Shown here: positions 1 to 60,815 of the stretch, one piece after another
Numbering within the stretch: position 1 is the first letter of the stretch
Layout of the letters: every line of letters starts with the position of its first letter
Assembly (NCBI GenBank): GCA_902800025.1
Contig: CADCDA010000004.1
Coordinates: 115,365 to 176,179 of the forward strand
Direction of reading: 5' to 3'
DNA length: 60,815 nt
Source of the DNA: an uncultured Erysipelotrichaceae bacterium
GTDB taxonomy: Bacteria; Bacillota_I; Bacilli_A; RFN20; CAG-826
Made by a program: the position numbers and the translations under genes
Notes under the pieces: model-generated
Seen by the model: the letters and a program-made list of their open reading frames with translations, nothing else
What the model was told of the DNA's origin: nothing
Database searches by the model: none

Positions 1-534
1 AGAGAGCCAAAAATCAAGATAGTGGATATCGGAACCGGCTCAGGAGTGCTTGGAATCTATCTTAAGGAATATTTCCCAAATTCAACCGTTATTTGCACCG
101 ATATTTCCGAAAATTCACTGAAAATTGCAAAAATTAATGCAAAAAATCATCACGTTGATATCGACTTCAGACAGGGAGATATGATTGAACCAATCAAGGA
201 TGAATCGGAGGTCTCTGTTGTCGTTTCTAATCCTCCATATATCGGTGATGAATCGACTGTGGATCCACAGACTTTAAAGTATGAGCCACACCTTGCTTTG
301 TTCGCTTCTCCGAAAACTAAATATTATGAGATTATCATGTCATTAATTGATTCTACAGTTTTAAGTGATAAGCATTTGCTTGCCTTTGAAATTGGGGAAG
401 ACATGGAAGATGAACTAACCCACATAATTGAAACTAAGTATAAGGGAATAATGTATAAATTTGAAAAAGATATCTATGGTAAAACTAGATTCTTATATAT
501 CATAAAAGATGAAGGAATTACTTATGCAGCGTAA
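1..534 (+). CDS. prmC: Release factor glutamine methyltransferase, 3' part
   Basis: The reading frame is open from base 1, so the N-terminal part of the gene lies outside the window. PrmC (HemK) methylates the glutamine of the GGQ motif in peptide-chain release factors, using S-adenosylmethionine, in the cytoplasm. Visible are the SAM-binding loop DIGTGSG near the window start and the diagnostic N-methyltransferase motif SNPPYIGD about 70 residues later. The gene overlaps tsaC by 11 nt, and the order prmC-tsaC-rpiB is the usual Firmicutes arrangement, normally preceded by prfA. Its substrate RF2 is encoded in this window. The family assignment is firm; only the start is missing. Confidence 0.93.
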   Translation, partial: REPKIKIVDIGTGSGVLGIYLKEYFPNSTVICTDISENSLKIAKINAKNHHVDIDFRQGDMIEPIKDESEVSVVVSNPPYIGDESTVDPQTLKYEPHLALFASPKTKYYEIIMSLIDSTVLSDKHLLAFEIGEDMEDELTHIIETKYKGIMYKFEKDIYGKTRFLYIIKDEGITYAA

Positions 535-1129
535 TGAATTTGATGCCGCTAAAAAAGTATTAAATAATTCAGGTATTGTTGCCTTTCCAACCGAAACCGT
601 TATGGGTCTTGGTGTCTTTTATGATGACTATGAAGCATACCAGTTTTTAAATAGTGTTAAACGTAGACCAGAAGAGAAGCCTTATACACTTATGGTCTCT
701 GGTGTTTCTGAAATATCAAAATATGCCTATGTTGATGATCGAGCCAGGAAAGTAATTGATGCTTTTATGCCTGGGGAGATTACTATCTTATTAAGAAGCA
801 AAGATAATGTACCTGGATACGTCACTCATGATACAGGTATTATAGGTATTAGAGTTCCTAATCTTCCTGAATTATTAGAGTTCTTATCATTTATTAAAAA
901 ACCATTATTAGTTCCAAGCGCGAACAGAAGTGGCGATGCACCATTAAAAAATAGCGAAGAAGTCGAAAAAGTGTTTTCCAAAGAAGAAGTTGGTTACATT
1001 TTTAAAGGGAAAGCGATAGGTGGGGTTCCATCAACATTAGTTGACCTCACTGGCAAAGAAGTTAAAATTTATAGAGAAGGCAATATTAAACTTTCTGATA
1101 TCATCAAAGTAATTGAAGAGGAGAAATAA
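524..1129 (+). CDS. tsaC: L-threonylcarbamoyladenylate synthase (Sua5/YwlC/TsaC)
   Basis: This enzyme makes threonylcarbamoyl-AMP from threonine, bicarbonate and ATP, the first step of t6A37 tRNA modification. The family signature FPTETVMGLG, the KRRPEEKPYTLMV substrate region and the SANRSGDAPL segment are all present, and the ~200-residue length fits the short YrdC/TsaC form. I prefer the ATG at 524 because AAGGAA lies 6-7 nt upstream; an in-frame ATG at 509 would add five residues without a ribosome site. It overlaps the end of prmC and is followed after 2 nt by rpiB, so the three are probably co-transcribed. Confidence 0.93.
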   Translation: MQRNEFDAAKKVLNNSGIVAFPTETVMGLGVFYDDYEAYQFLNSVKRRPEEKPYTLMVSGVSEISKYAYVDDRARKVIDAFMPGEITILLRSKDNVPGYVTHDTGIIGIRVPNLPELLEFLSFIKKPLLVPSANRSGDAPLKNSEEVEKVFSKEEVGYIFKGKAIGGVPSTLVDLTGKEVKIYREGNIKLSDIIKVIEEEK

Positions 1130-1131
1130 CT

Positions 1132-1572
1132 ATGTTAAAAGTAGCGGTTGGTTGTGATCACGGCGGATTAGAATATAAAAACGCAATTAAAGAACACTTA
1201 GAAAAACAAGGACATAAAGTTATTGATGTTGGTACTTATTCAAAAGATAGTTGCCACTATCCATTATTCGGCGCTGAAGTAGCTAGAAAAGTCGCTTCTA
1301 AAGAGTGTGATTATGGAGTGGTTGTTTGTACCTCAGGCGAAGGCATTTCTATCGCTGCAAACAAAATTAAAGGCGTTAGATGCGGCATTGCGTATAATGA
1401 TGATGTTGCAAGATTAATGAGACAGCATAACAACGCTAATGTTATATCGTTTGGTCAAGCATTTATGAGTCTTGAAGATGTTCTAAGAAGAGTAGATATC
1501 TTCCTAAGCACAGAATTTGAAGGCGGGCGTCACCAAACGAGAGTTGATCTCATTAGTGACTTAGAAAAGTAA
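1132..1572 (+). CDS. rpiB: Ribose 5-phosphate isomerase B (RpiB/LacAB family)
   Basis: RpiB interconverts ribose 5-phosphate and ribulose 5-phosphate in the pentose phosphate pathway. The 146-residue protein begins with the family signature VGCDHGGLEYK and carries VVVCTSGEGISIAANKIKG (catalytic Cys/Thr loop with the anion hole) and the RHNNANV-like segment QHNNANVISFG. A GAGGAG ribosome site precedes the ATG. It is the last gene of the prmC-tsaC-rpiB operon, and an intrinsic terminator follows 22 nt after the stop. The sugar-phosphate specificity (ribose versus allose or galactose) cannot be read from sequence alone. Confidence 0.92.
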   Translation: MLKVAVGCDHGGLEYKNAIKEHLEKQGHKVIDVGTYSKDSCHYPLFGAEVARKVASKECDYGVVVCTSGEGISIAANKIKGVRCGIAYNDDVARLMRQHNNANVISFGQAFMSLEDVLRRVDIFLSTEFEGGRHQTRVDLISDLEK

Positions 1573-1594
1573 AAAAATATAAAAATTATAAAAT

Positions 1595-1616
1595 GGACCT
1601 ATGGTCCTTTTATTTT
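1595..1616 (+). terminator. Intrinsic terminator after rpiB
   Basis: GGACC-TAT-GGTCC stem followed by TTTTATTTT. The stem is only 5 bp, but it lies directly after the operon end and the T-run is strong. Confidence 0.7.
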
Positions 1617-1766
1617 GCTTTTCTAACAAAAAATAATAAAAAAATTTTTAAAAAAACTCGAATTTTTTCCTCCTTTAATAAATGAAGGGTTTTGCAGACA
1701 TACGTGTTTGTTGATCAAATAGATAATCCTAATAGATACGATATCCATAACAGAAATGAGGCAAAA

Positions 1767-2090
1767 ATGAGCAAGAAAAAAATTTATAACAAACATTTAG
1801 AAAGAGGAAGATTTTATATACATAGTGATGGACATGGTGGACATCCAGCACTTCTTTATAAGAAGAGTGATAAGAAAAATATCTATTTTATAGTAGTATT
1901 TACGTCTTCTCCTGGTCCAAAAAGAAAGCAGCTAAAACACAGTATTGAACCAATTAAGATAAAAATATCTTTTGTACATAATACACCAAAGATTAGTTCT
2001 AGGCGTGAACTAGGCAGAAAACCTATGAATGGATTAAAAATAGATAAAGAAGACAAGCCTCTTATTGAAACTATAAAAAGAAAAAAATGA
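1767..2090 (+). CDS. Small basic protein of unknown function, copy 1
   Basis: A 107-residue, lysine/arginine-rich, apparently cytoplasmic protein that I do not recognise. The ATG at 1767 has GAGG five bases upstream. The middle (GGHPALLYKKSDKKNIYFIVVFT) has an alternating strand pattern vaguely like MazF/PemK-type barrels, but no catalytic residue can be assigned. A frameshifted paralogue follows at 2235, sharing the start MSKKKIYNKHLE and the later core REL-x-G-x-x-MxGLKI/REL-VGMKI. The two copies sit with a duplicated piece of the comFA start, so a segment spanning this gene and the beginning of comFA was tandemly duplicated. Function unknown. Confidence 0.6.
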   Translation: MSKKKIYNKHLERGRFYIHSDGHGGHPALLYKKSDKKNIYFIVVFTSSPGPKRKQLKHSIEPIKIKISFVHNTPKISSRRELGRKPMNGLKIDKEDKPLIETIKRKK

Positions 2091-2149
2091 TTCACAAGAC
2101 CACTTAATGATCTCCATATGCGAATCACTACATATATTTAATCAAAAAG

Positions 2150-2219
2150 AAGGTGATGATGCAATATAGAAACTTACAAATGCCCTGTATGTGGATCACC
2201 AAAGACACGAAATACCTAG
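2150..2219 (+). pseudogene. Truncated duplicate of the comFA 5' end
   Basis: Bases from about 2150 copy the start region of comFA near 2619-2680, including CAATATAGAAACTTA and the encoded zinc-finger start IETYKCPVCG. After that point the copy diverges and stops at TAG (2217-2219). It shows that the duplicated unit ran from the small basic gene into comFA. No function is expected. Confidence 0.65.
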
Positions 2220-2234
2220 CAGAAAGGAGGAAAC

Positions 2235-2559
2235 ATGAGTAAGAAAAAAGATTTATAACAAACATTTAGAAAAAGGAAAATTTTACATAGTAAATAAACA
2301 CCCAGGTTTGATTATTTTAAAAAACGACAAGAAGAACATTTACATAGCTGTGATTACAGGAACATCTCAACATAGACATCAAACAAAATTAAAGCATCCC
2401 ACTGAAGCTAAGGTCAAAGTCTCATTTGTTAATAACAGGCCAGTTCAAGGCAAACGAAAGCATTTTGGATCTAGGGAATTAGTTGGCATGAAAATACACC
2501 CCGATGACAGAATAACAATAAAAATTATAAAAAGGCGGAAACCTATAAAACTAAAATAA
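2235..2559 (+). pseudogene. Small basic protein, copy 2, frameshifted after codon 5
   Basis: With a good AGGAGG site, translation from ATG 2235 gives MSKKKDL and then a stop. One extra G after the A6 run (2250), relative to copy 1, puts the rest in the +1 frame. There it reads IYNKHLEKGKFYI... through to 2559, clearly homologous to copy 1. Outside the shift the reading frame is intact for ~100 codons, so this is either a recent inactivation, a homopolymer-adjacent assembly error, or expression by slippage on the A-run. The intact remainder makes a young event most likely. Confidence 0.65.
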
Positions 2560-2560
2560 A

Positions 2561-2597
2561 AACCTGTCTGAGCCTATTTAGCTCTGCGTGACAGGTT
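2561..2597 (+). other. Nested hairpin upstream of comFA
   Basis: AACCTGTC (2561-2568) pairs perfectly with GACAGGTT (2590-2597), and GAGC/GCTC nests inside. There is no T-run, so it is not a standard terminator. It covers the GTG at 2588 that would be the longest comFA start, and therefore argues either for attenuation or for a later start. Confidence 0.5.
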
Positions 2598-3793
2598 GTA
2601 TAAATATTAAACCAAAAGAAAGGAGATGTTGCAATATAGAAACTTATAAATGTCCTGTTTGTGGCAATACAGATATTCATTCAATTGGAATGCTTAAAGG
2701 AAAACCATATTGTCGTAGATGTATCTCTTTTAAGGGTGAAGAGGTTGAACATAAACCATCTTATCCTAAGAAATCGCCTATACATTTAGAATACGAACTA
2801 TCTCCAGAACAAAAAGAATTGTCAGATAAACTAGTTGAAAACTATAAGAAAGGGATAGATAGTTTAGTTTTTGCAGTATGTGGATCAGGAAAAACAGAAA
2901 TATGCTTGGAAGTAATTAAATATGCGATTAATTGCGGAGAAAAAGTTGCTTTTGCGCTTCCGAGAAGAGACGTTTGTATCGAGTTGTCAAATAGGTTAAG
3001 TAGTGTATTTAGAAATAATAAAGTATCAACAGTGTATGGAGGGCACACAAAACACAAAACAGGTGATATTGTTGTGCTTACAACACACCAACTATATCGA
3101 TATAAAAAATACTTCTCCTTAATTATTTTAGATGAGATTGATGCTTTCCCGTTTAAGGGTGATCCAGTACTTCATTCAACGTTTTATGAAGCAATGAATG
3201 GCCACTATATCATGATGAGCGCAACGCCGTCAAAAGATGTAATTGATCACTTTAAACAAGAAGGGAAAGATATATTAAAACTCCTCACAAGATTTCATCG
3301 TCACCCACTTCCGGTTCCGATTGTTAAAGTCGGAGATTCGCTTGTCACTTTTTTAAGATTACTTATCTATTTAAATAATTATGTTAAGAAAGGAAAACCG
3401 GTTTTTGTGTTTGCACCAACCATCAAAGAATGCGAAAGGATTTATCGCTTTATTTCTATTGTTATTAAGGGCGGAAATTATGTGCATTCAAAACGAGAAA
3501 ATCGCAAGGAAATCATAGAAGGATTTAGACAAGGATTGTTCAAATATTTGATAACCACCTCTGTTTTGGAAAGAGGAGTAACTGTACGTGATTTGCAGGT
3601 GATTGTCTATAAATTTCACTCTTTTGTATACGATAAAGGCACATTGGTGCAGATTGCGGGAAGGGTTGGAAGAAAGGCGGATGCCCCAGAAGGAGAGGTG
3701 ATTTTTCTTGGCTATAAAAAGACTGAAGACGCCACTAGCTGCGTTAACGAAATTATCGAGAACAATAAGGCACTGCAAGATATGCTTCAATGA
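2588..3793 (+). CDS. comFA: Competence helicase ComFA
   Basis: ComFA is a DEAD-like ATP-dependent DNA translocase thought to pull transforming ssDNA into the cytoplasm through ComEC. Numbered from GTG 2588, it shows a CPVCG...CRRC zinc finger (~22-45), Walker A CGSGKTE (~98-104), Walker B LDEID, SATPS, and a motif VI QIAGRVGRK near the C-terminus. The start is uncertain. The frame has only GTG 2588 inside a hairpin, while the good AAAGGAG site (2619-2625) is followed by an out-of-frame ATG that stops after seven codons and, 10 nt downstream, by an in-frame ATA. comFC overlaps the 3' end. Family assignment is certain; the N-terminus is not. Confidence 0.87.
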   Translation: MTGCINIKPKERRCCNIETYKCPVCGNTDIHSIGMLKGKPYCRRCISFKGEEVEHKPSYPKKSPIHLEYELSPEQKELSDKLVENYKKGIDSLVFAVCGSGKTEICLEVIKYAINCGEKVAFALPRRDVCIELSNRLSSVFRNNKVSTVYGGHTKHKTGDIVVLTTHQLYRYKKYFSLIILDEIDAFPFKGDPVLHSTFYEAMNGHYIMMSATPSKDVIDHFKQEGKDILKLLTRFHRHPLPVPIVKVGDSLVTFLRLLIYLNNYVKKGKPVFVFAPTIKECERIYRFISIVIKGGNYVHSKRENRKEIIEGFRQGLFKYLITTSVLERGVTVRDLQVIVYKFHSFVYDKGTLVQIAGRVGRKADAPEGEVIFLGYKKTEDATSCVNEIIENNKALQDMLQ

Positions 3794-4397
3794 AATTAAG
3801 GACTATTCTTTATTTAACTTCTTTAACAATAATAACGAGCTGTGTGAAAACTGTTTTAATGAGTTCAAAGCGAAATTCATTAACTTTAAAATAGGCACTG
3901 TGGAAGGACTATCAATATATCACTATGATGACCACATTAGAAAGCTACTTTTCACATTTAAAGGCTGTTATGACATTGAACTTAAAAATGTCTTCTTGTG
4001 CCGTTATCTTCCTTATTTAAAAATGAAATACCGTGGATATGTTGTTGTACCCGCTCCATCAAGCAAGATTGATGATGAAAAAAGAGGGTTCAATCATGTG
4101 AAAGAAATATATAAATCTCTTGGTCTACCAATGTTTGATGTATTAGAAAAGAATAAGGTGGATAAGCAATCGTCTAAATCAAAGAAAAAGAGGTTAAATA
4201 TTGAAAAGGTTATTGAAGGAAAAAACATTGAAATTATAAACGGGAAAAAAGTATTAGTGGTCGATGACATTTATACAACTGGAGCAACGATGTTTAAGTG
4301 TATTGAAGTTGTAAAAGAGGCTCATCCAAAAGACATCAAAGTTTTAGTTGTTGCTAAGACAATTGACATAGTTAAAAGAAGAAAAACACAATATTGA
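3708..4397 (+). CDS. comFC: Competence phosphoribosyltransferase-like protein ComFC
   Basis: ComFC is a PRTase-fold protein that partners ComFA in DNA uptake. The PRPP-loop motif VLVVDDIYTTGATM lies near the C-terminus, and an N-terminal CKIC...CENC zinc site precedes the VVVPAPSS segment. The only usable start in frame is TTG 3708, preceded by AAGGAGAGG, which gives an 86-nt overlap with comFA and implies translational coupling. Later starts would remove the zinc site. In most Bacilli hpf lies between comFC and secA; here comFC is followed directly by a promoter region and secA. Confidence 0.85.
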   Translation: MAIKRLKTPLAALTKLSRTIRHCKICFNEIKDYSLFNFFNNNNELCENCFNEFKAKFINFKIGTVEGLSIYHYDDHIRKLLFTFKGCYDIELKNVFLCRYLPYLKMKYRGYVVVPAPSSKIDDEKRGFNHVKEIYKSLGLPMFDVLEKNKVDKQSSKSKKKRLNIEKVIEGKNIEIINGKKVLVVDDIYTTGATMFKCIEVVKEAHPKDIKVLVVAKTIDIVKRRKTQY

Positions 4398-4424
4398 CCA
4401 AATTGTATTAGGTAAATCTAATAC
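4394..4424 (+). promoter_or_regulatory. Putative secA promoter with 7-bp inverted repeat
   Basis: TTGACC (4394) and TAATAC (4419) are separated by 19 nt, somewhat long. A perfect inverted repeat GTATTAG-N6-CTAATAC (4405-4424) covers the spacer and the -10, so it may be an operator or a small hairpin. Only the symmetry is seen; regulation is inferred. Confidence 0.4.
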
Positions 4425-4496
4425 ATAAATGGTATATTTATTAACGGACACTAAATATTCTTTTTTATTAAAGAAAAGAAATCGGAGGTATATTAA

Positions 4497-6968
4497 ATGG
4501 GATTTTTTGACAAACTAGCGATCAAGCGCTACTCAAAAATTGCTGATAAAGTTATTGCTCTTGAAGACACAATGAAAGCCCTGAGCGATGATGACTTAAG
4601 AGCAAAAACCGTTTATTTTAAAGAACAATTAGCAAGTGGCAAAACACTTGATGATATTAAAATTGAAGCTTTTGCTGTTGCTAGAGAAGCAGCTAGAAGA
4701 ACAATTGGTGAATTCCCATATAAAGTTCAAATTATTGGTTCATTAGCGTTAGACGCTGGTGATGTTGCCGAAATGAGAACTGGTGAAGGTAAAACCTTAA
4801 CCGCAACCATGGCGGTTTATCTTAATGCCTTAGCGGGTAATGGCGTACACGTTGTCACAGTTAACGAATACTTGAGTGAACGTGATGCGAACTGGATGGG
4901 TCAAATCTATAGATTCTTAGGTTTATCTGTTGGAGTTAACTTAAGAGTTAAAACAACAAGCGAAAAAAGAGAAGCTTACTTATGTGATATCACATATACC
5001 ACAAACTCAGAACTTGGTTTTGATTACTTAAGAGATAACATGGCCACCGATATGGCGCATCGTGTCTTAAGAGGATTAAACTTCTGTATCGTTGATGAAG
5101 CTGACTCAATTTTAATTGATGAATCTAGAACTCCGCTTATTATTTCAGGTGGTGCAAGAGCAAGCGCGTCACAATATACAGTCGCAGATAGATTTGTTAA
5201 AGCCCTTAAAAAGGACGTTGATTTTTCTGTTGATGTTAAAGAAAAGACTGTTAACTTAACAGATTCAGGTAACTCCAAAGCCGACAGAATGTTTGGCATT
5301 AAAAACTTATATGATCCTGAATACGCCGATCTCGTCCATAGAATTCATAACGCTTTAAGAGCGAACTACATCATGGCGAGAGATGTCGACTATTTAGTCG
5401 ACGCTGAAGGACAAATTCAAATTATTGACCAATTTACAGGTCGTGTTCTTCCTGGAAGAGAATGGTCCGATGGTTTGCATCAAGCCGTTCAAGCAAAAGA
5501 GAATGTTGAAATCAAACAAGAAACCATTACTATGGCGACTATTACATACCAAAACTTCTTCCGTCTTTATAAGAAGATGGCAGGTATGACCGGTACCGCA
5601 AAGACCGAGGAAGAAGAATTCCGTAAGATTTATAACATGCGCGTAGTATGCGTACCAACAAATAGACCAATCATCCGTTATGACGCAATTGACTATGTTT
5701 ATGCGCATAAAGCACCTAAACTTGCTGCTCTCGTAAGAGAGGTCAAGATTAGACATGAATTAGGTCAACCAATCCTTATTGGTACTGTTTCAGTCGAATC
5801 CTCTGAAGAAATTTCTAAATTATTAACCGAAGCCGGTCTTCAACACGAAATGTTGAACGCGAAAAACCACGCTAGAGAAGCTGAAATCATCAAAGATGCT
5901 GGTAGAAAAGGTGCTCTTACACTTGCAACTAACATGGCAGGCCGTGGTACCGATATTAAGATTGATGACGAAGTCAGAAATCTTGAATCAACCATTCCAG
6001 AAGAAAAGAGAAAAGAACTTGCAGAACAAGGGATTACCAACCTCTCTGGTTTGTGTGTTTTAGGCACTGAAAGACATGAATCCAGACGTATTGATAACCA
6101 ATTAAGAGGACGTTCTGGACGTCAAGGTGATCCAGGATTCTCCAGATTCTATGTTTCTTTTGATGATGAACTATTAGTGAGATTCGCCGCTGATAATATG
6201 CGTAACTTTATTGAAAAGAACTTCGGTGACGAAGCTCTTGAAGCAAAGATGGTTTCTAACGTTATTACAAGCGCGCAAAAGAGAATCGAAGGACAAAACT
6301 TTGATACTCGTAAATCATTACTTGATTACGATGATGTTTTAGCGAAACAACGTCAAATTGTCTATGACAAACGTGATCGTATTATCGAAGGTAAAGACAT
6401 CACCGATATTATTGATGAAATCTTTAAGACCACAGGTATGTTCTTAGCTAACAAAGCCGTTCCTGTTGGCAATACTGATAAAGTTATTTCTGGTGAACTT
6501 CTTATTAAAGAAGTTGAACCAAGATTCCTCCCTGCTGATTCTTTAAAAGCAGCGCTTTATGATGAAGCATATGTTGACGATGTTGGACCAGATCTAGGAG
6601 AAGTCATTTATGACCGTTACCTTGAAAAGAGAAAAGAATGGCCAGAAGAACTTCAAGGTCAAGTTGAAAGAAACTTCATCTTAAGATGTATTGACCAAAA
6701 CTGGACCAAACATATCGATGCGATGGCGAGATTAAGAGAAGGTATTCACTTAAGAAGCTACGCGAATATCAACCCATTACAAGACTACGTTAATGAAGGC
6801 TATAAGATGTTTAGAGAATGTCTTGATATCGCATCTGTTGATGCAGTTTTGAATTTGGTTAATGTGAAGATTGAAAGAAAAGTCAAAGAAGAACAACCAG
6901 AAACACCTGAAGAAGGTAAAGTTGTTGATGCAGAAGCAAAGCCTGCTGAAAACGGAGAAGATAAATAA
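4497..6968 (+). CDS. secA: Preprotein translocase ATPase SecA
   Basis: SecA is the motor that drives unfolded preproteins through SecYEG. The 823-residue protein has Walker A MRTGEGKT (~93-100), VDEADSILIDESRTPLI, the GMTGTA helicase motif, GTERHESRRIDNQLRGRSGRQGD, and the helical wing and scaffold with IDQNWTKHIDAMARLR. The C-terminal zinc-binding SecB/ribosome tail is absent, replaced by an acidic Glu/Ala-rich end, as in many Firmicutes lacking SecB. A GGAGG site precedes the ATG. The stop overlaps the prfB start by one base, the conserved secA-prfB pair. secG is also in this window. Confidence 0.98.
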   Translation: MGFFDKLAIKRYSKIADKVIALEDTMKALSDDDLRAKTVYFKEQLASGKTLDDIKIEAFAVAREAARRTIGEFPYKVQIIGSLALDAGDVAEMRTGEGKTLTATMAVYLNALAGNGVHVVTVNEYLSERDANWMGQIYRFLGLSVGVNLRVKTTSEKREAYLCDITYTTNSELGFDYLRDNMATDMAHRVLRGLNFCIVDEADSILIDESRTPLIISGGARASASQYTVADRFVKALKKDVDFSVDVKEKTVNLTDSGNSKADRMFGIKNLYDPEYADLVHRIHNALRANYIMARDVDYLVDAEGQIQIIDQFTGRVLPGREWSDGLHQAVQAKENVEIKQETITMATITYQNFFRLYKKMAGMTGTAKTEEEEFRKIYNMRVVCVPTNRPIIRYDAIDYVYAHKAPKLAALVREVKIRHELGQPILIGTVSVESSEEISKLLTEAGLQHEMLNAKNHAREAEIIKDAGRKGALTLATNMAGRGTDIKIDDEVRNLESTIPEEKRKELAEQGITNLSGLCVLGTERHESRRIDNQLRGRSGRQGDPGFSRFYVSFDDELLVRFAADNMRNFIEKNFGDEALEAKMVSNVITSAQKRIEGQNFDTRKSLLDYDDVLAKQRQIVYDKRDRIIEGKDITDIIDEIFKTTGMFLANKAVPVGNTDKVISGELLIKEVEPRFLPADSLKAALYDEAYVDDVGPDLGEVIYDRYLEKRKEWPEELQGQVERNFILRCIDQNWTKHIDAMARLREGIHLRSYANINPLQDYVNEGYKMFRECLDIASVDAVLNLVNVKIERKVKEEQPETPEEGKVVDAEAKPAENGEDK

Positions 6969-8072
6969 TGAAAGACCTTGTTACTTTAAAGCAAGAACTT
7001 GGTGCTGTTGGCGAGAAAATCCGTCAACTCGGGTCTTCTCTTTGACCTCGATAAATTAAAAACTGAGATTACTGAATTACAAGCTAAAAGCGAGAAAGAA
7101 GATTTTTGGAATGACCAAAAGTCTGCTTTAAGCATAATAAATGAACTCAATTCAAAGAAAAGCGTTTATGAAAAATATATTACGCTTCAAAACAATCACA
7201 AAGACCTTTTGGAACTCATTGAATTAGGTGATGAATCATTGTTAGATTCATTAAATGAATCTTTTGATGAACTTAAGGGTTTAGTTAACGAATTTGAAAC
7301 TGATCGATTATTCACTGGTGAGTTTGATAATTTAAACGCCATACTTGAAATACACCCAGGTGCGGGTGGTACAGAAGCTCAAGACTGGGCGGATATGCTT
7401 TATCGCATGTATGTTTTATATGCGGAAAACCATCGCTTTAAAATGCAATTAATTTCATTAGAGCCTGGCGAAGAAGCTGGTCTTAAATCAGTCACAATTA
7501 AAATTGCTGGAAAACACGCTTATGGACTATTAAAAAGCGAAAAGGGAGTGCATCGTTTAGTAAGAATTTCTCCTTTTGATGCGAACAAGAGAAGGCACAC
7601 TTCTTTTGCGTCTGTGAATGTTATTCCAGAATTCACTGATAATTCAATTAATATTGAAATCAATGACGCTGATTTAAAGATTGATACATATCGTAGTGGC
7701 GGCGCAGGCGGACAAAACGTCAACAAAGTTGAAACAGCAGTTAGAATTACTCACTTGCCAACCGGAATAGTTGTTTCTTGCCAGATTGAAAGAAGCCAAT
7801 TATCAAACAAAGAAACAGCGATGGCAATGCTTAAAAGCAAACTTTATTTATTAGAAGTTGAAAAGAGAAATAATGAGCTTAATTCCATCGTTGGTGAAAA
7901 GAAAAACATTGAATGGGGTAGTCAGATTCGCTCCTATGTTTTCTGTCCATATACACTCGTTAAAGACAACAGAACCAACTATGAAGAAACCGATGTCCAA
8001 TCAGTGATGAATGGATACATCGATAACTTCCTTTATGAATACTTACATATGGAGGCCAAAAACAATGCGTAA
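6968..8072 (+). CDS. prfB: Peptide chain release factor 2, with programmed +1 frameshift
   Basis: RF2 releases peptides at UAA and UGA. Frame 0 starts at ATG 6968 and runs 25 codons to an in-frame UGA (7043-7045) in the canonical slippery context CTT-TGA-C. A +1 shift continues at GAC 7044 to give a protein of about 367 residues. Downstream are the stop-codon-recognition tripeptide in [12 protein letters not shown] and the catalytic [11 protein letters not shown]. This autoregulatory site lets RF2 shortage raise RF2 synthesis. The Shine-Dalgarno-like stimulator is weak: only GGG, placed three bases further upstream than in E. coli. RF2 shows that UGA is a stop here, unlike in mycoplasmas. A single-frame call would start falsely at about 6999. 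Confidence 0.96.
7040..7046 (+). promoter_or_regulatory. Programmed +1 frameshift site of prfB
   Basis: CTTTGAC with the in-frame UGA at 7043-7045; peptidyl-tRNA-Leu slips from CUU to UUU. Frame 0 upstream and frame +1 downstream each encode RF2-like sequence, which makes the site certain. Confidence 0.93.
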
Positions 8073-8991
8073 AAACATTTACAAACAGTTACTTAATTAT
8101 TTCCTTATTTTCCTTGGAACATTTATCTTGTCTTTTGGCTCGGTTATTTTCTTAAGTGAGTGTGAACTCGTCTCTGGAGGCATCTCTGGTATCGCTATTA
8201 TTATCCAACACTATTTTACCATGCAAATTTATGATTACGTTGTCGCAGGACTTACGGTTATTTCATGGCTTATTGGACTAATTTTTGTTGGAAAAGACTT
8301 TGCGATTAAAACACTTTTGTCTTCTCTTTTATATATTGGATTTACCTTCCTATTCAAAAGAGTTACTTTCTTTAATGAACTCGCTCAAAGTTTTGCTGGA
8401 ACCGCAGAAGGCGCTGTTCCACAAGTAGGAAATTACATTCTTTGCGGTATCTTTGGTGGCGTGTTTGTTGGTGGAGGTGTTGCCTTAACGTTTTTAGGCG
8501 GAGGATCCACAGGTGGCGTTGATGTTTTCCAAGTCTTAATGTACAAACACTTCAGATTAAAAGAATCAATTGCCTCATTCTTGATTGATGCTCTTGTGAT
8601 TATTGTTGGTATGTCTTGCATGCAACGTTGGGTGCCAGCTTTATGTGGTATTCTGTCGGCGTTTATGACCGCTGGATTAATCGAAGTTGTATATATTAGA
8701 AATCAAACAAGTTACCAAGTTGACATCATTTCTGATAAATGGGAAATTATTAGTAAATACGCTCAAGATGAACTTGATAGAGGCGCCACAATCATCCACG
8801 CTCAAGGCGGATACAAGGGCGAGGAAAGAGTTATTTTGAGAGTTGTTTTTGATAAGTCACAATATGAAAAAATTCGTGATTTCATTGCGTCTGTTGACCC
8901 ATCTGCATTTGTCACTTTTACCCAAACTAATGCGGTTTATGGCGAAGGTTTCAAAAGCAATAAGAAAAGTATCAAAATTAATAAAAAATAG
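8065..8991 (+). CDS. YitT family membrane protein (DUF161/DUF2179)
   Basis: A 308-residue membrane protein with five or six hydrophobic segments in the first ~210 residues and the family motif [13 protein letters not shown]. The soluble C-terminal DUF2179 domain ([22 protein letters not shown]) is PII/regulator-like. The start at ATG 8065 has GGAGG ten bases upstream and overlaps prfB by 8 nt, so it is probably translated from the secA-prfB transcript. YitT proteins are common in Firmicutes, often in several copies, but the transported substrate is not established. Confidence 0.9.
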
Positions 8992-9000
8992 GAAATTTGC

Positions 9001-10995
9001 ATGAAAATTATCGATAATTCCCACAAATTTGAAATAATTTCACAGTTTAAACCGACCGGTGATCAGCCTACTGCCATCAAAGAATTGGTGGAAGGACTAG
9101 ACTCTGGTAAAAGACTTCAAGTACTTTTAGGAGCAACAGGAACTGGAAAGACTTTTACGATGGCAAACATCATCGAAAGAGTTCAACGTCCTGCCCTTGT
9201 CTTAGTTCATAATAAAACACTTGCTGGTCAACTATATTCTGAGTTTAAGGAACTATTCCCAAAAAACAGGGTTGAGTACTTTGTTTCTAACTTTGATTTC
9301 TATCAGCCAGAAGCTTACATTCCTAAAAGTGATACATACATTGATAAGACCGCTTTAATGAATGATGAAATCGAAATGTTAAGGACAAGCGCAATCAATT
9401 CGATCCTAGAAAGAAGAGATACAATCGTTGTCGCTTCTGTTGCCTCTATTTATGGATTAACTGATCCAGATGAATACCGTAACTTAGTGTTTGAAATTCG
9501 TGTTGGAGAAGAAATAAACCGACAAGATTTCTATAAAGCCTTAGTGGACGCTCAATATAAAAGAAATAATTTAGATACTCCTCCAGGAAGTTTTAGAGTT
9601 AGAGGGGATGTTATTGAAATTGTTCCTGCCAATATGACAGATAATACGGTTATTAGACTTGATACTTTTGGTGATGAAATTGAAAAAATATATGAAGTCG
9701 ATTTATTGACTGGAGAAATTAAGCATTCTTACCATACATATCCAATTTTTCCTGCTTACGATCACGCTTCAACAAGAGAAAGAATTAAGGAAGCGTGTGT
9801 GACTATTAAAGCGGAACTTGCTGAGAGGCTTGAATACTTTAAAAATAATGGGAAATTATTAGAAGCAGAACGTCTTGAAATGAGAACAAATCAAGATGTC
9901 GAAAATATGGAAGAATTTGGTATGTGTCCAGGTATTGAAAACTATTCAAGACACATCGATAAAAGAAAACCAGGTCAAAGACCATTCTGTTTGATTGATT
10001 ATTTCCCAGATGATTTTATTTTATTTGTTGATGAATCACACGTTTCTCTTCCACAGATTAGAGGAATGTATAACGGGGATAGAAATAGAAAAGAAACCCT
10101 TGTGGAATATGGTTTTAGACTTCCAAGCGCGTTAGATAATAGGCCATTAAACTTTGAAGAGTTTGAAAAATTAATGCCTCAGACCATTTGTACATCTGCG
10201 ACGCCAGGTGATTATGAACTCAATAAAACTGATGGCAAAGTGGTTGAACAAATCATTAGGCCTACTGGATTATTAGATCCACAAGTCGAAGTTAGAAAAA
10301 CACAAGGTCAAATTGATGATTTACTCTTTGAAATCAAAGAGAGAACTAAAAAGAATGAGCGTGTTATGATTGTTACTTTAACAGTCAAAATGGCGGAAGA
10401 TCTCACTCAATATCTCAAAGAGAGAGGAATTAAAGTTGTATATTTGCATCACGAAACAAAAACTCTTGAAAGAAGTGAGGTCATTTATCAACTTAGAAAA
10501 GGTAAATATGATGTCTTAGTTGGTATCAACCTCTTAAGAGAAGGCTTAGATATCCCTGAAGTTTCTTTAGTGGCTATTCTTGACGCGGACAAAGAAGGTT
10601 TCTTAAGAAGCACTAGAAGTTTGATTCAAGTCATTGGCCGTGCGTCTCGTAACGCTGGGGGTAAAGTTATTATGTATGCAGACAATATGACTGATTCAAT
10701 GAATAATGCGATCGCTGAAACAAATAGACGTCGTGGTGTTCAAGAAGCTTATAACGAAGAAAACGGTATTGTTCCTAGAACAATCATCAAAGAAATTAGA
10801 CCACCTATTCATAATTCAGATGATGAAATCTCAGAAATGGTTAAACTCTCTAAACACGGTACAAGAACACAAATTACCGCTAAGGTTAAGGAGTTAGAAA
10901 AACAAATGAGACAAGCCGCTAAAGAATTCGATTTTGAAAGAGCAGCAGAGCTTAGAGATATCATTCTAGAGATGAAAGCCGAACTGAATTCATAA
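9001..10995 (+). CDS. uvrB: Excinuclease ABC subunit B
   Basis: UvrB verifies DNA damage and positions UvrC in nucleotide excision repair. The 664-residue protein has Walker A GATGTGKT (~44-51), the beta-hairpin region YYQPEAYIP-like sequence ([15 protein letters not shown]), [17 protein letters not shown], helicase motif [14 protein letters not shown] and the C-terminal UVR domain ([21 protein letters not shown]) that binds UvrC. The usual partner uvrA is not adjacent in this window. It lies 9 nt after the YitT-family gene in the same direction. Confidence 0.98.
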
Positions 10996-11070
10996 GAAAT
11001 AAAAACAAATAATGATTGATTAAATCATTTCACTTTAATAGAATATTCATCAGCGAAAGGAGAAAACTAT

Positions 11071-11304
11071 ATGCTTCAATGGTACGATTGGGTCTTACTT
11101 GCAACTAGTATTATCATCATCGTTTTGTGTTTATTACAAGGCGGTAAATCAGAAGGTGCTTCTGGTGCGATTACTGGTGGTGGTCTTAACGTTTTCGTTA
11201 AAACCAAAGAAAGAGGTGCTGAAAAAGTCATCTCAATTCTCACTCTTGTTGTAGCAATCATCTTCTTCATTCTCGCTGTCCTTATCAAAATCCTTAACGG
11301 TTAA
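11071..11304 (+). CDS. secG: Preprotein translocase subunit SecG
   Basis: A 77-residue protein with two transmembrane helices (about 8-22 and 54-75) joined by a Gly/Ser-rich loop containing the SecG signature LQGGKSEGASGAITGG. SecG assists SecYE during SecA cycling. It has a good AAAGGAG site and a possible TAGAAT -10 just upstream. It is monocistronic here, closed by a strong terminator, rather than linked to rnr-smpB as in many Firmicutes. Confidence 0.93.
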   Translation: MLQWYDWVLLATSIIIIVLCLLQGGKSEGASGAITGGGLNVFVKTKERGAEKVISILTLVVAIIFFILAVLIKILNG

Positions 11305-11326
11305 GGTAAGGCAAATATCAAGAACT

Positions 11327-11357
11327 ATCCTCAAGTTTCTTTACTTGGGGATTTTTA
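11327..11357 (+). terminator. Intrinsic terminator after secG
   Basis: A 10-bp stem (ATCCTCAAGT / ACTTGGGGAT, one G-U) with a 6-nt loop and a T5 run. Confidence 0.88.
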
Positions 11358-11443
11358 TTATAAAAAATACTTACTGCAGAAATTAATAATATGTAAAATG
11401 TATAGCAACCTAATCATTTAATTGGTTAAAGGAGGGTGAAAAA

Positions 11444-12026
11444 ATGAAAAGAAACAATTTATTGATTTTATTATCTTCTTTATTATTGCTTTTCGGATGC
11501 GCCTCTAACACCAGTGGATTAGGAAATATTACTGATGGTAATAATCACGATATCGATAACACCGATGACGTCACTGATGATGGGGACGATAACGAACACG
11601 ATGAAAAAGATGTCGAAGATGAAAATGTTGAAGAACCAAGTGAATACGACTCATTCTCTGGTGGAACGATCACTAGACGCTAATAAAGTCTATTTCAAAG
11701 GTGGAATCGTTATGGCATGTTCCACAAGCGGAATGAGAGAAAGCATGAGTGCCACTCAATATACATTCGTGTGGCAAGGTTCTACCATTTCAAGCGGTAA
11801 GAAAGTAAGCATTATTGACTCTAATAACGAATCCTTGTTCTCTTACACACTTAAACAATCATGTAACCAAATAATCTTTTCACATCCAGATATGAAATCC
11901 GGGCAAACATATCGCATTGTTGTTGATTCGACAAGTTTAGCATCAATTACAATGAATTCACTATTAGTGACAAGTGGTTCTAGTAGTGGAGGTGGTCCAG
12001 GAGGACCTGGAGGACATGGTCATTAA
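11444..12026 (+). pseudogene. Broken lipoprotein of the DUF4353-like carbohydrate-binding type
   Basis: Frame 1 (11444-11683) encodes a signal peptide with lipobox LLFGCAS, an Asp/Glu-rich linker and SFSGGTIT, then stops. Frame 2, entered near 11655, continues with NKVYFKGGIVMACSTSGMRES, a beta-rich stretch and a GGPGGPGGHGH tail ending at 12026. The second part resembles the C-terminus of secreted DUF4353-like proteins, whose central beta-solenoid repeats (GGT-I type) would normally lie between the two parts. The gene therefore looks like a remnant produced by internal deletion with a frameshift at the join. A strong AAAGGAGGGTG site and a TAAAAT -10 remain, so the short lipoprotein may still be made. 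Confidence 0.65.
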
Positions 12027-12031
12027 ACAAC

Positions 12032-12073
12032 AAAAAAACTAGAAGTTGAATTCCTGCTTCTAGTTTTCTTTTC
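12032..12073. terminator. Bidirectional terminator
   Basis: An 11-bp stem AAAACTAGAAG / CTTCTAGTTTT with A-run and T-run on the two sides serves the lipoprotein remnant (+) and the small membrane protein gene (-). Confidence 0.85.
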
Positions 12074-12085
12074 TTCAACAGAACC

Positions 12086-12313
12086 TTACACTTTGCAAAG
12101 AACAAGGTGTTTGAAGAGTAAGACCCAAATTAAGTCGAGCCAGCTGAACACTGGGATGACTAAACCGAAGATGAAACCAAGAATATTTCTGGCATCTGGT
12201 TTGGCAAGTAATGCACTTAATCTGACAACGATTTCTGTAATCCAGCCAACGAATGGGATTAAGAGCAAAAGGAATTGCACGAGTCTTGGAAGTTGTTGGA
12301 ATTTTTTTGCCAT
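12086..12313 (-). CDS. Small two-helix membrane protein
   Basis: A 75-residue protein with two hydrophobic segments (about 11-28 and 42-66) around a short polar loop, and an N-terminal KK patch. AAGGAG lies eight bases before the ATG, so it is very probably expressed. It converges on the lipoprotein remnant and shares its terminator. I cannot assign a family; small membrane proteins of this shape include stress-induced PMP3-like and holin-like groups, but no signature residues are evident. Confidence 0.6.
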   Translation of the reverse strand: MAKKFQQLPRLVQFLLLLIPFVGWITEIVVRLSALLAKPDARNILGFIFGLVIPVFSWLDLIWVLLFKHLVLCKV

Positions 12314-12427
12314 GACAATAAATTCTCCTTATACAATTATTATTCCACGGACCGACCACGAAATAAAGAAAGTATCTAAATAATTCTTAGTAAGTTACTA
12401 TTGTCACTACTCAAATAATATTTGTGA

Positions 12428-12436
12428 TGATATAAT
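12428..12436 (+). promoter_or_regulatory. Extended -10 promoter of the GGDEF operon (leaderless)
   Basis: TGATATAAT ends 10 nt before ATG 12447 and there is no Shine-Dalgarno. A start site 6-7 nt downstream of the -10 would leave a 3-5 nt leader. Confidence 0.6.
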
Positions 12437-12446
12437 AATTAGAACT

Positions 12447-13700
12447 ATGGCAAGAAAAAAGAAAGATAGAAACGTAGAAGGCTTGTTTTTTCTTAATCCA
12501 TTTTTGGTCATAAAGAGAAAAAGCTTTTCTAAAAAAGATGTCAATCATATTAAGGGAAATATCTCTTTGAATTTTAATTTATTTAAAATTATCATTGCCG
12601 CTATTGTTTATGTTGCTAGTTTTGCTCTCATGATTTATATGAGGACTGAAACTGGTGATAAGCAAATTGAAGTATATGGTTATTTTTCAATCGTTGCTCA
12701 AGTTGTATCAATGACAGGATGCGCTGCTTCAATTATTTTGTTGGTGGTTTCCTTAATTTTCAAAAGGAACAAAAAATGGAACGTTGCAGTAGTGTTAAGT
12801 AGAATCGGAAGTATTATCCTTGTCTCAACACTCGCTGCTCAATTAATGCTTAGTATCTATTCCGATGCAGAAAAGGGATATACCACGGCGAAAGAATCAA
12901 TATCTGCTTCGATGGTTATGATTGCGCTTCTTTTCGTTATCCAACCATCTTTCTGGATTGATTCAATCATCACTATTTCTGGAACCACTATTGGGACATT
13001 TGCAATAAGCTTATATTGTTCTAATGTTTTTGGTATGCAAGCATTCCATTACTACGCGATTGTCTGCTTCATATTCCCATTTATGTGCTACTTTGTTAAT
13101 AACACTATGTTCTACGCTGAATCACAGCATTATGTGGAAATAATGGAAAACGAAAAACTTAATAATGAAGCCCATTATGATAAACTCACTCAATGTAAAA
13201 ATAGGCACGCTCTTGAAGATTTTTTGGCTGAAAATGTCAAGAAATGGGAATATGATCAAGCTAATGTTTTAGTTGTTCTATTTGATATTGATAATTTCAA
13301 AGACTATAACGATCAATTCTCCCATCTAGGTGGTGACTATTGTCTTAAATCTATCGCAGACGCAATTAGAAAAGCGTTCCCAACCCCAGACTTAGACTTC
13401 TTTAGATATGGTGGAGAAGAGTTCTTGCTTTTCTTTGAAATTTCCGAAAAAAAAGAAGCTCCTAGAATTATCGAAGAAATTAGAGAAGCGATTGAGGATT
13501 TAAAACTCGAATCACCGAAAGGCGCTCCAAAAGATGTTGTTACTATTTCTTTAGGTGGATTATTAATCACAGACTTTGAAGATTTCTCCTTTGAAAAACA
13601 AATGAGTATAGTGGATAAATATTTATATATCGCTAAATCAGCAGGAAAGAATATTTCCTGTTACAACGGAAACTTATTAAAACATGGGAAAGTACATTAG
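12447..13700 (+). CDS. Membrane-bound diguanylate cyclase (GGEEF)
   Basis: A 417-residue protein with about six transmembrane helices (~45-230) and a C-terminal GGDEF domain. It contains the metal-binding segment FDIDNFKDYND and the active-site signature RYGGEEF (~322-326), so it should make c-di-GMP from two GTP. The usual RxxD inhibitory site just upstream of the signature is not visible. The N-terminus is lysine-rich (cytoplasmic). The coding end overlaps the next membrane protein by 17 nt. A second cyclase behind a c-di-GMP riboswitch lies at 19.4-20.8 kb. No EAL or HD-GYP phosphodiesterase is in the window. Confidence 0.85.
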   Translation: MARKKKDRNVEGLFFLNPFLVIKRKSFSKKDVNHIKGNISLNFNLFKIIIAAIVYVASFALMIYMRTETGDKQIEVYGYFSIVAQVVSMTGCAASIILLVVSLIFKRNKKWNVAVVLSRIGSIILVSTLAAQLMLSIYSDAEKGYTTAKESISASMVMIALLFVIQPSFWIDSIITISGTTIGTFAISLYCSNVFGMQAFHYYAIVCFIFPFMCYFVNNTMFYAESQHYVEIMENEKLNNEAHYDKLTQCKNRHALEDFLAENVKKWEYDQANVLVVLFDIDNFKDYNDQFSHLGGDYCLKSIADAIRKAFPTPDLDFFRYGGEEFLLFFEISEKKEAPRIIEEIREAIEDLKLESPKGAPKDVVTISLGGLLITDFEDFSFEKQMSIVDKYLYIAKSAGKNISCYNGNLLKHGKVH

Positions 13701-14952
13701 ATTAAGAGAAAGAACTAAAGCCAACGATATTAAATATTCTGGTTTTCTTTCATATCGCCACTTAAGAATCATTGGCTGGGCGACACTTGTTTTAGCGCAG
13801 ATTGCTGTCATTTTCAAAATGACAATGAAGCTTAATCCAACAACAGTTGATGAATTCACTGGGGCCTATAATTTCTTTAATTCATTTAATGGTTTATCTG
13901 TTCCTTTGTTCTTAATTGCGAACTTTGCCGCTATTGCGCAAAAGAAAGGCAACTGGAAACATCTATTACTTTTCTATGGCGGTATGGCTTTATTGATGTA
14001 TGCCGTTGCTAATATAGTTATTATTCACTTTGCATATGGTTTCTTAAACGCTTTAGCGCCATATGATTTATATCAAGCAACGAGATTATTTGGTATGGTC
14101 TTAGCGGCGTCTGGATCAAGTGGATATACGCTCAATATCTTTATTGATCTATTCCTTTGTACATTGATTTTCTTCTTCCTTAATTACAAACCAACTAAAT
14201 ATTTCCAAGGGAAGAAAATTATTTTCTTGCGTTTATTAGTTATTCTTCCACTTCTTTATGAAACTGGTGGTATGACATTAAAGCTTCTCGCGACTTTAAT
14301 GGAAGTTGTCCTTCCATCATTTGTGGTATTCTTAATTCCTAGTAAGCCACCTCTAATCTTTATCTCATTCTTTATCGTTTTTTTAATTATGAAACTCGGT
14401 GAAATAAGAAGATTAAAGAAACATGAAAGCTCTGAAGAAGATTTAGCGGATTATTTAAGCACTAACGCGCATTCCTTACTCACATCCATATACATGTCTA
14501 TCGTTTTTGTGGTTTGCGCGCTTGTCGATCTCGCTTGCTTCTTGCTCTTTGGCATCCTCATTGGTAAACCATATGTTGAAGCATTAGGAGAACAAGCAGC
14601 TTATAAACTAGGATTAGAAACGGCCTACACTGCTGGATTTGGTGTATCGATGACTTTGATATTATGTGTTCCTCTTGTTTTACTATTCTCATATAAGAAA
14701 ACTCATAAGAATCCAAAACTCGATTCCTTTGTTCCAATTGCCGGCATTGCATTAGTGGCTCTTGTATTTATAGAAGGTATGTTCCAAGTTGTTATCAACA
14801 ACATGGATTATATTAAATATTTAATTGCTTCTAAAATTAGTGGTGGTGGAGAAGAACCTGCTCCTGATCCAGAAGCTCAGCCACTAATGGTCGCTATTAA
14901 AAACGTCATGTATAAGATTACGAGTAAGGTAAATACATGGATAACGATGTAA
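13684..14952 (+). CDS. Polytopic membrane protein of unknown function
   Basis: A 422-residue protein with about ten predicted hydrophobic segments and a short C-terminal cytoplasmic tail containing Pro/Glu (GGGEEPAPDPEAQP). It starts inside the end of the GGEEF cyclase gene and overlaps the sirtuin gene by 16 nt, so all three are probably translated from one transcript. No transporter signature is recognised. Its tight coupling to a cyclase suggests a membrane partner or target of c-di-GMP signalling, but that is inference from position only. Confidence 0.75.
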   Translation: MGKYIRLRERTKANDIKYSGFLSYRHLRIIGWATLVLAQIAVIFKMTMKLNPTTVDEFTGAYNFFNSFNGLSVPLFLIANFAAIAQKKGNWKHLLLFYGGMALLMYAVANIVIIHFAYGFLNALAPYDLYQATRLFGMVLAASGSSGYTLNIFIDLFLCTLIFFFLNYKPTKYFQGKKIIFLRLLVILPLLYETGGMTLKLLATLMEVVLPSFVVFLIPSKPPLIFISFFIVFLIMKLGEIRRLKKHESSEEDLADYLSTNAHSLLTSIYMSIVFVVCALVDLACFLLFGILIGKPYVEALGEQAAYKLGLETAYTAGFGVSMTLILCVPLVLLFSYKKTHKNPKLDSFVPIAGIALVALVFIEGMFQVVINNMDYIKYLIASKISGGGEEPAPDPEAQPLMVAIKNVMYKITSKVNTWITM

Positions 14953-15662
14953 AAAGACTACAAGAATTAATTGAATCATCAAACAACATTGTCTTTTTTG
15001 GTGGTGCAGGAGTGTCCACTGAAAGTGGAATAAAAGATTTTAGAAGTAAAGATGGATTATATAATCTTCAATCTAAATATGGTCGTCCATATGAAGAGAT
15101 GCTTTCTCATACTTATTTCATGAATCACACTGAAACTTTCTACCAGTTTTATAAAGAATTCATGATTAGCACAACCGCTAAACCAAACAAGGCTCATTTA
15201 TATCTAGCAGAGCTTGAAAAACGCAAGAACCTCACTGTAATTACTCAAAACATCGATGGACTTCATCAAATGGCGGGTTCAAAAAACGTTATTGAACTTC
15301 ATGGTTCTGTCCATAGAAACTATTGCATGAACTGCTATAGAAAATACGATTTAAGTATTGTCTTAGATTCAAAAGGTATTCCAACTTGTCCACATTGTGG
15401 AGGAGTTATTAAACCAGACGTCGTTTTATATGAAGAAGCATTAGACGATAATGCGATAAATGGAGCGGTGGCGGCCATTAGTAGAGCAGATTTATTAATT
15501 GTCGCTGGTACTTCATTAAGAGTCTATCCCGCTAGTGGGCTTATTAGATTCTTTAAAGGAAGACACCTTGTGGTCATAAATAAAGAACCTCTATACTTAG
15601 GCAATGCGGTTGAGTTAGAACTCACGAGCCCAGTAGGAGAGGTCTTCGGTCAATTAAAATAA
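14937..15662 (+). CDS. cobB: NAD-dependent protein deacylase, Sir2 family
   Basis: Sirtuins remove acyl groups from lysine using NAD+, producing nicotinamide and O-acyl-ADP-ribose. The 241-residue protein has the NAD-binding FGGAGVSTESGIKDFRS, TQNIDGLHQMAG, the catalytic His in ELHGSVH, a CxxC...CPHC structural zinc site and KPDVVLYEE. An AAGGTAA site lies inside the end of the preceding gene. It is the last gene of the GGDEF-membrane protein-sirtuin run and converges with the HD gene, only 2 nt separating the stops. Acyl preference (acetyl versus succinyl) is unclear: the Tyr/Arg pair typical of desuccinylases was not identified. Confidence 0.93.
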   Translation: MDNDVKRLQELIESSNNIVFFGGAGVSTESGIKDFRSKDGLYNLQSKYGRPYEEMLSHTYFMNHTETFYQFYKEFMISTTAKPNKAHLYLAELEKRKNLTVITQNIDGLHQMAGSKNVIELHGSVHRNYCMNCYRKYDLSIVLDSKGIPTCPHCGGVIKPDVVLYEEALDDNAINGAVAAISRADLLIVAGTSLRVYPASGLIRFFKGRHLVVINKEPLYLGNAVELELTSPVGEVFGQLK

Positions 15663-15664
15663 AT

Positions 15665-16180
15665 TTATTTATCAAATAATTTAGAGATGTATTCGTACGT
15701 CTCTTTTTCATTTGCTTTTTTAACGGATTTTGGAATCGTACCTTCTATAGAAGCGATGGATTTATCCGCTAAAGAGACGATTCTTGCTTCAGTGGTATCA
15801 GGAAATTCTTTTAGATTAAGAGGCCACATATGTGACTTAATAATCTTTTGGACTTTCTTTGATACATCAAAGTCCCTTTTTGCTTGTTCAGCAGCGATAT
15901 ATGGGTGCTTTCTAGCGTGTTTCTTTTTCTTTTCCCTCTCTTCTCTCCAATCATAAAGATAATAATCGTGGAGAATAGAAGCGATTAGAATAACTTCAAG
16001 GTTAACGTTTTTATGACGTAACGCTCGTTTTATAGCGAGTTTAGCAACTTTAAAAGAGTGTATATAGCAGTTTGATCCACGATGCATTGAATACTCTTTC
16101 ATCTTAAGGATTTTTTCATCGTGTAAGAATGTCTGGTATAAGTTTTCTAATTGTTCTTTTTGTTCTGGGGTGAGTCTCAT
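15665..16180 (-). CDS. HD-domain hydrolase
   Basis: A 171-residue soluble protein of the HD superfamily: an N-terminal His in the CYIHSF helix, the paired metal ligands in IASILHDYYLYDW, and a third His in IIKSHMWPLN. HD proteins of this size act as metal-dependent phosphohydrolases on nucleotides or inositol-like phosphates; the substrate is unknown. I use the ATG at 16180, which has AGGTG just upstream, rather than 16207, which has none. The basic stretch REEREKKKKHARKH is unusual. Convergent with the sirtuin gene. Confidence 0.8.
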   Translation of the reverse strand: MRLTPEQKEQLENLYQTFLHDEKILKMKEYSMHRGSNCYIHSFKVAKLAIKRALRHKNVNLEVILIASILHDYYLYDWREEREKKKKHARKHPYIAAEQAKRDFDVSKKVQKIIKSHMWPLNLKEFPDTTEARIVSLADKSIASIEGTIPKSVKKANEKETYEYISKLFDK

Positions 16181-16244
16181 ATAGACACCTATGATAAAAC
16201 AAAACATTTATAAAATAAATAAGGAAAACATAAACTAATAGCTC

Positions 16245-16250
16245 TATAAT
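16245..16250 (+). promoter_or_regulatory. -10 element before mntP-like gene
   Basis: TATAAT ends 15 nt before the likely ATG 16266 and no ribosome site is present between them, giving a leader of about 8 nt. Confidence 0.5.
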
Positions 16251-16265
16251 CTTTTGTATATAAAT

Positions 16266-16901
16266 ATGACTGCTTCAATTCTTATTCAAATATTCTTACT
16301 TGGTATCGGCTTATCAGCGGATGCTTTTTCAGTTGCTTTAACTGATGGTCTTACCTATGTTGATATAAACAAAAAGAAATCGTTCTTTATCGCTTTTGTG
16401 TTTGGTTTCATGCAAGCTCTTATGCCTTTAATTGGTTTCTGGCTTGTTGAAGCCGCAGAAACAATTGCCGGAAGTGTAGCGGGATCTAACGTAGGAACAA
16501 TCATGTCAAAGATTGTCTGTTGGGTTGCTTTTGGTTTACTCATCTTCATCGGTGGAAAGATGTTAATTGAATCAATTATCGAACTTAAAAAACCAGAAGA
16601 AGAAAAGACTCCAAAGAAGTTTTCTATTCGTGAAGTAATATTTTATGGTTTCGCAACAGCGATCGATGCGCTTGCAGCGGGTGTTGCTTTACATGCAGGA
16701 CTAAGTAATACAGTGACTGTGTGGCTACACGTTTCAATTATCTTAGTGTTAACATTTGGTTTATCTTTGGTAGGCCTATTCTTAGGAAAACAAATAATGA
16801 AATTATTAAAGGGCAAATATGAGATAAGCGGTATTATCGGTGGATGTGTTCTTATATTACTCGCTGTTTGGGTAATATTAAGCCATTATCTAGGAATATA
16901 A
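16266..16901 (+). CDS. mntP: MntP-like manganese efflux membrane protein
   Basis: A 211-residue membrane protein with six helices and the duplicated family motif with Asp in a helix: GLSADAFSVALTDGL in the first half and TAIDALAAGVALHAGL in the second. MntP/YtaF proteins export Mn2+ to relieve toxicity. No yybP-ykoY manganese riboswitch, the common regulator of mntP, can be seen upstream; the short interval contains only a TATAAT promoter. The start at 16266 follows the -10 closely. Followed by a perfect terminator. The family is clear; manganese specificity is inferred. Confidence 0.85.
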   Translation: MTASILIQIFLLGIGLSADAFSVALTDGLTYVDINKKKSFFIAFVFGFMQALMPLIGFWLVEAAETIAGSVAGSNVGTIMSKIVCWVAFGLLIFIGGKMLIESIIELKKPEEEKTPKKFSIREVIFYGFATAIDALAAGVALHAGLSNTVTVWLHVSIILVLTFGLSLVGLFLGKQIMKLLKGKYEISGIIGGCVLILLAVWVILSHYLGI

Positions 16902-16905
16902 TTTG

Positions 16906-16930
16906 GCAATGATTAAATCATTGCTTTTTT
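16906..16930 (+). terminator. Intrinsic terminator after mntP-like gene
   Basis: GCAATGAT-TAA-ATCATTGC, an 8-bp perfect stem, followed by T6. Confidence 0.93.
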
Positions 16931-16977
16931 GTTTCCACCTTTATTTTTTGAAATAAAAAATATAAAATAATATAGTT

Positions 16978-17928
16978 ATGAAACAGCTTAGTAAGTTAGA
17001 AAGAACATTTGCGATTCTTGCAATTGCTTTTGGTATTGCTGGTATTGCTTGTTGCGCAGCTTCTTTAGGCCTATCAGTCACAAATAGCGAATACTCAAAG
17101 TTCACTTTAGCGTTTGCGATCTTCTTTGTTGGCCTAATTCGTATCTGTCTTCACATTTCTAAACATAAAGGAAGTATGATTTATAACTTAGCAACTACTG
17201 GATTAATATTCGTTCTTGCTATATTAGTGCTTTTCTCACAGTTTAATATTTATTTCCTAACTGTATCGTTCTTCATATTCTCTGTTCTAATATGCGTCAA
17301 TAGAGTGTTCATGATTAAAAACGACCGTTCTGTTCAATCAATCGTTTTGAACTCACTAGTTATCGCATTTTGCTTTACATATTCATTTATATTCCTATTT
17401 CCTTCAATTTATGAAAAACACGCGACGAGTGTTTCTAACTGGAACTTTGTTGTTTTAAGTTACACGATAATCGTTTTATTTACATGCGCTCAAAATGCTT
17501 TATTACCATTAAAAAAGAGATGGAAGCTTGATTCATTAATAAAAATTATTAGCAAGACTCTTACAATGGAAATATTAATGGGATTAATGTTCTTAATTAC
17601 CTTATTTTCAGTATATTTCACTTTAGTGGAACCAGGAATGGTAAGCTTTGTTGATTCACTTTGGTATTGTTTCTCAGTTATTACAACGATTGGTTTTGGT
17701 GATGTCTCTGTCACAACCACATTTGGAAGAATCTTATCTGTTATTCTTGGCATATATGGAATAGTGGTGGTTGGCTTAGTAACTTCCATCATTGTTAACT
17801 TCTATAATGAATTGAGTAGAAAAAGAGAAGATAATATTCTCAAACGAATTGAGAAAAAAGAAGAAGAAATGGAACAAATTGTTGCTGACAACAAAGAACA
17901 AAAAGAAGAAACATCCAGCGAAGAATAA
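16978..17928 (+). CDS. Potassium channel protein (6TM, TIGFGD filter)
   Basis: A 316-residue membrane protein with about six hydrophobic segments and a pore loop with the K+ selectivity filter TTIGFGD between the last two. The C-terminus is a charged coiled coil (SRKREDNILKRIEKKEEEMEQ) that may drive tetramer assembly; no RCK/TrkA-N nucleotide-binding domain is attached. It resembles the minimal voltage-gated/ion_trans_2 channels of Firmicutes. The ATG follows an AT-rich block with -10-like TAAAAT and no Shine-Dalgarno. The 3' end overlaps the terminator shared with the convergent RhuM gene. Confidence 0.85.
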   Translation: MKQLSKLERTFAILAIAFGIAGIACCAASLGLSVTNSEYSKFTLAFAIFFVGLIRICLHISKHKGSMIYNLATTGLIFVLAILVLFSQFNIYFLTVSFFIFSVLICVNRVFMIKNDRSVQSIVLNSLVIAFCFTYSFIFLFPSIYEKHATSVSNWNFVVLSYTIIVLFTCAQNALLPLKKRWKLDSLIKIISKTLTMEILMGLMFLITLFSVYFTLVEPGMVSFVDSLWYCFSVITTIGFGDVSVTTTFGRILSVILGIYGIVVVGLVTSIIVNFYNELSRKREDNILKRIEKKEEEMEQIVADNKEQKEETSSEE

Positions 17929-17939
17929 CGCTGGATTTT
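17913..17939. terminator. Terminator between convergent channel and RhuM genes
   Basis: ATCCAGCG / CGCTGGAT 8-bp stem followed by TTTA on the + strand; it overlaps the last codons of the channel gene. Confidence 0.75.
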
Positions 17940-19206
17940 ATTTATGAACAACTTTATTAATTAATACTTCTATTAAATCATTATCTTCAAATTTGTGAAT
18001 TGAAAAGACTTTATTTCCCATATAGTTAAGCGAAGTTCCTAAGGAATAACATATTTTTGAATCAATAATTAGAAATCGATCATGAAATAAGTCATTAATT
18101 CTATAATCAAAGATACCACCAAATTGATTCACAAACCGATTTACTTCTTCTTCATCAAGTTTTGATTTAGAACTTCCATACACAGTCACATTAACGTTCG
18201 CGTTTTTATTCTTTAAAAAAGTAAGGATTGCGTTATCACAGTAAGGGTCGATAATAACAATCGATTCTTTAGCGGTCCTGATGATAGAAGATAGGAATTC
18301 GTACGCACTATAGTATTCTCCATTAAAAAATATCTTTTCCCTAGGAGGCTCTTCATATACTTGTTTTTCTACTTTATCCATTCTTGTCTTAAGCAAAGAT
18401 ATGTCGTTTTCTAGTTGCACAAAGTTTTCGGTTGTCACCATAACTCGAGCTTTATCAATCGCATATCCTTTTAATAAATATCTCTTTAATACGTTAGTGG
18501 CCCATCTTCTAAATTCGATACCTCGAGAAGTGTTGACTCTATAGCCGAGTGAGATGATCATATCGAGGTTGTAATACGCGATGTTTCGAGTAACTTTTCT
18601 GCCTCCTTCAAGTTGAACTAGTAAGAAATCCTTACAAGTTGCCCCCACTTCTAGTTCACCTGTTTCATAGATATTATTTATGTGCATTGTTATATTTTGT
18701 CTTGCTGTTTCAAATAGTTCTGCAATCTGAGCTTGATTAAGCCACACTGTGTCTTCTTCTGGAGATATTTTGACATCTAGTTTGATGTTACCATTATTAT
18801 ATATAATAATGTCTTGATTATTTTCTATCGTTTCTTGGCTTAGATAGTCGTCTAAAGACTTCTTAAGTAATAAGCCTCTATCAGAGCCAATTCTTCGTCC
18901 AATTTCGAGCGCAACATCAAGGTTATAATAGTTGACTATATATCGCTTTCCATCGGGTCCAGTTGTTTCATTTTTGACACTAGCTGTTGCATTTTTGACG
19001 TCAGTTGTTGCATTTTGTGAAACAGCTCGATTTTCGATTTCTTCATTAATTTTTTTGATGTATCTCCATATTGTGGATTTGTTTTTTCCGTATAAGATGC
19101 ATAAGTCTTTTGCGGATAACCACACTGTCTTATCCTCACTAGAAAAATTGACATCCATTTCAATGTCTTCTACTTTGAATTTTATTGTTTGAAATGTTTG
19201 ATTCAT
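17938..19206 (-). CDS. RhuM-family protein with C-terminal PLD-like domain
   Basis: A 422-residue protein. Two RhuM-like N-terminal modules occur in tandem: DKTVWLSAKDLCILYG (first ~60 residues) and EDTVWLNQAQIAELFETARQ with YRVNTSRGIEFRRWAT (~145-265). They are followed by a coiled coil and a phospholipase-D-like region with the single catalytic motif HDRFLIID near residue 385. RhuM genes are scattered in bacteria and linked to mobile and virulence regions; biochemistry is unclear. The start at 19206 has AGAGGAC upstream. Between the modules runs a 7-residue repeat NATTDVK-NATASVK-NETTGPD encoded by 21-bp DNA repeats. Its 5' leader has a homologue at 59.5 kb. Confidence 0.82.
   Translation of the reverse strand: MNQTFQTIKFKVEDIEMDVNFSSEDKTVWLSAKDLCILYGKNKSTIWRYIKKINEEIENRAVSQNATTDVKNATASVKNETTGPDGKRYIVNYYNLDVALEIGRRIGSDRGLLLKKSLDDYLSQETIENNQDIIIYNNGNIKLDVKISPEEDTVWLNQAQIAELFETARQNITMHINNIYETGELEVGATCKDFLLVQLEGGRKVTRNIAYYNLDMIISLGYRVNTSRGIEFRRWATNVLKRYLLKGYAIDKARVMVTTENFVQLENDISLLKTRMDKVEKQVYEEPPREKIFFNGEYYSAYEFLSSIIRTAKESIVIIDPYCDNAILTFLKNKNANVNVTVYGSSKSKLDEEEVNRFVNQFGGIFDYRINDLFHDRFLIIDSKICYSLGTSLNYMGNKVFSIHKFEDNDLIEVLINKVVHK
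18955..19017. repeat. 21-bp tandem repeat inside the RhuM gene
   Basis: Two full copies (18969-18989, 18990-19010) and degenerate partial copies on each side, encoding the heptad N-A-T-x-x-V-K. Copy change would keep the frame and alter only linker length. Confidence 0.75.
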
Positions 19207-19316
19207 AAAAAGTCCTCTCATATTAATAAGAGTGAAAAAAATTGAAAAATTTAAAAAAATTCCAAAAATATTTTTCTTATAAAAGCATTAATTAATATAT
19301 TAATTATTTTTTCATA
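19204..19316 (-). repeat. RhuM leader, copy 1 of a dispersed leader sequence
   Basis: Read on the minus strand, this AT-rich leader contains TAATTAATAT, A/T tracts, the near-palindrome CTCTTATTAATATGAGAG, the ribosome site and ATGAGAGGACTTTTTATG. A diverged copy with the same order of elements lies at 59517-59632 (also minus), in front of a different reading frame. Confidence 0.7.
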
Positions 19317-19319
19317 ATT

Positions 19320-19363
19320 AAAACCCACCGAAGGGTAAGGAGGTAATTACCTATATGGTGGGC
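19320..19363 (-). terminator. Terminator of the riboswitch-controlled cyclase gene
   Basis: On the minus strand CCCACC...GGTGGG with inner palindrome AGGTAATTACCT, followed by TTTTAATT. Confidence 0.7.
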
Positions 19364-19374
19364 TTAATGATGTA

Positions 19375-20835
19375 TTACAGACTTTTCATTTCTTTCTTGT
19401 TTCGATACATTTTCGAGTCTGCGCGTTTGAATGTATCTTCGACATTGTTATCAATTGATGGATCATAGACCGCAACCCCAATAGCAGCGGAGAATTGACT
19501 ATCGTATTTCTTCATTTCTGACTTGAATGCACTTTCAAGTTTTTTGATATTACGATAATCTTCGTCCTCACTGACGACAACAAATTCATCACCACCAACA
19601 CGATAGACGGTGGATTTTGTAAAGATTTTATTAATGGTTTCTGAGACAGCGACAATAAGGATATCTCCTCTTTCATGTCCTAATGTATCGTTTGTGACCT
19701 TAAGGTCATTTAAGTCAATCATAGCGATAGAGAAATTAGCGTCACCATTTTTAATCTCTTCGTTGAGTCTTTCTTCAACTTCGAAATAGGCGCGTTTATT
19801 TAATACACCTGTTAAAGCATCTCTATCAGCGAGGTGTTTCATTTCATTGACTTTCTTTTCTGCACCCTCTAATGCGGTAGTGGTGCTTAAGAGGTCAGTA
19901 ATGTAATGGTTGATATCACCTTCCATCTTCTTCATAGAATTGGAAAGATCTTCAATTTCATCCCTAGTGTTAATTTTAATTTTTTCGAATTTATTAAGTT
20001 CTTTGTTTTCACTTGAAGTATAGTCGTTTGCCGCTTTAGCTAAGATTCTAACTGGTCTAGCAATAAAGAAGACAACGAGTAAGAAACCAATTAAAACAGA
20101 ACCAACACTGATGGAAGTAAGGGTGATAACAAGGGTTTGTGTATTAGCATTTTCTCTAGCGATAATCTCATCCATTGATAAATCTACAAGTGCATAAGCA
20201 ACGATATTATGGGATTCATCAAAGATTGGTTGAGCGGTACTAGCAAGATAGCCGTATTCAGGCATATTAGTGATTTCTGGAGGAAATCCTCCTTCAGGAT
20301 TATCGTGAATGCTCCTATCGTGCTCGGTAAAGTTATCAAATGTGCCAGGAGTGCATCTTTCTTCTTCGTCAGCATCATCCGCTAGATAAATAATGCGTTC
20401 TTTAACAAAATCGGCGTAGACAAGGCATGTATATTTAGCTTCTGTATTTTTAGAATGGAATAACGCGAGTTGCTCCATGATTGCTTCATATTCAGGCATC
20501 GCGATAACTTCATTAAATCTAGCGCAATATTTTTCCCATTCTAGTTCGCCCCAATATGAATTTTCAACTTTGTCTTTTTCAGGAATTGATTGATAGATTT
20601 CGTCTGTTTTGTTTTTAACAGCTTTAACGTTGTTTAAATCAAGGAAAATCGCAAGTGTACTAGCGGTTTCCACTGATTGATCGATATAAAAGTTTCTCGT
20701 AATTGATCTAATTGTTGAAGAGAAGAAGTTAATACCGACAATACTAATAAGTGAAACAGAAAAAAGTAACACGAGAAGTGTCTTAGCCCATAGAGGGAAT
20801 CTAAATTTAAATTTTTTCTTTGTTTGTTCTGCCAT
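19375..20835 (-). CDS. Membrane sensor diguanylate cyclase (Cache-like, HAMP, GGDEF)
   Basis: A 486-residue protein: short cytoplasmic basic N-terminus, transmembrane helix (~17-38), a ~200-residue extracellular sensor consistent with a Cache fold, a second helix (~230-255), a HAMP-like linker, and a GGDEF domain with SIAMIDLNDLKVTNDTLGHERGD and the canonical RVGGDEF. The RxxD inhibitory site is absent. ATG 20835 is preceded immediately by the terminator of a c-di-GMP-I riboswitch, so synthesis is under feedback by its own product. A longer reading frame from 20868 would run through the terminator stem and is not the likely start. Confidence 0.9.
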   Translation of the reverse strand: MAEQTKKKFKFRFPLWAKTLLVLLFSVSLISIVGINFFSSTIRSITRNFYIDQSVETASTLAIFLDLNNVKAVKNKTDEIYQSIPEKDKVENSYWGELEWEKYCARFNEVIAMPEYEAIMEQLALFHSKNTEAKYTCLVYADFVKERIIYLADDADEEERCTPGTFDNFTEHDRSIHDNPEGGFPPEITNMPEYGYLASTAQPIFDESHNIVAYALVDLSMDEIIARENANTQTLVITLTSISVGSVLIGFLLVVFFIARPVRILAKAANDYTSSENKELNKFEKIKINTRDEIEDLSNSMKKMEGDINHYITDLLSTTTALEGAEKKVNEMKHLADRDALTGVLNKRAYFEVEERLNEEIKNGDANFSIAMIDLNDLKVTNDTLGHERGDILIVAVSETINKIFTKSTVYRVGGDEFVVVSEDEDYRNIKKLESAFKSEMKKYDSQFSAAIGVAVYDPSIDNNVEDTFKRADSKMYRNKKEMKSL

Positions 20836-20865
20836 AAAAAAATCGGTACCTTTTAACAATACCGA
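20836..20865 (-). terminator. Riboswitch expression-platform terminator
   Basis: TCGGTA (20865-20860) pairs with TACCGA (20848-20843), followed by T7 that ends exactly at the ATG. The AAAAGG ribosome site lies in the loop, so the same hairpin could affect both termination and translation. Confidence 0.85.
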
Positions 20866-20894
20866 CAAACTCTACTACACAAAAAGTGTAGAAT

Positions 20895-20975
20895 CATATG
20901 AGTGCAACTGGCTGCCCCGTAGGGGCCCTATAGCTTTGCGTCACCGGATTACTCCGGGTTTGCCGATATGTCTTT
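20895..20975 (-). ncRNA. c-di-GMP-I riboswitch (GEMM-I)
   Basis: On the minus strand the aptamer shows the class-I consensus in order: GGCAAACC with a GGA-tetraloop-like hairpin, GGTGACGCAAAGCTA, GGGCCCCT...GGGGCAGCC, and AGTTGCA closing P1. GACGCAAAGC and CAGCC are the diagnostic blocks. It lies upstream of a GGDEF protein, a classical context. A second hairpin CTACAC-T5-GTGTAG (20891-20875) sits between aptamer and terminator; its 5' arm can also pair with GTGTAG upstream of the aptamer (20988-20983), a plausible switching helix. A promoter TTGAAA-17-TAGTAT lies at 21009-20981. Confidence 0.92.
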
Positions 20976-21027
20976 ATCATATACTACACTCTGTTAAATT
21001 ATTTTTCAAGGATACAACCGACATTTT

Positions 21028-21753
21028 TTATTTTGGGAATTTAATCAATTGAGTTTTGTTTGTGAGTAAATTAACCACTAGAAGTTGGTCTAATAAAAGA
21101 GAGCCAATCCCTAATAGATATTTAATTGCTTCTGAACAGGCAATTTCACTTATAACTCCTATTGAAGGAGGAAAAACACCTTGGTCTTCTTCTTTATATT
21201 TTTCATCGATATTTATAGGAAGAACTGAAAATAGTGATTTAAAGCCTTTGCTTTTAGATGGGACACACGTACAGACTTGTCCTTGATAATCACTAACCCC
21301 TGCTGTAATAAAAGGAGTGTTTAATTCATGGCATAAGTCATCAATTAAAAATTTTGTTTCAAAATTATCAGTGCAATCAATGACGATATCAAAGCCTTTT
21401 AAAAGTTTATGACCATTTGATTCATTTAATCTTTCTTTTACTGATTTTATAGATACGTCATTATTTAAAGCTTCTAGTTTCTTTTTAGAAACATCAACTT
21501 TATATAGTCCGATATCTTTATTAGTAAAAATAGTTTGTCTTGGTAAATTAGATAAATTCACTTTGTCATCATCAATAATCGTGATATTTCCAACACCCAT
21601 TGAAGTTAAGTGAATAAGTAAAGAACTCGCTAGTCCTCCACACCCAATAACTGCAACGTGAGAGTTTAATAATTTTATTTGACCTTCCTCTTTTATTTCT
21701 TTTAGAAAAGTGGAATGGAAATATTTATCTCTTTGCTCGTTACTTAGTGGCAT
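21028..21753 (-). CDS. thiF: ThiF/MoeB-type adenylyltransferase (E1-like)
   Basis: This enzyme adenylates the C-terminal glycine of a ubiquitin-like sulfur carrier. The 241-residue protein has the ATP-binding VAVIGCGGLASSLLIHL, the second nucleotide contact DDDKVNLSNLPRQTIF with Arg-Gln, and VIDCTDNFETK with the catalytic Asp. The usual CxxC zinc pairs are not evident, which suggests a reduced form. Its partner carrier gene lies 3 nt upstream. No thiC, thiG, moaE or other pathway genes are near, so thiamine, molybdopterin or another sulfur transfer cannot be decided. Confidence 0.88.
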   Translation of the reverse strand: MPLSNEQRDKYFHSTFLKEIKEEGQIKLLNSHVAVIGCGGLASSLLIHLTSMGVGNITIIDDDKVNLSNLPRQTIFTNKDIGLYKVDVSKKKLEALNNDVSIKSVKERLNESNGHKLLKGFDIVIDCTDNFETKFLIDDLCHELNTPFITAGVSDYQGQVCTCVPSKSKGFKSLFSVLPINIDEKYKEEDQGVFPPSIGVISEIACSEAIKYLLGIGSLLLDQLLVVNLLTNKTQLIKFPK

Positions 21754-21756
21754 ATT

Positions 21757-21963
21757 TTATCCACCTCCACGAACATAGATAAGATCGACACGATCGCCAT
21801 CATTAAGATAAACTTCATCAAATCGATCACGACGATAAAATTCGTCGTTAACCGAAATGATTAACCAAGCGACTGGTTCAACATCCATTTGTCTTAATAA
21901 ATCACCGATTGTGAGTTTATCAGGATATTGGTTTGAAGATACAGAATCAACGATTAGTTTCAT
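21757..21963 (-). CDS. thiS: ThiS/MoaD-like sulfur carrier protein
   Basis: A 68-residue beta-grasp protein ending in RGGG; the terminal Gly-Gly is the site that is adenylated and thiocarboxylated. The motif NDEFYRRDRFDEVYLNDGDRVDLIYVRGGG-like layout is typical of ThiS. I choose ATG 21963: TATAAT at 21978-21973 lies 9 nt upstream, with no Shine-Dalgarno, whereas the longer frame would begin upstream of that promoter. Operon with thiF. Confidence 0.82.
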   Translation of the reverse strand: MKLIVDSVSSNQYPDKLTIGDLLRQMDVEPVAWLIISVNDEFYRRDRFDEVYLNDGDRVDLIYVRGGG

Positions 21964-21972
21964 ATTAATTTT

Positions 21973-21978
21973 ATTATA
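21973..21978 (-). promoter_or_regulatory. -10 of the thiS-thiF operon (leaderless)
   Basis: TATAAT on the minus strand ends 9 nt before ATG 21963; no ribosome site between. Confidence 0.55.
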
Positions 21979-22207
21979 TCTCATTACTAAAATGAGTAGA
22001 TAGGATAGGTAAAAAATAGCAGTTATTCACCAACATTCTATTGCTACTTTATTGGTATATCGCCTTTATATTTGATAAAAAGATAGATTCAGCCTATAAC
22101 TTTTTACTATTTTATATTGGTTTTTTGTAACTTTGTTACATCATTATTAATATCTTTTAGCTGGCAATTACTTTATTTTTTGTTTTGTTTTATAGATAAT
22201 TAACTAT

Positions 22208-23359
22208 ATGAATGAAAAGAAACAGATAAGCGCTCAAAGTATTGTTAAGGGTTTATTAATTACTTCGGTTATTTATTTCCATGCGACAATGTTTTCAGCG
22301 ATGCCTAATCCAGGCTCAATGTTAAATGAATATCATATTCTTCTTAGTTTATTTCCATTTTTAATGATGGTCTTTTTCTTCTACGCTGGATATAACTACA
22401 CTCCAGAAAAAAGAACGATTGGGGAAAATATTAAAAGAAGAAGCTTACAATTACTTATTCCTTTATTGGTTGCTTTTGTTGTATCTACACTTCTAGTTAT
22501 TGCGATGAGAGTGCCTAATGGGGAAAGCTGGGAAGGAATTAAAAACGCGATTCTTTATTTCTTAATGTCTGAACCTCTCGCTTTTATGATTGGCTTCCCA
22601 AGTAATGGAATTATCTCTTTAGATTTAGTTATATGTTTAGGAATTTTATGGTTCTTATATGTTTTATATATCGTTTCTGTATTCTTCTATTTAATCGTTG
22701 ATTATGCGATTAAAAAGCCAGTTAGGATATTCTCTATTGTTTTTGGTCTATTACTAGTTGGATTTTGTATTGGACAATTCGTTGGTGTTTATTTACCGTA
22801 TTCTGTTCAATGTTATCCAGTTGTTCTAGCGATGATGCTACTAGCGGCCTATTTAAAGAAATTCAATTTCTTAGACCGTAAGATCGAATCTAAAAAAGAT
22901 GTTTGTTTTACAATCATTAACGCGATTGTTGCGGAGGCAATTGTCGCTGGAATTGGTTTATTTGGATATTATGTTTTAGGTTCAACGATGCTAGGCACTC
23001 TTCCGGGAGGACAATTTGATAAAAATGTAAGAGGATTTGACGCTTTTATATCGGTTGGTATTGGTCTATTAGGAACATACGCTATGCATCAAATAAGTCG
23101 AGCGTTAAGTTTAATTCCATTTGTCTCTACCGCTTTAGATTGGTATGGGAAGAGATCTTCTTATGTTTATTTATTCCATCCAATTATTTTGGTGTTTATT
23201 TATTCCATTGTCTTTGGTGGAAATAAAGTGATGGGTGAATTTGAACCTTACTTATTTACATTTATGACGATGGGTATCCTAATAGCGATATTCCTCATCG
23301 TTGACTTTATCATCTATCAGATAAAGAAAAGAAAAAAGCCTGAGGAGGCAACTAATTAA
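22208..23359 (+). CDS. Acyltransferase-3-like membrane protein
   Basis: A 383-residue membrane protein with about ten helices and features of the AT3/OafA family: YFHATMF in the first helix region (the His is conserved in the family), a basic R-R pair after helix 3, and YLFHPIIL near the end. These enzymes move acyl groups from a cytoplasmic donor to extracytoplasmic polysaccharide, lipid or peptide acceptors. No Shine-Dalgarno precedes ATG 22208; a GATAAT -10 lies 7 nt upstream. Its stop overlaps the start of an acyl-adenylating enzyme by one base, which suggests that the two act in sequence. Confidence 0.75.
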   Translation: MNEKKQISAQSIVKGLLITSVIYFHATMFSAMPNPGSMLNEYHILLSLFPFLMMVFFFYAGYNYTPEKRTIGENIKRRSLQLLIPLLVAFVVSTLLVIAMRVPNGESWEGIKNAILYFLMSEPLAFMIGFPSNGIISLDLVICLGILWFLYVLYIVSVFFYLIVDYAIKKPVRIFSIVFGLLLVGFCIGQFVGVYLPYSVQCYPVVLAMMLLAAYLKKFNFLDRKIESKKDVCFTIINAIVAEAIVAGIGLFGYYVLGSTMLGTLPGGQFDKNVRGFDAFISVGIGLLGTYAMHQISRALSLIPFVSTALDWYGKRSSYVYLFHPIILVFIYSIVFGGNKVMGEFEPYLFTFMTMGILIAIFLIVDFIIYQIKKRKKPEEATN

Positions 23360-25002
23360 TGCACGCTTCTCAAAGAGAAATTGGCAATTATATATTTGAA
23401 GATATTTATAAGGCAACCGAAAAGAATAAAAACGTTACTGCGATCTCTTTTAAAGGCATTAACTATTCTTTTGTTGAACTTGAACAAAGCGTTAATTATT
23501 TCGCTAAAGTATTAATTGATAAAGGAGTTAAACCGGATGACCATGTCGGTTTGATTTCTCTTAACTCTTTTAACTGGTTAGTAGCATTCTACGCGATTAT
23601 TAAAGTTGGAGCAGTAGCGGTTTTACTTAACTATATGAATCGTTATCAAAATCTTGTTGATGCGATCACTAGAGCGGATTGTACTTACTTAGTTCATGGA
23701 AACTTCTTTGCCGCCACAAAAGATCAAAGTGCATTTTATCGTTTAATAAAGGAATGTAATATTTCTGAAGAAAAAGAAATCGCTATTACAGCCCATGATA
23801 TCGACTTTAAAGAAGTCTTAAAGAATAATAAAAACATCGAACATATTCCTAATCATTATCCTCGTGATATTGATAGTAAGAGAACTTCATATATCATCTA
23901 CACAACCGGAACGACATCTAAGCCAAAGGCGGCAATGTTATCCCAATATAGTATGATGAATATCATCTATCATAACTTTTATAAGTTAGATCCATTTTTC
24001 CCTCAGAAATCAATGTGTTTACTTCCTTTATTCCATTGCTTTGGTTTATTAGTGATTAATGCTTACTTAGCCTTTTATCGCACAGTGTATTTAAATGACT
24101 TAAGCGATCCAGTTGGAATATATAAAGAATTCTTGAAGAATAGATGTGGAGACTACGCTTCTGTTTCATATATTTATGATAAATTAGCAAGGACTCCTTT
24201 ATGGTGGGCACATCGTGGACGATTTATTAAACACTGTATCGTCGGTGGTGGATTTACTTCTCAACATGAATTTAATTTCTTAGAGAAAAAATATGGTAAA
24301 GGAAAATTCTTGAATGGATATGGACAAACTGAATGTTCTCCAATGATTTCTTTAGTGTTCCCTAACACTCCTAAAAACAAAAGAAGTTCCACAGCGGGAA
24401 CAGTGATGGAAGATATTGAAATCGCGATAATGGATATCAAAACCAAAAAGATTATTCCTTCTAATCAAAAAGGAGAAATCCTTGTTAAAGGATATAATGT
24501 CTTTAATGGTTATTATAAAGTTAGTAAAGATCAACAACCATTTGATGAAAATGGATACTTACACACTGGAGATTTAGGCTATATCGATAAAGATGGATAT
24601 TTAGTCCTTAAAGGAAGAATAAAAGACATCATTATTCGAAGAGGAGAAAATATCTCTCCAGCGGAAATTGAAGAAGCGATGTTAGCCTTTAAAGAATTTA
24701 CTAGAGTTAGAGTGTTAGGTTTCCCATCTATTGATGATGGAGAATATATGCTTGCGTGTGTAGAGCTAAAAAAGAAACCGCTTCACTTTGTGGAACAAAA
24801 ATACCTTAATGAATTACATAAAACCCTTCCTTCAATTAAGATTCCTTCTCATATCATATATATGAAAAGATTCCCATTAATGGCGAATGGGAAACTTGAT
24901 GAAGCAAAGTTAAGAGAAATATGTATTAAGAAGTTATCAATCTTTGTGAGTAGGAAACTCGCTAGAGATACAATGAACTTAATTAAGAAAATGGGTAAAT
25001 AA
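23359..25002 (+). CDS. Acyl-adenylate/acyl-CoA ligase (AMP-binding)
   Basis: An ANL-superfamily enzyme of 547 residues that activates a carboxylic acid with ATP. It has the P-loop-like YIIYTTGTTSKPKAAML, the NGYGQTECSPM A5 motif, GDLGYIDKDGYLVLKGRIKDIIIRRGENISP and the catalytic lysine in MANGKLDEAKL. The good GAGGAGG site lies inside the acyltransferase gene. It resembles medium/long-chain acyl-CoA ligases; the substrate is unknown. No carrier-protein gene is adjacent, so CoA or a distant carrier is the likely acceptor. The ABC permease gene converges with a 3-nt gap. Confidence 0.85.
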   Translation: MHASQREIGNYIFEDIYKATEKNKNVTAISFKGINYSFVELEQSVNYFAKVLIDKGVKPDDHVGLISLNSFNWLVAFYAIIKVGAVAVLLNYMNRYQNLVDAITRADCTYLVHGNFFAATKDQSAFYRLIKECNISEEKEIAITAHDIDFKEVLKNNKNIEHIPNHYPRDIDSKRTSYIIYTTGTTSKPKAAMLSQYSMMNIIYHNFYKLDPFFPQKSMCLLPLFHCFGLLVINAYLAFYRTVYLNDLSDPVGIYKEFLKNRCGDYASVSYIYDKLARTPLWWAHRGRFIKHCIVGGGFTSQHEFNFLEKKYGKGKFLNGYGQTECSPMISLVFPNTPKNKRSSTAGTVMEDIEIAIMDIKTKKIIPSNQKGEILVKGYNVFNGYYKVSKDQQPFDENGYLHTGDLGYIDKDGYLVLKGRIKDIIIRRGENISPAEIEEAMLAFKEFTRVRVLGFPSIDDGEYMLACVELKKKPLHFVEQKYLNELHKTLPSIKIPSHIIYMKRFPLMANGKLDEAKLREICIKKLSIFVSRKLARDTMNLIKKMGK

Positions 25003-25005
25003 ATA

Positions 25006-27363
25006 TTATTCTCTTTCCTTAACAGCCTCTGGGAGGTTCCATCTTTTCATGCTACTCATTGAAATAAAATGAGAGATAAGAAGGAATGCGAGTACAAGGA
25101 CAGCAGTTAAGATATACATCAACACTGAATGAGGGAATGGGAAGAACTGCTTAGGCACTGATAATCCATTTAATAATGTTTTAGATAATAAGATTCCTAC
25201 TGGAAGAGCTAAAACCATCGATAGGATATATTGAATTAAACTAATCACCAAATTAGACAAAGATATCGCTCTTCTTTGATAGCCTAATGTTCTAATTGTG
25301 GAGAAGGTTCTCTTTTGTTCTTTTAAGTTTGTTTGCATCATATTAAAGACAATCATAAAGCCTAAGACAATCGATACAACGTTAAGAACATAACTCGAAT
25401 ATGAAAAGGCGAGTAAGCGATCACTATATTCTTGTTTTATGACTTCACTATAAGCGATATAGGAAACGTGTTCATAATTCTTATATTTTTCAAAGAACGC
25501 TTTTGAAGATTTCACTCTAGCGAGTAATGAACCTCTTTCATTACTACTACTAGCGGAGTCAAAAGACATATAACTCACTTGATATAAGAACTGTTTTGAT
25601 ATCGCTTTTACTTCAACTGGGGAATCGTTAATAGTGATGATATCTCCAACACTCGCTTTTAATAAGTCGGCGTGATAATAACAAAGAATGATTCCATTAT
25701 CAGGAATAGTAATTACATCATCATAATCAGAAACAACTCGAATGAGGTTTTGATCATTATTTATTCCATTTATCAATATGGTTTCTTCAATATCATTAAA
25801 TTTAACAGTGGAAGGAAGATATTTGATTAATGTTTTATCAACGATATTATCGTCTCCATCAAAATAAGACTCTATATCCGCTTGAGTTGGTAAGTTATCA
25901 AAATATAATTGAACATCATAATTCATTCTTGTTTGGAATAATTGATTTACCATTGTCTTCTTTGATAGTTCAAGAGATAAAGCGACAAAGATCATCATTC
26001 CACTAGCGAGTAGACATATTCCTGAAAGGATATATCTTCTTAAGTTTCTTAATGCTTGAGAAATTGATATCTTCATTGTGATATGGGCATTTTTAAACAC
26101 TGTTCTCACTAAATAAGGAGTTTTATTATTTGTTGGAGGCAATGCTTTCATTGCTTCCACTGGTTTAACTTTTGATATTGATAAAGAGGCAAATAAGGAA
26201 GTAGAAACACAAACAAAGAGAATGGCCGCTAAAGCGATAAAGGCGACAGGAATATTTATTGATATTAGTAGTGGATATAGTTTTAACGCAGTTCCATAAG
26301 CGTAATTAGCGATTGCATTAATTCCTACTCCTATACCTACTCCAAATATCCAAGATATAAATGCGATAGCGATAGCGAGTAAAACAAAGATAAAAGCGAT
26401 ATCTCTTTTTCTTTCTCCTAACGCCCTTAAGATACCGATGTCTTTACGGCACTGTCTCACTATTTGAAACATAAATAAAGAAGTGACGAGTAAGACGATT
26501 AAATAAAAGGAAGCAGGAATAATAGAAGATATACGATCAATCGCTCTTAAAGCGGTTCGATATGTATCGATGACTTCTGAATCGTCATAAGTCGTAATAT
26601 AAGCGATGTTTTGTTTTAATTCTTTAACTTGTTCTTCGGTTAACTCTATCCCCGCCATTTTGGCGATTTGGACTAAGCGATCAAAAAACTGTGGGCCATC
26701 CATTTCTTTCCCATCAACAAAATCAATGAGTATCTCATTAAAGAAAAGATTACTGACATAAGAATTAAAGATAGCTTTAGGAAGGAATATATAAGCGAAG
26801 TCTCGAGATGAGCTGATGGAATATGGATCAGCTTTTACAATTGATGATTCTGCAGATACAAAAGTGGATGAGACTTCAAACTCTTGTTCTGTTCCATTAT
26901 TCATTTTTAATTTAATCTTATTACCGACATTTATCTTATTCGCATCAGCGAAATAATATTCCATTCTTAATCCAGTGTCGGTAAATTCACCACTAACAAG
27001 GTGGTGTTTTAATAACCCATTATCATCATAGGAAAAAATCTTACATGAATAAGATGTATCGTTATAGACAAACGTTGAATCATATGAAGCACGGAATTCA
27101 ACCTTTTTAGCGTTTATATATGTTTCAAAGTGATCAGGAAGATATGATAATAAATCATCTGATACTTCACTCACTGTTTGAATATATAAGTCTGGATAAT
27201 TAGTTTCAGTGACAAGATTATTGATTTCTTTATCTAATATGACATATGAACTTCTTAAACCTATTAAAATAGAACAACCAAAAGCTCCAACAAAAACGAC
27301 GCTTATAAGCATAAGCCAGAATCTTTTTAAATAAGGTAAAAGAAAAGTTCTTCCAAGTTTCAT
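25006..27363 (-). CDS. ABC transporter permease, FtsX/MacB type
   Basis: A 785-residue permease with an N-terminal helix, a large extracellular domain (~45-265), three helices around a cytoplasmic loop (~280-410), a second extracellular domain (~470-650) and three final helices. It contains two FtsX core regions, with CRKDIGILRALGERKRDI and FSTIRTLGYQRRAISL as coupling segments. This is the fused two-FtsX layout of Firmicutes exporters for lipids, peptides or antibiotics. It lies 4 nt after its ATPase. No two-component system is adjacent, unlike BceAB-type loci. Confidence 0.88.
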   Translation of the reverse strand: MKLGRTFLLPYLKRFWLMLISVVFVGAFGCSILIGLRSSYVILDKEINNLVTETNYPDLYIQTVSEVSDDLLSYLPDHFETYINAKKVEFRASYDSTFVYNDTSYSCKIFSYDDNGLLKHHLVSGEFTDTGLRMEYYFADANKINVGNKIKLKMNNGTEQEFEVSSTFVSAESSIVKADPYSISSSRDFAYIFLPKAIFNSYVSNLFFNEILIDFVDGKEMDGPQFFDRLVQIAKMAGIELTEEQVKELKQNIAYITTYDDSEVIDTYRTALRAIDRISSIIPASFYLIVLLVTSLFMFQIVRQCRKDIGILRALGERKRDIAFIFVLLAIAIAFISWIFGVGIGVGINAIANYAYGTALKLYPLLISINIPVAFIALAAILFVCVSTSLFASLSISKVKPVEAMKALPPTNNKTPYLVRTVFKNAHITMKISISQALRNLRRYILSGICLLASGMMIFVALSLELSKKTMVNQLFQTRMNYDVQLYFDNLPTQADIESYFDGDDNIVDKTLIKYLPSTVKFNDIEETILINGINNDQNLIRVVSDYDDVITIPDNGIILCYYHADLLKASVGDIITINDSPVEVKAISKQFLYQVSYMSFDSASSSNERGSLLARVKSSKAFFEKYKNYEHVSYIAYSEVIKQEYSDRLLAFSYSSYVLNVVSIVLGFMIVFNMMQTNLKEQKRTFSTIRTLGYQRRAISLSNLVISLIQYILSMVLALPVGILLSKTLLNGLSVPKQFFPFPHSVLMYILTAVLVLAFLLISHFISMSSMKRWNLPEAVKERE

Positions 27364-27367
27364 ATAT

Positions 27368-28078
27368 TTACCATTCGATATCGGAAGCGTTTAAAGGATG
27401 TTCATTTATTCTTTCTTTAACGATTTGTCCGTTTTTTAAAGTGATGACACGATCCGCCATTTCGGCGATTTGAGTGGTATGAGTAACAATGACCATCGTT
27501 TGACCTTTTTCTCTTACGATATCTTGTAGGAGTTGAAGGATGGTTCGGCCAGTTTTATCATCAAGAGCGCCAGTAGGTTCATCACAAAGGATGATATCTG
27601 CTTCTTTCACTAAAGCGCGAGCGATGGACACTCTTTGTTGCTCTCCTCCTGACATTTGAGATGGGTAGTGGTTATACCTATCTTTTCCTAAACCAACTAG
27701 TTCTAGTGTTTTTTCTGCTTTATGTTCCTTATCTTTTCCTGGGATTGATAATCTAACATTTTCTAAAGCAGTTAAATCGGGTAAGAGATTATAGAATTGG
27801 AAAATAAATCCGATTTTTTCTTTACGGAAATTGGTGAGTTCACGGTCTTTGAAGTGAGTAATATCAGTGTCAGAAAATAATACTTGTCCAGAAGTAGGGG
27901 AGTCCATTCCTCCAATGATGTTTAATAATGTCGATTTACCACATCCTGAATTACCGAGTAAGACAAGCATTTCACCTTTATAAATATCAAAAGAGATTCC
28001 ATCAAGCGCTTTAACTTGGGATTCGTCTTTTCCGTAATACTTTTTCAGGTCTTTTATTTTTAAGATTGCTTCTTTCAT
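27368..28078 (-). CDS. ABC transporter ATPase, MacB/LolD type
   Basis: A 236-residue ATP-binding subunit with Walker [14 protein letters not shown]-loop [16 protein letters not shown], signature [15 protein letters not shown], Walker [12 protein letters not shown] and the switch His in VIVTHTTQ. The ENV motif and ~230-residue length are typical of the MacB/LolD branch. AGAAGGTG precedes the ATG, with TATAAT further upstream. It pairs with the large permease to form a mechanotransmission-type exporter. Confidence 0.94.
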
Positions 28079-28271
28079 ATGAACACACCTTCTATTACTA
28101 GTTAATATTATACGAATATTATTTTTCTTTTATAACCACTTAAACAAAAGTGGTTTGAACAACAAATGAAATAAGTTTAGATGTGTTCTATTAAATATTT
28201 ATTATTCTGTGTGGCGTACTTACTTTGATATTTGTCATAGTGTTTTCTATGTGTGGCACTTTTGTGACAAC

Positions 28272-28289
28272 TGGAATGATAACATTCCA
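28272..28289. promoter_or_regulatory. 7-bp inverted repeat upstream of secreted protein gene
   Basis: TGGAATG-ATAA-CATTCCA, a perfect dyad 28 bp before ATG 28317, in the divergent interval with the ABC ATPase gene. The compact size suggests an operator; no regulator is known. Confidence 0.4.
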
Positions 28290-28316
28290 CCAATTACTAT
28301 TAAGGGAGTTATTAAT

Positions 28317-28961
28317 ATGATAGCAAAAAAAGCATTACTTACAGCTATGATGGTCACAACAACGATTACACTTATGGGTGTTGCCACTATTTCAGCGTTA
28401 TCTGGAAACGATAATAGACAAATCCAAGGTCTTGCCAATCCTGATCCTAGTGGAGCTCATACCGATAGAGTGTTAATTGTCACAGATTTTGTACAACAAG
28501 GCTTATGGTATAAAGAAAAAGGCGGTGCAGCACAGTACTTTAATTCTATGATTGCTTTTGAACTTCAAAACAAAGGTGGATATGGAATATTAAGATGCAA
28601 TGAAATCGTCACTAACATTGCAGATGGTTTATTTGAATATGTTGGTGGGGCCTCCTCACAATTATCTTTAAAATATAGAGAAACGCATTTTGATAATACA
28701 GAATGGTTTTTCGACTCAGGATGCAATAATAAGATAGCAGTATTTCCGTTCGATGGAAGTCCAACTAAAGTTGAAATCATTATGGGTGGAAGAACAACTG
28801 GTGAGCTTGAGCAAGGTTTCCCTTCTCACTTATCACGAAGCGGAAACGTTTATACTTTATCTGATTTAGGAAGCAGTATAGCGTCCACATTAAGCCCAAC
28901 CGAAGCAACTAGAGGCAAGAACTTCCATATCGAATCAATTAAGTATTACTATAATTGTTAA
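28317..28961 (+). CDS. Secreted protein of unknown function
   Basis: A 214-residue precursor with a Sec signal peptide (basic MIAKK, hydrophobic to ~27, cleavage near ISALS). The mature part has two Cys, in LRCNEIV and DSGCNNK, plus a C-terminal Cys as the penultimate feature (YYYNC). AAGGGAG lies eight bases upstream. It has no lipobox and no wall-anchor motif, so it is probably released. I recognise no family. A terminator follows. Confidence 0.72.
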   Translation: MIAKKALLTAMMVTTTITLMGVATISALSGNDNRQIQGLANPDPSGAHTDRVLIVTDFVQQGLWYKEKGGAAQYFNSMIAFELQNKGGYGILRCNEIVTNIADGLFEYVGGASSQLSLKYRETHFDNTEWFFDSGCNNKIAVFPFDGSPTKVEIIMGGRTTGELEQGFPSHLSRSGNVYTLSDLGSSIASTLSPTEATRGKNFHIESIKYYYNC

Positions 28962-28976
28962 TTACAACAAACAAGA

Positions 28977-29004
28977 AAAAGAGCACGAATTGTCGTGCTT
29001 TTTT
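28977..29004 (+). terminator. Intrinsic terminator after the secreted protein gene
   Basis: AGCACGA-N4-TCGTGCT stem followed by T5, with an A-run upstream. Confidence 0.92.
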
Positions 29005-29040
29005 AGACCGAGAAAGACTTATTGTATTACTCTGCAATAT

Positions 29041-29136
29041 ATAAATACTATTTAGTATTAAGCAGTTAAACATATTCCCTGTTGCGGCACACGAGTCTCG
29101 GTTACTTAGATAATGTTATCTAAGTAAAAATGCTTA
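29041..29136 (-). ncRNA. Candidate structured RNA element, copy A
   Basis: Read on the minus strand: P1 5' TAAGCA (29136-29131), a perfect 12-bp hairpin (29127-29102), block AACCGAGAC (29103-29095), variable segment, block CAGGGAATA (29081-29073), P1 3' TGCTTA (29064-29059), then a 7-bp hairpin AATACTA/TAGTATT and TTTAT. The same order and sequence blocks occur at 44.1 and 48.5 kb. Orientation is inferred from those copies; the opposite strand also ends in a terminator at 29142-29166. I do not recognise a known RNA family. Confidence 0.45.
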
Positions 29137-29141
29137 TTTTT

Positions 29142-29166
29142 GGAGTCAAAACGGCTCCTTTTTCTT
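29142..29166 (+). terminator. Intrinsic terminator in the 29-kb intergenic region
   Basis: GGAGTC-AAAAC-GGCTCC (one G-U) followed by T5 on the + strand. It could end a + strand transcript covering copy A of the repeated element. Confidence 0.75.
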
Positions 29167-29325
29167 ATGTTTTATGTCTAGCTAACCGTTGCTCGTTTTG
29201 AGTATTGATGGCTGAACCAGATTAGATATAAGGGACACCTGATTAAGGGTGATGAGGGAACATATATTATATATTTATATATAAGGATATAGGCCGCCAT
29301 AAATATTTTGATGATGAAGCAAGAG
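29167..29325. other. Intergenic stretch without a gene, 29.17-29.33 kb
   Basis: No supported coding region. It carries a GAACCAGA...GAGGGAACATAT string (about 29213-29265) that weakly echoes the blocks of the repeated RNA element, and short AT palindromes (TATATATTATATATTTATATATA-like). Nothing further is supported. Confidence 0.4.
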
Positions 29326-29334
29326 TGATATAAT
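29326..29334 (+). promoter_or_regulatory. Extended -10 promoter of the MATE leader
   Basis: TGATATAAT, with TTTTGA 17 nt upstream of TATAAT; predicted start near 29341, giving a 110-nt leader. Confidence 0.6.
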
Positions 29335-29340
29335 AAAGAT

Positions 29341-29452
29341 GCATAAAAATTATTAGCCTTGGATGTCAACTTCGGTTTTCTCCGATCGTTGTTGCCGTCA
29401 TCCGATGACAGGATTGCTTCTAATTTTTGTGGCAGAAATGGAGGCTTTTTTC
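29341..29452 (+). promoter_or_regulatory. Structured 5' leader of the MATE gene
   Basis: AAAAATTA (29345-29352) can pair with TAATTTTT (29421-29428) as a closing stem around GGATG/CATCC, CAAC/GTTG and TCGG/CCGA helices. AGCCT (29355-29359) can alternatively pair with AGGCT (29442-29446), which is followed by T6 and overlaps the GGAGG ribosome site. The layout is that of a riboswitch or attenuator; I do not recognise the class. Confidence 0.45.
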
Positions 29453-30769
29453 ATGAAAGAAAAAGTAAAACTCTGGTGGAACAACTTTAAGAAGTTCGAC
29501 TGGAAAATGTATCTCGCACTTTGTTTATTAGCTTTAGTGCCAGCGATATATCAAACAATAATTACAAAGCTAATTACTTCAACAACAAGTCCAGGCAGTT
29601 TAGATATTGTCGGGCAAATGGAATGGTTTGATCTCATAAATGAAACCATCTGCGCTTTCTTGATTGTGCCAATGTATTCGGTGCTCAGCAAAGCTCATAA
29701 AAAAGAAAACTTTAATCAAGTAGTATTTAAATTAGGAATCATAGTGGTGGGCCTATATGCGCTGTTCAATATAGGTACTTTCTTCTATGGAATTAGCATT
29801 GTTGCTTATATGAATCCAAATGAGATTGATATAGCAGCAGCTTATAGATATCTTTCTCTAGAAACAATCGCATTCATGATTGGAATTATCTATAGCTATG
29901 TAAGCGTGGTCTTTTTGGTTATTGATAAGCCAAAATACATGTATGCATTTTTAGTAGCAAGAATCTTACTTAGCTTATTATCGGATTTAGCATTAGTTCC
30001 AGGTATGGGAATTGATGGTATTGCGGTGGGTAACATCATCGCTAATTCAATAATGGGTGTTCTAGGCGTTCTCTTATTAATTTATGAGAAAGCATTGAGA
30101 CCTGGAAAATTTAACAAAGAAGATTTGCCACACTTAAAAGATTGGGGACGTGTAGGCTTATTCGCTGGTGGTCAACAATTTTTAGACAACATCATTTATG
30201 CACTAATGATTGTTAGAATGGTCAATGCTGTTAGCGAATCTGGAAACTATTGGGTAGCTAATAACTTCATTTGGGGTTGGTTATTAATTCCGATTACTTG
30301 TCTCAGTGAAATCATTAGAAAAGATGCTGGTGCAGATGGATACAAACTCAAACAAATTAATTATTATTCAATTACCATCTTTGCGTTAATTGTCTGGTTT
30401 AGCTTAATTCCTACATATAATTGGTTCTTTGGAACAGTAGAAGGATTAGATAATCCAGCAAGAATATTTGAAATAGTAGTGAAGAACTTAGGTTTCTATG
30501 TTGCGTATGCTTTATCTCAAATACCAGATGCGATATTCGTTGGCATGGGTAAAACTAAGTACAATGCGATCAACTCGTTAATTTGCAACATTGGTTACTA
30601 CGGCCTCTGGTTTATTCTTTATCAAACCAAAGCTGTCACCATGAGTATGGATATGATTATTGTAATGTTCGGTGTTGGTAATATTGTTCACTGGGCAGTG
30701 TCGCTTATTGAAGAAAAGATTTTCTTAAAAAGAGAATTGAAGAAACTAGAAACAACATCTAAAGCTTAA
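29453..30769 (+). CDS. MATE-family multidrug/metabolite exporter
   Basis: A 438-residue membrane protein with about twelve helices in the 6+6 layout of MATE exporters. It has the typical PGMGIDGIAVGNIIANSIMG segment after the sixth helix and the start EKVKLWWNNFKKFDWKM as an amphipathic cytoplasmic lead-in. GGAGG lies eight bases upstream of ATG 29453; earlier in-frame starts fall inside the structured leader. MATE proteins use H+ or Na+ gradients to export organic cations. The substrate is unknown, but a structured leader suggests ligand control. Confidence 0.82.
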   Translation: MKEKVKLWWNNFKKFDWKMYLALCLLALVPAIYQTIITKLITSTTSPGSLDIVGQMEWFDLINETICAFLIVPMYSVLSKAHKKENFNQVVFKLGIIVVGLYALFNIGTFFYGISIVAYMNPNEIDIAAAYRYLSLETIAFMIGIIYSYVSVVFLVIDKPKYMYAFLVARILLSLLSDLALVPGMGIDGIAVGNIIANSIMGVLGVLLLIYEKALRPGKFNKEDLPHLKDWGRVGLFAGGQQFLDNIIYALMIVRMVNAVSESGNYWVANNFIWGWLLIPITCLSEIIRKDAGADGYKLKQINYYSITIFALIVWFSLIPTYNWFFGTVEGLDNPARIFEIVVKNLGFYVAYALSQIPDAIFVGMGKTKYNAINSLICNIGYYGLWFILYQTKAVTMSMDMIIVMFGVGNIVHWAVSLIEEKIFLKRELKKLETTSKA

Positions 30770-30778
30770 TAATATAAA

Positions 30779-30863
30779 CCTCCATCAAGGAGAAGGTGGA
30801 GGTATTAACTAAACAATTGAGCCTGCAATTCTTTATGAAACAATAGGGAAATGCAGGTTTTTT
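30779..30863 (+). terminator. Hairpin and intrinsic terminator after MATE gene
   Basis: First ACCTCCA/TGGAGGT (30778-30803) without T-run, then CCTGCA (30822-30827)/TGCAGG (30852-30857) followed by T6. The second ends the MATE transcript and abuts the convergent recombinase stop. Confidence 0.7.
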
Positions 30864-32598
30864 ATACAATTACGACTTTATAGTGAAGTTTGAATGTTTT
30901 TCTAAGCCCTTTACATTTGGTGATGCCTTTATAAATTGGTTCTCTTTCAGCTACTTCTTTTCTCTTTTGCCTAAGCGTTTCTAAAGGCATAGTGTGGGAA
31001 GCATTGATTGTGAAGACAACTTCATTTCTTCCTAGAACAATAATTCGATAAAGGAATACATCCAGTATGTCTTTGTTAATCATTTCAGGTGTAACTTTGT
31101 TTTCTGCTATAAGTGATTGAATCTTTTTGTACCTGGAAGCGATGTCTATCTCGTTCCCTTCTTTTTCTTGTAAAGCCTCAATCTCTTTCCCTAATAGCTT
31201 GTATTCATTGCATGCTTTAAGATATTGCTCGTCAAACAAAGCCTTCATATTTATATCTTCAGCATTAGCTCTTTCTTCCATTAAGAGGCTGATGGTGTTT
31301 TCTAGTTCTTCCTTCCTTTTTTCTTTGTCCTGGATAATAGGAGTGGTGCTTCTTTCTTTTTCAAAGACTGTAGTCATAATCTTTTGTATCTTCTCAAAGA
31401 CTTTACTTTTAGAAAGGAACAATTCATTAATAACATCCGCACAAGCTTTTAAGAGAATGTCTTCTCCAATTGGTTTCGCTGAGCATCTTTCCTTATCCTT
31501 TGGTTCGATATAGCCGTTACATTGATAGACAATTCTTGGAACTTTATAGCCCGCTGTCCACTGTCTTCTTTTGTAAGTCTGCCCACAGTCATAGCAGATG
31601 AGCATGCCACTTAATGGATATAAGGTATTGTATTTATTCAAGTCTCTATTCGCGCCAATCATTCTTAAGGATTGAGTCTTAATTCTTTCTTGAACTCGGT
31701 CCCACATGACGGGATCAATAATTGGTTCATGGGAATTAGTTACATAGTAAGAAGGAACCTGACCTTTGTTCTTTACCGCTTTATGTGTCAAATAATCAAC
31801 GGTAAATGTTTTTTGAAGTAACAAGTCACCTTTGTATTTTTCGTTCCTTAAAATGCTTTGCAATGTACTTAAATGCCAATATGTGTTTCCAGTGATGGTT
31901 TTATAGCCACGTCTTATCAATTCTCTTCTGATTTCAAAGATGCCGCAGCCCTGGTCATACATGGTATAAATGAGTTTAACTATCTCAGCTTCTTCTGGAA
32001 CAATGACCAACGTATCATTCTCACCTTTTGTGTATCCCAAGAAGCGAGAAGTGGTGATGATTGCCTTGCCTTCTTTCATCATCTTTTGGAATGTCCATTT
32101 AACGTTTTCTGATATGTGTCGGCTTTCTTCTTGCGCCATAGAACTGATGATGGAAAGCATGAATTCTGTTTTCTCATCGAAAGTGGACATCCTTTCGTTA
32201 TCAAAATAAACTTCAACACCTATAGCTTTTAGCTCTCTGATTGTTTGGATAGTAAGAACTGTGTTTCTGGCGAACCTGGAGATAGATTTACAAAGGATCA
32301 AGTCGATCTTTCCTGCTTTTGCATCTTCAATCATTTGATTAAAGCCATCTCTATTTTTAGCGGAAGTACCTGAGATACCTTCATCAGAATAGATTTTCAC
32401 TAACTGGTACTGTGGATTCTCCAGAATTCTTTTTGTCCACTCTTCAACTTGGTTATCAAAAGAAGTGGATTGTTCTTCAGAGTCAGTGCTAACTCTACAG
32501 TACGCCGCAGTTCTTTTGATGATACTTAAATCATCCTTCATGTCTGTTAAAGAACGAAGCGGTCTAGTTGGTGCGATTGTTGTAACTACTTTATTCAT
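30862..32598 (-). CDS. Large serine recombinase
   Basis: A 578-residue site-specific recombinase. The N-terminal resolvase domain has the catalytic Ser in AAYCRVSTDS (Ser37) and ISRFARN with the catalytic arginines. A recombinase domain follows (LGYTKGENDTLVIVPEEAEIV... GNTYWHLSTLQSILRNEKYKGD), then a zinc ribbon (CYDCG...C...C), a coiled coil and a basic tail. This is the TnpX/CcrA/phiC31 group, which integrates or excises mobile elements, and it is apparently intact. GGAGG precedes the ATG, and a 53-residue gene lies just upstream. No conjugation or phage structural genes are in the window, so the mobilised element is probably a genomic island or a decayed one. Confidence 0.92.
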   Translation of the reverse strand: MNKVVTTIAPTRPLRSLTDMKDDLSIIKRTAAYCRVSTDSEEQSTSFDNQVEEWTKRILENPQYQLVKIYSDEGISGTSAKNRDGFNQMIEDAKAGKIDLILCKSISRFARNTVLTIQTIRELKAIGVEVYFDNERMSTFDEKTEFMLSIISSMAQEESRHISENVKWTFQKMMKEGKAIITTSRFLGYTKGENDTLVIVPEEAEIVKLIYTMYDQGCGIFEIRRELIRRGYKTITGNTYWHLSTLQSILRNEKYKGDLLLQKTFTVDYLTHKAVKNKGQVPSYYVTNSHEPIIDPVMWDRVQERIKTQSLRMIGANRDLNKYNTLYPLSGMLICYDCGQTYKRRQWTAGYKVPRIVYQCNGYIEPKDKERCSAKPIGEDILLKACADVINELFLSKSKVFEKIQKIMTTVFEKERSTTPIIQDKEKRKEELENTISLLMEERANAEDINMKALFDEQYLKACNEYKLLGKEIEALQEKEGNEIDIASRYKKIQSLIAENKVTPEMINKDILDVFLYRIIVLGRNEVVFTINASHTMPLETLRQKRKEVAEREPIYKGITKCKGLRKTFKLHYKVVIV

Positions 32599-32629
32599 TT
32601 ATGAATAACCTCCTACACATATACATCCA

Positions 32630-32791
32630 TTAATTTGAATTACTATCAACCAATACATGACTTTTTCGCACCTCTTGTCGTATTGCTGATATCTCATTAG
32701 GAGTAAGAAGCTTTTGCTTATACAGATAAGAGAAGAACGCTTGTATAAAAGCTAGTTCAATTTGCTTAGTGAGAATCTTTAAATCTTCCAT
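32630..32791 (-). CDS. Small protein upstream of the serine recombinase
   Basis: A 53-residue protein (starts MEDLKILTKQ, ends VLVDSNSN) with GGAGG eight bases before ATG 32791. It lies 31 nt upstream of the recombinase in the same direction, so it is probably co-transcribed. The sequence is helical, and its middle (YKQKLLTPNEISAIRQEV) looks like the short helical-hairpin proteins often found with large serine recombinases, similar in pattern to SHOCT-like tails. A recombination directionality or accessory role is possible but unproven. Confidence 0.65.
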   Translation of the reverse strand: MEDLKILTKQIELAFIQAFFSYLYKQKLLTPNEISAIRQEVRKSHVLVDSNSN

Positions 32792-33619
32792 GACATACCT
32801 CCGATTGTTATGAGCGGGTTGCTCACCTTACGGAGAAGGAGTGGAGATTTGTAAACCCAATTAAAATCAAAAAAATCAATAAGCGCACGTATATAGATAC
32901 CCTCCCCTTCCATGAATCACTATATTTATTTGAGGTAGCGGGGGCTGGACTTTAAAAATGTGCGGCCTAGAATTTTTAAGATTTTGAAAATAGACATTTT
33001 GAGAAACGTTTTATTGGTGGAATGGATAATTCCTCGTCATGAGGTATTTTGTGGCTTCCAGGTATCTTAAAATGTCATTAAAGTGAATCGCGCGAATCGG
33101 GAGGCGGAGAGGGTAAGGGAAATATTTTATAAATATTTATTTCCCTTCCCTCTACCTCCCTTATTTCCCTCACGAAAATAGCCGCTAAAAATAAGCGATA
33201 AAAGGCATGGATAGAAGTGGTAATTTTGGAACTATTTAAAACAAGGGGGTGGTTAAATCTCTACAGCAACCAATATCAAAATCGGCCTGGGGTTTCGCGT
33301 GAAAAATCTGGAAATCAAAGAGGGTATTAACCCAAAAATCAAACATCTACCCTTATATCTATGATATATAATTTGCTATTTGCACCTTTTTTGTTTGAAA
33401 AAAGATAAAAAAAGTTATTGCCTTTGCTTTATTCTTTGAAAAAAGTTAGGACTATTTATATATAGATCACTAGTCACTTGATAAAAATGTCTTTTTAATA
33501 GACGATTAATACACAAGGCACTAGCGTTTTGCATTGAATTATCTATTGAGTGCTCAATTAAAAAGACAAAAAAGTAAATTTAGACTGTAATTAAAAAATA
33601 AAAATAGTAAACTGTATGT
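32792..33619. other. Intergenic region between recombinase and defence operon
   Basis: About 830 bp with no convincing gene. It holds a long imperfect hairpin (33099-33160), CCTC/GAGG dyads near 33030, two copies of TTTGAAAAAAG about 50 bp apart (around 33395 and 33445), and AT-rich sequence before the methyltransferase ATG with a TAAACT -10-like element. As the region next to a serine recombinase it is the natural place for an attachment or resolution site. Confidence 0.5.
33099..33160. repeat. 62-bp imperfect inverted repeat
   Basis: GGGAGG/CCTCCC, AGAGGG/CCCTCT and AGGGAAATA/TATTTCCCT pair as a 21-bp stem with small bulges around a 13-nt AT loop. There is no T-run, so a DNA-level role (recombination site) or a boundary hairpin is as likely as RNA. 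Confidence 0.6.
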
Positions 33620-34768
33620 ATGGAACCAAACAAAAAAACACTACGCGTTTTTGAAGCTTTCTCTGGAATTGGTGCTCAGTTCTCTGCTTTAGAGAAGGCA
33701 AAATTGAACTTTGAAATAGTTGGAATAAGTGATTGGTTTATTGATGCACTTGTTGGCTATGATGCTCTTCATGGAAAAAAGGCAGACCTTCCAAAAATAC
33801 CATCAAGAGATGAACAAATTAGATATTTGAATAATTATTGTTTTAGTAAAGACTCTGTATCTCCCATTAAAGATATTTCAAGACTTTCTGATGCGGAATT
33901 AAAACGTTTATATATAGCAAATAAGCGATCCAAAAATGTTGGCTCTATATTAGATGTTCATGGACAAGACTTGATCGATTTAAACATTGATCTTTTGATT
34001 TATTCGTTCCCTTGCCAGGATTTGTCGACTGGCGGTAAAACTCTTGGAATGAAAAAAGGCTCAGGGACAAGGTCTGGGTTATTGTGGGAAATAGAAAGAA
34101 TTCTTAAAGAAATGAAGAAGCTTGGAAAATTACCAAAATATTTGCTTCTTGAAAATGTCAAAACAATTCTTGCTCCAAGCAACAGAGAAGATTTAAATCA
34201 GTGGTTACATTTTTTAGAAAAAGAAATGGGATATAAAAAACATCACCCTATGACACTTGATGCAAGTGAATTTGGAGTGCCTCAAGATCGTAAAAGAACC
34301 ATTATCATCTCATGTCTTGATAAAGAAATTGATATTGAATCGGTTTTGCCGAGAAACAAGAAATACGATGCGAGAGACTTTATAAAAAACGATTACTCTA
34401 ATCCTGTTTTCAAAAGCGAAGCGGATCAAGCTTCATTAAACCCAACCCCATCTAGAGAATTGATGTGGAAAATTAACAAAAGAACTTTGTCGAAAGATAC
34501 TATTTTTCATACCATCACCTGCAATATGGACAGAAACAATAATGCTGGTATGCTTGAATACAAACTTTATAAAGGCAGAAAATATAGGTTGTTAACAATG
34601 AGGGAAGCATTTTTGTTAATGGGATTCAAAGAATCTGATTATGAAGATATAAAATCTCTGGGCTTCAGTTATAGAAAGATTAACAAATTGATTGGAAATT
34701 CTATTGTTGTTAATGTTCTTTCAGCTATTTTTGTGACACTATTTGGTGAAGAGTATGGAAAAATTTAA
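33620..34768 (+). CDS. DNA (cytosine-5-)-methyltransferase
   Basis: A 382-residue m5C methyltransferase with motif I FEAFSGIGAQFSAL, catalytic motif IV FPCQDLS (Cys132), motif VI LLLENVKTI, motif VIII QDRKRTIII and motif X NKLIGNSIVVNVL. The target-recognition region between VIII and IX is short. It is the first gene of a seven-gene operon and supplies self-protection for the downstream nucleases. ATG 33620 has no Shine-Dalgarno. The next gene overlaps it by 14 nt. Target sequence unknown. Confidence 0.93.
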   Translation: MEPNKKTLRVFEAFSGIGAQFSALEKAKLNFEIVGISDWFIDALVGYDALHGKKADLPKIPSRDEQIRYLNNYCFSKDSVSPIKDISRLSDAELKRLYIANKRSKNVGSILDVHGQDLIDLNIDLLIYSFPCQDLSTGGKTLGMKKGSGTRSGLLWEIERILKEMKKLGKLPKYLLLENVKTILAPSNREDLNQWLHFLEKEMGYKKHHPMTLDASEFGVPQDRKRTIIISCLDKEIDIESVLPRNKKYDARDFIKNDYSNPVFKSEADQASLNPTPSRELMWKINKRTLSKDTIFHTITCNMDRNNNAGMLEYKLYKGRKYRLLTMREAFLLMGFKESDYEDIKSLGFSYRKINKLIGNSIVVNVLSAIFVTLFGEEYGKI

Positions 34769-35780
34769 GTTTGCCATCGATACAAAATCTTTTTTTGTTG
34801 GTATAACAAATGATACTGGTGGTGGTCATACCGCAACAGTTTCAACCAACCTTAAACAAGGAGTTACTACAAAAGGTGAACTTGAATATTTTCTTGCCTT
34901 AAAAAATGAAATAACAATAGAAGGTAATGATGAGTTAATCAACGCCTGTTCTTCTAGATCAAAATCATTAGTTAAAATCATTAAATGCTTGTTTTTTAGA
35001 GAAATATACATAAACGGCGAAAAGCTTAATTGTGATAAAGAATTTGCTGTTTATTTGAAAGAGGAAATAAATCCAGAAGCTATACAATATGGAAGAATAA
35101 AACTTCATTACCCTCTTACTTTTTCCTATTCCGATTATGAACATGAAATTGATAATCGTGAAGTGGTTCTAGCTATCAAAAAACAAATCGGTGGTTATGC
35201 ATATATCGTCAATTCGTTTGAACTCTATTTTGATAGAGCCAGAATTGATATTGACGCAACTATTATCGGCGAAGATGAAATACCATATTCAAAAGTTTTT
35301 GTTGACCAAAAAGGAGTTGGAAACAAATTTAACAAGCTATTCTCAGAACAATCCGATTCATACGATTATGAAATAATGGCTGTAAAGAGATACGTTAATA
35401 AAAGTATCACGCCAAAAGAGTATGTTGAAATGCTTCCTTCCCTTGAAGAGAAAGCTACAAAAATAGCAGAAGAATACTTACTTTCTAAAGGACATCAAAA
35501 CATTAATAACGTATTATCAAAATACCCTTATAGCCCTGTAGATATGGAATACTATCTAAATGGTCTGAAGTATTATATAATAATAAAAACTACCGCTACG
35601 AACATTGACTACTTCTTCTTATCAAAGTATGAATGGCAGTTGATTTGTGGTGAACCAAAAAGATGCAAGGTCTTGTTGGTTAAGAAGGTATGTTCAGACG
35701 ATCCTACTCTAGTAGAATTTGATTTAGAAAAGATTAATTCGATGAGTAGAGAATTCACAGGGATGAGGGTGTTTAAATAA
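34755..35780 (+). CDS. NO VEIN (DUF3883)-like protein of the defence operon
   Basis: A 341-residue protein starting at ATG 34755 (GGTGA five bases upstream). The N-terminal two thirds are unrecognised. The last ~110 residues (ATKIAEEYLLSKGHQNINNV... VDMEYYLNGLKYYIIIKTTATNIDYFFLSKYEW) match the layout of the NO VEIN C-terminal domain, a PD-(D/E)XK relative. The position where active members have E-x-K reads I-I-K here, so a catalytic acid may be missing and the domain may only bind DNA. It sits between methyltransferase and GHKL ATPase, with no gap to the latter. Role inferred from context. Confidence 0.6.
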   Translation: MEKFKFAIDTKSFFVGITNDTGGGHTATVSTNLKQGVTTKGELEYFLALKNEITIEGNDELINACSSRSKSLVKIIKCLFFREIYINGEKLNCDKEFAVYLKEEINPEAIQYGRIKLHYPLTFSYSDYEHEIDNREVVLAIKKQIGGYAYIVNSFELYFDRARIDIDATIIGEDEIPYSKVFVDQKGVGNKFNKLFSEQSDSYDYEIMAVKRYVNKSITPKEYVEMLPSLEEKATKIAEEYLLSKGHQNINNVLSKYPYSPVDMEYYLNGLKYYIIIKTTATNIDYFFLSKYEWQLICGEPKRCKVLLVKKVCSDDPTLVEFDLEKINSMSREFTGMRVFK

Positions 35781-37247
35781 ATGTCTTTAATACAAAAAAC
35801 TCCAAGCGCTAAGAAGATGTTGGTTGGATTAAGGTCCATGGGATATTCTTTTAGCACCGCTTTAGCAGATATCGTTGATAATTCAATAGCTGCACATGCT
35901 AGCAAGATTTGGATTGATTCAGAACCGCAAGATAAAAATACTTATTTATACATTCTCGATAACGGAACCGGAATGAATAGAGATAAATTGATTGATGCTC
36001 TTTCGTTTGGCTCTGATAGTGATCACGATGGTTCTGATTTCTTAGATTTAGGCAGATTTGGACTTGGTTTGAATACAGCCTCATTGTCTCAGTGCAAAAG
36101 ATTTTATGTTATTACTAAACAGCAAAATGAGATCAATGGTGGATATTGGGATGTTGACGAACTTGAAAATAGCGATGACTGGATGCTCAATATTTTGTCT
36201 TTGGACGAAATGGAGTGGCTTCCTGGTTTTAAAAAACTACTTGAGCTTGAAACCGGTACACTAGTTATTTGGAAAAAGTTTGACAAAATACTATCTACAA
36301 CATCAAAATTTGAAACCTCATTTAGAAGTAGGGTTGCTGAAGCAAAAAAACACTGTGAGCTTGTTTTCCATAGATTCTACGATGAAATTGAGATTCGTTT
36401 TAATGATGCAAGAATTCACAGACGCGATCCATTTTTAACATCATTTGATAATGCTCAACACAGAACTGAAGAATACCTTAAATACGGAAATCAAAAGATT
36501 AATTATCAGGCCCATATTTTGCCTCACACAAGTTCTCTCACCAACGAACAAAAAGATTTAATTGGTGGAGTCGAAACCATGAGAAGTGAACAAGGTTTCT
36601 ATTTATATAGAAATAGACGTCTGATTATTTGGGGAAATTGGCTTCATATGAACTCTAGAAGTGAGTTCTTTAAGCTTGCCAGAATAAGAGTCGATATCCC
36701 AACAACTCTTGATTTTGTTTGGAATCTCGATGTTAAAAAGACCTCTGCTGTCATTCCTGACTCATTGAGGGACCAATTGTGGGCAGTGGTTGAAGATGCT
36801 TCAAAAACAAGCACTAGAACATATCGTTTTAAGGGCGAAAAAGAATACTCAGGAAAAGTAAAAGTTTGGAATAGAACCAAAACCCGCGAAGGCGAAATAA
36901 AATATGAAATTAACGACTCGCTACCATTAATTGTTTATCTTAAGGACAAGCTTGGTGAAGAAGACTCTGTGCTTTTAGATTCGTTATTGAAACAAATAGT
37001 TGATTACTTACCTAAAAACCAATTAAACGTCGATATAAATGACACTGATGTCAAGTTAGCAAATGGCGAGGAACAAGATGATTTGGACCAATTAGTTGAC
37101 CAGCTTGCACTCGTTCTTTCTGGATTGCCACCAATTGCTAGAGCAACAATTTGCGATAAATATCTTCAATACGAGAACTACGTTCTTCTCAAGGAAAGAA
37201 GAGAAGAAATTTTAAAGAAGGCAGATGAATATGCAACTAACAGATAA
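35781..37247 (+). CDS. GHKL (MORC/Hsp90-like) ATPase of the defence operon
   Basis: A 488-residue protein with a Bergerat fold: N-box ALADIVDNSIAA (~27-37), DNGTGM (60-65) and GRFGLGLNTAS (91-101), then an S5-like transducer region and a charged helical C-terminus. Such MORC/MutL-like ATPases act as ATP-gated DNA clamps and are known from predicted multi-gene restriction systems. It starts directly after the stop of the NO VEIN-like gene and overlaps the Z1 gene. An N-box Asn (N34) is present, so ATP hydrolysis is expected. Confidence 0.88.
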   Translation: MSLIQKTPSAKKMLVGLRSMGYSFSTALADIVDNSIAAHASKIWIDSEPQDKNTYLYILDNGTGMNRDKLIDALSFGSDSDHDGSDFLDLGRFGLGLNTASLSQCKRFYVITKQQNEINGGYWDVDELENSDDWMLNILSLDEMEWLPGFKKLLELETGTLVIWKKFDKILSTTSKFETSFRSRVAEAKKHCELVFHRFYDEIEIRFNDARIHRRDPFLTSFDNAQHRTEEYLKYGNQKINYQAHILPHTSSLTNEQKDLIGGVETMRSEQGFYLYRNRRLIIWGNWLHMNSRSEFFKLARIRVDIPTTLDFVWNLDVKKTSAVIPDSLRDQLWAVVEDASKTSTRTYRFKGEKEYSGKVKVWNRTKTREGEIKYEINDSLPLIVYLKDKLGEEDSVLLDSLLKQIVDYLPKNQLNVDINDTDVKLANGEEQDDLDQLVDQLALVLSGLPPIARATICDKYLQYENYVLLKERREEILKKADEYATNR

Positions 37248-40059
37248 AGAAGATGGCTTATATGGAATGCTGGCTATTCTCTCAATGAAAGGGAAGCCTC
37301 TAACTTTTGCTGAGCTTGTTAAGCACGCTCATGGTTTTGCTGAGCTTCTTGGAGTTGATGAAGACGGAATTAAAAAGGTCATTAATTATTATCAGGAAGT
37401 TAATGGCGTTTCCAAAATTGATTCAAGAATTTTGCGAGGTGAAGATGCTTTTTGGCTTTCAGACAATATCGAAGACGATAAGATTCCACATCTCGACAGA
37501 TATATTAGATATTTGATTGATAAAAAGAAATTCTCTATTGATGTTGTTGGCAGTTTGAAGAGAGATTTGATTAGAACTGTAAAGAATTTTGCTGATCCAT
37601 ATTCAATGTTTGTATTGTGCAAAAAAGGACTTGTTGTTGGCGATGTCCAATCTGGAAAAACAGCAAACTATATCGGCCTCATTAACTTAGCTGTTGATAT
37701 TGGGTACAAGAACGTTGTTTTGTTAACAGGAACAACTGAGAACCTACGAAATCAGACACAAAAACGTATTGACGATGGCTTCATAGGTGCTAAGAGCAAA
37801 ACAATTGGAAGACAAATTGAATATACGGGTGTTGGCTTGGATTTAAAGCAATATTTTGCTATTACGTTCACAGATGAAGACAAAGATTTTCTCAAAAATG
37901 TTTTGGACAGCATTAAAGCTAACGAGCTTGATTATAATAAACCTAGAATATTTGTTATCAAAAAGAATAAAAGAGTTCTTAACGAGTTAAAGGAATATTT
38001 GGCTTCAAACGAAGGAACAAGATCTGATTCTAGTTTGTTAATTATAGATGATGAATGTGACTATGCTTCTTTGAACACTAGAACAAAAGAAAATAGGACT
38101 GCTATTAATGGTCTTATCGGAGAGTTTTTTAAGTTGTTCAAAACAACAACATATGTTGGATATACAGCCACACCATATGCAAACGTTTTTGTTGATCCTG
38201 ATGATACACCTGAATCAATTGATTTATTTCCAAAGGATTTTATCGTCCTATTAGAACCACCTTCTGATTATATTGGTGGACCACAAATATTCAAAAAATG
38301 GGACAACGAAGAAAAAGAAAAATATAAAGTCGGTTCTTTATCGTATGGACCACATGTTTATTTATTGTCCGAAAACGAAAAAGATTTTTTACCGACAGTA
38401 CATCAGATAGATGATAGGCTTTTTGAGCTTCCTCTGTCTTTGAAAACTGCGATTTGCTCCTTTTTAATTGCTAATTGCCTTAGGACATTAAAAGGTGATT
38501 TGACAGAACATAGAAGTATGTTGATTAACATTTCTCGTTTTAATGATGTTCAAGAGCACATAAAAATGCTTGTGTTGGACTACGTTAAAGAAATGAGAGA
38601 CGCAATTGAACAAACTTATATGAGAACGAATTTAGATAAGTTCCTTAATAGTGATATCACAAGATTGTTATATAAAATTTGGACTACAGATGAGGTGTAT
38701 TATTCAACTTTTGGAGAAAATAAAGAAAAGAATATACCTCCTTTAAGAGAAAGGTTTACATGGGAACAAATTCAGCCATTACTTTATGAAGAGATTCAAA
38801 AAATGGAAGTGGCTGTCGCTAACTATAAACATAAAAACGATAGATATAATTATGACGACAAAAAAGATGAAGGTGCCAGAGTTATAGTCATAGGTGGCTT
38901 CTCGTTATCTAGAGGTCTTACATTGGAAGGATTGATGATTAGTTATTACAACAGAAATGCATCAGCTTATGATGTTTTGCTTCAAATGGGAAGATGGTTT
39001 GGATATAGACCAAATTATGAAGAACTCTGTATGGTCTTTATGACACAAATCAATATTGATTGCTTCAAAGCTGCGATTCTTGCTACTGAAGAATTAAAAG
39101 ATTCATTTAGACAAATGGCCGACGAGGATAAAACACCAATGGAATTTGGCTTATCTGTAAGAAAAGCTCCAGAAACATTGGATACCAACTTATTGGTTAC
39201 AGCTAGAAATAAATGTAAAAATTCTGCTACTTATAGAAGAATCATCAGTCTTGGTGGCAAAGTTGTAGATACGTCAAAGATATATAAATCCAAAGAGAAC
39301 AACGAAACTAATAAGATGGCTGTTGAAAAGCTTTTGGAAGAAGCTAGATATGAAGGCAAAACATTTGAAATAGCTAATTCGGATCCGGGATATAAAATGC
39401 TCGTTGGAATAGATCGTGAATTGATTTGCAAATTCATAACTAGAGTCAAATATCCATTGGCTAATAAGAGCTTTGATAAAGACGGAATCATTCAATTGAT
39501 AAAAAAGCAAGAAAGTCTATCAAATTGGGATGTTGTGTTTGCTAAAGGCAATAGACAAGGTGCAGATGCATTTGATTATCATTTCTCCGGCATTGATGGC
39601 AGGGCGGTGTTCCGTTCTTTCATCTCACGCAAAAGAGAAACATTTATTAGAATTGCTGATACAAATAACAGATTAGCAGATCCGAACTTATTTAGAATTG
39701 GTCTGACACTGGAACAATACAACGATTTAAAAGAACATAGTGATGGAAAAACTTCTTTCCAAGTTACTGAGTATTTAAAATATGATAGAAAACCACTTCT
39801 CATTATTTATCCAATTTGGCTAAAAGCATATACAGACGAGAATAGAAACAATCAATCTAAAGGAGAACTTGATTCTTTTGATATTGAAAGCGAATTTAAA
39901 GGAATACCGATGATAGGCATTGCGCTTGGTTTCCCTGGTAAAGCTGGTGATAATGTCGAAGCCGAGTATTTATATAATAAAATTAAAATCGATCAAATAT
40001 TGGCTGAAGAAGGCGAAGAAGATATTGATGAAGACGATCTATATGTGGAGGAAGACTAA
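37231..40059 (+). CDS. Z1-domain superfamily II helicase-like protein
   Basis: A ~942-residue protein with Walker A GDVQSGKTANY (~137), Walker B LLIIDDECDYASL, the motif III-like VGYTATPYANVF and the Z1 signature FSLSRGLTLEGL...NRNASAYDVLLQMGRWFGYR (motif VI). Z1 proteins are SF2 ATPases found beside GHKL ATPases in predicted restriction systems and are assumed to translocate DNA. ATG 37231 has GAAGG at a suitable distance; ATG 37225 is too close to it. The C-terminus is very acidic (EEGEEDIDEDDLYVEED). The stop shares a base with the next start. Confidence 0.92.
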   Translation: MQLTDKEDGLYGMLAILSMKGKPLTFAELVKHAHGFAELLGVDEDGIKKVINYYQEVNGVSKIDSRILRGEDAFWLSDNIEDDKIPHLDRYIRYLIDKKKFSIDVVGSLKRDLIRTVKNFADPYSMFVLCKKGLVVGDVQSGKTANYIGLINLAVDIGYKNVVLLTGTTENLRNQTQKRIDDGFIGAKSKTIGRQIEYTGVGLDLKQYFAITFTDEDKDFLKNVLDSIKANELDYNKPRIFVIKKNKRVLNELKEYLASNEGTRSDSSLLIIDDECDYASLNTRTKENRTAINGLIGEFFKLFKTTTYVGYTATPYANVFVDPDDTPESIDLFPKDFIVLLEPPSDYIGGPQIFKKWDNEEKEKYKVGSLSYGPHVYLLSENEKDFLPTVHQIDDRLFELPLSLKTAICSFLIANCLRTLKGDLTEHRSMLINISRFNDVQEHIKMLVLDYVKEMRDAIEQTYMRTNLDKFLNSDITRLLYKIWTTDEVYYSTFGENKEKNIPPLRERFTWEQIQPLLYEEIQKMEVAVANYKHKNDRYNYDDKKDEGARVIVIGGFSLSRGLTLEGLMISYYNRNASAYDVLLQMGRWFGYRPNYEELCMVFMTQINIDCFKAAILATEELKDSFRQMADEDKTPMEFGLSVRKAPETLDTNLLVTARNKCKNSATYRRIISLGGKVVDTSKIYKSKENNETNKMAVEKLLEEARYEGKTFEIANSDPGYKMLVGIDRELICKFITRVKYPLANKSFDKDGIIQLIKKQESLSNWDVVFAKGNRQGADAFDYHFSGIDGRAVFRSFISRKRETFIRIADTNNRLADPNLFRIGLTLEQYNDLKEHSDGKTSFQVTEYLKYDRKPLLIIYPIWLKAYTDENRNNQSKGELDSFDIESEFKGIPMIGIALGFPGKAGDNVEAEYLYNKIKIDQILAEEGEEDIDEDDLYVEED

Positions 40060-41006
40060 TGGTAAATTTCAAACAGTTCTTTGAAGAAAGAAAAAGAAAC
40101 GATGCTTTATATAAAATTGACAATCAATCGTGTTTAGATTTTTATTGTGGCTTTGATGAAAATAATAACTATTGTCTTGCGCTTAAAGCATCCAAACCAT
40201 TCCCTTTTATTGAATCAACCAAACTTCTTACAATTGAACAAAAAATCGATATCGTTCCTGATACCTATTGGCTTTATATATCTTTAAAAGATGCTGAAGC
40301 AAAGAACGTTTTCTTCTCGTTTTGCAATGATATTTTTGAATCAATAGACGAGAAAAAAGATTTTGATGATCTTTATGTTTTGCTAAAAAACAGGATTAGC
40401 TGCTGGAAAAAGATGTTTAGTAAGGCAACAAAACCTATTTCTAAAGAAGCAATAAAAGGTCTATATGGAGAACTTCTTTTTATTGATAAATATCTGAGCA
40501 AGCAAATAGGTTTAGTAGACGCAATTAAATCATGGAGTGGACCAGCTGGAACAAGTAAAGATTTTGCTTTTAAGAACACATGGTATGAAATAAAGACCAT
40601 TAATGTTTCTAGCCCGACTATTAAAATATCATCTCTTAATCAACTTTCCGACTCAAATAATGGGTATTTGGTAGTGATTAAAGTTGAGGAAACATCAGAA
40701 ATGTATACATCGGACTGGTCTGATATTATAACCATTTTTGATAATATTTCAGGCAAGTTAAGAGAAGTGAACGATAGTGAAATTGTTGATGTTTTCTTTG
40801 AAAAACTTGCAAAACTTGGCTTTGCTCCAGATGAAGAATACAGAAATTATAAATTTAGACCAAAGGAACCAATTTTTTATCTTGTTGATGAACAATTTCC
40901 ACGTCTAAAAGAGAGCGATATTCAGCATCTAGAAATCGCAAAAATATCTTATGAATTGATTTTGAAAATGCTTGAAAAATACAGGAGCGAACCATGGAAA
41001 CTTTAG
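40059..41006 (+). CDS. PD-(D/E)XK motif protein (DUF4420)
   Basis: A 315-residue protein with the family hallmark GLYGELLFIDKYL and the nuclease core SGPAGTSKDFAF...WYEIKT, giving D-(x)n-E-I-K, around residue 165-180. This is a restriction-nuclease fold and the best candidate for the DNA-cutting subunit of the operon. GGAGG precedes the ATG inside the Z1 gene; the AIPR gene starts 13 nt before its stop. Active-site residues are intact by eye. Confidence 0.85.
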   Translation: MVNFKQFFEERKRNDALYKIDNQSCLDFYCGFDENNNYCLALKASKPFPFIESTKLLTIEQKIDIVPDTYWLYISLKDAEAKNVFFSFCNDIFESIDEKKDFDDLYVLLKNRISCWKKMFSKATKPISKEAIKGLYGELLFIDKYLSKQIGLVDAIKSWSGPAGTSKDFAFKNTWYEIKTINVSSPTIKISSLNQLSDSNNGYLVVIKVEETSEMYTSDWSDIITIFDNISGKLREVNDSEIVDVFFEKLAKLGFAPDEEYRNYKFRPKEPIFYLVDEQFPRLKESDIQHLEIAKISYELILKMLEKYRSEPWKL

Positions 41007-43099
41007 AACAATTTAGGAAAGATAAGCTGGTTGAAATTGAAGCTAGTGCTATTGAAGAGTGTGTTTATCCAAGGATCAAGTTTTTTGAGTATGTGAAAGA
41101 TATTTTGAGTGATTCTGGCCAAGTAAGTGATCTTATTGAATGCTCTTATGTCAGAGAGGCTCATGACAGTAAATATAAAAGCATGAGGGTTGATGGATAT
41201 AACATCGAACCATCTGATGGAACTTTAACGTTATATATTAACGACTACAATGGCGATGAAATGGAAACCATTGTTTGGGAAAAGATAAAAAAATTAACAG
41301 ATCAACTTTTAAACTTTTTTAGCAATACCTGTAAGCACTTCTTTACTGACAACGACATTGAGAAGTCCTCAATTATTTATGGTGCGGCCATAGATATTTT
41401 GCAAAAGATTAAATCCATTGGAAGGATTCACCTTTTTATTGGTTCAACTAATCTTTTGAGTGAAAGGGTGAAGATGAGGGATTTAGAACCAGTCATGTAT
41501 GGCGACAGAAAGATTGATGTCGATTTGACTGTGATAGATATCAGCTATTTGTATAAATTTGAAATGTCTCTCAGACCAAAGGAAGTAATTGAATTAGATG
41601 TAACTGAATATGTTAAAGAAGGAATTCCTTGTTTGAAAGCTGATATTGGTGTTAATAACTATTCAGCTTATTTGGCAATTGTGCCAGGAACTTTCCTTTG
41701 TGATATTTATAGGAAATATGGTGGACAGTTGCTTGAATCTAACGTTCGTTCTTTTTTAAATGTAAAAGGCACTGTTAATAAAGGAATCAGAAATACAATT
41801 CTCTATGAAAAAGAAAAATTCTTTACATACAACAATGGTATTGCCTGTACTGCGGATGAAATAAAACTAACCGAAGATGGCTCGCACATAATAGGTATTA
41901 AGAATTTCCAAATCATTAATGGTGGTCAAACGACAGCATCTTTAGCTTCTGCTGTAATAAAAGACAATGCATATGAAAACTTAAAAAGCATTTTCGTTGC
42001 TATGAAATTAACTGTTTTGTCAGAGCCAGACGAAGAATTGGTTGCAGATATTTCAAAGTACGCAAATAGTCAAAATAAAGTTAGTGCATCAGATTTGAGA
42101 TCTAATAAGAAGTTCTATATCAGAATGGAACAATTCTCTAGAAAGATTTATGCTCCAAGAACACCAGCTGTTTCATATCAAACCAGATGGTTCTTTGAAA
42201 GAACTAGAGGGCAATATGATAGAGATCAAATGGATATGACTCAAAGTGCTAGAGATGCTTTTAAGAGAGTCAATCCAAAGTCACAAGTTATCAAAAAGCC
42301 TGACATGGCTAAATTCTATAATTCTTACATCATGAGACCTTTCGATGTTGCTTGGGGTGCAGAAATTAACGCTTCTAAATTCCAGGAAATAATTGATGGC
42401 TTATGGGAAAAAGACGACACTCAATTTAATGAGCAGTTCTATAAAGACCTTGTTTCTATGGGTATTATCTTCCTTCGCACCAGGTTGTTAACTTCTCAAA
42501 CGGAATGGTATAAAGCGAATAGTGGTATCTTGGCTCAAGTAACCCCATATATTGTTTCTAAAATCGTATATGAGGTTTCTCAACTTGATGATAAAGTGAT
42601 TGATCTTAAAAAGATTTGGAATAATCAGAGCATATCGGACGCTTTTGAAAATGAGATTTTAAAAGTTGGTGAATTTGTGTTTAAGATCATCTCGGATCCT
42701 CATAGACAAATGATCAACATCGCTGAATGGTGTAAGCGTGAAGCATGTTGGGAAACAGTCAAAGATAAACACTATGATTTGTCTGCGGAGTTCATCAACG
42801 GATTGGTTTCAAAGAAAGATTTAAAAGAAGAGGAAGTTGCTGCCAAAAAAGAACAAAAAGCATTGAATTCGGTTAATTTTGCAATTGAAATCTTCAATCT
42901 TGGAGAAAAATATTGGGACAACATTATTCACCAAGCAACCAGAGATGGTTTAGTTGGTCCAAGAGATATGGAGTTTCTGACATTAGCAAAGAACTCATGT
43001 AGAACTATGCGAATTGTTAGCGATTCTCAAGCTAATGTAATAAGAAAAATACTCGAGCGTCTTGAACAAGCTGGCGTAGACATCAAAAAGAGAGACTAA
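40994..43099 (+). CDS. AIPR family protein
   Basis: A 701-residue protein with the AIPR core (~220-480): IGVNNYSAYLAIVPG, RSFLNVKGTVNKGI, FFTYNNGIACTAD and FQIINGGQTTASLASA. AIPR (abortive infection phage resistance) proteins were defined from lactococcal phage resistance and recur in restriction/defence operons; a nuclease-like or RNA/DNA-targeting role is suspected, not proven. Translation is coupled to the PD-(D/E)XK gene by a 13-nt overlap. The C-terminal ~200 residues are helical and unassigned. Confidence 0.87.
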   Translation: METLEQFRKDKLVEIEASAIEECVYPRIKFFEYVKDILSDSGQVSDLIECSYVREAHDSKYKSMRVDGYNIEPSDGTLTLYINDYNGDEMETIVWEKIKKLTDQLLNFFSNTCKHFFTDNDIEKSSIIYGAAIDILQKIKSIGRIHLFIGSTNLLSERVKMRDLEPVMYGDRKIDVDLTVIDISYLYKFEMSLRPKEVIELDVTEYVKEGIPCLKADIGVNNYSAYLAIVPGTFLCDIYRKYGGQLLESNVRSFLNVKGTVNKGIRNTILYEKEKFFTYNNGIACTADEIKLTEDGSHIIGIKNFQIINGGQTTASLASAVIKDNAYENLKSIFVAMKLTVLSEPDEELVADISKYANSQNKVSASDLRSNKKFYIRMEQFSRKIYAPRTPAVSYQTRWFFERTRGQYDRDQMDMTQSARDAFKRVNPKSQVIKKPDMAKFYNSYIMRPFDVAWGAEINASKFQEIIDGLWEKDDTQFNEQFYKDLVSMGIIFLRTRLLTSQTEWYKANSGILAQVTPYIVSKIVYEVSQLDDKVIDLKKIWNNQSISDAFENEILKVGEFVFKIISDPHRQMINIAEWCKREACWETVKDKHYDLSAEFINGLVSKKDLKEEEVAAKKEQKALNSVNFAIEIFNLGEKYWDNIIHQATRDGLVGPRDMEFLTLAKNSCRTMRIVSDSQANVIRKILERLEQAGVDIKKRD

Positions 43100-43113
43100 A
43101 GTGGACAAAAGAT

Positions 43114-43989
43114 ATGGCAAAACAACAATTATCAGGAAGATTTAAAAGCAAGAGAATATCTTGGACCGATGAAGAGCTTAGAATCACTCTTGGCTACTAT
43201 TACTTCATTTATGAACATAATACAAGAGAGCATGACTACGAGCTTTTTACAATTCATCTAAGAAAGATGACTGGGAACAATAGATCTTTTGGAAGTGTCG
43301 GTGTTAGATTTGGTAATTTTAATTCAGTTAATCCTGCGAAAAGCGGGACTGGTTTTAAAGGCGGAGACAAAAAATGTAAGCCAATTTGGGATGCGTGTAT
43401 TAACAAAGACGGGACACCAAAAACTAGCTTCATTAAGGAATTTATGGATTTTATTCAAACCTATGGCGGAAATAATAAAATCTATGAACCATTTGTAAAA
43501 AAGTACAAACAATATTTAAAAACTACCGGAAAAGCAATTGAAGATGATGATTCTGATGATGTGGTAACTACAGATGATGTGGATCAGAGCGAATCGTTTG
43601 GTGCTCCTGAATATAAAATTGAACCAAAACCACAATCAACTAATGTTGTATCAAAGAAGTATACACGTGATGCATATAAAGCTAAGAAAGCTATATTTAA
43701 CGCGGGGTATGAATGTAATATCGATAAAACCCATGTATCTTTTAAAACTAAATCTGGAAAGAACTATATGGAAGCCCATCATTTAATTCCTATTGGTGCT
43801 CAGGACGATTTCAATAATAGTTTGGATGTTGATGCAAATATTGTCTGTTTGTGTCCTAATTGCCATAGAAAATTGCATCATGGAGCAAACATCGATAATG
43901 AACTACTCAAACTATTTAACGATAGGAAAGATGGATTGAAGAAGTCGGGCATAGATATTACCTTTGACGACTTAAAGAAGTACTATTGA
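43114..43989 (+). CDS. HNH endonuclease
   Basis: A 291-residue protein with a C-terminal HNH site: MEAHHLIPIGA, then NIVCLCPNCHRKLHHG (zinc CxxC plus catalytic His). The N-terminal region (SWTDEELRITLGYYYFIYEH... FGSVGVRFGNF) is the DNA-recognition-like segment found in front of HNH domains of restriction enzymes. An acidic linker with DDDSDDVV separates them. It is the last gene of the operon, 14 nt after AIPR, and followed by a terminator. It may be a second nuclease acting on unmethylated or on modified DNA. Confidence 0.87.
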   Translation: MAKQQLSGRFKSKRISWTDEELRITLGYYYFIYEHNTREHDYELFTIHLRKMTGNNRSFGSVGVRFGNFNSVNPAKSGTGFKGGDKKCKPIWDACINKDGTPKTSFIKEFMDFIQTYGGNNKIYEPFVKKYKQYLKTTGKAIEDDDSDDVVTTDDVDQSESFGAPEYKIEPKPQSTNVVSKKYTRDAYKAKKAIFNAGYECNIDKTHVSFKTKSGKNYMEAHHLIPIGAQDDFNNSLDVDANIVCLCPNCHRKLHHGANIDNELLKLFNDRKDGLKKSGIDITFDDLKKYY

Positions 43990-44003
43990 TTATTACTAGA
44001 ACG

Positions 44004-44027
44004 GCGGAGCGATCCGCTTTTCTTTTT
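44004..44027 (+). terminator. Terminator of the defence operon
   Basis: GCGGA-GCGA-TCCGC: GNRA-type loop, 5-bp stem, then TTTTCTTTTT. Confidence 0.88.
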
Positions 44028-44088
44028 GAAAGCAAACACTGTTACAGGGAATATGTTTTTCATAATAAAAATGGTGTAAAAATGACAA

Positions 44089-44206
44089 TTAAGCATAGCT
44101 TAGTAACCAAAACATACTGAAAAAAACTATCGGTGTATACAACGCTCGCACCCCGTATCAGGGAATAGGATATGCTTAAAAGATGCAAATTTTCTTTGCA
44201 TTTATT
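44089..44206 (+). ncRNA. Candidate structured RNA element, copy C
   Basis: P1 is a perfect 9-bp pairing TTAAGCATA (44089-44097) with TATGCTTAA (44171-44179). Inside are AAGC/GCTT, the block GTAACCAAAAC (44103-44113) and the block CAGGGAATA (44159-44167). A terminator hairpin ATGCAAA/TTTGCAT (44183-44201) with TTATT follows. A possible promoter TGTAAAAAT ends just upstream. Blocks and order match copies at 29.1 kb (minus) and 48.5 kb (plus). An extra partial block ACAGGGAATATGTTTTTC lies at 44044-44061. Confidence 0.5.
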
Positions 44207-44350
44207 ATATAAATATAATAATTCGTTAATGCTAAATTGAATAGGTGACGGCAATATGCTGTTTTTCTTATTAAGTATTCGCTTACTATGACACATAATA
44301 CTTTTGAGTTTGTGCGATTAGCGTGTTAAATATTTACATAATAAAAATTG

Positions 44351-44430
44351 TCGAAAAGCATGCACCGTATAATTATTTAACTATCGAAAAACATGCATAA
44401 ACTATAAAAATATATGTCGAAAAACATGCA
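44351..44430 (+). repeat. Three 14-bp direct repeats with exact 33-bp period
   Basis: TCGAAAAgCATGCA at 44351 and TCGAAAAACATGCA at 44384 and 44417, separated by 19-bp AT-rich spacers, ending 54 bp before the ATG of the DUF4143 ATPase gene. The regular period and location suggest iteron-like or operator binding sites. The spacers contain -10-like TATAAT (44368) and TATAAA. They are too few and too short to be a CRISPR array. Confidence 0.85.
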
Positions 44431-44484
44431 AATTTATTGATTATTTAATGCGATTGTGCAACATTATTATTGAGGTGTCTTATT

Positions 44485-45825
44485 ATGGATTTAAAAAGAA
44501 AAATATTTAACGAATTATTAATGTGGAAAAAAAATAAAGAAAAAGAATGCCTTATTTTATACGGCCCAAGACAAGTTGGCAAAACTACAATTGTGGAGAG
44601 ACTCGGCGAGACATATGAGAGTTTTATTAAAATTGATTTTGTTCAATCGCCACACCTTAAAAAAATATTTCAATTAAATAAGGATGATGAAGTTGAACTT
44701 TCTAGCGAGAACATTTTGAAAAGAATTACCGCTAACATGCGTGATGCAAAATTAGTACCTGGCAACACTCTTATTTTCATTGATGAGATACAAAAATGCG
44801 GTGAAGCAAGAACAGCATTAAAATATTTGGCAAATGATTCAAGATATGACGTTATTGCTTCAGGATCACTTTTAGGACTTGCGTATGGACAAGATGATGA
44901 TCCAGAAGTAAATGAACCAGATTCTATTCCTGTGGGTTTTGAAAAGCCATTAACAATGTATTCATTAGACTTTGAAGAGTTTTTGTGGGCTTATGGTTAT
45001 TCAGAAGAAAAAATAAAATATCTTAAAGAATTTTACGAGAATAACGAATTAGTACCTTCTGAAATTAATAATAAATACGAAGAATTGTTTAGAGAATTTA
45101 TGGTGGTTGGCGGAATGCCTGAAGTCGTTTCAACATTCATGGAGACAAAAGATTTTAATAAGGTTCAAGAAGTTCAAGACAAGATTATAAAAGATTATTG
45201 GAATGATATTGCTCTTCATGCAAAAGGAGTTGAAAAAGTTAAGGTTAGAAAGTGCTTTGATTCTGTTCCTAGACAGCTCAGCAAAGAAAATAAAAAATTC
45301 CAGTATTCAAAAGTAGAAAGTGGAAAAACTGGTAGATATTTTTCTAATAGTATTCAATGGCTAAAGGATTCTGGCCTGGTGAATGTTTGTTATAATGTTT
45401 ATGAGCCATATATTCCTCTCGTAGGAAATGAAATAGAAGACATGTTTAAACTTTATTATCACGACACTGGTTTATTGTGTTCGATTTATGGATTTGAAAC
45501 AAAACTGGCTATTTTAAACAACACAATTAAAGGCAACGCAAAAGGTGGTATTTATGAAAACGTTATTGGTGAGTTGTTGGTTAAAAAAGGGCATAAACTA
45601 CATTATATCAAAAACGATAACTCAATAATGGAAATAGAATTTTTAATAGAAAAGAATGGTGAAGTTCTTCCTGTGGAAGTTAAAGCCGGAAATGATACAA
45701 CTATATCGTTGAATTACTTTGTTGAAAAATGGAAACCATCAATAGCCTATAAATTCATTAAAGGCAATATCGGCTTTAATTCTCCAAAAAAGACCATTCC
45801 TCATTACATGATTATGTTTTTATAA
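44485..45825 (+). CDS. AAA+ ATPase with DUF4143 domain
   Basis: A 446-residue protein with Walker A GPRQVGKTT (~27-35), Walker B TLIFIDEIQ (~95-103), sensor-like ASGSLLGLAYG, and a C-terminal DUF4143 domain ending in a restriction-fold-like segment EIEFLIEKNGEVLPVEVKAG (E...E-V-K). These ATPases are abundant, often in multiple copies in host-associated bacteria, and their role is unknown. ATG 44485 has GAGGTG seven bases upstream. It is preceded by three 33-bp-period repeats and followed after 15 nt by the primase-helicase gene. Confidence 0.88.
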   Translation: MDLKRKIFNELLMWKKNKEKECLILYGPRQVGKTTIVERLGETYESFIKIDFVQSPHLKKIFQLNKDDEVELSSENILKRITANMRDAKLVPGNTLIFIDEIQKCGEARTALKYLANDSRYDVIASGSLLGLAYGQDDDPEVNEPDSIPVGFEKPLTMYSLDFEEFLWAYGYSEEKIKYLKEFYENNELVPSEINNKYEELFREFMVVGGMPEVVSTFMETKDFNKVQEVQDKIIKDYWNDIALHAKGVEKVKVRKCFDSVPRQLSKENKKFQYSKVESGKTGRYFSNSIQWLKDSGLVNVCYNVYEPYIPLVGNEIEDMFKLYYHDTGLLCSIYGFETKLAILNNTIKGNAKGGIYENVIGELLVKKGHKLHYIKNDNSIMEIEFLIEKNGEVLPVEVKAGNDTTISLNYFVEKWKPSIAYKFIKGNIGFNSPKKTIPHYMIMFL

Positions 45826-45840
45826 TTATCAATTTTTAAT

Positions 45841-48513
45841 ATGGATAATAAAGATGAATTAATTGCAAAGTTAAAAAGAGAAAACGCTTATCTTAAATCG
45901 CTTCTTGAACAAAACGGCATTTCATACGGAGAGCCGAAGGAAATAAAGCAATATAACTTTTCTGATGAGGAAAAAATAGACCTTTATTTATCTTATTTTG
46001 TTGGAAGAGACGATATTTTTGCTTATGAGTATTACACCAAAGAAAATAAAAGAATGTTTTCTCCTGCTTGCAAATCTAGGCCAAACTTAACTGGATATTG
46101 TCCATTTAAATGCAGCGAATGTTTGAATAAACAATATGTTGGAATAACTGCTAAAGATATCAAAAGACACTTACTTGGAAATGACACATTTGGAATTTAC
46201 CCATTATTAAAAGGGGATTTTTGCCAACTATTGTCGGTTGATTTTGATGATGATGATTTTAAAGATAGTGCAAAAGCTTTTTCTTATGTTTGCAAAAAGC
46301 ACAATTTAGATAATCTTATAGAAATATCTTCATCAGGATGTGGTGCCCATGTTTGGTTGTTCTTTGATAAACCAATTAAAGCCGCTAAAGCAAGAAGGCT
46401 TGGTACTTTTCTGATTTATGAAGCCATGGATTCATCAAAAGGAATAAATTTTGATTCGTTAGATAGAATGTTTCCCTCTCAAGACTACGTTCCAAATAAA
46501 GGATATGGAAATCTAATAGCGCTACCCTTACAAGGAAGAAAAGCTATTGATGGAAAAACCATTTTTGTAGATGAAAATTTTGTTCCTTACGATTTAAAAA
46601 ACCAAATTAACATTTTAGCGAGCATTAAGAAAGTTACCGAGGAAGAAGTAGATGCGCTTTTGAACGAATATAAAGAAGCCGATTTCTTTCCTTTATTAAA
46701 TAAAAATGTCCTCAAAAATATAAAACTGAATCGAACCGATTTCGACAAAAGAATCATTGTTATCAAGCAAAATGAAATATTGGTTCCTAAAGCAGCATTG
46801 AATGACAGAAGTATCAAATTTATATATAGATTAGCGAGTCTCCCTAATCCAAAATATTACGAAGCACAAAAGAACAGAATATCTACATATAACATTCCTA
46901 GAATTCAACAGCTATATCACGAAGACGAATCTTTTGTTTATCTTCCAAGAGGGTGCTACGAAGATTTGGTTAAAGTTTTGAACTTCTTTGGGGTTGAAAT
47001 TATCGTTAAGGACAACCAAACATCTGGCGAAATGATAATGGTGTCATTCAATGGAAAGTTAAAAGATTATCAAAAAGATGGGCTTAATAAACTGATGAAA
47101 TATGATAATGGCCTGTTTGTTGCTCGTCCATCATATGGCAAAACGGTAACCGCGATTGCACTAATTGCTGAGTTAAAATTAAACACCTTGATTATTGTCC
47201 CGAATCTAACTTTGCTAACTCAATGGAAAGAAAGATTAAACACATTTATAAATGTTGGGTATGATTTTAAAAAAGAAAAAGATAAATTCGGTCAATACAG
47301 TGGTAGCAAAAAGACATTAACAAACAAAATAGATGTTGCATGTATTGATTCTCTTTTAGGAGAAGAGGGGACTGAACTATTAAAAAAATATGGTGTTGTA
47401 ATTCTTGATGAGGTTCACCATATTGCTGCTACGTCGTATGAACAGGCTGTAAGAAAGTGTTACAGCAAATACTTATATGGATTCACTGCTACTCCAAAAA
47501 GAAGCGATAAAAACGAGAAGATTATTTATAAAACCATTGGCGATATTAGATATCAATACAAAGATGACGATAGTGATTTGGATAAAGTTTTAAAGCCAGA
47601 ATTCACATCTTTTACGTTTTCATCTCTTGAAAAAACAACGCCGTATTCAGATATGCTTTCAGCTTTATTAATGGACGACGAAAGAAACAACAGAATTGTT
47701 AATGATATTAAGAAAGCATTCAAAGAAAAGAAAAATATAATTGTTTTGACAGACCGAATAGATCATATCAATCTTTTGAAAAATGAATTAAATGACATTG
47801 ATAATGTTTTTGTGATTAATGGCCAACTATCCTCAAGTGAAAAGAAACAATTTTTCTACAATGTTGAAAAGGCAAATAAAGGATTTGTGATTATTTCAAC
47901 TGGCAAATATATTGGTGAAGGATTTGATGAAAAGAAACTGAATACTTTATTTATAGTTTCTCCTTTTAGATGGAATGGAACTCTTGAACAATATGTTGGT
48001 CGATTACATAGAACGGACGAAAACAAAGAAGAAGTCGAAGTTCATGATTACGTTGATATCAACATTAAAATGTTTGAAAAGATGTATCACGAACGTTTGA
48101 GAGGCTACAAAAGGCTTGGTTATGTTATATGTGGTGATGAAGTAGTGTTTGAAAGGAAAATATATTCTACAAACGATTATAGAAACAAATTGTTCGAAGA
48201 TTTAAAAGAATGTAAAAAAGAAATGGATCTCATCATAAACGATTTCAACAATGTTGAACTAAATGAAATCTTAGATTTACACAATGATATTAAAATATTC
48301 ACTAAATCGAACAACACAATTGAACACAAAAATGTATGTGGATTATACAAAACAAACCTCGAAATTAACGCTGTTATTATTGATCAAAAGATATTGTGGT
48401 ATGGAGGAATCAACCCCTTCAAAACAATTGCTTATAATGACTCCATAATGAGGATTAATGATAAATCAATTTGTGAAACGATACTTAAAGAAGCCAGAAA
48501 AGGTAATAAGTAA
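45841..48513 (+). CDS. TOTE-type primase-helicase (AEP + SF2)
   Basis: An 890-residue fusion: an N-terminal short coiled coil (ELIAKLKRENAYLKSLLEQN); a zinc-like segment CPFKCSEC; an archaeo-eukaryotic primase domain with metal motif LLSVDFDDDDF (~130-140) and SSSGCGAHVWLFF; and an SF2 helicase with Walker A PSYGKTVTA (~429-437), DEVHH (~523-527), GFTATPKR and TLEQYVGRLHR. This is the AEP-helicase of TOTE conflict systems, predicted from comparative genomics to act in defence or element conflict. No Shine-Dalgarno is seen at ATG 45841; TATAAT lies 14 nt upstream. A copy of the structured RNA element begins at its stop codon. Confidence 0.85.
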   Translation: MDNKDELIAKLKRENAYLKSLLEQNGISYGEPKEIKQYNFSDEEKIDLYLSYFVGRDDIFAYEYYTKENKRMFSPACKSRPNLTGYCPFKCSECLNKQYVGITAKDIKRHLLGNDTFGIYPLLKGDFCQLLSVDFDDDDFKDSAKAFSYVCKKHNLDNLIEISSSGCGAHVWLFFDKPIKAAKARRLGTFLIYEAMDSSKGINFDSLDRMFPSQDYVPNKGYGNLIALPLQGRKAIDGKTIFVDENFVPYDLKNQINILASIKKVTEEEVDALLNEYKEADFFPLLNKNVLKNIKLNRTDFDKRIIVIKQNEILVPKAALNDRSIKFIYRLASLPNPKYYEAQKNRISTYNIPRIQQLYHEDESFVYLPRGCYEDLVKVLNFFGVEIIVKDNQTSGEMIMVSFNGKLKDYQKDGLNKLMKYDNGLFVARPSYGKTVTAIALIAELKLNTLIIVPNLTLLTQWKERLNTFINVGYDFKKEKDKFGQYSGSKKTLTNKIDVACIDSLLGEEGTELLKKYGVVILDEVHHIAATSYEQAVRKCYSKYLYGFTATPKRSDKNEKIIYKTIGDIRYQYKDDDSDLDKVLKPEFTSFTFSSLEKTTPYSDMLSALLMDDERNNRIVNDIKKAFKEKKNIIVLTDRIDHINLLKNELNDIDNVFVINGQLSSSEKKQFFYNVEKANKGFVIISTGKYIGEGFDEKKLNTLFIVSPFRWNGTLEQYVGRLHRTDENKEEVEVHDYVDINIKMFEKMYHERLRGYKRLGYVICGDEVVFERKIYSTNDYRNKLFEDLKECKKEMDLIINDFNNVELNEILDLHNDIKIFTKSNNTIEHKNVCGLYKTNLEINAVIIDQKILWYGGINPFKTIAYNDSIMRINDKSICETILKEARKGNK

Positions 48514-48609
48514 TTATTTTTTATAATACAAATGTATTATAAACCAAGACAAAAATCAGGTAGTCGCAGGGAACATATTTTAACTGCTTACTATCATAGA
48601 TAGTATTTT
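48507..48609 (+). ncRNA. Candidate structured RNA element, copy B
   Basis: P1 TAAGTA (48507-48512) pairs with TGCTTA (48585-48590) through one G-U that replaces the G-C of copies A and C. A 9-bp hairpin TATAATACA/TGTATTATA (48522-48541) follows, then AACCAAGAC (48542-48550), a variable segment, CAGGGAACA (48567-48575 region), AACTGCTTA, and the terminator hairpin TACTATC-ATA-GATAGTA with TTTT. The P1 5' strand overlaps the stop codon of the primase-helicase gene, so the element could form in the 3' UTR. Confidence 0.5.
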
Positions 48610-48720
48610 AAAATAGTTTTATTCGTTACTTAATTATACTGGTAGTGGTTCTTTATTATATAAACAATATTAAAAATGTTATTAATATGAAAAAAGTTCC
48701 TTTTTATTGGAACTTAATTC
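48610..48720. other. AT-rich spacer between convergent genes
   Basis: No gene. Short AT repeats and an A/T-rich terminator-like stretch (GGAACTTTTTTC region near 48690-48716) serve the convergent SHOCT-protein gene. Nothing else is supported. Confidence 0.3.
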
Positions 48721-49623
48721 TTATTCTTCTTCCTCTTCGATTGCTTGTTTTTGCTTGTAATACTCTTCTTCAGAGATTTTACCATCACGTTTCATCAAGT
48801 TTAGTTTAATTAGACGTGTGATCTTATCATCTTTCTTATCATCAATAGGAGAGTCTTTAATAGAAGTAGTTTGTATATTACTTAATGTTGGATTAGATGT
48901 ACCAGTAACGGGTTTCATTTTAACAATTTTATATGTCGCTTTATTTTGTGATGCGTTATAACCATATATTGCGGTTACTGCGATAGAGAAGAGTAAATAG
49001 AATGAGCCTGCTGCCCAGCTTATAGGAGTGTTATCTCCGGTTATACCCATAGACGCAAAGCTTAATACGAGACTTAATAACATTGTGGAACCAGATAATA
49101 GACCAAAGATACAAACATATAAGTCATCTACTTCTCTTTTCTTTAGGACATAGGAAACGATTCCAAAAATAATAGAGACTCCTAATAAGATGATTTGAAT
49201 GATATCAAGGATACCAAGGTTATAGGCTTCTGGATTTTGATCATGTAATATTTTGAATTCCCATGAGGACATTATTAATGATGTTAGACTATATGAGATA
49301 ATGAAAAATACAAAATAGGGATATGATTCATCTGAATCTGATAAATAATGGGCGATTAAAAGAATAATACCTATTAATATGTTTACACCATAGAACACAT
49401 ATGAAGTTACAAAAAATGGTGTGATGGTTTTTGTGATATACATATATAAAACGTATGCTTCATGAGTAGGGACATATGGATATCTTATACTATTATATTC
49501 AGCGATGAACTCCTTAAATGGAACATATGATTCCGCGGTGATAACAATTGATAGGACAAAACCCACAATCATAAAGACAGTGGCTAACATGTACATTGGT
49601 TTTTGTAATTGTATTCTTCTCAT
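48721..49623 (-). CDS. Membrane protein with C-terminal SHOCT domain
   Basis: A 300-residue membrane protein with about seven hydrophobic segments in the first ~230 residues. The cytoplasmic C-terminus ends in a SHOCT-type short helical pair (ITRLIKLNLMKRDGKISEEEYYKQKQAI) and a polyglutamate tail. SHOCT motifs are short oligomerisation modules at protein ends. The hydrophobic part is not a recognised transporter. AGGTA before the ATG is weak. Divergent from the next small surface-protein gene. Confidence 0.75.
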   Translation of the reverse strand: MRRIQLQKPMYMLATVFMIVGFVLSIVITAESYVPFKEFIAEYNSIRYPYVPTHEAYVLYMYITKTITPFFVTSYVFYGVNILIGIILLIAHYLSDSDESYPYFVFFIISYSLTSLIMSSWEFKILHDQNPEAYNLGILDIIQIILLGVSIIFGIVSYVLKKREVDDLYVCIFGLLSGSTMLLSLVLSFASMGITGDNTPISWAAGSFYLLFSIAVTAIYGYNASQNKATYKIVKMKPVTGTSNPTLSNIQTTSIKDSPIDDKKDDKITRLIKLNLMKRDGKISEEEYYKQKQAIEEEEE

Positions 49624-49725
49624 AGTGTGTACCTGTATATATGGATATTATTATTATTTTTCATGATGATTGCAAAACTTTTTGTTACTTATCCGAGTAG
49701 CGTTTTTCTATTTATTTCCTCTATG

Positions 49726-49734
49726 TGATATCAT
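49726..49734 (+). promoter_or_regulatory. Extended -10 promoter, leaderless
   Basis: TGATATCAT ends 7 nt before ATG 49742; no Shine-Dalgarno is present. Confidence 0.55.
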
Positions 49735-49741
49735 TACATTG

Positions 49742-50305
49742 ATGATTACCACAAATAGACCAGCCAAAGATAATGACAAAGAAAAAAAGAAAAAGAACCT
49801 GTTTCTTTATGCTTTATTTATTCTTTTAGCGATACTTGCTATCGTTATCACTCTGATTTTCTTATTGCCATCATTGATGAAGAAAAATGATGGTGTTATA
49901 AGACAACGAGTGATAACTCCTAATGATATTACATCGACTACTACTATGGACGTTGATGGATCATTAACATTTACATATGAAGATGGAGATATAAAAGAGA
50001 ATATAAAGATATCCACTGGTGCTTCTAACTATGATATAGGGGATTATAATAATCCTTTATATCTTTACTCTATGAGTGACACTCATGAGTATATATTTGA
50101 AATAGAGTATACAGTTATTGGACTATCATATAAGAACATTAGTTTTACTATAGAGTTATCAGATACTTCAGGAAACAATAAGAACACTCTTCCTCCTAGT
50201 AGTTATACATCTATAGATATTAGTAATGGTAAAAAGATGTCATATACCTCTAGTGGTGGTGAGTTAACCATCTGGGGTGTCACAATCAGTTATAGTGTTA
50301 TTTAA
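49742..50305 (+). CDS. Membrane-anchored extracytoplasmic protein, unknown
   Basis: A 187-residue protein with a basic N-terminus (KDNDKEKKKKN), one transmembrane anchor (~20-43) and a beta-rich extracytoplasmic part of about 140 residues. I place the start at ATG 49742 on the basis of the extended -10 immediately upstream; the open frame reaches further but lacks a start signal. It forms a possible pair with the next surface-protein gene 94 nt downstream. No family recognised. Confidence 0.65.
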   Translation: MITTNRPAKDNDKEKKKKNLFLYALFILLAILAIVITLIFLLPSLMKKNDGVIRQRVITPNDITSTTTMDVDGSLTFTYEDGDIKENIKISTGASNYDIGDYNNPLYLYSMSDTHEYIFEIEYTVIGLSYKNISFTIELSDTSGNNKNTLPPSSYTSIDISNGKKMSYTSSGGELTIWGVTISYSVI

Positions 50306-50399
50306 TAAAGATGACGCGACATTTTGAGAAGTTGGGTTTTCTTTACACATAATGATATCCATGATATTGTTATCACAACCTTTGAAAGGAACACAGTGT

Positions 50400-51299
50400 A
50401 TGTTTATGAAAAGAGCGATTAGATTTTTACCCACGTTATTTCTTTTACCGTTATTAGGACTTATTCCTAATGGACAAAGAATAGAGAAAGCAGAAGCAAT
50501 ATCTACAAGTTATAGATACTTCATTGTGGATGGAAACAACAAGAATGGATTTGAAAATAACGCTACTAACGTTGGTTATAATTCATTATCTGCTCCATAT
50601 AGATTTGTTGAATCTGATGGAAAATATAAAATTCAGTCGACAACTGATACAACCAAGTACTTATATATGAATCCATTAGCGAGCGAAACAATTACTTTTT
50701 CTGCTGAAGGATCTCAACCAAGTGGATATGTTAATGAATTCACAATAGGTGAATATAACAACAAACACTATATCAAGGTATATGGAAAATCGTTCTATTT
50801 GTATCCAAGAACAAATAACTGGAAGTCATATGACTCTAACCACACTAGTGATAGCACTTGTTTGTTGAATATCTTCTCGGTTGAAGAAGATGCTGCTCCT
50901 TTTGTTACAGCGATGAACAACATCGCTTGTACTGATTTAGTTAATGGACCAAAAAAGACTGATGAAAACAGTTGGGAAAGTGCCTCTACCGCTTTTAACG
51001 ATTTACAGCAACCAACAAAGAACTATTTAAAGACACTTGCTAGTGATAAAACTGAAGGCACGATTGATACAGTAGAAAAAGCTTTAGCGAAGTATGATTA
51101 TATTGTTAATAAGTATAATAAGTTAACTACTCAATACACCGAGTTTATTGATGGAAGAGACACTAGTGGATTAGTGGTTTCTACTGGAGTTAAATCATTT
51201 AATTCAGTAGTGAGTAATACTCCTATTATTATTGCTACAGTGTTAGTGGCTACTTTATCACTTATATCAGTATTATTAGTAAAGAAGAAAAACAAATAA
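50400..51299 (+). CDS. Secreted/surface protein with C-terminal membrane anchor
   Basis: A 299-residue precursor with a signal peptide (KRAIRFLPTLFLLPLLGL, cleavage near EKAEA), an extracellular part of ~230 residues, and a C-terminal transmembrane segment (TPIIIATVLVATLSLISVLL) followed by KKKNK. The end looks like a sorting signal, but no LPxTG-type motif precedes it, so it is probably a plain tail-anchored exoprotein. AAAGGA lies nine bases before ATG 50400. Function unknown. Confidence 0.72.
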   Translation: MFMKRAIRFLPTLFLLPLLGLIPNGQRIEKAEAISTSYRYFIVDGNNKNGFENNATNVGYNSLSAPYRFVESDGKYKIQSTTDTTKYLYMNPLASETITFSAEGSQPSGYVNEFTIGEYNNKHYIKVYGKSFYLYPRTNNWKSYDSNHTSDSTCLLNIFSVEEDAAPFVTAMNNIACTDLVNGPKKTDENSWESASTAFNDLQQPTKNYLKTLASDKTEGTIDTVEKALAKYDYIVNKYNKLTTQYTEFIDGRDTSGLVVSTGVKSFNSVVSNTPIIIATVLVATLSLISVLLVKKKNK

Positions 51300-51334
51300 T
51301 AATTGATTCTTGCTTGTTTTTAATCTTTTAAGGA

Positions 51335-51366
51335 CTCATTTTATAGGTATAACCTATAAGAATGAG
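51335..51366. repeat. 13-bp inverted repeat
   Basis: CTCATT-TTATAGG pairs with CCTATAA-(G)-AATGAG around TATAA, with one bulged base. It lies between the surface-protein gene and the AbiE pair; there is no T-run, so a DNA-binding site or weak terminator is possible. Confidence 0.5.
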
Positions 51367-51443
51367 AGAACTATTGAGCCGATTTGCTTAAAAAATACCT
51401 AATTATCAGCCAAATATAAAATATACCAACTTACAAGTAAAAC

Positions 51444-51472
51444 TTTACATATGTGTTTAGTTGTGCTTAAAT
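51444..51472 (+). promoter_or_regulatory. Promoter of the AbiE operon (leaderless)
   Basis: TTTACA (51444) - 17 nt - TTAAAT (51467), with TG at 51464; the -10 ends 6 nt before ATG 51479, and there is no ribosome site. Confidence 0.55.
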
Positions 51473-51478
51473 TATGGT

Positions 51479-52213
51479 ATGAAAACTCTACCAATAATCT
51501 TTAAATATGAAGATATAAAGGCATTTTATCCAAATGTAGGAGCCTTTTATGCTTTTGTTGATCGCGCTTCAAAGCGTGGAGAGCTTAAACAAATAAAAAG
51601 AGGGATATATGCACTAGTAAATCCATCTACTGGAAATATCTTTGCAACTAAATTCCAAATAGCAAGCCATCTATTTGATGATGCATATTTTTCATATCAT
51701 GAAGCTTTGGAATATTATGGGCTAGCCAATCAATCTTTTGTTTCATATTTTACTTATCTAACGCATGTATATGTTGATGATGTTGATTTTGAAGATGTGA
51801 TATATCATTCAAAAAAGAGTGGATATGATTTAGAAATAATTAACCGCATAAAAGAAGAAGGTGTTCGCGTTGTTTCTTTAGAACGCGCAATAGTGGATTC
51901 GATAGATTCTCCTTCTCTTGCGGGTGGTCTTGAAGAAATAGAATACGCTCTTAGCAATTGTCGTAGACTTAAAATGGATAAGATTGAGATGCTATTACAG
52001 CATTATGATAAATCATTCTTATATCAGAAAGTCGGGTACTTATTTGAAAAACACTTTGGCGAAGAAATACCGGAATCGTTTTATAAATTATGCTTATCTA
52101 AGACAGGCAACAAAATCAATTATTTTGAATCTAAGGTTGGCCACTCTAAATTAATACTTAAGTGGAAATTAATGGTGCCGTTAGAAAGGAGCATGCCAGA
52201 TGAATTATTCTAG
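51479..52213 (+). CDS. abiEi: AbiEi-family antitoxin
   Basis: A 244-residue protein with an N-terminal winged-helix region (VGAFYAFVDRASKRGELKQIKRGIYALV) and the AbiEi core with SYHEALEYYGL and VVSLERAIVDSID. In type IV AbiE systems this protein represses the operon and counteracts the toxin without binding it. The start is set at ATG 51479 by the adjacent promoter. It overlaps the toxin gene by 14 nt. No inverted operator pair of the classical AbiE type was recognised, although an inverted repeat lies ~110 bp upstream. Confidence 0.85.
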   Translation: MKTLPIIFKYEDIKAFYPNVGAFYAFVDRASKRGELKQIKRGIYALVNPSTGNIFATKFQIASHLFDDAYFSYHEALEYYGLANQSFVSYFTYLTHVYVDDVDFEDVIYHSKKSGYDLEIINRIKEEGVRVVSLERAIVDSIDSPSLAGGLEEIEYALSNCRRLKMDKIEMLLQHYDKSFLYQKVGYLFEKHFGEEIPESFYKLCLSKTGNKINYFESKVGHSKLILKWKLMVPLERSMPDELF

Positions 52214-53138
52214 AAAATATATTGAAGCATTAAACAAAGATAACAATTTTATTCAAAATAATCTTGAAAAAGTAGTTAGGCTTTTAGATGTTCTTAAATT
52301 TATATCCACTGAATTAGATCCATATGGGGATAAACTTGTTCTTAAAGGTGGTACCGCCATTAATTTGATGTATACCAATTTAGCAAGATTAAGCGTCGAT
52401 ATCGATTTAGATTATATTGGTTCACTTGATAAAGAAAAAGCTAGCCAAGATAGAGATATAATCATGGACGCTTTGGATAATTATATGCTTGGTGAAGACT
52501 ATGAGATTTCTTCTAAATCTAGAGGAAGTGTTATTTTAGCCAGTAGAACATATACATTTACCAATGCTTCTCATAATAAAGACAATATTAAAGTTGAAAT
52601 CAATTTTATTGATAGAATTCACATCGGTCCAAGCGTTAGAAGGAAAATTAATTACTTTGAAAAAGAAGTAATGGTGCAAACTCTCCTTCTAGAAGAACTA
52701 TTTGGAATGAAGATATGTGCTTTAATCGATAGAAGCAAACCAAGGGATCTATTCGATGTTAACAAATTAAAAAAGAACATGATGTTCATTGAAAAAGACA
52801 AATTACGAAAGATGACAGTGTTTTATTTGTCTTTAGATGGTATCTTTGATATTAACGAACATACATTTGATTCAATTAGAGCAATTGGCCAAGAAGACAT
52901 AAAAAAAGAATTACAGCCGGTCCTTGCTAAAGGAAACATGTTTGATTTAAAAGTCACAAAAGAAGAAGTCATTAAATTCTTGAAGGATTTGCTCGCACTT
53001 AGTGACAAAGAGAATAAATACCTAAAAGAATTCTCAAAAGGGAACTTTGACCCATATCTTTTATTTGAATCAGATGATGCTGAAAGAGCCGCTAAACATC
53101 CGATGGCTAAGTGGAGAGCCGCTAATCTTAAAAAATAA
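52200..53138 (+). CDS. abiEii: AbiEii-family nucleotidyltransferase toxin
   Basis: A 312-residue nucleotidyltransferase with LKGGTAINLMY and the metal-binding pair in LSVDIDLDY (D-x-D), followed by RIHIGPSVRRKI and KPRDLFDVNKL. AbiEii toxins modify tRNA 3' ends and halt growth during phage infection. All visible catalytic residues are intact. AAAGGAG lies upstream inside the antitoxin gene. Together with the antitoxin this is a complete type IV toxin-antitoxin/abortive infection pair. Confidence 0.9.
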   Translation: MNYSRKYIEALNKDNNFIQNNLEKVVRLLDVLKFISTELDPYGDKLVLKGGTAINLMYTNLARLSVDIDLDYIGSLDKEKASQDRDIIMDALDNYMLGEDYEISSKSRGSVILASRTYTFTNASHNKDNIKVEINFIDRIHIGPSVRRKINYFEKEVMVQTLLLEELFGMKICALIDRSKPRDLFDVNKLKKNMMFIEKDKLRKMTVFYLSLDGIFDINEHTFDSIRAIGQEDIKKELQPVLAKGNMFDLKVTKEEVIKFLKDLLALSDKENKYLKEFSKGNFDPYLLFESDDAERAAKHPMAKWRAANLKK

Positions 53139-53234
53139 TAGTGGTATCTATGGCGTATTCTAATAATCACTATGTTCCTCAATTCATCCACCAGCGCTTA
53201 ACGACTAATAGTTATTTCAAATTAATCAACGATT

Positions 53235-53260
53235 AAAAGAGTCAATTTGGCTCTTTTTAT
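53235..53260 (+). terminator. Terminator upstream of cstA
   Basis: AAAGAG-N9-CTCTTT followed by TTAT, ending the AbiE transcript. Confidence 0.65.
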
Positions 53261-53272
53261 CTTCTATTATTG

Positions 53273-53281
53273 TGATAGAAT
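53273..53281 (+). promoter_or_regulatory. Extended -10 promoter of cstA (leaderless)
   Basis: TGATAGAAT ends 9 nt before ATG 53291 with no ribosome site. Confidence 0.6.
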
Positions 53282-53290
53282 AAGAACACT

Positions 53291-54781
53291 ATGTGGACGT
53301 TTTTTATTGCCTTGGCCGTTTTGATCGGAGGATATCTTGTCTATTCTCGATTAAGCGAAAAGATCTTCGCTATCGATGATAGAAAAACACCTGCTATTGA
53401 TCATCCTGATGGTGTTGATATTCAACCTTTGCCAAAATGGAAAGCTTTTCTAATTGAATTATTAAATATCGCTGGTACTGGTCCGATATTTGGAGCGATA
53501 AGTGGTGCTTTATTTGGTCCAATTGTTTTTGTGTGGATTGTTTTAGGCTGTATTTTAGGTGGAGCAGTTCATGATTATTTTTCAGGAATGATATCCGTTA
53601 GAAATAATGGTGATTCTATTCCTCATATATCTCGTAAATATGGAGGAAGAATTGTCAATATCTTCTTAAGGATATTCTCTATTGTTTTACTAATATTAGT
53701 AACCGCTGTATTTGTGGTATCTCCATCTACTTTATTAAGCGAAATAACTTTAGGAGCGATGCCTGCTTGGTCATGGATGATTATTATCCTCGCTTATTAT
53801 TTATTAAGTGCGATTCTTCCAATCGATAAGATTATTGGTAAAGCATATCCAATATTTGGTGTTATTTTAATCATCATGGCTTTAGCGGTTATTGGAGGAA
53901 TTATGTTCCAACCAGGAAAATATCCAATGATCGAGTTAATTGGTCATTGTAAAGATTATTCCGCGATGCATGGAGATTTACCTTGGTGGCCATTTATGTT
54001 TGTCACTGTTGCCTGTGGGGCAGTTAGTGGATTTCACGCTACTCAATCACCAGTTATCGCTAAATGTATTAAAAGCGAAAAAGAAGGTCGACAAATCTTT
54101 TATGGAGCGATGGTGGCAGAAGGAATAATCGCTCTTATATGGGCAGCAGCCGCTATTGCGTTTTTCCAAACTGAAACACTAGATGGTTTTCATTTATTAA
54201 ATGATATTGGGGGCGGTAATTCTGTCTCTGTTAAACATATCGCTGAAGGGATATTAGGTCCTGTTGGAACTGTATTAGCGATTGTAGGAGTGGTGATATG
54301 CCCTATTACAAGTGGTGATACTGCTTTAAGAAGTTGTCGACTTATTATCGCGGAAGCTTTTAATTTTGATCAAAAGAAGATAGTAAATAGATTGATTATT
54401 ACGATTCCTTTATTCCTAGCGGTTGTGGGATTAAGTATATGGGATTTTGTGGATGTCCATAACTTTAATATATTGTGGCGGTGGTTTGCGTGGTCAAATC
54501 AAATTATCGCAGCGTTTACTTTGTGTATTATTACTATATATCTCTTTAAAGAAGGGAAATATAAGTGGGGATCTCTTATAAGTGCTTTACCAGCGTCATT
54601 TATGGTTGCGGTCACTATAACTTATATATTTGGTGAACCTAATATCGCTTTAGGAAAATATATCCCAATGCATATTGCTTATATCATTGGTGGTAGTGTC
54701 GCTTTTATATCACTCGTTGTTTATTTTGTTTTCTTGTTGAAATTCAAAATATTTAATAAACAAGAACAAGAAGCCTTATAG
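53291..54781 (+). CDS. cstA: Carbon starvation CstA-family transporter
   Basis: A 496-residue membrane protein with about thirteen helices and CstA signatures GTGPIFGAISGALFGP, VHDYFSGMISVRNNG and SGFHATQSPVIAKCI, plus CPITSGDTALRSCR. CstA proteins import peptides or pyruvate; the short form here lacks the extra C-terminal helices of E. coli CstA. It is monocistronic with a leaderless-type promoter, followed by a terminator at 54.9 kb. No LytS/LytT regulator is nearby. Confidence 0.93.
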   Translation: MWTFFIALAVLIGGYLVYSRLSEKIFAIDDRKTPAIDHPDGVDIQPLPKWKAFLIELLNIAGTGPIFGAISGALFGPIVFVWIVLGCILGGAVHDYFSGMISVRNNGDSIPHISRKYGGRIVNIFLRIFSIVLLILVTAVFVVSPSTLLSEITLGAMPAWSWMIIILAYYLLSAILPIDKIIGKAYPIFGVILIIMALAVIGGIMFQPGKYPMIELIGHCKDYSAMHGDLPWWPFMFVTVACGAVSGFHATQSPVIAKCIKSEKEGRQIFYGAMVAEGIIALIWAAAAIAFFQTETLDGFHLLNDIGGGNSVSVKHIAEGILGPVGTVLAIVGVVICPITSGDTALRSCRLIIAEAFNFDQKKIVNRLIITIPLFLAVVGLSIWDFVDVHNFNILWRWFAWSNQIIAAFTLCIITIYLFKEGKYKWGSLISALPASFMVAVTITYIFGEPNIALGKYIPMHIAYIIGGSVAFISLVVYFVFLLKFKIFNKQEQEAL

Positions 54782-54878
54782 ATTTCTTGGTGTGATACAA
54801 AAATATATAAGAAGATAATTGTTTCTTGCCTATACTTACTCATTTCGGTATCATTAAACACAATAAAAGAAAAAAATA

Positions 54879-54935
54879 ATGAAAGTATCTCCTTTCATCA
54901 TTTGTCCCCACTTCTAGTAAGCGGGGACTCTTTTT
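54879..54935 (+). terminator. Hairpin and terminator after cstA
   Basis: ATGAAAG/CTTTCAT hairpin (54879-54898), then GTCCCC-A-CTT / AAG-C-GGGGAC (54904-54928) followed by TCTTTTT. Confidence 0.8.
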
Positions 54936-54978
54936 GTGAAAAGTTTTTATCAAAATGTTAGCGATAAATATATACGCG

Positions 54979-55018
54979 TGCTATAATTCATTAAAGAGTT
55001 AGTTAGTCATGACTAACT
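54979..55018 (+). promoter_or_regulatory. Promoter with palindromic operator of the metal operon
   Basis: Extended -10 TGCTATAAT (54979-54987), with TTAGCG 18 nt upstream. Just after the expected start lies the 18-bp palindrome AGTTAGTCATGACTAACT (about 55000-55017). Its position is that of a repressor operator, and the TTAGT...ACTAA pattern is reminiscent of DtxR/MntR-type metal boxes. The regulator is inferred. Confidence 0.6.
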
Positions 55019-55064
55019 CAATGAAGTTATTACAAAGTAATATTATGACGAAAGGAGAAAGATT

Positions 55065-55265
55065 ATGAGCGTTAAAAGATTTAAATCCAAATTGGTTGAA
55101 CTAGTAATAGTGGGTATTATTTTGATGGTTTTAGGAATCGTTTCCTTCTTATTTGTGGTTATTAGTAACAGTAACTTATTATTCATTATCCCATCTTTAT
55201 TATTTGTCCTTATCGGTGGCACTTTTGTGTTCTTTGGTTATTCTCCTAGAAGAAAGGCCAGATAA
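55065..55265 (+). CDS. Small membrane protein of the metal operon
   Basis: A 66-residue protein with two hydrophobic helices (~10-28 and ~34-57) and basic ends (SVKRFKSK and SPRRKAR). AAAGGAG precedes the ATG. It is the first gene of an operon with an HMA protein and a ZIP transporter and lies 2 nt before the former. No metal-binding residues are visible. Function unknown. Confidence 0.7.
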   Translation: MSVKRFKSKLVELVIVGIILMVLGIVSFLFVVISNSNLLFIIPSLLFVLIGGTFVFFGYSPRRKAR

Positions 55266-55267
55266 GT

Positions 55268-55492
55268 ATGTTTATTTATAAACTAGAAATCCACGGGATG
55301 GGTTGTGGGATGTGTGAAGCCCATATCAATAATGAAATTAGAAAAAACTTTGATGTCAAAAAAGTGAAGTCTAGAAGACGTAAGAATGAAACAATCATTG
55401 TTTCTAAAAACGAATTAGATGAGAAAAGAATCAAAGAAGTCATAGATGAAACAGGCTATGAACTGAAAGGAATCGAAAGAAAGGAGAAATAA
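55268..55492 (+). CDS. Heavy-metal-associated (HMA) domain protein
   Basis: A 74-residue ferredoxin-like domain with the metal-binding loop GMGCGMCEAHI (M-x-C-x-x-C) and a basic middle (VKSRRRKNETI). Such proteins are copper chaperones (CopZ) or act with other soft metals. Being between a small membrane protein and a ZIP transporter, rather than with a P-type ATPase, is unusual; it may sense or pass metal in the same circuit. Confidence 0.85.
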   Translation: MFIYKLEIHGMGCGMCEAHINNEIRKNFDVKKVKSRRRKNETIIVSKNELDEKRIKEVIDETGYELKGIERKEK

Positions 55493-55495
55493 ATT

Positions 55496-56287
55496 ATGAG
55501 CGACTATGTTTATGCGATTATCGGCATTAGTGTTATTTTCGCATGCACAACTTTAGGCGCCTTAACTGTTTTTCTTTTTAAAAAGAGCATCTCTAATAAG
55601 CTAAACAGAATCTTTATCGGATTTGCTGCTGGGGTGATGTTCTCGGCTTCTTTCTTTTCTTTAATTAAGCCAGCGTTAGACACGGAAGTATCTTATATGC
55701 CAACTTGGGGAGTGGTCGCTATTTCGATTTTATTAGGGGCCGGCTTTTTATGGGGTATCGATAAAATCGTTCCTCATTTCCATGTTGGGGAAAATGAAAA
55801 TGAAGGTTTACCAAGTCGAGGCTTATCAAAAACGAGCAAGATGTTTTTGGCGGTGACGATCCATAATGTTCCTGAAGGATTATCAGTTGGTATCGCTTTT
55901 GGTGTTGCATTAGCAAATCCAAATAATCACGCGTTACTTGTCGGAGCGTTATTACTCGCTTTGGGTATCGGTATACAAAATATTCCAGAAGGTGCTGTAG
56001 TGGCGTTACCAATAAAAGGAGAAACCGGTTCTTCTTTTAAAGCTTTCTTATTTGGAACGTTTTCAGGAGCGGTTGAACCAATCGCTGCAGTTATCGGTTT
56101 ATTCTTAGCGATGCAAATCCAATCAATTATGCCTTGGGCTTTGGCCTTTGCGGCAGGATGTATGATTTATGTTGTTGGAGAAGAAATGATTCCAGAGATG
56201 AAAGGGGAAGAACACGACCATTTCGGAGTTTGGTCATTCGTCTTTGGATTTATTGTGATGCTGATACTGGACTGCATTCAGTTTTAA
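55496..56287 (+). CDS. ZIP-family metal transporter
   Basis: A 263-residue membrane protein with eight helices. The paired metal-site motifs of ZIP carriers are HNVPEGLSVGIAFG (helix 4) and QNIPEGAVVALP (helix 5), where His-to-Gln in the second resembles the GufA/ZIP11-like bacterial branch. ZIP proteins move Zn2+, Mn2+ or Fe2+ into the cytoplasm. AAAGGAG site; last gene of the palindrome-controlled operon. Metal identity unresolved. Confidence 0.92.
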   Translation: MSDYVYAIIGISVIFACTTLGALTVFLFKKSISNKLNRIFIGFAAGVMFSASFFSLIKPALDTEVSYMPTWGVVAISILLGAGFLWGIDKIVPHFHVGENENEGLPSRGLSKTSKMFLAVTIHNVPEGLSVGIAFGVALANPNNHALLVGALLLALGIGIQNIPEGAVVALPIKGETGSSFKAFLFGTFSGAVEPIAAVIGLFLAMQIQSIMPWALAFAAGCMIYVVGEEMIPEMKGEEHDHFGVWSFVFGFIVMLILDCIQF

Positions 56288-56288
56288 A

Positions 56289-56311
56289 AAAAGCGGCTAC
56301 TTGCCGCTTTT
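56289..56311. terminator. Bidirectional terminator between ZIP and Nudix genes
   Basis: AAAAGCGGC-TACTT-GCCGCTTTT, a 9-bp stem; it overlaps the last codons of the Nudix gene. Confidence 0.9.
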
Positions 56312-56746
56312 CAAATCTTTTAAGATTTGTTTGTTCCTTATCGACATCTTATTAGGAACTTCATCAATCTTATAGAACTTTAATCTTTTAACTTCACTTT
56401 GTTCTGGTTTCATCTCTCCGTGATATTTATGACATAGATATACGAGATCCACTCCATATATTTCATCACCATTGAAATAGACATAGTGAGTTATTTCTCC
56501 GGAATACACTTTGAAGAGTTCTAATTCATCAGCGATTAACCCTGTCTCTTCTAATAGTTCTCTTTTGGCAGCCTCTTCCGCGCTTTCTTTTAAGTCAATT
56601 GAGCCACCAGGGAAATCAAAATAACCATCATCACTTCTCTCTTCTAAAAGAATCTCACCTTGTTCATTAAAAAGAACGACAACAGAGTGAGGTAACACTA
56701 GTGGCATATGGTTAGTTCTTTTTCTTAATTCTTCAATGTATCCCAT
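56297..56746 (-). CDS. Nudix hydrolase
   Basis: A 149-residue protein with a complete Nudix box, GGSIDLKESAEEAAKRE followed by LLEETG (G-x5-E-x7-R-E-x2-E-E-x-G). It is preceded by VLFNEQGEILLEERSDDGYFDFPGG, typical of broad-specificity NTP/ADP-sugar pyrophosphatases. AAGGAG lies before the ATG. Last gene of the ManA-esterase-DUF4886-Nudix operon. The substrate is unknown. Confidence 0.92.
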   Translation of the reverse strand: MGYIEELRKRTNHMPLVLPHSVVVLFNEQGEILLEERSDDGYFDFPGGSIDLKESAEEAAKRELLEETGLIADELELFKVYSGEITHYVYFNGDEIYGVDLVYLCHKYHGEMKPEQSEVKRLKFYKIDEVPNKMSIRNKQILKDLKSGK

Positions 56747-56748
56747 AG

Positions 56749-57522
56749 TTATCTCCTTGTGACTTCTAATGGTTTATTTATTGCGTCTACGACACATTTC
56801 TTATATATCTCGATAGTGGCCTCATCAATTTCCACTGGGTGGAACTTAACTTTAGAGATGTCTTTACCGGTTATTGCCATTACTGCGGTTAAACCCGCAA
56901 GAAACCTACCGAATTGATATGATAGATGGAATCCATCACGGAAAAGAAACTTGTCTTCAAGATATTCTCTAACGTTTATATTCGCGGTTCCATTAGGAAT
57001 GATTTTGACAAAGTCCTTATTTGGAACGATATATTCTTTAACGTTATTGACGATTGATTCATACATGTATTTAGAATCACTACGATATTCTTTCGCGAAT
57101 ACTTCAAGATCACTATAGTGAGGATACGCCCAAGTCATGTTCCAGATGAACTCTACATCTTTATTTGCGAGTTCTTTTATGAGTTTTACAAGAATTTCAA
57201 TATTTTCTAATCCATGAGGAAGACCGCTATAGAAGCTGGATTGTTGAAGGACGATATAGTCCCATCTTTGACTAACGATGAACTCATTAGCGGATACATC
57301 ATATTTTGTATCCCATTGTTGAGTTTTTTCATTATAAATACGAAGTTCATACGCTTTTAAGTTGTTAACTATGTTATTGATATGCTTATTGATATCACAA
57401 CCACCGATATAGAGGTTGTACATATCTAAATCATAGCCAACTTCTTTAGCGATTTCTGGCATGTATTGAATGGTGTCATCAGCGAATGAATTCGCTAAAA
57501 AGAGGATTGATAATTTTTTCAT
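56749..57522 (-). CDS. DUF4886 SGNH-like hydrolase
   Basis: A 257-residue cytoplasmic protein with the DUF4886 layout: FLANSFADDTIQYMPEIAKEVG (Ser in block I), LYIGGCDINKHI (block with Gly), WDYIVLQQSS, and a final FRDGFHLSYQFGRFLAG with the D-x-x-H pair. The family is related to SGNH esterases and is found in polysaccharide utilisation contexts. It overlaps the alpha/beta hydrolase gene by 4 nt. There is no signal peptide, so it acts on imported or internal ester substrates. Confidence 0.82.
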   Translation of the reverse strand: MKKLSILFLANSFADDTIQYMPEIAKEVGYDLDMYNLYIGGCDINKHINNIVNNLKAYELRIYNEKTQQWDTKYDVSANEFIVSQRWDYIVLQQSSFYSGLPHGLENIEILVKLIKELANKDVEFIWNMTWAYPHYSDLEVFAKEYRSDSKYMYESIVNNVKEYIVPNKDFVKIIPNGTANINVREYLEDKFLFRDGFHLSYQFGRFLAGLTAVMAITGKDISKVKFHPVEIDEATIEIYKKCVVDAINKPLEVTRR

Positions 57523-58256
57523 TTTCTAGTCATCCATTTCACTAACTCTTTGACATAAGGATATTCATCATCGATATCTTTCTTACAAGATCCATCAACG
57601 TGATTACCTTCTAACTCTAATTTTGTGATATCCGCGTTAGGGCTATAGAACTTTACGAGATTATAAAGCATGATGTTTTGTTCTTTTCTATTTAACATAT
57701 CGTTTGAGTAGTAGATAAGTAGAAGTGGAGGAACGTCGTTATCTTTAGTGACATAGTACATTGGACCAATCTTTGTGATTCTTTGTAGCCAAGGATCGAT
57801 TCCATATTCAAGTTTTTGAACATTGAAGTGGTCATTCATTTGTCCAGAATCAGAAACATAGCCTTTGATATCTTTTGGTGATAGTCTTACTGTTTCTAAG
57901 TATTCTTTATTTAAAGCGAGCATTGTAACGATATATGCACCTGCGGATTGACCTGAAAGGTAGATGTTATCTTTTGAACCATGATACTCTTCAATATGGT
58001 CATAGATATATTTAACTGCTTTTGCCGCTTCTATTAAGTAGATAGGAAACTTAGTGTTTGGGTATAAGGAATAGTTAACGTTCACCATTAGGTAGTTTTT
58101 GTTACATAAATGAATCATTAAATCGTCGACATCGGTTTTGTCCCCTTCCACTAATCCGCCTCCATGGAAGTGAACGAAAGTGGCCTCAACTTTTTCAGGG
58201 ACAAAGATGTCGAGGTGTAAATTAGGAAGATATTCGATATTTCTAATGATTTTCAT
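57519..58256 (-). CDS. Alpha/beta hydrolase (HSL-like esterase)
   Basis: A 245-residue cytoplasmic esterase. HFHGGGLVEGDKTD forms the oxyanion hole, GQSAGAY carries the nucleophile Ser, and the C-terminal GNHVDGS supplies the His. The family includes acetyl-xylan/carbohydrate esterases and bile or lipid esterases. Its stop and start overlap neighbours (1 nt with manA, 4 nt with DUF4886), so the three are a tight operon, plausibly removing acyl groups from sugars. Confidence 0.85.
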   Translation of the reverse strand: MKIIRNIEYLPNLHLDIFVPEKVEATFVHFHGGGLVEGDKTDVDDLMIHLCNKNYLMVNVNYSLYPNTKFPIYLIEAAKAVKYIYDHIEEYHGSKDNIYLSGQSAGAYIVTMLALNKEYLETVRLSPKDIKGYVSDSGQMNDHFNVQKLEYGIDPWLQRITKIGPMYYVTKDNDVPPLLLIYYSNDMLNRKEQNIMLYNLVKFYSPNADITKLELEGNHVDGSCKKDIDDEYPYVKELVKWMTRK

Positions 58257-59158
58257 TATTTGTTTAAATAGGAAAGGATAATTGTGCCTTTACCTTTAAT
58301 AACGCATTTCTTTCCATAAGGAAGGAAGAAGGTATCGTATATTTTATAATCGATATCATTTACTTTTCCTTCTCCTTCAATAAAGGTGAAAGACATAAAT
58401 GAATCTTTATTTGCTTCTAAAGTTAATTCTTTATTAATATTGATTTTTTCAACTTGGAAATATGGTGTATCTCCAATTTTATTGGAGTTATTGTTTTCTT
58501 CTCGATGATATTTATTTAGATTTATGACATCTAACGCTTTATCGATATTGAGCTCTCTTTTATTTCCAAACTTATCGGTGCGGTCATAATCATATAAACG
58601 ATATGTAAGGTTACTATTTTGTTGGATTTCAATTAGTTGAACCCCTTTTCCTATCGCGTGGATTGTTCCACTTTTAATAAGAAAATAGTCTCCTCTTTTA
58701 ACTGGGAAGAAATTAAGAGCGTCTAAGATCTTTCCGTTTCTAAGAAGTTCTTCAATTTCTTTTTTAGAATAATCTCTTTTTAATCCGACATATAGTCCAG
58801 CGCCTGGTTCATTATCTAAGATGTACCACATCTCAGTCTTGCCATATGAATTTTCGTTTTTTAAAGCATATTCATCACTTGGGTGAACTTGAATTGAGAG
58901 GTTTTCTTTTGCGTCTATGAGTTTGATGAGCAAAGGAAAATAAGGGAATCTTTTTGATACTGGTCCAATATCGTCATTATCAATTGCGTTATCTAATCTT
59001 AGATTTAAAGAAGGGATATAACTACTATCAGAGTCTCTAACAGACAGTTCCCATAATTCAGAAAGGATTCCTTCTCCTTTACCGTATTTAGTGAAGTAAC
59101 TACCTCCCCAAATATAGTCTTTAATTGCAGGTTTTAATTTCACAACTTCTTTTAACAT
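58256..59158 (-). CDS. manA: Mannose-6-phosphate isomerase, class I
   Basis: A 300-residue zinc enzyme converting mannose 6-phosphate to fructose 6-phosphate. The metal-site signature NLSIQVHPSDEYA (His plus neighbouring Glu of KTEMWYIL) and the later KSGTIHAIGKGVQLIEIQQNSNLTYRLYDYDR are present. It is the short Firmicutes form. A TATAAT (59182-59177) lies 18 nt before the ATG. First gene of an operon with two esterase-like hydrolases and a Nudix enzyme, consistent with use of acylated mannose-containing material. Confidence 0.94.
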   Translation of the reverse strand: MLKEVVKLKPAIKDYIWGGSYFTKYGKGEGILSELWELSVRDSDSSYIPSLNLRLDNAIDNDDIGPVSKRFPYFPLLIKLIDAKENLSIQVHPSDEYALKNENSYGKTEMWYILDNEPGAGLYVGLKRDYSKKEIEELLRNGKILDALNFFPVKRGDYFLIKSGTIHAIGKGVQLIEIQQNSNLTYRLYDYDRTDKFGNKRELNIDKALDVINLNKYHREENNNSNKIGDTPYFQVEKININKELTLEANKDSFMSFTFIEGEGKVNDIDYKIYDTFFLPYGKKCVIKGKGTIILSYLNK

Positions 59159-59275
59159 AAGTTTTATCTCTTTCTCATTATACTCGTTTTATTTTATCTA
59201 CATTTAGAAAATGATTAAGAGAATAGTGGTGAAACAAGTGGTGAAACAAATAAACAAGATATTGATATAAGGGTA

Positions 59276-59388
59276 GTGTGGTGGTCTACCTTTTTATTAG
59301 CCGCTAGCGAGGGAGTTCCCCTCTTTACTTTTATCTACACTATGTTAATATATAGTTGGTTTGGTGCTCCCTCGTGGGAGCTTTTTTC
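59276..59388 (+). ncRNA. Candidate antisense (antitoxin) RNA
   Basis: Promoter TGATATAAG ends at about 59271, and the intrinsic terminator GCTCCC-TCGT-GGGAGC with T6 ends at 59387. CGAGGGAG (59308-59315) is complementary to CTCCCTCG (59367-59374), and TAGTGT (about 59275-59280) to ACACTA (59337-59342), so the RNA folds extensively. It converges on the minus-strand hydrophobic-peptide gene and overlaps its 3' UTR, as in TxpA/RatA-type type I systems. No protein is predicted from it. Confidence 0.5.
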
Positions 59389-59449
59389 ATCTCTTAAGGA
59401 GGAGACCTACAACAACTAAGAGAACAATTAATAGAACTAAAAGCTCCAT
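59387..59449 (-). CDS. 20-residue hydrophobic peptide, candidate type I toxin
   Basis: Reads MELLVLL...GLLLKR: one acidic residue after Met, about sixteen consecutive Leu/Val/Ile/Gly, then Lys-Arg and stop, the shape of type I toxin membrane peptides. AAAGGA (59461-59456) is six bases from ATG 59449; an ATG two codons earlier has no spacing. The upstream 46-codon frame from 59534 overlaps it out of frame. The stop codon abuts the terminator of the convergent RNA. The length is too short for standard gene finders. Confidence 0.55.
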   Translation of the reverse strand: MELLVLLIVLLVVVGLLLKR

Positions 59450-59516
59450 AACCATTCCTTTCTTCGTTAACATAGAAAGAAAAAGTAATTCGGAGAACAC
59501 CTCTTATAGACGTCTC

Positions 59517-59632
59517 CATAAAAAGGCCCCTCATATTAATAAGAGGAAAAAAATCGCGATTTTTTAAAAATTTTCTTCAACTTTTTTCTAAAGATATACG
59601 TTAATTATATTAATTATTTTTTTGATATTTTT
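59517..59632 (-). repeat. Leader homologous to the RhuM leader, copy 2
   Basis: On the minus strand the order TAATTAATATAATTAA, A/T tracts, CCTCTTATTAATATGAGGGG, then ATGAGGGGCCTTTTTATG matches the RhuM leader at 19204-19316, including the MRGLFM-coding stretch. Here it leads into the hydrophobic-peptide locus. It includes the perfect palindrome AAAAAATCGCGATTTTTT. Confidence 0.7.
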
Positions 59633-59675
59633 ATTTGACGGTTTTAACGAATTGCAATAAAGAGGACAACAAGTT

Positions 59676-59721
59676 GTTTACTACATGCGCCAACAGTTTA
59701 CAAATCCATTGCGTTGTTTAC
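59676..59721 (+). promoter_or_regulatory. Three GTTTAC sites at exact 20-bp spacing
   Basis: GTTTAC at 59676, 59696 and 59716; the outer two extend to GTTGTTTACTA. Helical phasing and location immediately upstream of the esterase -10 suggest a cooperative activator or repressor site. Confidence 0.6.
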
Positions 59722-59733
59722 TAAAACTAGGGC

Positions 59734-59739
59734 TAAAAT
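59734..59739 (+). promoter_or_regulatory. -10 of the lipoprotein esterase gene (leaderless)
   Basis: TAAAAT ends 6 nt before ATG 59746, so transcription would start at the ATG; there is no ribosome site. Confidence 0.55.
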
Positions 59740-59745
59740 AAAATT

Positions 59746-60681
59746 ATGAAACGTAAACTCTCACTTTTATTTTTGTCCCCACTCTTAATGTCTCTTATTG
59801 GATGCAATAACCAAGGAACTCCTACTCCTACACCTACTCCACCAGAACCAAAAGGAGATGTTGATGTTGTCATCATCTCTGGACAATCTAATGGGGTTGG
59901 CTGTACTTGGTGTAACCAAATAGAAAGATCAATGGGGAGAGACAAATATAACGAATACTTTGTTGGATATTCAGATATTCAAATCGCTTTTGAAAGCTGG
60001 ACTTTTGATTATACTGGAACCGCTCCTGAACCATATGCACTTCAAAACCATTCAAATGGTGAATTTACTAAAGTAACTTTAGGGCAAGGAAATGGAAAAC
60101 ATTCCTTTGGACCAGAGATTGGTATCGCTGAAGCAACACATGAAAAACATGGAGGCAAACTCTTCCTTATTAAATACGCATGTGGAGCCTCAAACCTCAA
60201 CAATGACTGGGTTCAAAAAGATTACCAAATGTATTCTGGAATGATTACTTTTATTAAAGAACAGATGGAAAACCTTGAATCTCAAGGCTATAATCCAACC
60301 ATTAAAGCGTTCTGCTGGATGCAAGGTGAAGGCGATTCATATTATGGCTATTATCAAAGATATTTAGCGAACACTAGAACATTTGTGGGTCATATTAGAG
60401 AAGACTTAAGAGAATTGTCTGGTGATAGAGAAATAGCCTTTATTGACGCGGGTATTAATAACAATCCATCAAGATGGCAATATTGGAAACAAATTAACGA
60501 TGCGAAACAAGCGTTTGCCGCTGAAGGCGAAAATAACTTCTATATCGACACGATTGGAGCAGGTATGCATACAAATCTTGAACCAATTGGAAATGTCGAT
60601 GGTGATCATTACGATTCCGCATCAGAAGTTCTATTAGGGCATCTATTCGCTGAGAACTTCGAACAATTCTTAACGAAATAA
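59746..60681 (+). CDS. Lipoprotein carbohydrate esterase (SASA/SGNH family)
   Basis: A 311-residue lipoprotein: a signal peptide with lipobox LIGCNN, a TPTPTPTPP linker, then an SGNH-fold esterase with block I VVIISGQSNGVG (nucleophile Ser), AFCWMQGEGDSYYG (block III) and GDHYDSASE (catalytic Asp/His). This is the sialate O-acetylesterase/acetyl-xylan esterase-like (SASA) family, removing acetyl groups from sugars outside the cell. It fits the ManA-esterase operon next door, though it is transcribed separately. Confidence 0.88.
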   Translation: MKRKLSLLFLSPLLMSLIGCNNQGTPTPTPTPPEPKGDVDVVIISGQSNGVGCTWCNQIERSMGRDKYNEYFVGYSDIQIAFESWTFDYTGTAPEPYALQNHSNGEFTKVTLGQGNGKHSFGPEIGIAEATHEKHGGKLFLIKYACGASNLNNDWVQKDYQMYSGMITFIKEQMENLESQGYNPTIKAFCWMQGEGDSYYGYYQRYLANTRTFVGHIREDLRELSGDREIAFIDAGINNNPSRWQYWKQINDAKQAFAAEGENNFYIDTIGAGMHTNLEPIGNVDGDHYDSASEVLLGHLFAENFEQFLTK

Positions 60682-60691
60682 TCTTCATAAA

Positions 60692-60717
60692 GAGGCAGAA
60701 CAATCTGCTTCTTTTTG
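60692..60717 (+). terminator. Terminator after the lipoprotein esterase
   Basis: GAGGCAGA-ACAA-TCTGCTTC stem (one G-U) followed by T5. Confidence 0.88.
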
Positions 60718-60727
60718 TTGTCTGAGC

Positions 60728-60795
60728 CATCGTGCGAACGATGAGCGAGTTAAAACCCCCAGATAGTCTGGGGTGGAGGTAAAACTTATAGTTTT
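60728..60795 (+). other. Run of three hairpins at the window edge
   Basis: CATCGT-GCGA-ACGATG (GNRA-type loop), CCCCAGA-TAG-TCTGGGG, and AAAAC-TTATA-GTTTT occur in succession. The second resembles subterminal hairpins of IS200/IS605-type elements, and the series could also be the scaffold of an OMEGA-type RNA. The sequence is cut off, so identity cannot be settled. Confidence 0.45.
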
Positions 60796-60815
60796 GCCCA
60801 AAAGAAAAATCTCCT

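What the first reader, a model, noticed from the sequence alone, without database searches (positions are those of the whole stretch)
44089..48609. A three-copy structured-RNA-like element; two copies bracket the DUF4143 + primase-helicase cassette
Seen directly: copies at 29136-29041 (minus), 44089-44206 (plus) and 48507-48609 (plus) share one order. It runs TAAGYA...TGCTTA closing stem, internal hairpin, AACCRARAC, variable middle, CAGGGAAYA, terminal hairpin with T-run. The closing stem is extended to 9 bp in copy C. In copy B, C-to-T on the 5' side keeps pairing as G-U, and the internal and terminal hairpins differ in sequence but keep pairing (12 bp, 9 bp; 7 bp each). Conserved unpaired blocks between changing helices are the pattern of a functional RNA or a folded single-strand recombination site. 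The two direct copies enclose exactly one cassette. I do not recognise an Rfam class. Alternatives: MITE-like repeat, retron-like or integron-like site, 3' UTR element.
Basis: seen in the sequence. Interest (0 to 1): 0.85.

Follow-up and report, generated by a model that had tools for sequence, protein, structure and literature searches.

The report
Ends of transposase-less mobile defence-gene cassettes
The three repeated, hairpin-bearing stretches are not one structured RNA but junctions between the ends of small mobile gene cassettes, which carry candidate anti-phage genes and no enzyme of their own and have moved nearly unchanged between genera of an uncultured bacterial family.

Summary
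The shared blocks are real, but they are not three copies of one RNA. Each is a junction where ends of mobile units meet at a CA/TG dinucleotide. Copy C contains the right end (RE1) and copy B the left end (LE1) of a cassette, window 44149-48558, carrying an AAA_14/DUF4143 ATPase (PADLOC PDC-S01) and a TOTE primase-helicase. Copy A joins two other units.

I found 14 LE1 and 12 RE1 copies, window included, in family relatives. Near-identical cassettes (96-98%) sit in different genera with unrelated flanks, and homology stops exactly at the ends: 40 of 102 alignment ends lie within 4 nt of a core, 0.4 expected. In two genomes sharing both flanks at 92%, the cassettes differ. Fic (SoFic) genes form similar units.

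No unit examined encodes a recombinase. Three cassette-bearing genomes have only XerC and XerD as tyrosine recombinases; no cassette ends were found near serine-recombinase loci or in viral contigs. The mobiliser is unknown.

The closing stem is not conserved, LE1 covariation is not significant, and Rfam has no match. Best reading: non-autonomous, integron-like or MIC-like cassettes recombined in trans at a 2-bp core. Mobility is well supported; the mechanism is inferred.

The parts
44149..48558 (+). Mobile gene cassette: left end LE1, DUF4143 ATPase gene, TOTE primase-helicase gene, right end RE1, bounded by CA on both sides
   Evidence: Homology to cassettes in other genera starts at LE1 and stops at RE1
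44149..44268 (+). LE1: CA|CCCCGTATCAGGGAATAGG head, hairpin ATGCAAA-TTTGCAT, AT-rich palindrome, conserved TTGAATAGGTGA block
   Evidence: 14 aligned copies, about 84% mean column identity
44485..45825 (+). AAA_14 + DUF4143 ATPase, PADLOC PDC-S01 (candidate single-gene defence); ORF can begin at 44470
   Evidence: Pfam E 1.1e-26 for DUF4143; PADLOC E 8.4e-140
45841..48513 (+). TOTE-type primase + SF2 helicase gene, carried between the DUF4143 gene and RE1
   Evidence: Pfam AEP-TOTE E 5.6e-75; 87.7% identical in G136, homology ending at RE1
48520..48558 (+). RE1: palindrome TTTATAATACA-AA-TGTATTATAAA, then CCAAGACAAAAAT|CA
   Evidence: 12 aligned copies nearly identical up to ATCA and divergent after it
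48557..48609 (+). Left-end-like sequence of the next unit, sharing the CA core: GGTAGTCGCAGGGAACATATTTTAACTGCTTA + hairpin
   Evidence: Resembles the LE3-type ends of short units
44035..44148 (+). Probable short MITE-like unit preceding the cassette; left end CACTGTTACAGGGAATATG, right end GTATACAACGCTCG; left boundary uncertain
   Evidence: PSSM hit 19.8 at 44035; sequence comparison only
29041..29136 (-). Copy A: head-to-head junction with core CA/TG at 29090-29091; to its left (minus strand) an LE3-type end, to its right a CACGAGTCTCGGTTAC-type end
   Evidence: CACGAG-type heads bound units in L142/L197 and L202/L203

Best explanation
The stretches are the termini of a family of small, non-autonomous mobile gene cassettes. 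A unit runs from CA-[left end] to [right end]-CA and carries one or two accessory genes: DUF4143 ATPase, DUF4143 + TOTE primase-helicase, or Fic/SoFic. Shown: the units are discrete, have been exchanged between genera, sit in different places, and can be replaced whole at one site. Inferred: a site-specific recombinase supplied in trans excises a unit, probably as a circle with an RE-LE junction, and reinserts it at a CA beside an existing half-site GTATCAGGGAATATG, so that units pile up in short arrays. The non-palindromic CA core would fix the orientation. The subterminal hairpins are probably part of recognition. The enzyme is unidentified.
For:: the L142 (G181) and L151 (G007) cassettes are 97.5% identical over 1568 bp, starting at CACCCC and ending at AAAAATCA, with unrelated flanks. 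Window versus L146 (G154, another genus) is 96.6% over 1691 bp, while other homologous stretches of the same two loci are 72-76% identical. The Fic unit L145/L195 has the same kind of borders. Unit 2 (L142/L197, 98.7%) ends exactly where LE1 begins; 40 of 102 alignment ends lie within 4 nt of a core, about 0.4 expected (pairs not independent). G154 and G159 share flanks at 92% but hold unrelated DUF4143 genes, and LE1 of G159 is closer to LE1 of other genomes (94-95%) than to that of G154 (86%), so the whole cassette differs; sites found with a pattern lacking the dinucleotide are mostly preceded by CA; head-to-head pairs keep CA/TG polarity.
Against: No mobilising enzyme was found. No clean empty site was found; flanks are not conserved between the held species. 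A few sites have AA, TA, GA or GG instead of CA/TG. Some mosaic cassettes (L147, L152) show deletions or gene swaps that ordinary homologous recombination could also produce.
Confidence: 0.78

Rival explanations
1. The elements are a transcribed, functional structured RNA (riboswitch-like, bridge-RNA-like or 3' UTR element).
For: Hairpins fold better than shuffles; LE1 is a conserved ~120-nt non-coding end. IS110 bridge RNAs also lie in left ends and recombine at a core dinucleotide (PMC11208160).
Against: No Rfam match; covariation not above shuffles; LE1 and RE1 are at opposite cassette ends; no DEDD recombinase in any unit examined, though IS110 genes were not searched for genome-wide.
Confidence: 0.12
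2. Single-strand (HUH/Y1) transposition of PATE-like non-autonomous elements: hairpins at both ends recognised by an IS200-type TnpA in trans.
For: No terminal inverted repeats, subterminal hairpins at both ends, no long target duplication; Y1 transposase genes in 13 of 18 cassette-bearing genomes.
Against: The Y1 genes inspected lie in ordinary IS200/IS605-type loci whose flanks lack these ends; five of the 18 genomes have no Y1 match and one has only a degraded fragment; end hairpins differ between unit types.
Confidence: 0.15
3. A serine recombinase in trans: 2-bp crossover at CA, as for large serine recombinases or IS607.
For: 2-bp core with polarity-dependent orientation and inverted half-sites around it; serine recombinases in 13 of 18 genomes, one in the window at 30862-32598.
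Against: No cassette ends in 208 kb of fetched recombinase-bearing stretches of these genomes; none detected in G012, G015, G138, G152 and G155, which carry sites (some genomes incomplete).
Confidence: 0.25
4. Passive exchange: cassettes spread by uptake and homologous recombination between repeated ends, with no dedicated recombinase now.
For: Gene swaps and deletion scars inside the ends (L147, L152); no recombinase found.
Against: Identical cassettes with wholly different flanks on both sides, borders exact to a base or two at the CA core.
Confidence: 0.15
5. Xer-dependent dif modules or a chromosomal integron.
For: XerC and XerD present in G000, G155 and G012; the RE1 palindrome resembles a dif site by eye.
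Against: The RE1 palindrome spacer varies widely between copies, which a Xer site would not tolerate; integron integrase model scores 115-140 bits against a cut-off of 265; borders are CA, not G|TTRRRY.
Confidence: 0.05

Closest known systems
Integron gene cassettes (attC)
   Same: Small units usually carrying one promiscuous gene and one recombination region, no enzyme of their own, found in short arrays (integron features from general knowledge)
   Different: No integron integrase in the three genomes tested, no GTTRRRY border, a CA core, and conserved sequence at both ends rather than one attC
Mobile insertion cassettes (MICs, e.g. IS231-MIC) and MITEs
   Same: Passenger gene between transposon-like ends, no transposase, presumed mobilisation in trans; short empty versions also exist here
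   Different: No terminal inverted repeats, no target duplication longer than 2 bp, no parent insertion sequence found
pdif / dif modules of Acinetobacter plasmids
   Same: Discrete single-gene modules exchanged at recombination sites without their own enzyme (PMC6449649)
   Different: Ends are not Xer sites: variable spacer, 2-bp core; chromosomal; both ends asymmetric
IS110 / IS621 with bridge RNA
   Same: Dinucleotide core, long conserved non-coding left end, no terminal inverted repeats
   Different: No DEDD recombinase in the unit; no evidence for an RNA; core CA instead of the CT of IS621 (the latter from general knowledge)
PDC-S01 (DUF4143 ATPase) and SoFic defence families
   Same: The cargo proteins belong to these families by PADLOC models
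   Different: Their carriage in a cassette with defined mobile ends was not found in the papers searched

Membership tests
Integron cassette | Integron integrase in the genome | tested here: not met
   G000, G155 and G012 each hold only two tyrosine recombinases, best matching XerC and XerD; TIGR02249 scores 115-140 versus cut-off 265
Integron cassette | attC with GTTRRRY / RYYYAAC core at the border | tested here: not met
   Borders read CA|CCCCGTATC and AAAAAT|CA
Mobile insertion cassette / MITE | Discrete unit with conserved ends at unrelated sites, no transposase | tested here: met
Mobile insertion cassette / MITE | Parent insertion sequence with the same ends | tested here: inconclusive
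   None near serine-recombinase or Y1 loci inspected; whole genomes not searched for every transposase family
dif module (Xer) | Two 11-bp arms with a fixed 6-8 bp spacer resembling host dif | tested here: not met
   RE1 palindrome centre varies in length between copies; host dif itself not located
IS200/IS605-type or PATE | Ends shared with a resident Y1 element | tested here: not met
   Y1 loci inspected carry other flanking sequences
IS110 | DEDD recombinase and bridge RNA | tested here: inconclusive
   Absent from the units examined; not searched genome-wide; covariation not significant
Structured RNA family | Rfam match or covarying helices | tested here: not met
PDC-S01 | Match to PADLOC models | tested here: met
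   E 8.4e-140 for the window protein

The most novel reading that the evidence does not exclude
A previously undescribed gene-capture system in Bacilli: defence-gene cassettes with asymmetric, hairpin-bearing ends recombined at a CA core by an unknown trans-acting recombinase, functionally an integron without an integron integrase, and one vehicle by which PDC-S01, among the commonest defence families, spreads.
Probability: 0.35. Interest if true: 0.85.

Novelty: new variant of a known kind. Interest (0 to 1): 0.63.

Why it matters
PDC-S01 (the DUF4143 ATPase) is reported as the fourth most common defence system across prokaryotes (PMC12988326) and as the most frequent single defence locus in the rumen (PMC13356809). 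These ends define a physical unit of transfer for some of its members, as small as 1.6 kb, in an uncultured family. They make two questions testable: which recombinase moves the units, and whether other single-gene defence systems, such as SoFic, travel the same way.

Tried and rejected
A motif-pair scan of all genome contigs gave hits in unrelated phyla at about the number expected by chance and was discarded. Target-site duplication was rejected as the origin of the repeated CCCYGTATCAGGGAATATG, because the copies at the two ends of one cassette differ from each other. Empty-site searches with joined flanks in two genera found no second genome with the flanks; the window's right flank has no homologue in the genus. 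Serine-recombinase loci and Y1 loci do not carry the ends. The ends are absent from viral contigs, and LE1 has only weak partial matches in plasmids. DUF4143 genes in general lack RE1, so the ends are not simply part of the gene. The LE1 covariation test was negative.

Full report
What was seen. CAGGGAAYA occurs four times in the window against 0.56 expected, and the hairpins fold better than shuffled sequence. The closing stem does not hold: in copy C it is absent from the minimum-energy fold, and it is absent from the homologues found later. Rfam has no match.

Relatives. A DNA search with copy C in 224 genomes of the same family gave about ten clear homologues in several genera. Reading them showed that copy C holds the right end of a gene unit: a palindrome TTTATAATACA...TGTATTATAAA followed by CCAAGACAAAAATCA, lying at or just after the stop codon of an AAA_14/DUF4143 ATPase gene, or of the TOTE primase-helicase gene in the window and in G136. 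In seven loci the right half of copy B, CACCCCGTATCAGGGAATAGGATATGCTTAAAAGATGCAAA..., lies 1.5-1.9 kb upstream as the left end. Alignments of 14 left ends and 12 right ends give sharp outer borders.

Mobility. All-against-all comparison and border reading show discrete units. The L142 and L151 cassettes, from different genera, are 97.5% identical from the first base of LE1 to the last base of RE1 and unrelated outside. The window cassette is 96.6% identical to that of G154 (LE1 through the DUF4143 gene), although other homologous parts of these two loci are 72-76% identical, and its DUF4143 part is 98% identical to that of G066. A neighbouring unit in L142 is 98.7% identical in L197 and stops exactly where LE1 begins. 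Fic units (L145/L195, L143/L207/L208) behave the same way at their left ends, and L195 also at its right end. Over all pairs, 40 of 102 alignment ends fall within 4 nt of a core against 0.4 expected; the pairs are not independent, but the excess is overwhelming. G154 and G159 share both flanks at 92% yet hold different cassettes in the same slot.

The core. Units begin and end with CA. Sites found with a pattern that did not include the dinucleotide are mostly preceded by CA. The half-site GTATCAGGGAATATG recurs beside other ends and in head-to-head pairs around CA/TG. Short units of about 100 bp with a TG-oriented core also exist. Window copy A is such a head-to-head junction. A 2-bp core whose polarity sets orientation is the simplest reading; it is an inference.

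Cargo. The window ATPase matches PADLOC PDC-S01 (E 8.4e-140), and the Fic protein matches SoFic. TIR-domain and DUF4238 genes lie next to some sites, but whether they belong to units was not established. The neighbouring 33.6-43.1 kb region matches the Mza defence system. DUF4143 genes are numerous in the family, up to 23 per genome, but most lack these ends.

What moves them. No unit examined encodes a recombinase. G000, G155 and G012 have two tyrosine recombinases each, best matching XerC and XerD; integron-integrase scores are far below the cut-off. Serine recombinases occur in 13 of 18 genomes but their surroundings carry no ends. Y1 transposases sit in other elements. The mobiliser therefore remains unknown.

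The RNA question. LE1 is a conserved non-coding end with two hairpins, but only one helix position shows change on both sides, no more than shuffles give, and two rows of that alignment are shifted by one base. A guide-RNA role like that of IS110 (PMC11208160) is not excluded, but nothing here supports it beyond analogy.

Verdict. The finding is real and more interesting than its first reading: the stretches mark the ends of transposase-less mobile cassettes carrying candidate defence genes. Mobility is well supported by comparison; excision, circle, core exchange and enzyme are inferred.

Noticed in passing
window 33620-43989: Operon of C5 methyltransferase, MzaB-, MzaC- and MzaE-like proteins, DUF4420 nuclease and HNH protein: an Mza-type defence system
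   Followed up: partly
window 30862-32598 (-): Large serine recombinase beside the Mza operon; its attachment sites were not determined
   Followed up: partly
window 20900-20974 (-): c-di-GMP-I riboswitch
   Followed up: no
L147 6100-6310 of the reverse complement: Start of a TOTE gene fused to its own end: internal deletion inside a cassette
   Followed up: partly
L152 9977-11845 (-): One DUF4143 gene followed by the 3' tail of another, a scar of gene replacement between conserved ends
   Followed up: partly
L142 163-261 (-), L197 8436-8536 (-): MITE-like unit of about 98 bp with TG core and central palindrome
   Followed up: partly
L152 16148-17986 (-): Tandem row of small ~100-aa proteins starting MKEELLKGLSEEQIAKIKACKSQEE, resembling bacteriocin-type leader peptides
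   Followed up: no
L202 6802-8199, L204 8706-10102: Another DUF4143-type unit preceded by repeated TTCAAAACACCGAA blocks
   Followed up: no

Follow-up and report, generated by a model that had tools for sequence, protein, structure and literature searches.

Genomic setting and features of the locus

The window, meaning the whole stretch of 60,815 nucleotides analyzed here, comes from a genome assembled into 26 contigs that total 1.57 Mb. The candidate toxin–antitoxin locus lies in a 587-bp gap between manA (minus strand, 58256–59158), whose closest matches reach 49–51% in Bacilli MAGs, and a gene for an SGNH-type esterase (plus strand, from 59746). It consists of a cassette of about 240 bp, referred to as cassette A, in which a short reading frame on the minus strand converges with a predicted small RNA (sRNA) unit on the plus strand. 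The features of the cassette are collected in Table 1, together with related copies elsewhere. Rfam scanning of the locus and the window gave sub-threshold scores only; rli40 (22.8 bits, gathering score 100) and tsr26 (25.5 bits, gathering score 141) were dropped as identities for the locus because both fell below their gathering scores. Elsewhere in the window, a c-di-GMP-I riboswitch aptamer (50.9 bits; 20900–20974, minus strand) lies upstream of a minus-strand gene at 19375–20868.

Table 1 Features of cassette A in the window and of related copies. Positions without a prefix refer to the window.
Feature	Position	Strand	Remark
Decayed remnant of a neighboring cassette-B antitoxin end (GGTCTACCTTTTTATTAGCCGCTAG)	59276–59303	+	Sister copy at C5 has it intact
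Hairpin GAGGG-GAACT-CCCTC	59309–59323	-	End of the conserved cassette; possible 3′ end of the toxin mRNA; no U-run
3′ arm of the predicted long-distance helix	59324–59348	-	3′UTR of the toxin mRNA; complement of the antitoxin promoter
Predicted antitoxin promoter: -35 TTTACT (59324–59329), N16, extended -10 TGT-TAATAT (TAATAT 59346–59351)	59324–59351	+	Kept in one orphan as well as in all three full copies
Predicted antitoxin sRNA, ~34 nt: G/U-rich 5′ tail AGUUGGUUUGGU, terminator hairpin, U-run	59354–59387	+	Putative transcription start
Toxin ORF MELLVLLIVLLVVVGLLLKR, 20 aa and stop	59387–59449	-	ATG 59449, stop TGA 59389–59387; 3 copies
Overlapping out-of-frame reading frame	59394–59519	-	Part of a 46-codon frame
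Shine–Dalgarno (SD) AAAGGA	59456–59461	-	6 nt before ATG; kept in 3/3 A copies
Leader arm of the predicted long-distance helix, TTACTTTTTCTTTCTATGTTAAC	59466–59488	-	Inverted copy of the antitoxin-promoter region
5′ stem-loop of the toxin mRNA (UUUUUAUGGAGACGUCUAUAAGAGG)	59500–59524	-	Predicted fold; first part alignable to cassette-B leaders of genome G009
-10 region of the toxin promoter, within CCTCTTATTAATATGAGG	59533–59541	-	Putative promoter role
Cassette A copy	C5:85548–85810		92% to window
Cassette A copy	C24:1622–1906		88% to window
Orphan copy, antitoxin part of A only	C2:172950–173045		
Cassette B in the source genome	C24, C16, C3		Antitoxin-only remnants at C5, C16, C2
Family-B peptide, example METLLILFLLCLLASIIKGPNPKG			
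Orphan antitoxin units	L012 700–1200, L004 1500–1650, L002 1460–1530, L268, L273		

Copies of the cassette in the source genome

Searching the source genome at the DNA level recovered two further near-complete copies of cassette A (E = 2.5e-101 and 2.6e-95), so that three full copies are present, with unrelated flanks and with different genes downstream at every copy. The orphan at C2 carries the same antitoxin sequence as the C24 copy. In the search of relatives, the three A toxins were confined to the source genome.

The putative toxin promoter falls within CCTCTTATTAATATGAGG, which, together with an AT-rich flank, is repeated about 12 times in the source genome before ordinary genes, including recA. 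We therefore regard CCTCTTATTAATATGAGG as a general promoter or leader element of this genome that the cassette appears to use as its toxin promoter. Viewed more widely, CCTCTTATTAATATGAGG forms part of an element of about 60 bp composed of A/T tracts, ATCGCGATTTTTT, CCTCTTATTAATATGAGG and an SD-like GAGG near an ATG, found in the window at 59517–59580 and 19204–19312 and at loci L006–L014. About 12 occurrences of this element precede genes that are unrelated to one another, among them recA and those for an ABC transporter and a RelB/DinJ-like antitoxin. From its sequence it looks like a strongly conserved promoter or leader of the genus, and it may be a common operator. Behind the shared element at locus L010 (G000:C2 near 142,500–142,850) lies an ORF of 60 aa, MKYELMTEEELVAETSGAAITLTAVMAVLATAVLAVIVYKLFLSKKGTAQVPGGWKFTWN, whose predicted product, with an apparent N-terminal leader, resembles a small peptide of secreted or bacteriocin-like type.

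The toxin reading frame

An earlier reading of the window, made from the letters alone (hereafter the sequence-only reading), had described a hydrophobic minus-strand peptide of 20 residues behind a well-placed AAAGGA, and both are present (ATG 59449; SD 59461–59456). Its description of the helix as built of Leu and Val only needs correction, as the peptide also contains Glu2, Ile8 and Gly15. A membrane helix is predicted in this short hydrophobic peptide. Since a second in-frame ATG upstream (59455) is missing from both sister copies of cassette A, the start that gives 20 aa is taken as the correct one.

Comparison of the three full A copies separates this frame from the one that overlaps it. 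Five codons of the toxin frame have changed, four synonymously and one by a Leu/Ile exchange, whereas in the overlapping out-of-frame frame seven codons have changed, every one of them nonsynonymously (7/7). This difference indicates that the peptide is what selection keeps. The hydrophobicity of the peptide and its ribosome site, on whose conservation the sequence-only reading depended, are both retained, the changes being as given above (4/5 synonymous, the fifth L/I) and the SD being present in 3/3 A copies. The overlapping stretch of 46 codons that the same reading had offered as a possible translational lock does exist (59394–59534), but is not supported as a conserved lock. An indel in copy C24 disrupts the frame of its first ATG; starting at an ATG at 59519, the frame is open in 3/3 A copies. 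A role as a coding lock was rejected on its substitution pattern.

The predicted antitoxin RNA

On the plus strand, the extended -10 and the terminator whose T-run touches the toxin stop codon, both described in the sequence-only reading, lie at 59346–59351 and 59366–59387. The terminator (GCTCCC-TCGT-GGGAGC, 59366–59381) begins about 15 nt past the -10 and combines a 6-bp G+C stem with a run of six T (59382–59387), and its U-run is present on the antitoxin strand only. The -35 (TTTACT) is weak. The sRNA predicted from these signals folds with z = -3.0; its T-run extends onto the toxin stop codon, making it antisense to the toxin 3′UTR from the stop codon on. Sequence conservation of a promoter and a terminator at a fixed place overlapping the toxin transcript points to a gene for an antisense RNA. 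Complementarity between the toxin start region and the sRNA tail was not detected over 32 cassettes (mean z +0.09), and a permutation test on 12 dissimilar representatives gave p = 0.73.

Of all parts of the three A copies, the antitoxin stretch has diverged most, with changes in 13/34 columns against 23/189 in the remainder (Fisher p = 5e-4). Divergence that is fastest in this region would fit insulation of each paralogous antisense pair from the others.

A sister family of cassettes in the genus

At C24, cassette A stands in tandem with a second cassette, B, whose toxin strand encodes MTDTLGVIIILTLLCILAYIIKGPTNKG and which carries, convergent to the toxin, a predicted promoter (TTGACA-N17-TACTTT) and a terminator hairpin. 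A first profile built from four B peptides found relatives throughout the genus, with matches reaching 1e-19, and a wider profile was built afterwards. The wider profile gave 43 matches (E ≤ 0.003) in 17 of the 279 genomes of the order, namely 12 of the 19 genomes of the genus, with four g26 genomes and one g25 genome from the same family making up the rest. Recognizable copies of cassette B number about 40 across 12/19 genomes of the genus, with a few more in other genera of the family. Among 395 genomes of the class, there was no B beyond the known ones and one doubtful match (G298, E = 7e-4), which has a stop codon inside and was not accepted as a member.

The B cassettes nearly always share one layout, with a leader of 125–160 nt, an SD AAAGGAGG and a peptide of 20–28 aa of the form ME..(V/L)IL.LLC.LVSIIKGP.PKG. 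The -10 of the toxin strand is often a perfect TATAAT at the place of the A -10 (e.g., CTCTTTATATAATGTAGGG). In most copies, the convergent TTGACA-N17-TACTTT promoter, predicted to drive an RNA of about 40 nt, is found with almost no variation in its distance to the toxin stop. An independent pattern search for this promoter across the 19 genomes of the genus yielded 27 matches, and the reversed pattern yielded 1; 25/27 adjoin a toxin match, and the other two (2/27) keep the antitoxin terminator without a toxin. In a comparison of 27 antitoxin RNAs, no two had the same terminator stem, and each still forms a stable hairpin followed by U's. In family B, the antitoxin stem sits inside the last toxin codons, so the C-termini of the B toxins vary freely (KGPNPKG, KSPTRKD, KDQSR, KKH, KESPRR and KGHNRRG). 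The tendency seen in A recurs in a close group of B copies, with changes in 24 of the 45 columns of the antitoxin stretch (p 0.006), although the region past the promoter is equally variable there. B copies adjoin varied housekeeping genes, with no constant neighbor.

Cassettes A and B have in common a leader arm, an ORF, an antitoxin terminator, and an antitoxin promoter with a matching 3′ arm. Given their tandem position, the similarity of their leaders (p about 0.005–0.015) and this shared layout, they are likely one family by descent. The peptides are no proof of this, as the B-toxin profile does not single out the A peptide (2.8 bits; 75/500 shuffles score as high). Neither peptide has a match passing the curated cut-offs of Pfam, NCBIfam, PHROGs or PADLOC, nor any match in PDB, phages, plasmids or IMG/VR, and the peptide strings turned up in no paper in a literature search. 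Hits of PF15675 (CLLAC) to three B members, which fall on a low-complexity stretch and below the family cut-off, were discarded.

Orphan antitoxin units, in which promoter and terminator remain and the toxin is deleted, occur near intact cassettes or away from them; they are possibly active in trans as anti-addiction RNAs. Partly deleted cassettes were also observed at L152 (G009:C5 ~8,600) and L199 (G002:C59), with the leader fused to the toxin 3′ end or with tandem toxin ends, a sequence pattern that speaks of rapid decay and rearrangement.

Predicted long-distance pairing in the toxin mRNA

The predicted toxin RNA of the window, about 228–229 nt, folds with z = -4.0. No intrinsic terminator was found on the toxin strand at the locus, and the 3′ end of the mRNA is therefore a guess. 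In the predicted fold, the dominant helix joins TTACTTTTTCTTTCTATGTTAAC in the leader to the 3′UTR where the latter is complementary to the antitoxin promoter. Pairing of leader and 3′UTR is strong in the three A copies (z -4.3 to -6.6). The arms are CTATGTTAA (leader) and TTAACATAG (3′UTR) in the window and CTATGCTAA and TTAGCATAG in C24, where the helix shows a compensatory change (T to C / A to G). Corresponding leader/3′UTR pairs occur in family B, namely GTGACTT-CTTT with AAAG-T-AAGTCAC, TTGTGGTTT with AAACCACAA, TAGTGGTTT-CTCT with AGAG-T-AAACCGCTA, and TTCTTGGTTTACTT with AAGTAAACCAAGAA.

Because the duplex energy of the whole leader with the 3′UTR was clear for A only, this measure was replaced by a test focused on the arms. 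Across 12 dissimilar representatives, leader arms paired with their own 3′UTR at a mean of −14.3 kcal/mol and with those of others at −11.0 kcal/mol (permutation p < 0.0001); the two controls gave no signal, with p = 0.39 for the flank beyond the promoter and p = 0.73 for the toxin start region with the sRNA tail. In the leader copy of A, the -10 of the antitoxin promoter is broken (TAATAT to TAACGA), which suggests that the copy is kept as a pairing partner and not as a promoter.

The toxin AUG is predicted to be 2–5% unpaired in 3/3 A copies. In BsrG/SR4, the ribosome site becomes more sequestered when the antitoxin binds at the 3′ end; here, simulated binding of the sRNA lowered predicted SD accessibility in some cassettes (from 0.36 to 0.03 at G009:C5 and from 0.38 to 0.28 in the window) and not in others. 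Folding with the 3′ arm removed gave no consistent release of the SD, and an activation step in which 3′ trimming frees the ribosome site is accordingly without computational support. The data support 5′–3′ pairing of the predicted toxin mRNA, which the sequence-only reading had missed, as the lock, in place of the overlapping frame.

Interpretation and alternative explanations

Taken together, the locus is very probably a chromosomal, multicopy type I toxin–antitoxin cassette consisting of a candidate toxin and a predicted antitoxin RNA. The convergent type I layout with 3′-overlapping transcripts, as in TxpA/RatA and BsrG/SR4, had been proposed in the sequence-only reading and is borne out by the dispersed copies, the purifying selection on the peptide frame, the conserved promoter and terminator of the sRNA, the sister family and the orphan antitoxins. 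The relatives with a peptide and a convergent RNA that it had suggested looking for are found, in the same layout, in 12/19 genomes of the genus.

In the mechanism that we propose, the toxin gene would give rise to an mRNA of about 229 nt that closes on itself through the 5′–3′ helix. With its start codon held in a local hairpin, the closed mRNA would be poorly translated. The constantly made sRNA would seed, via its unstructured G/U-rich tail and its terminator loop, on the A/C-rich 3′UTR past the stop codon, and the resulting duplex would be destroyed by RNase III or kept silent. Once the short-lived sRNA is lost, through loss of the locus or arrest of transcription, the stable toxin mRNA would be translated in processed form, and the peptide would insert into the membrane and cause depolarization.

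A non-toxic small membrane protein, such as a transporter regulator, tuned by a convergent antisense RNA would show the same anatomy, the toxin role being read from sequence, and the varied housekeeping genes that adjoin the B copies would suit it. This explanation nevertheless appears improbable. Many paralogues per genome with very variable C-termini, tandem and dispersed copies, and remnants that retain the antitoxin and lack the toxin are what toxin–antitoxin turnover typically produces and what a protein dedicated to one partner typically does not; nor is there a constant neighbor gene. It is far less credible that the cassette is a dispersed non-coding repeat (MITE/REP-like or made of shared promoter–terminator fragments) with an accidental peptide. 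Although the recurrence of CCTCTTATTAATATGAGG before ordinary genes at about 12 other places would agree with such a repeat, this reading is largely refuted by the substitution patterns of the toxin and overlapping frames, the compensatory changes in the long-distance helix, the conserved SD and start, and the recovery of family B peptides by profile (E to 1e-19). Least plausible of all is a plus-strand attenuator or riboswitch serving the gene at 59746 and unrelated to the peptide, for while the upstream GCGAGGGAG can pair with the terminator arm CTCCCTCGT in an antiterminator-like manner, there is no Rfam match, the genes downstream change from copy to copy, GCGAGGGAG precedes the sRNA promoter and is hence outside the sRNA, and the pairing is not kept because the terminator stems differ between copies.

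For the favored type I cassette, a more specific account seems reasonably probable, namely that the family joins the 3′-overlap design of Gram-positive systems with a hok-like closed mRNA, in which the toxin leader carries the antitoxin promoter in inverted copy and this serves as the lock. Any change in the promoter spacer would then have to be matched in the leader, and, as the B antitoxin terminator encodes the toxin C-terminus, the toxin tail would change as a by-product of antitoxin specificity. The cassettes would represent a large, quickly turning-over candidate type I family of uncultured Bacilli, so far unnamed and in a size class skipped by annotation. Their organization is unusually compact, with the predicted antitoxin promoter, antitoxin terminator, toxin C-terminus and mRNA lock within the same ~100 bp. 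Dozens of natural paralogues with diverged but matched parts make the orthogonality of antisense pairs and the repeated evolution of closed toxin mRNAs testable.

Comparison with known type I systems

The TxpA/RatA and BsrG/SR4 systems of Bacillus subtilis resemble the present cassettes in their convergent transcripts and small membrane peptide, and in an antitoxin that is antisense to the toxin 3′ region, without complementarity to the start region. Their transcripts overlap by ~75 nt (TxpA/RatA) and ~120 nt (BsrG/SR4) (PMC4147584), whereas the predicted overlap here is shorter, at about 34–45 nt. The toxins have 20–28 aa against 59 aa for TxpA, and no Pfam or NCBIfam match connects the A or B toxins to TxpA. 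In size and composition, the toxin is similar to Ibs of the Ibs/Sib systems of Escherichia coli, of which IbsC has 19 aa (PMC8309996). The Sib RNAs, however, pair over the ibs mRNA itself, whereas the predicted sRNA ends at the stop codon, outside the codons of toxin A.

In hok/Sok and AapA/IsoA, the toxin mRNA contains a covarying long-distance interaction between its 5′ and 3′ ends (PMC6733600), and a covariation-supported 5′–3′ interaction is likewise predicted here. Unlike in those systems, the antitoxin covers the 3′ end and not the 5′ leader, and it does not match the start region. The 3′ arm here is complementary to the antitoxin promoter, and folding shows no consistent SD release on 3′ trimming.

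Fst/par of pAD1 and its relatives (Fst/Ldr) combine a toxin RNA of ~230 nt and an antitoxin RNA of ~40 nt with convergent promoters, a 5′ stem-loop, an antitoxin hairpin as recognition element and many chromosomal paralogues (PMC7472228). The cassettes described here are alike in their convergent promoters, their RNA lengths (about 229 and 34 nt from the predicted ends), the 5′ stem-loop, an antitoxin hairpin that would act in recognition and the many chromosomal paralogues. An antitoxin pairing with the toxin start in the manner of Fst/par was rejected on the start-region values given above, there being no complementarity of the DRa/DRb type. In Fst/par, the two RNAs also share a bidirectional terminator, whereas the U-run here serves one strand only. 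On inspection of the alignment, the Fst signature (PXXXG in the helix and Trp before a charged tail) is absent from the peptides, and these have no Pfam or NCBIfam match.

Since these Fst features were not found, the TxpA-type peptides are unrelated and the hok/aapA antitoxins act at the other end of the mRNA, we set the system apart as a candidate new type I variant. Its predicted architecture is nearest to that of Fst/par, with an antitoxin placed as in TxpA/RatA and BsrG/SR4 and an mRNA closed as in hok and aapA.
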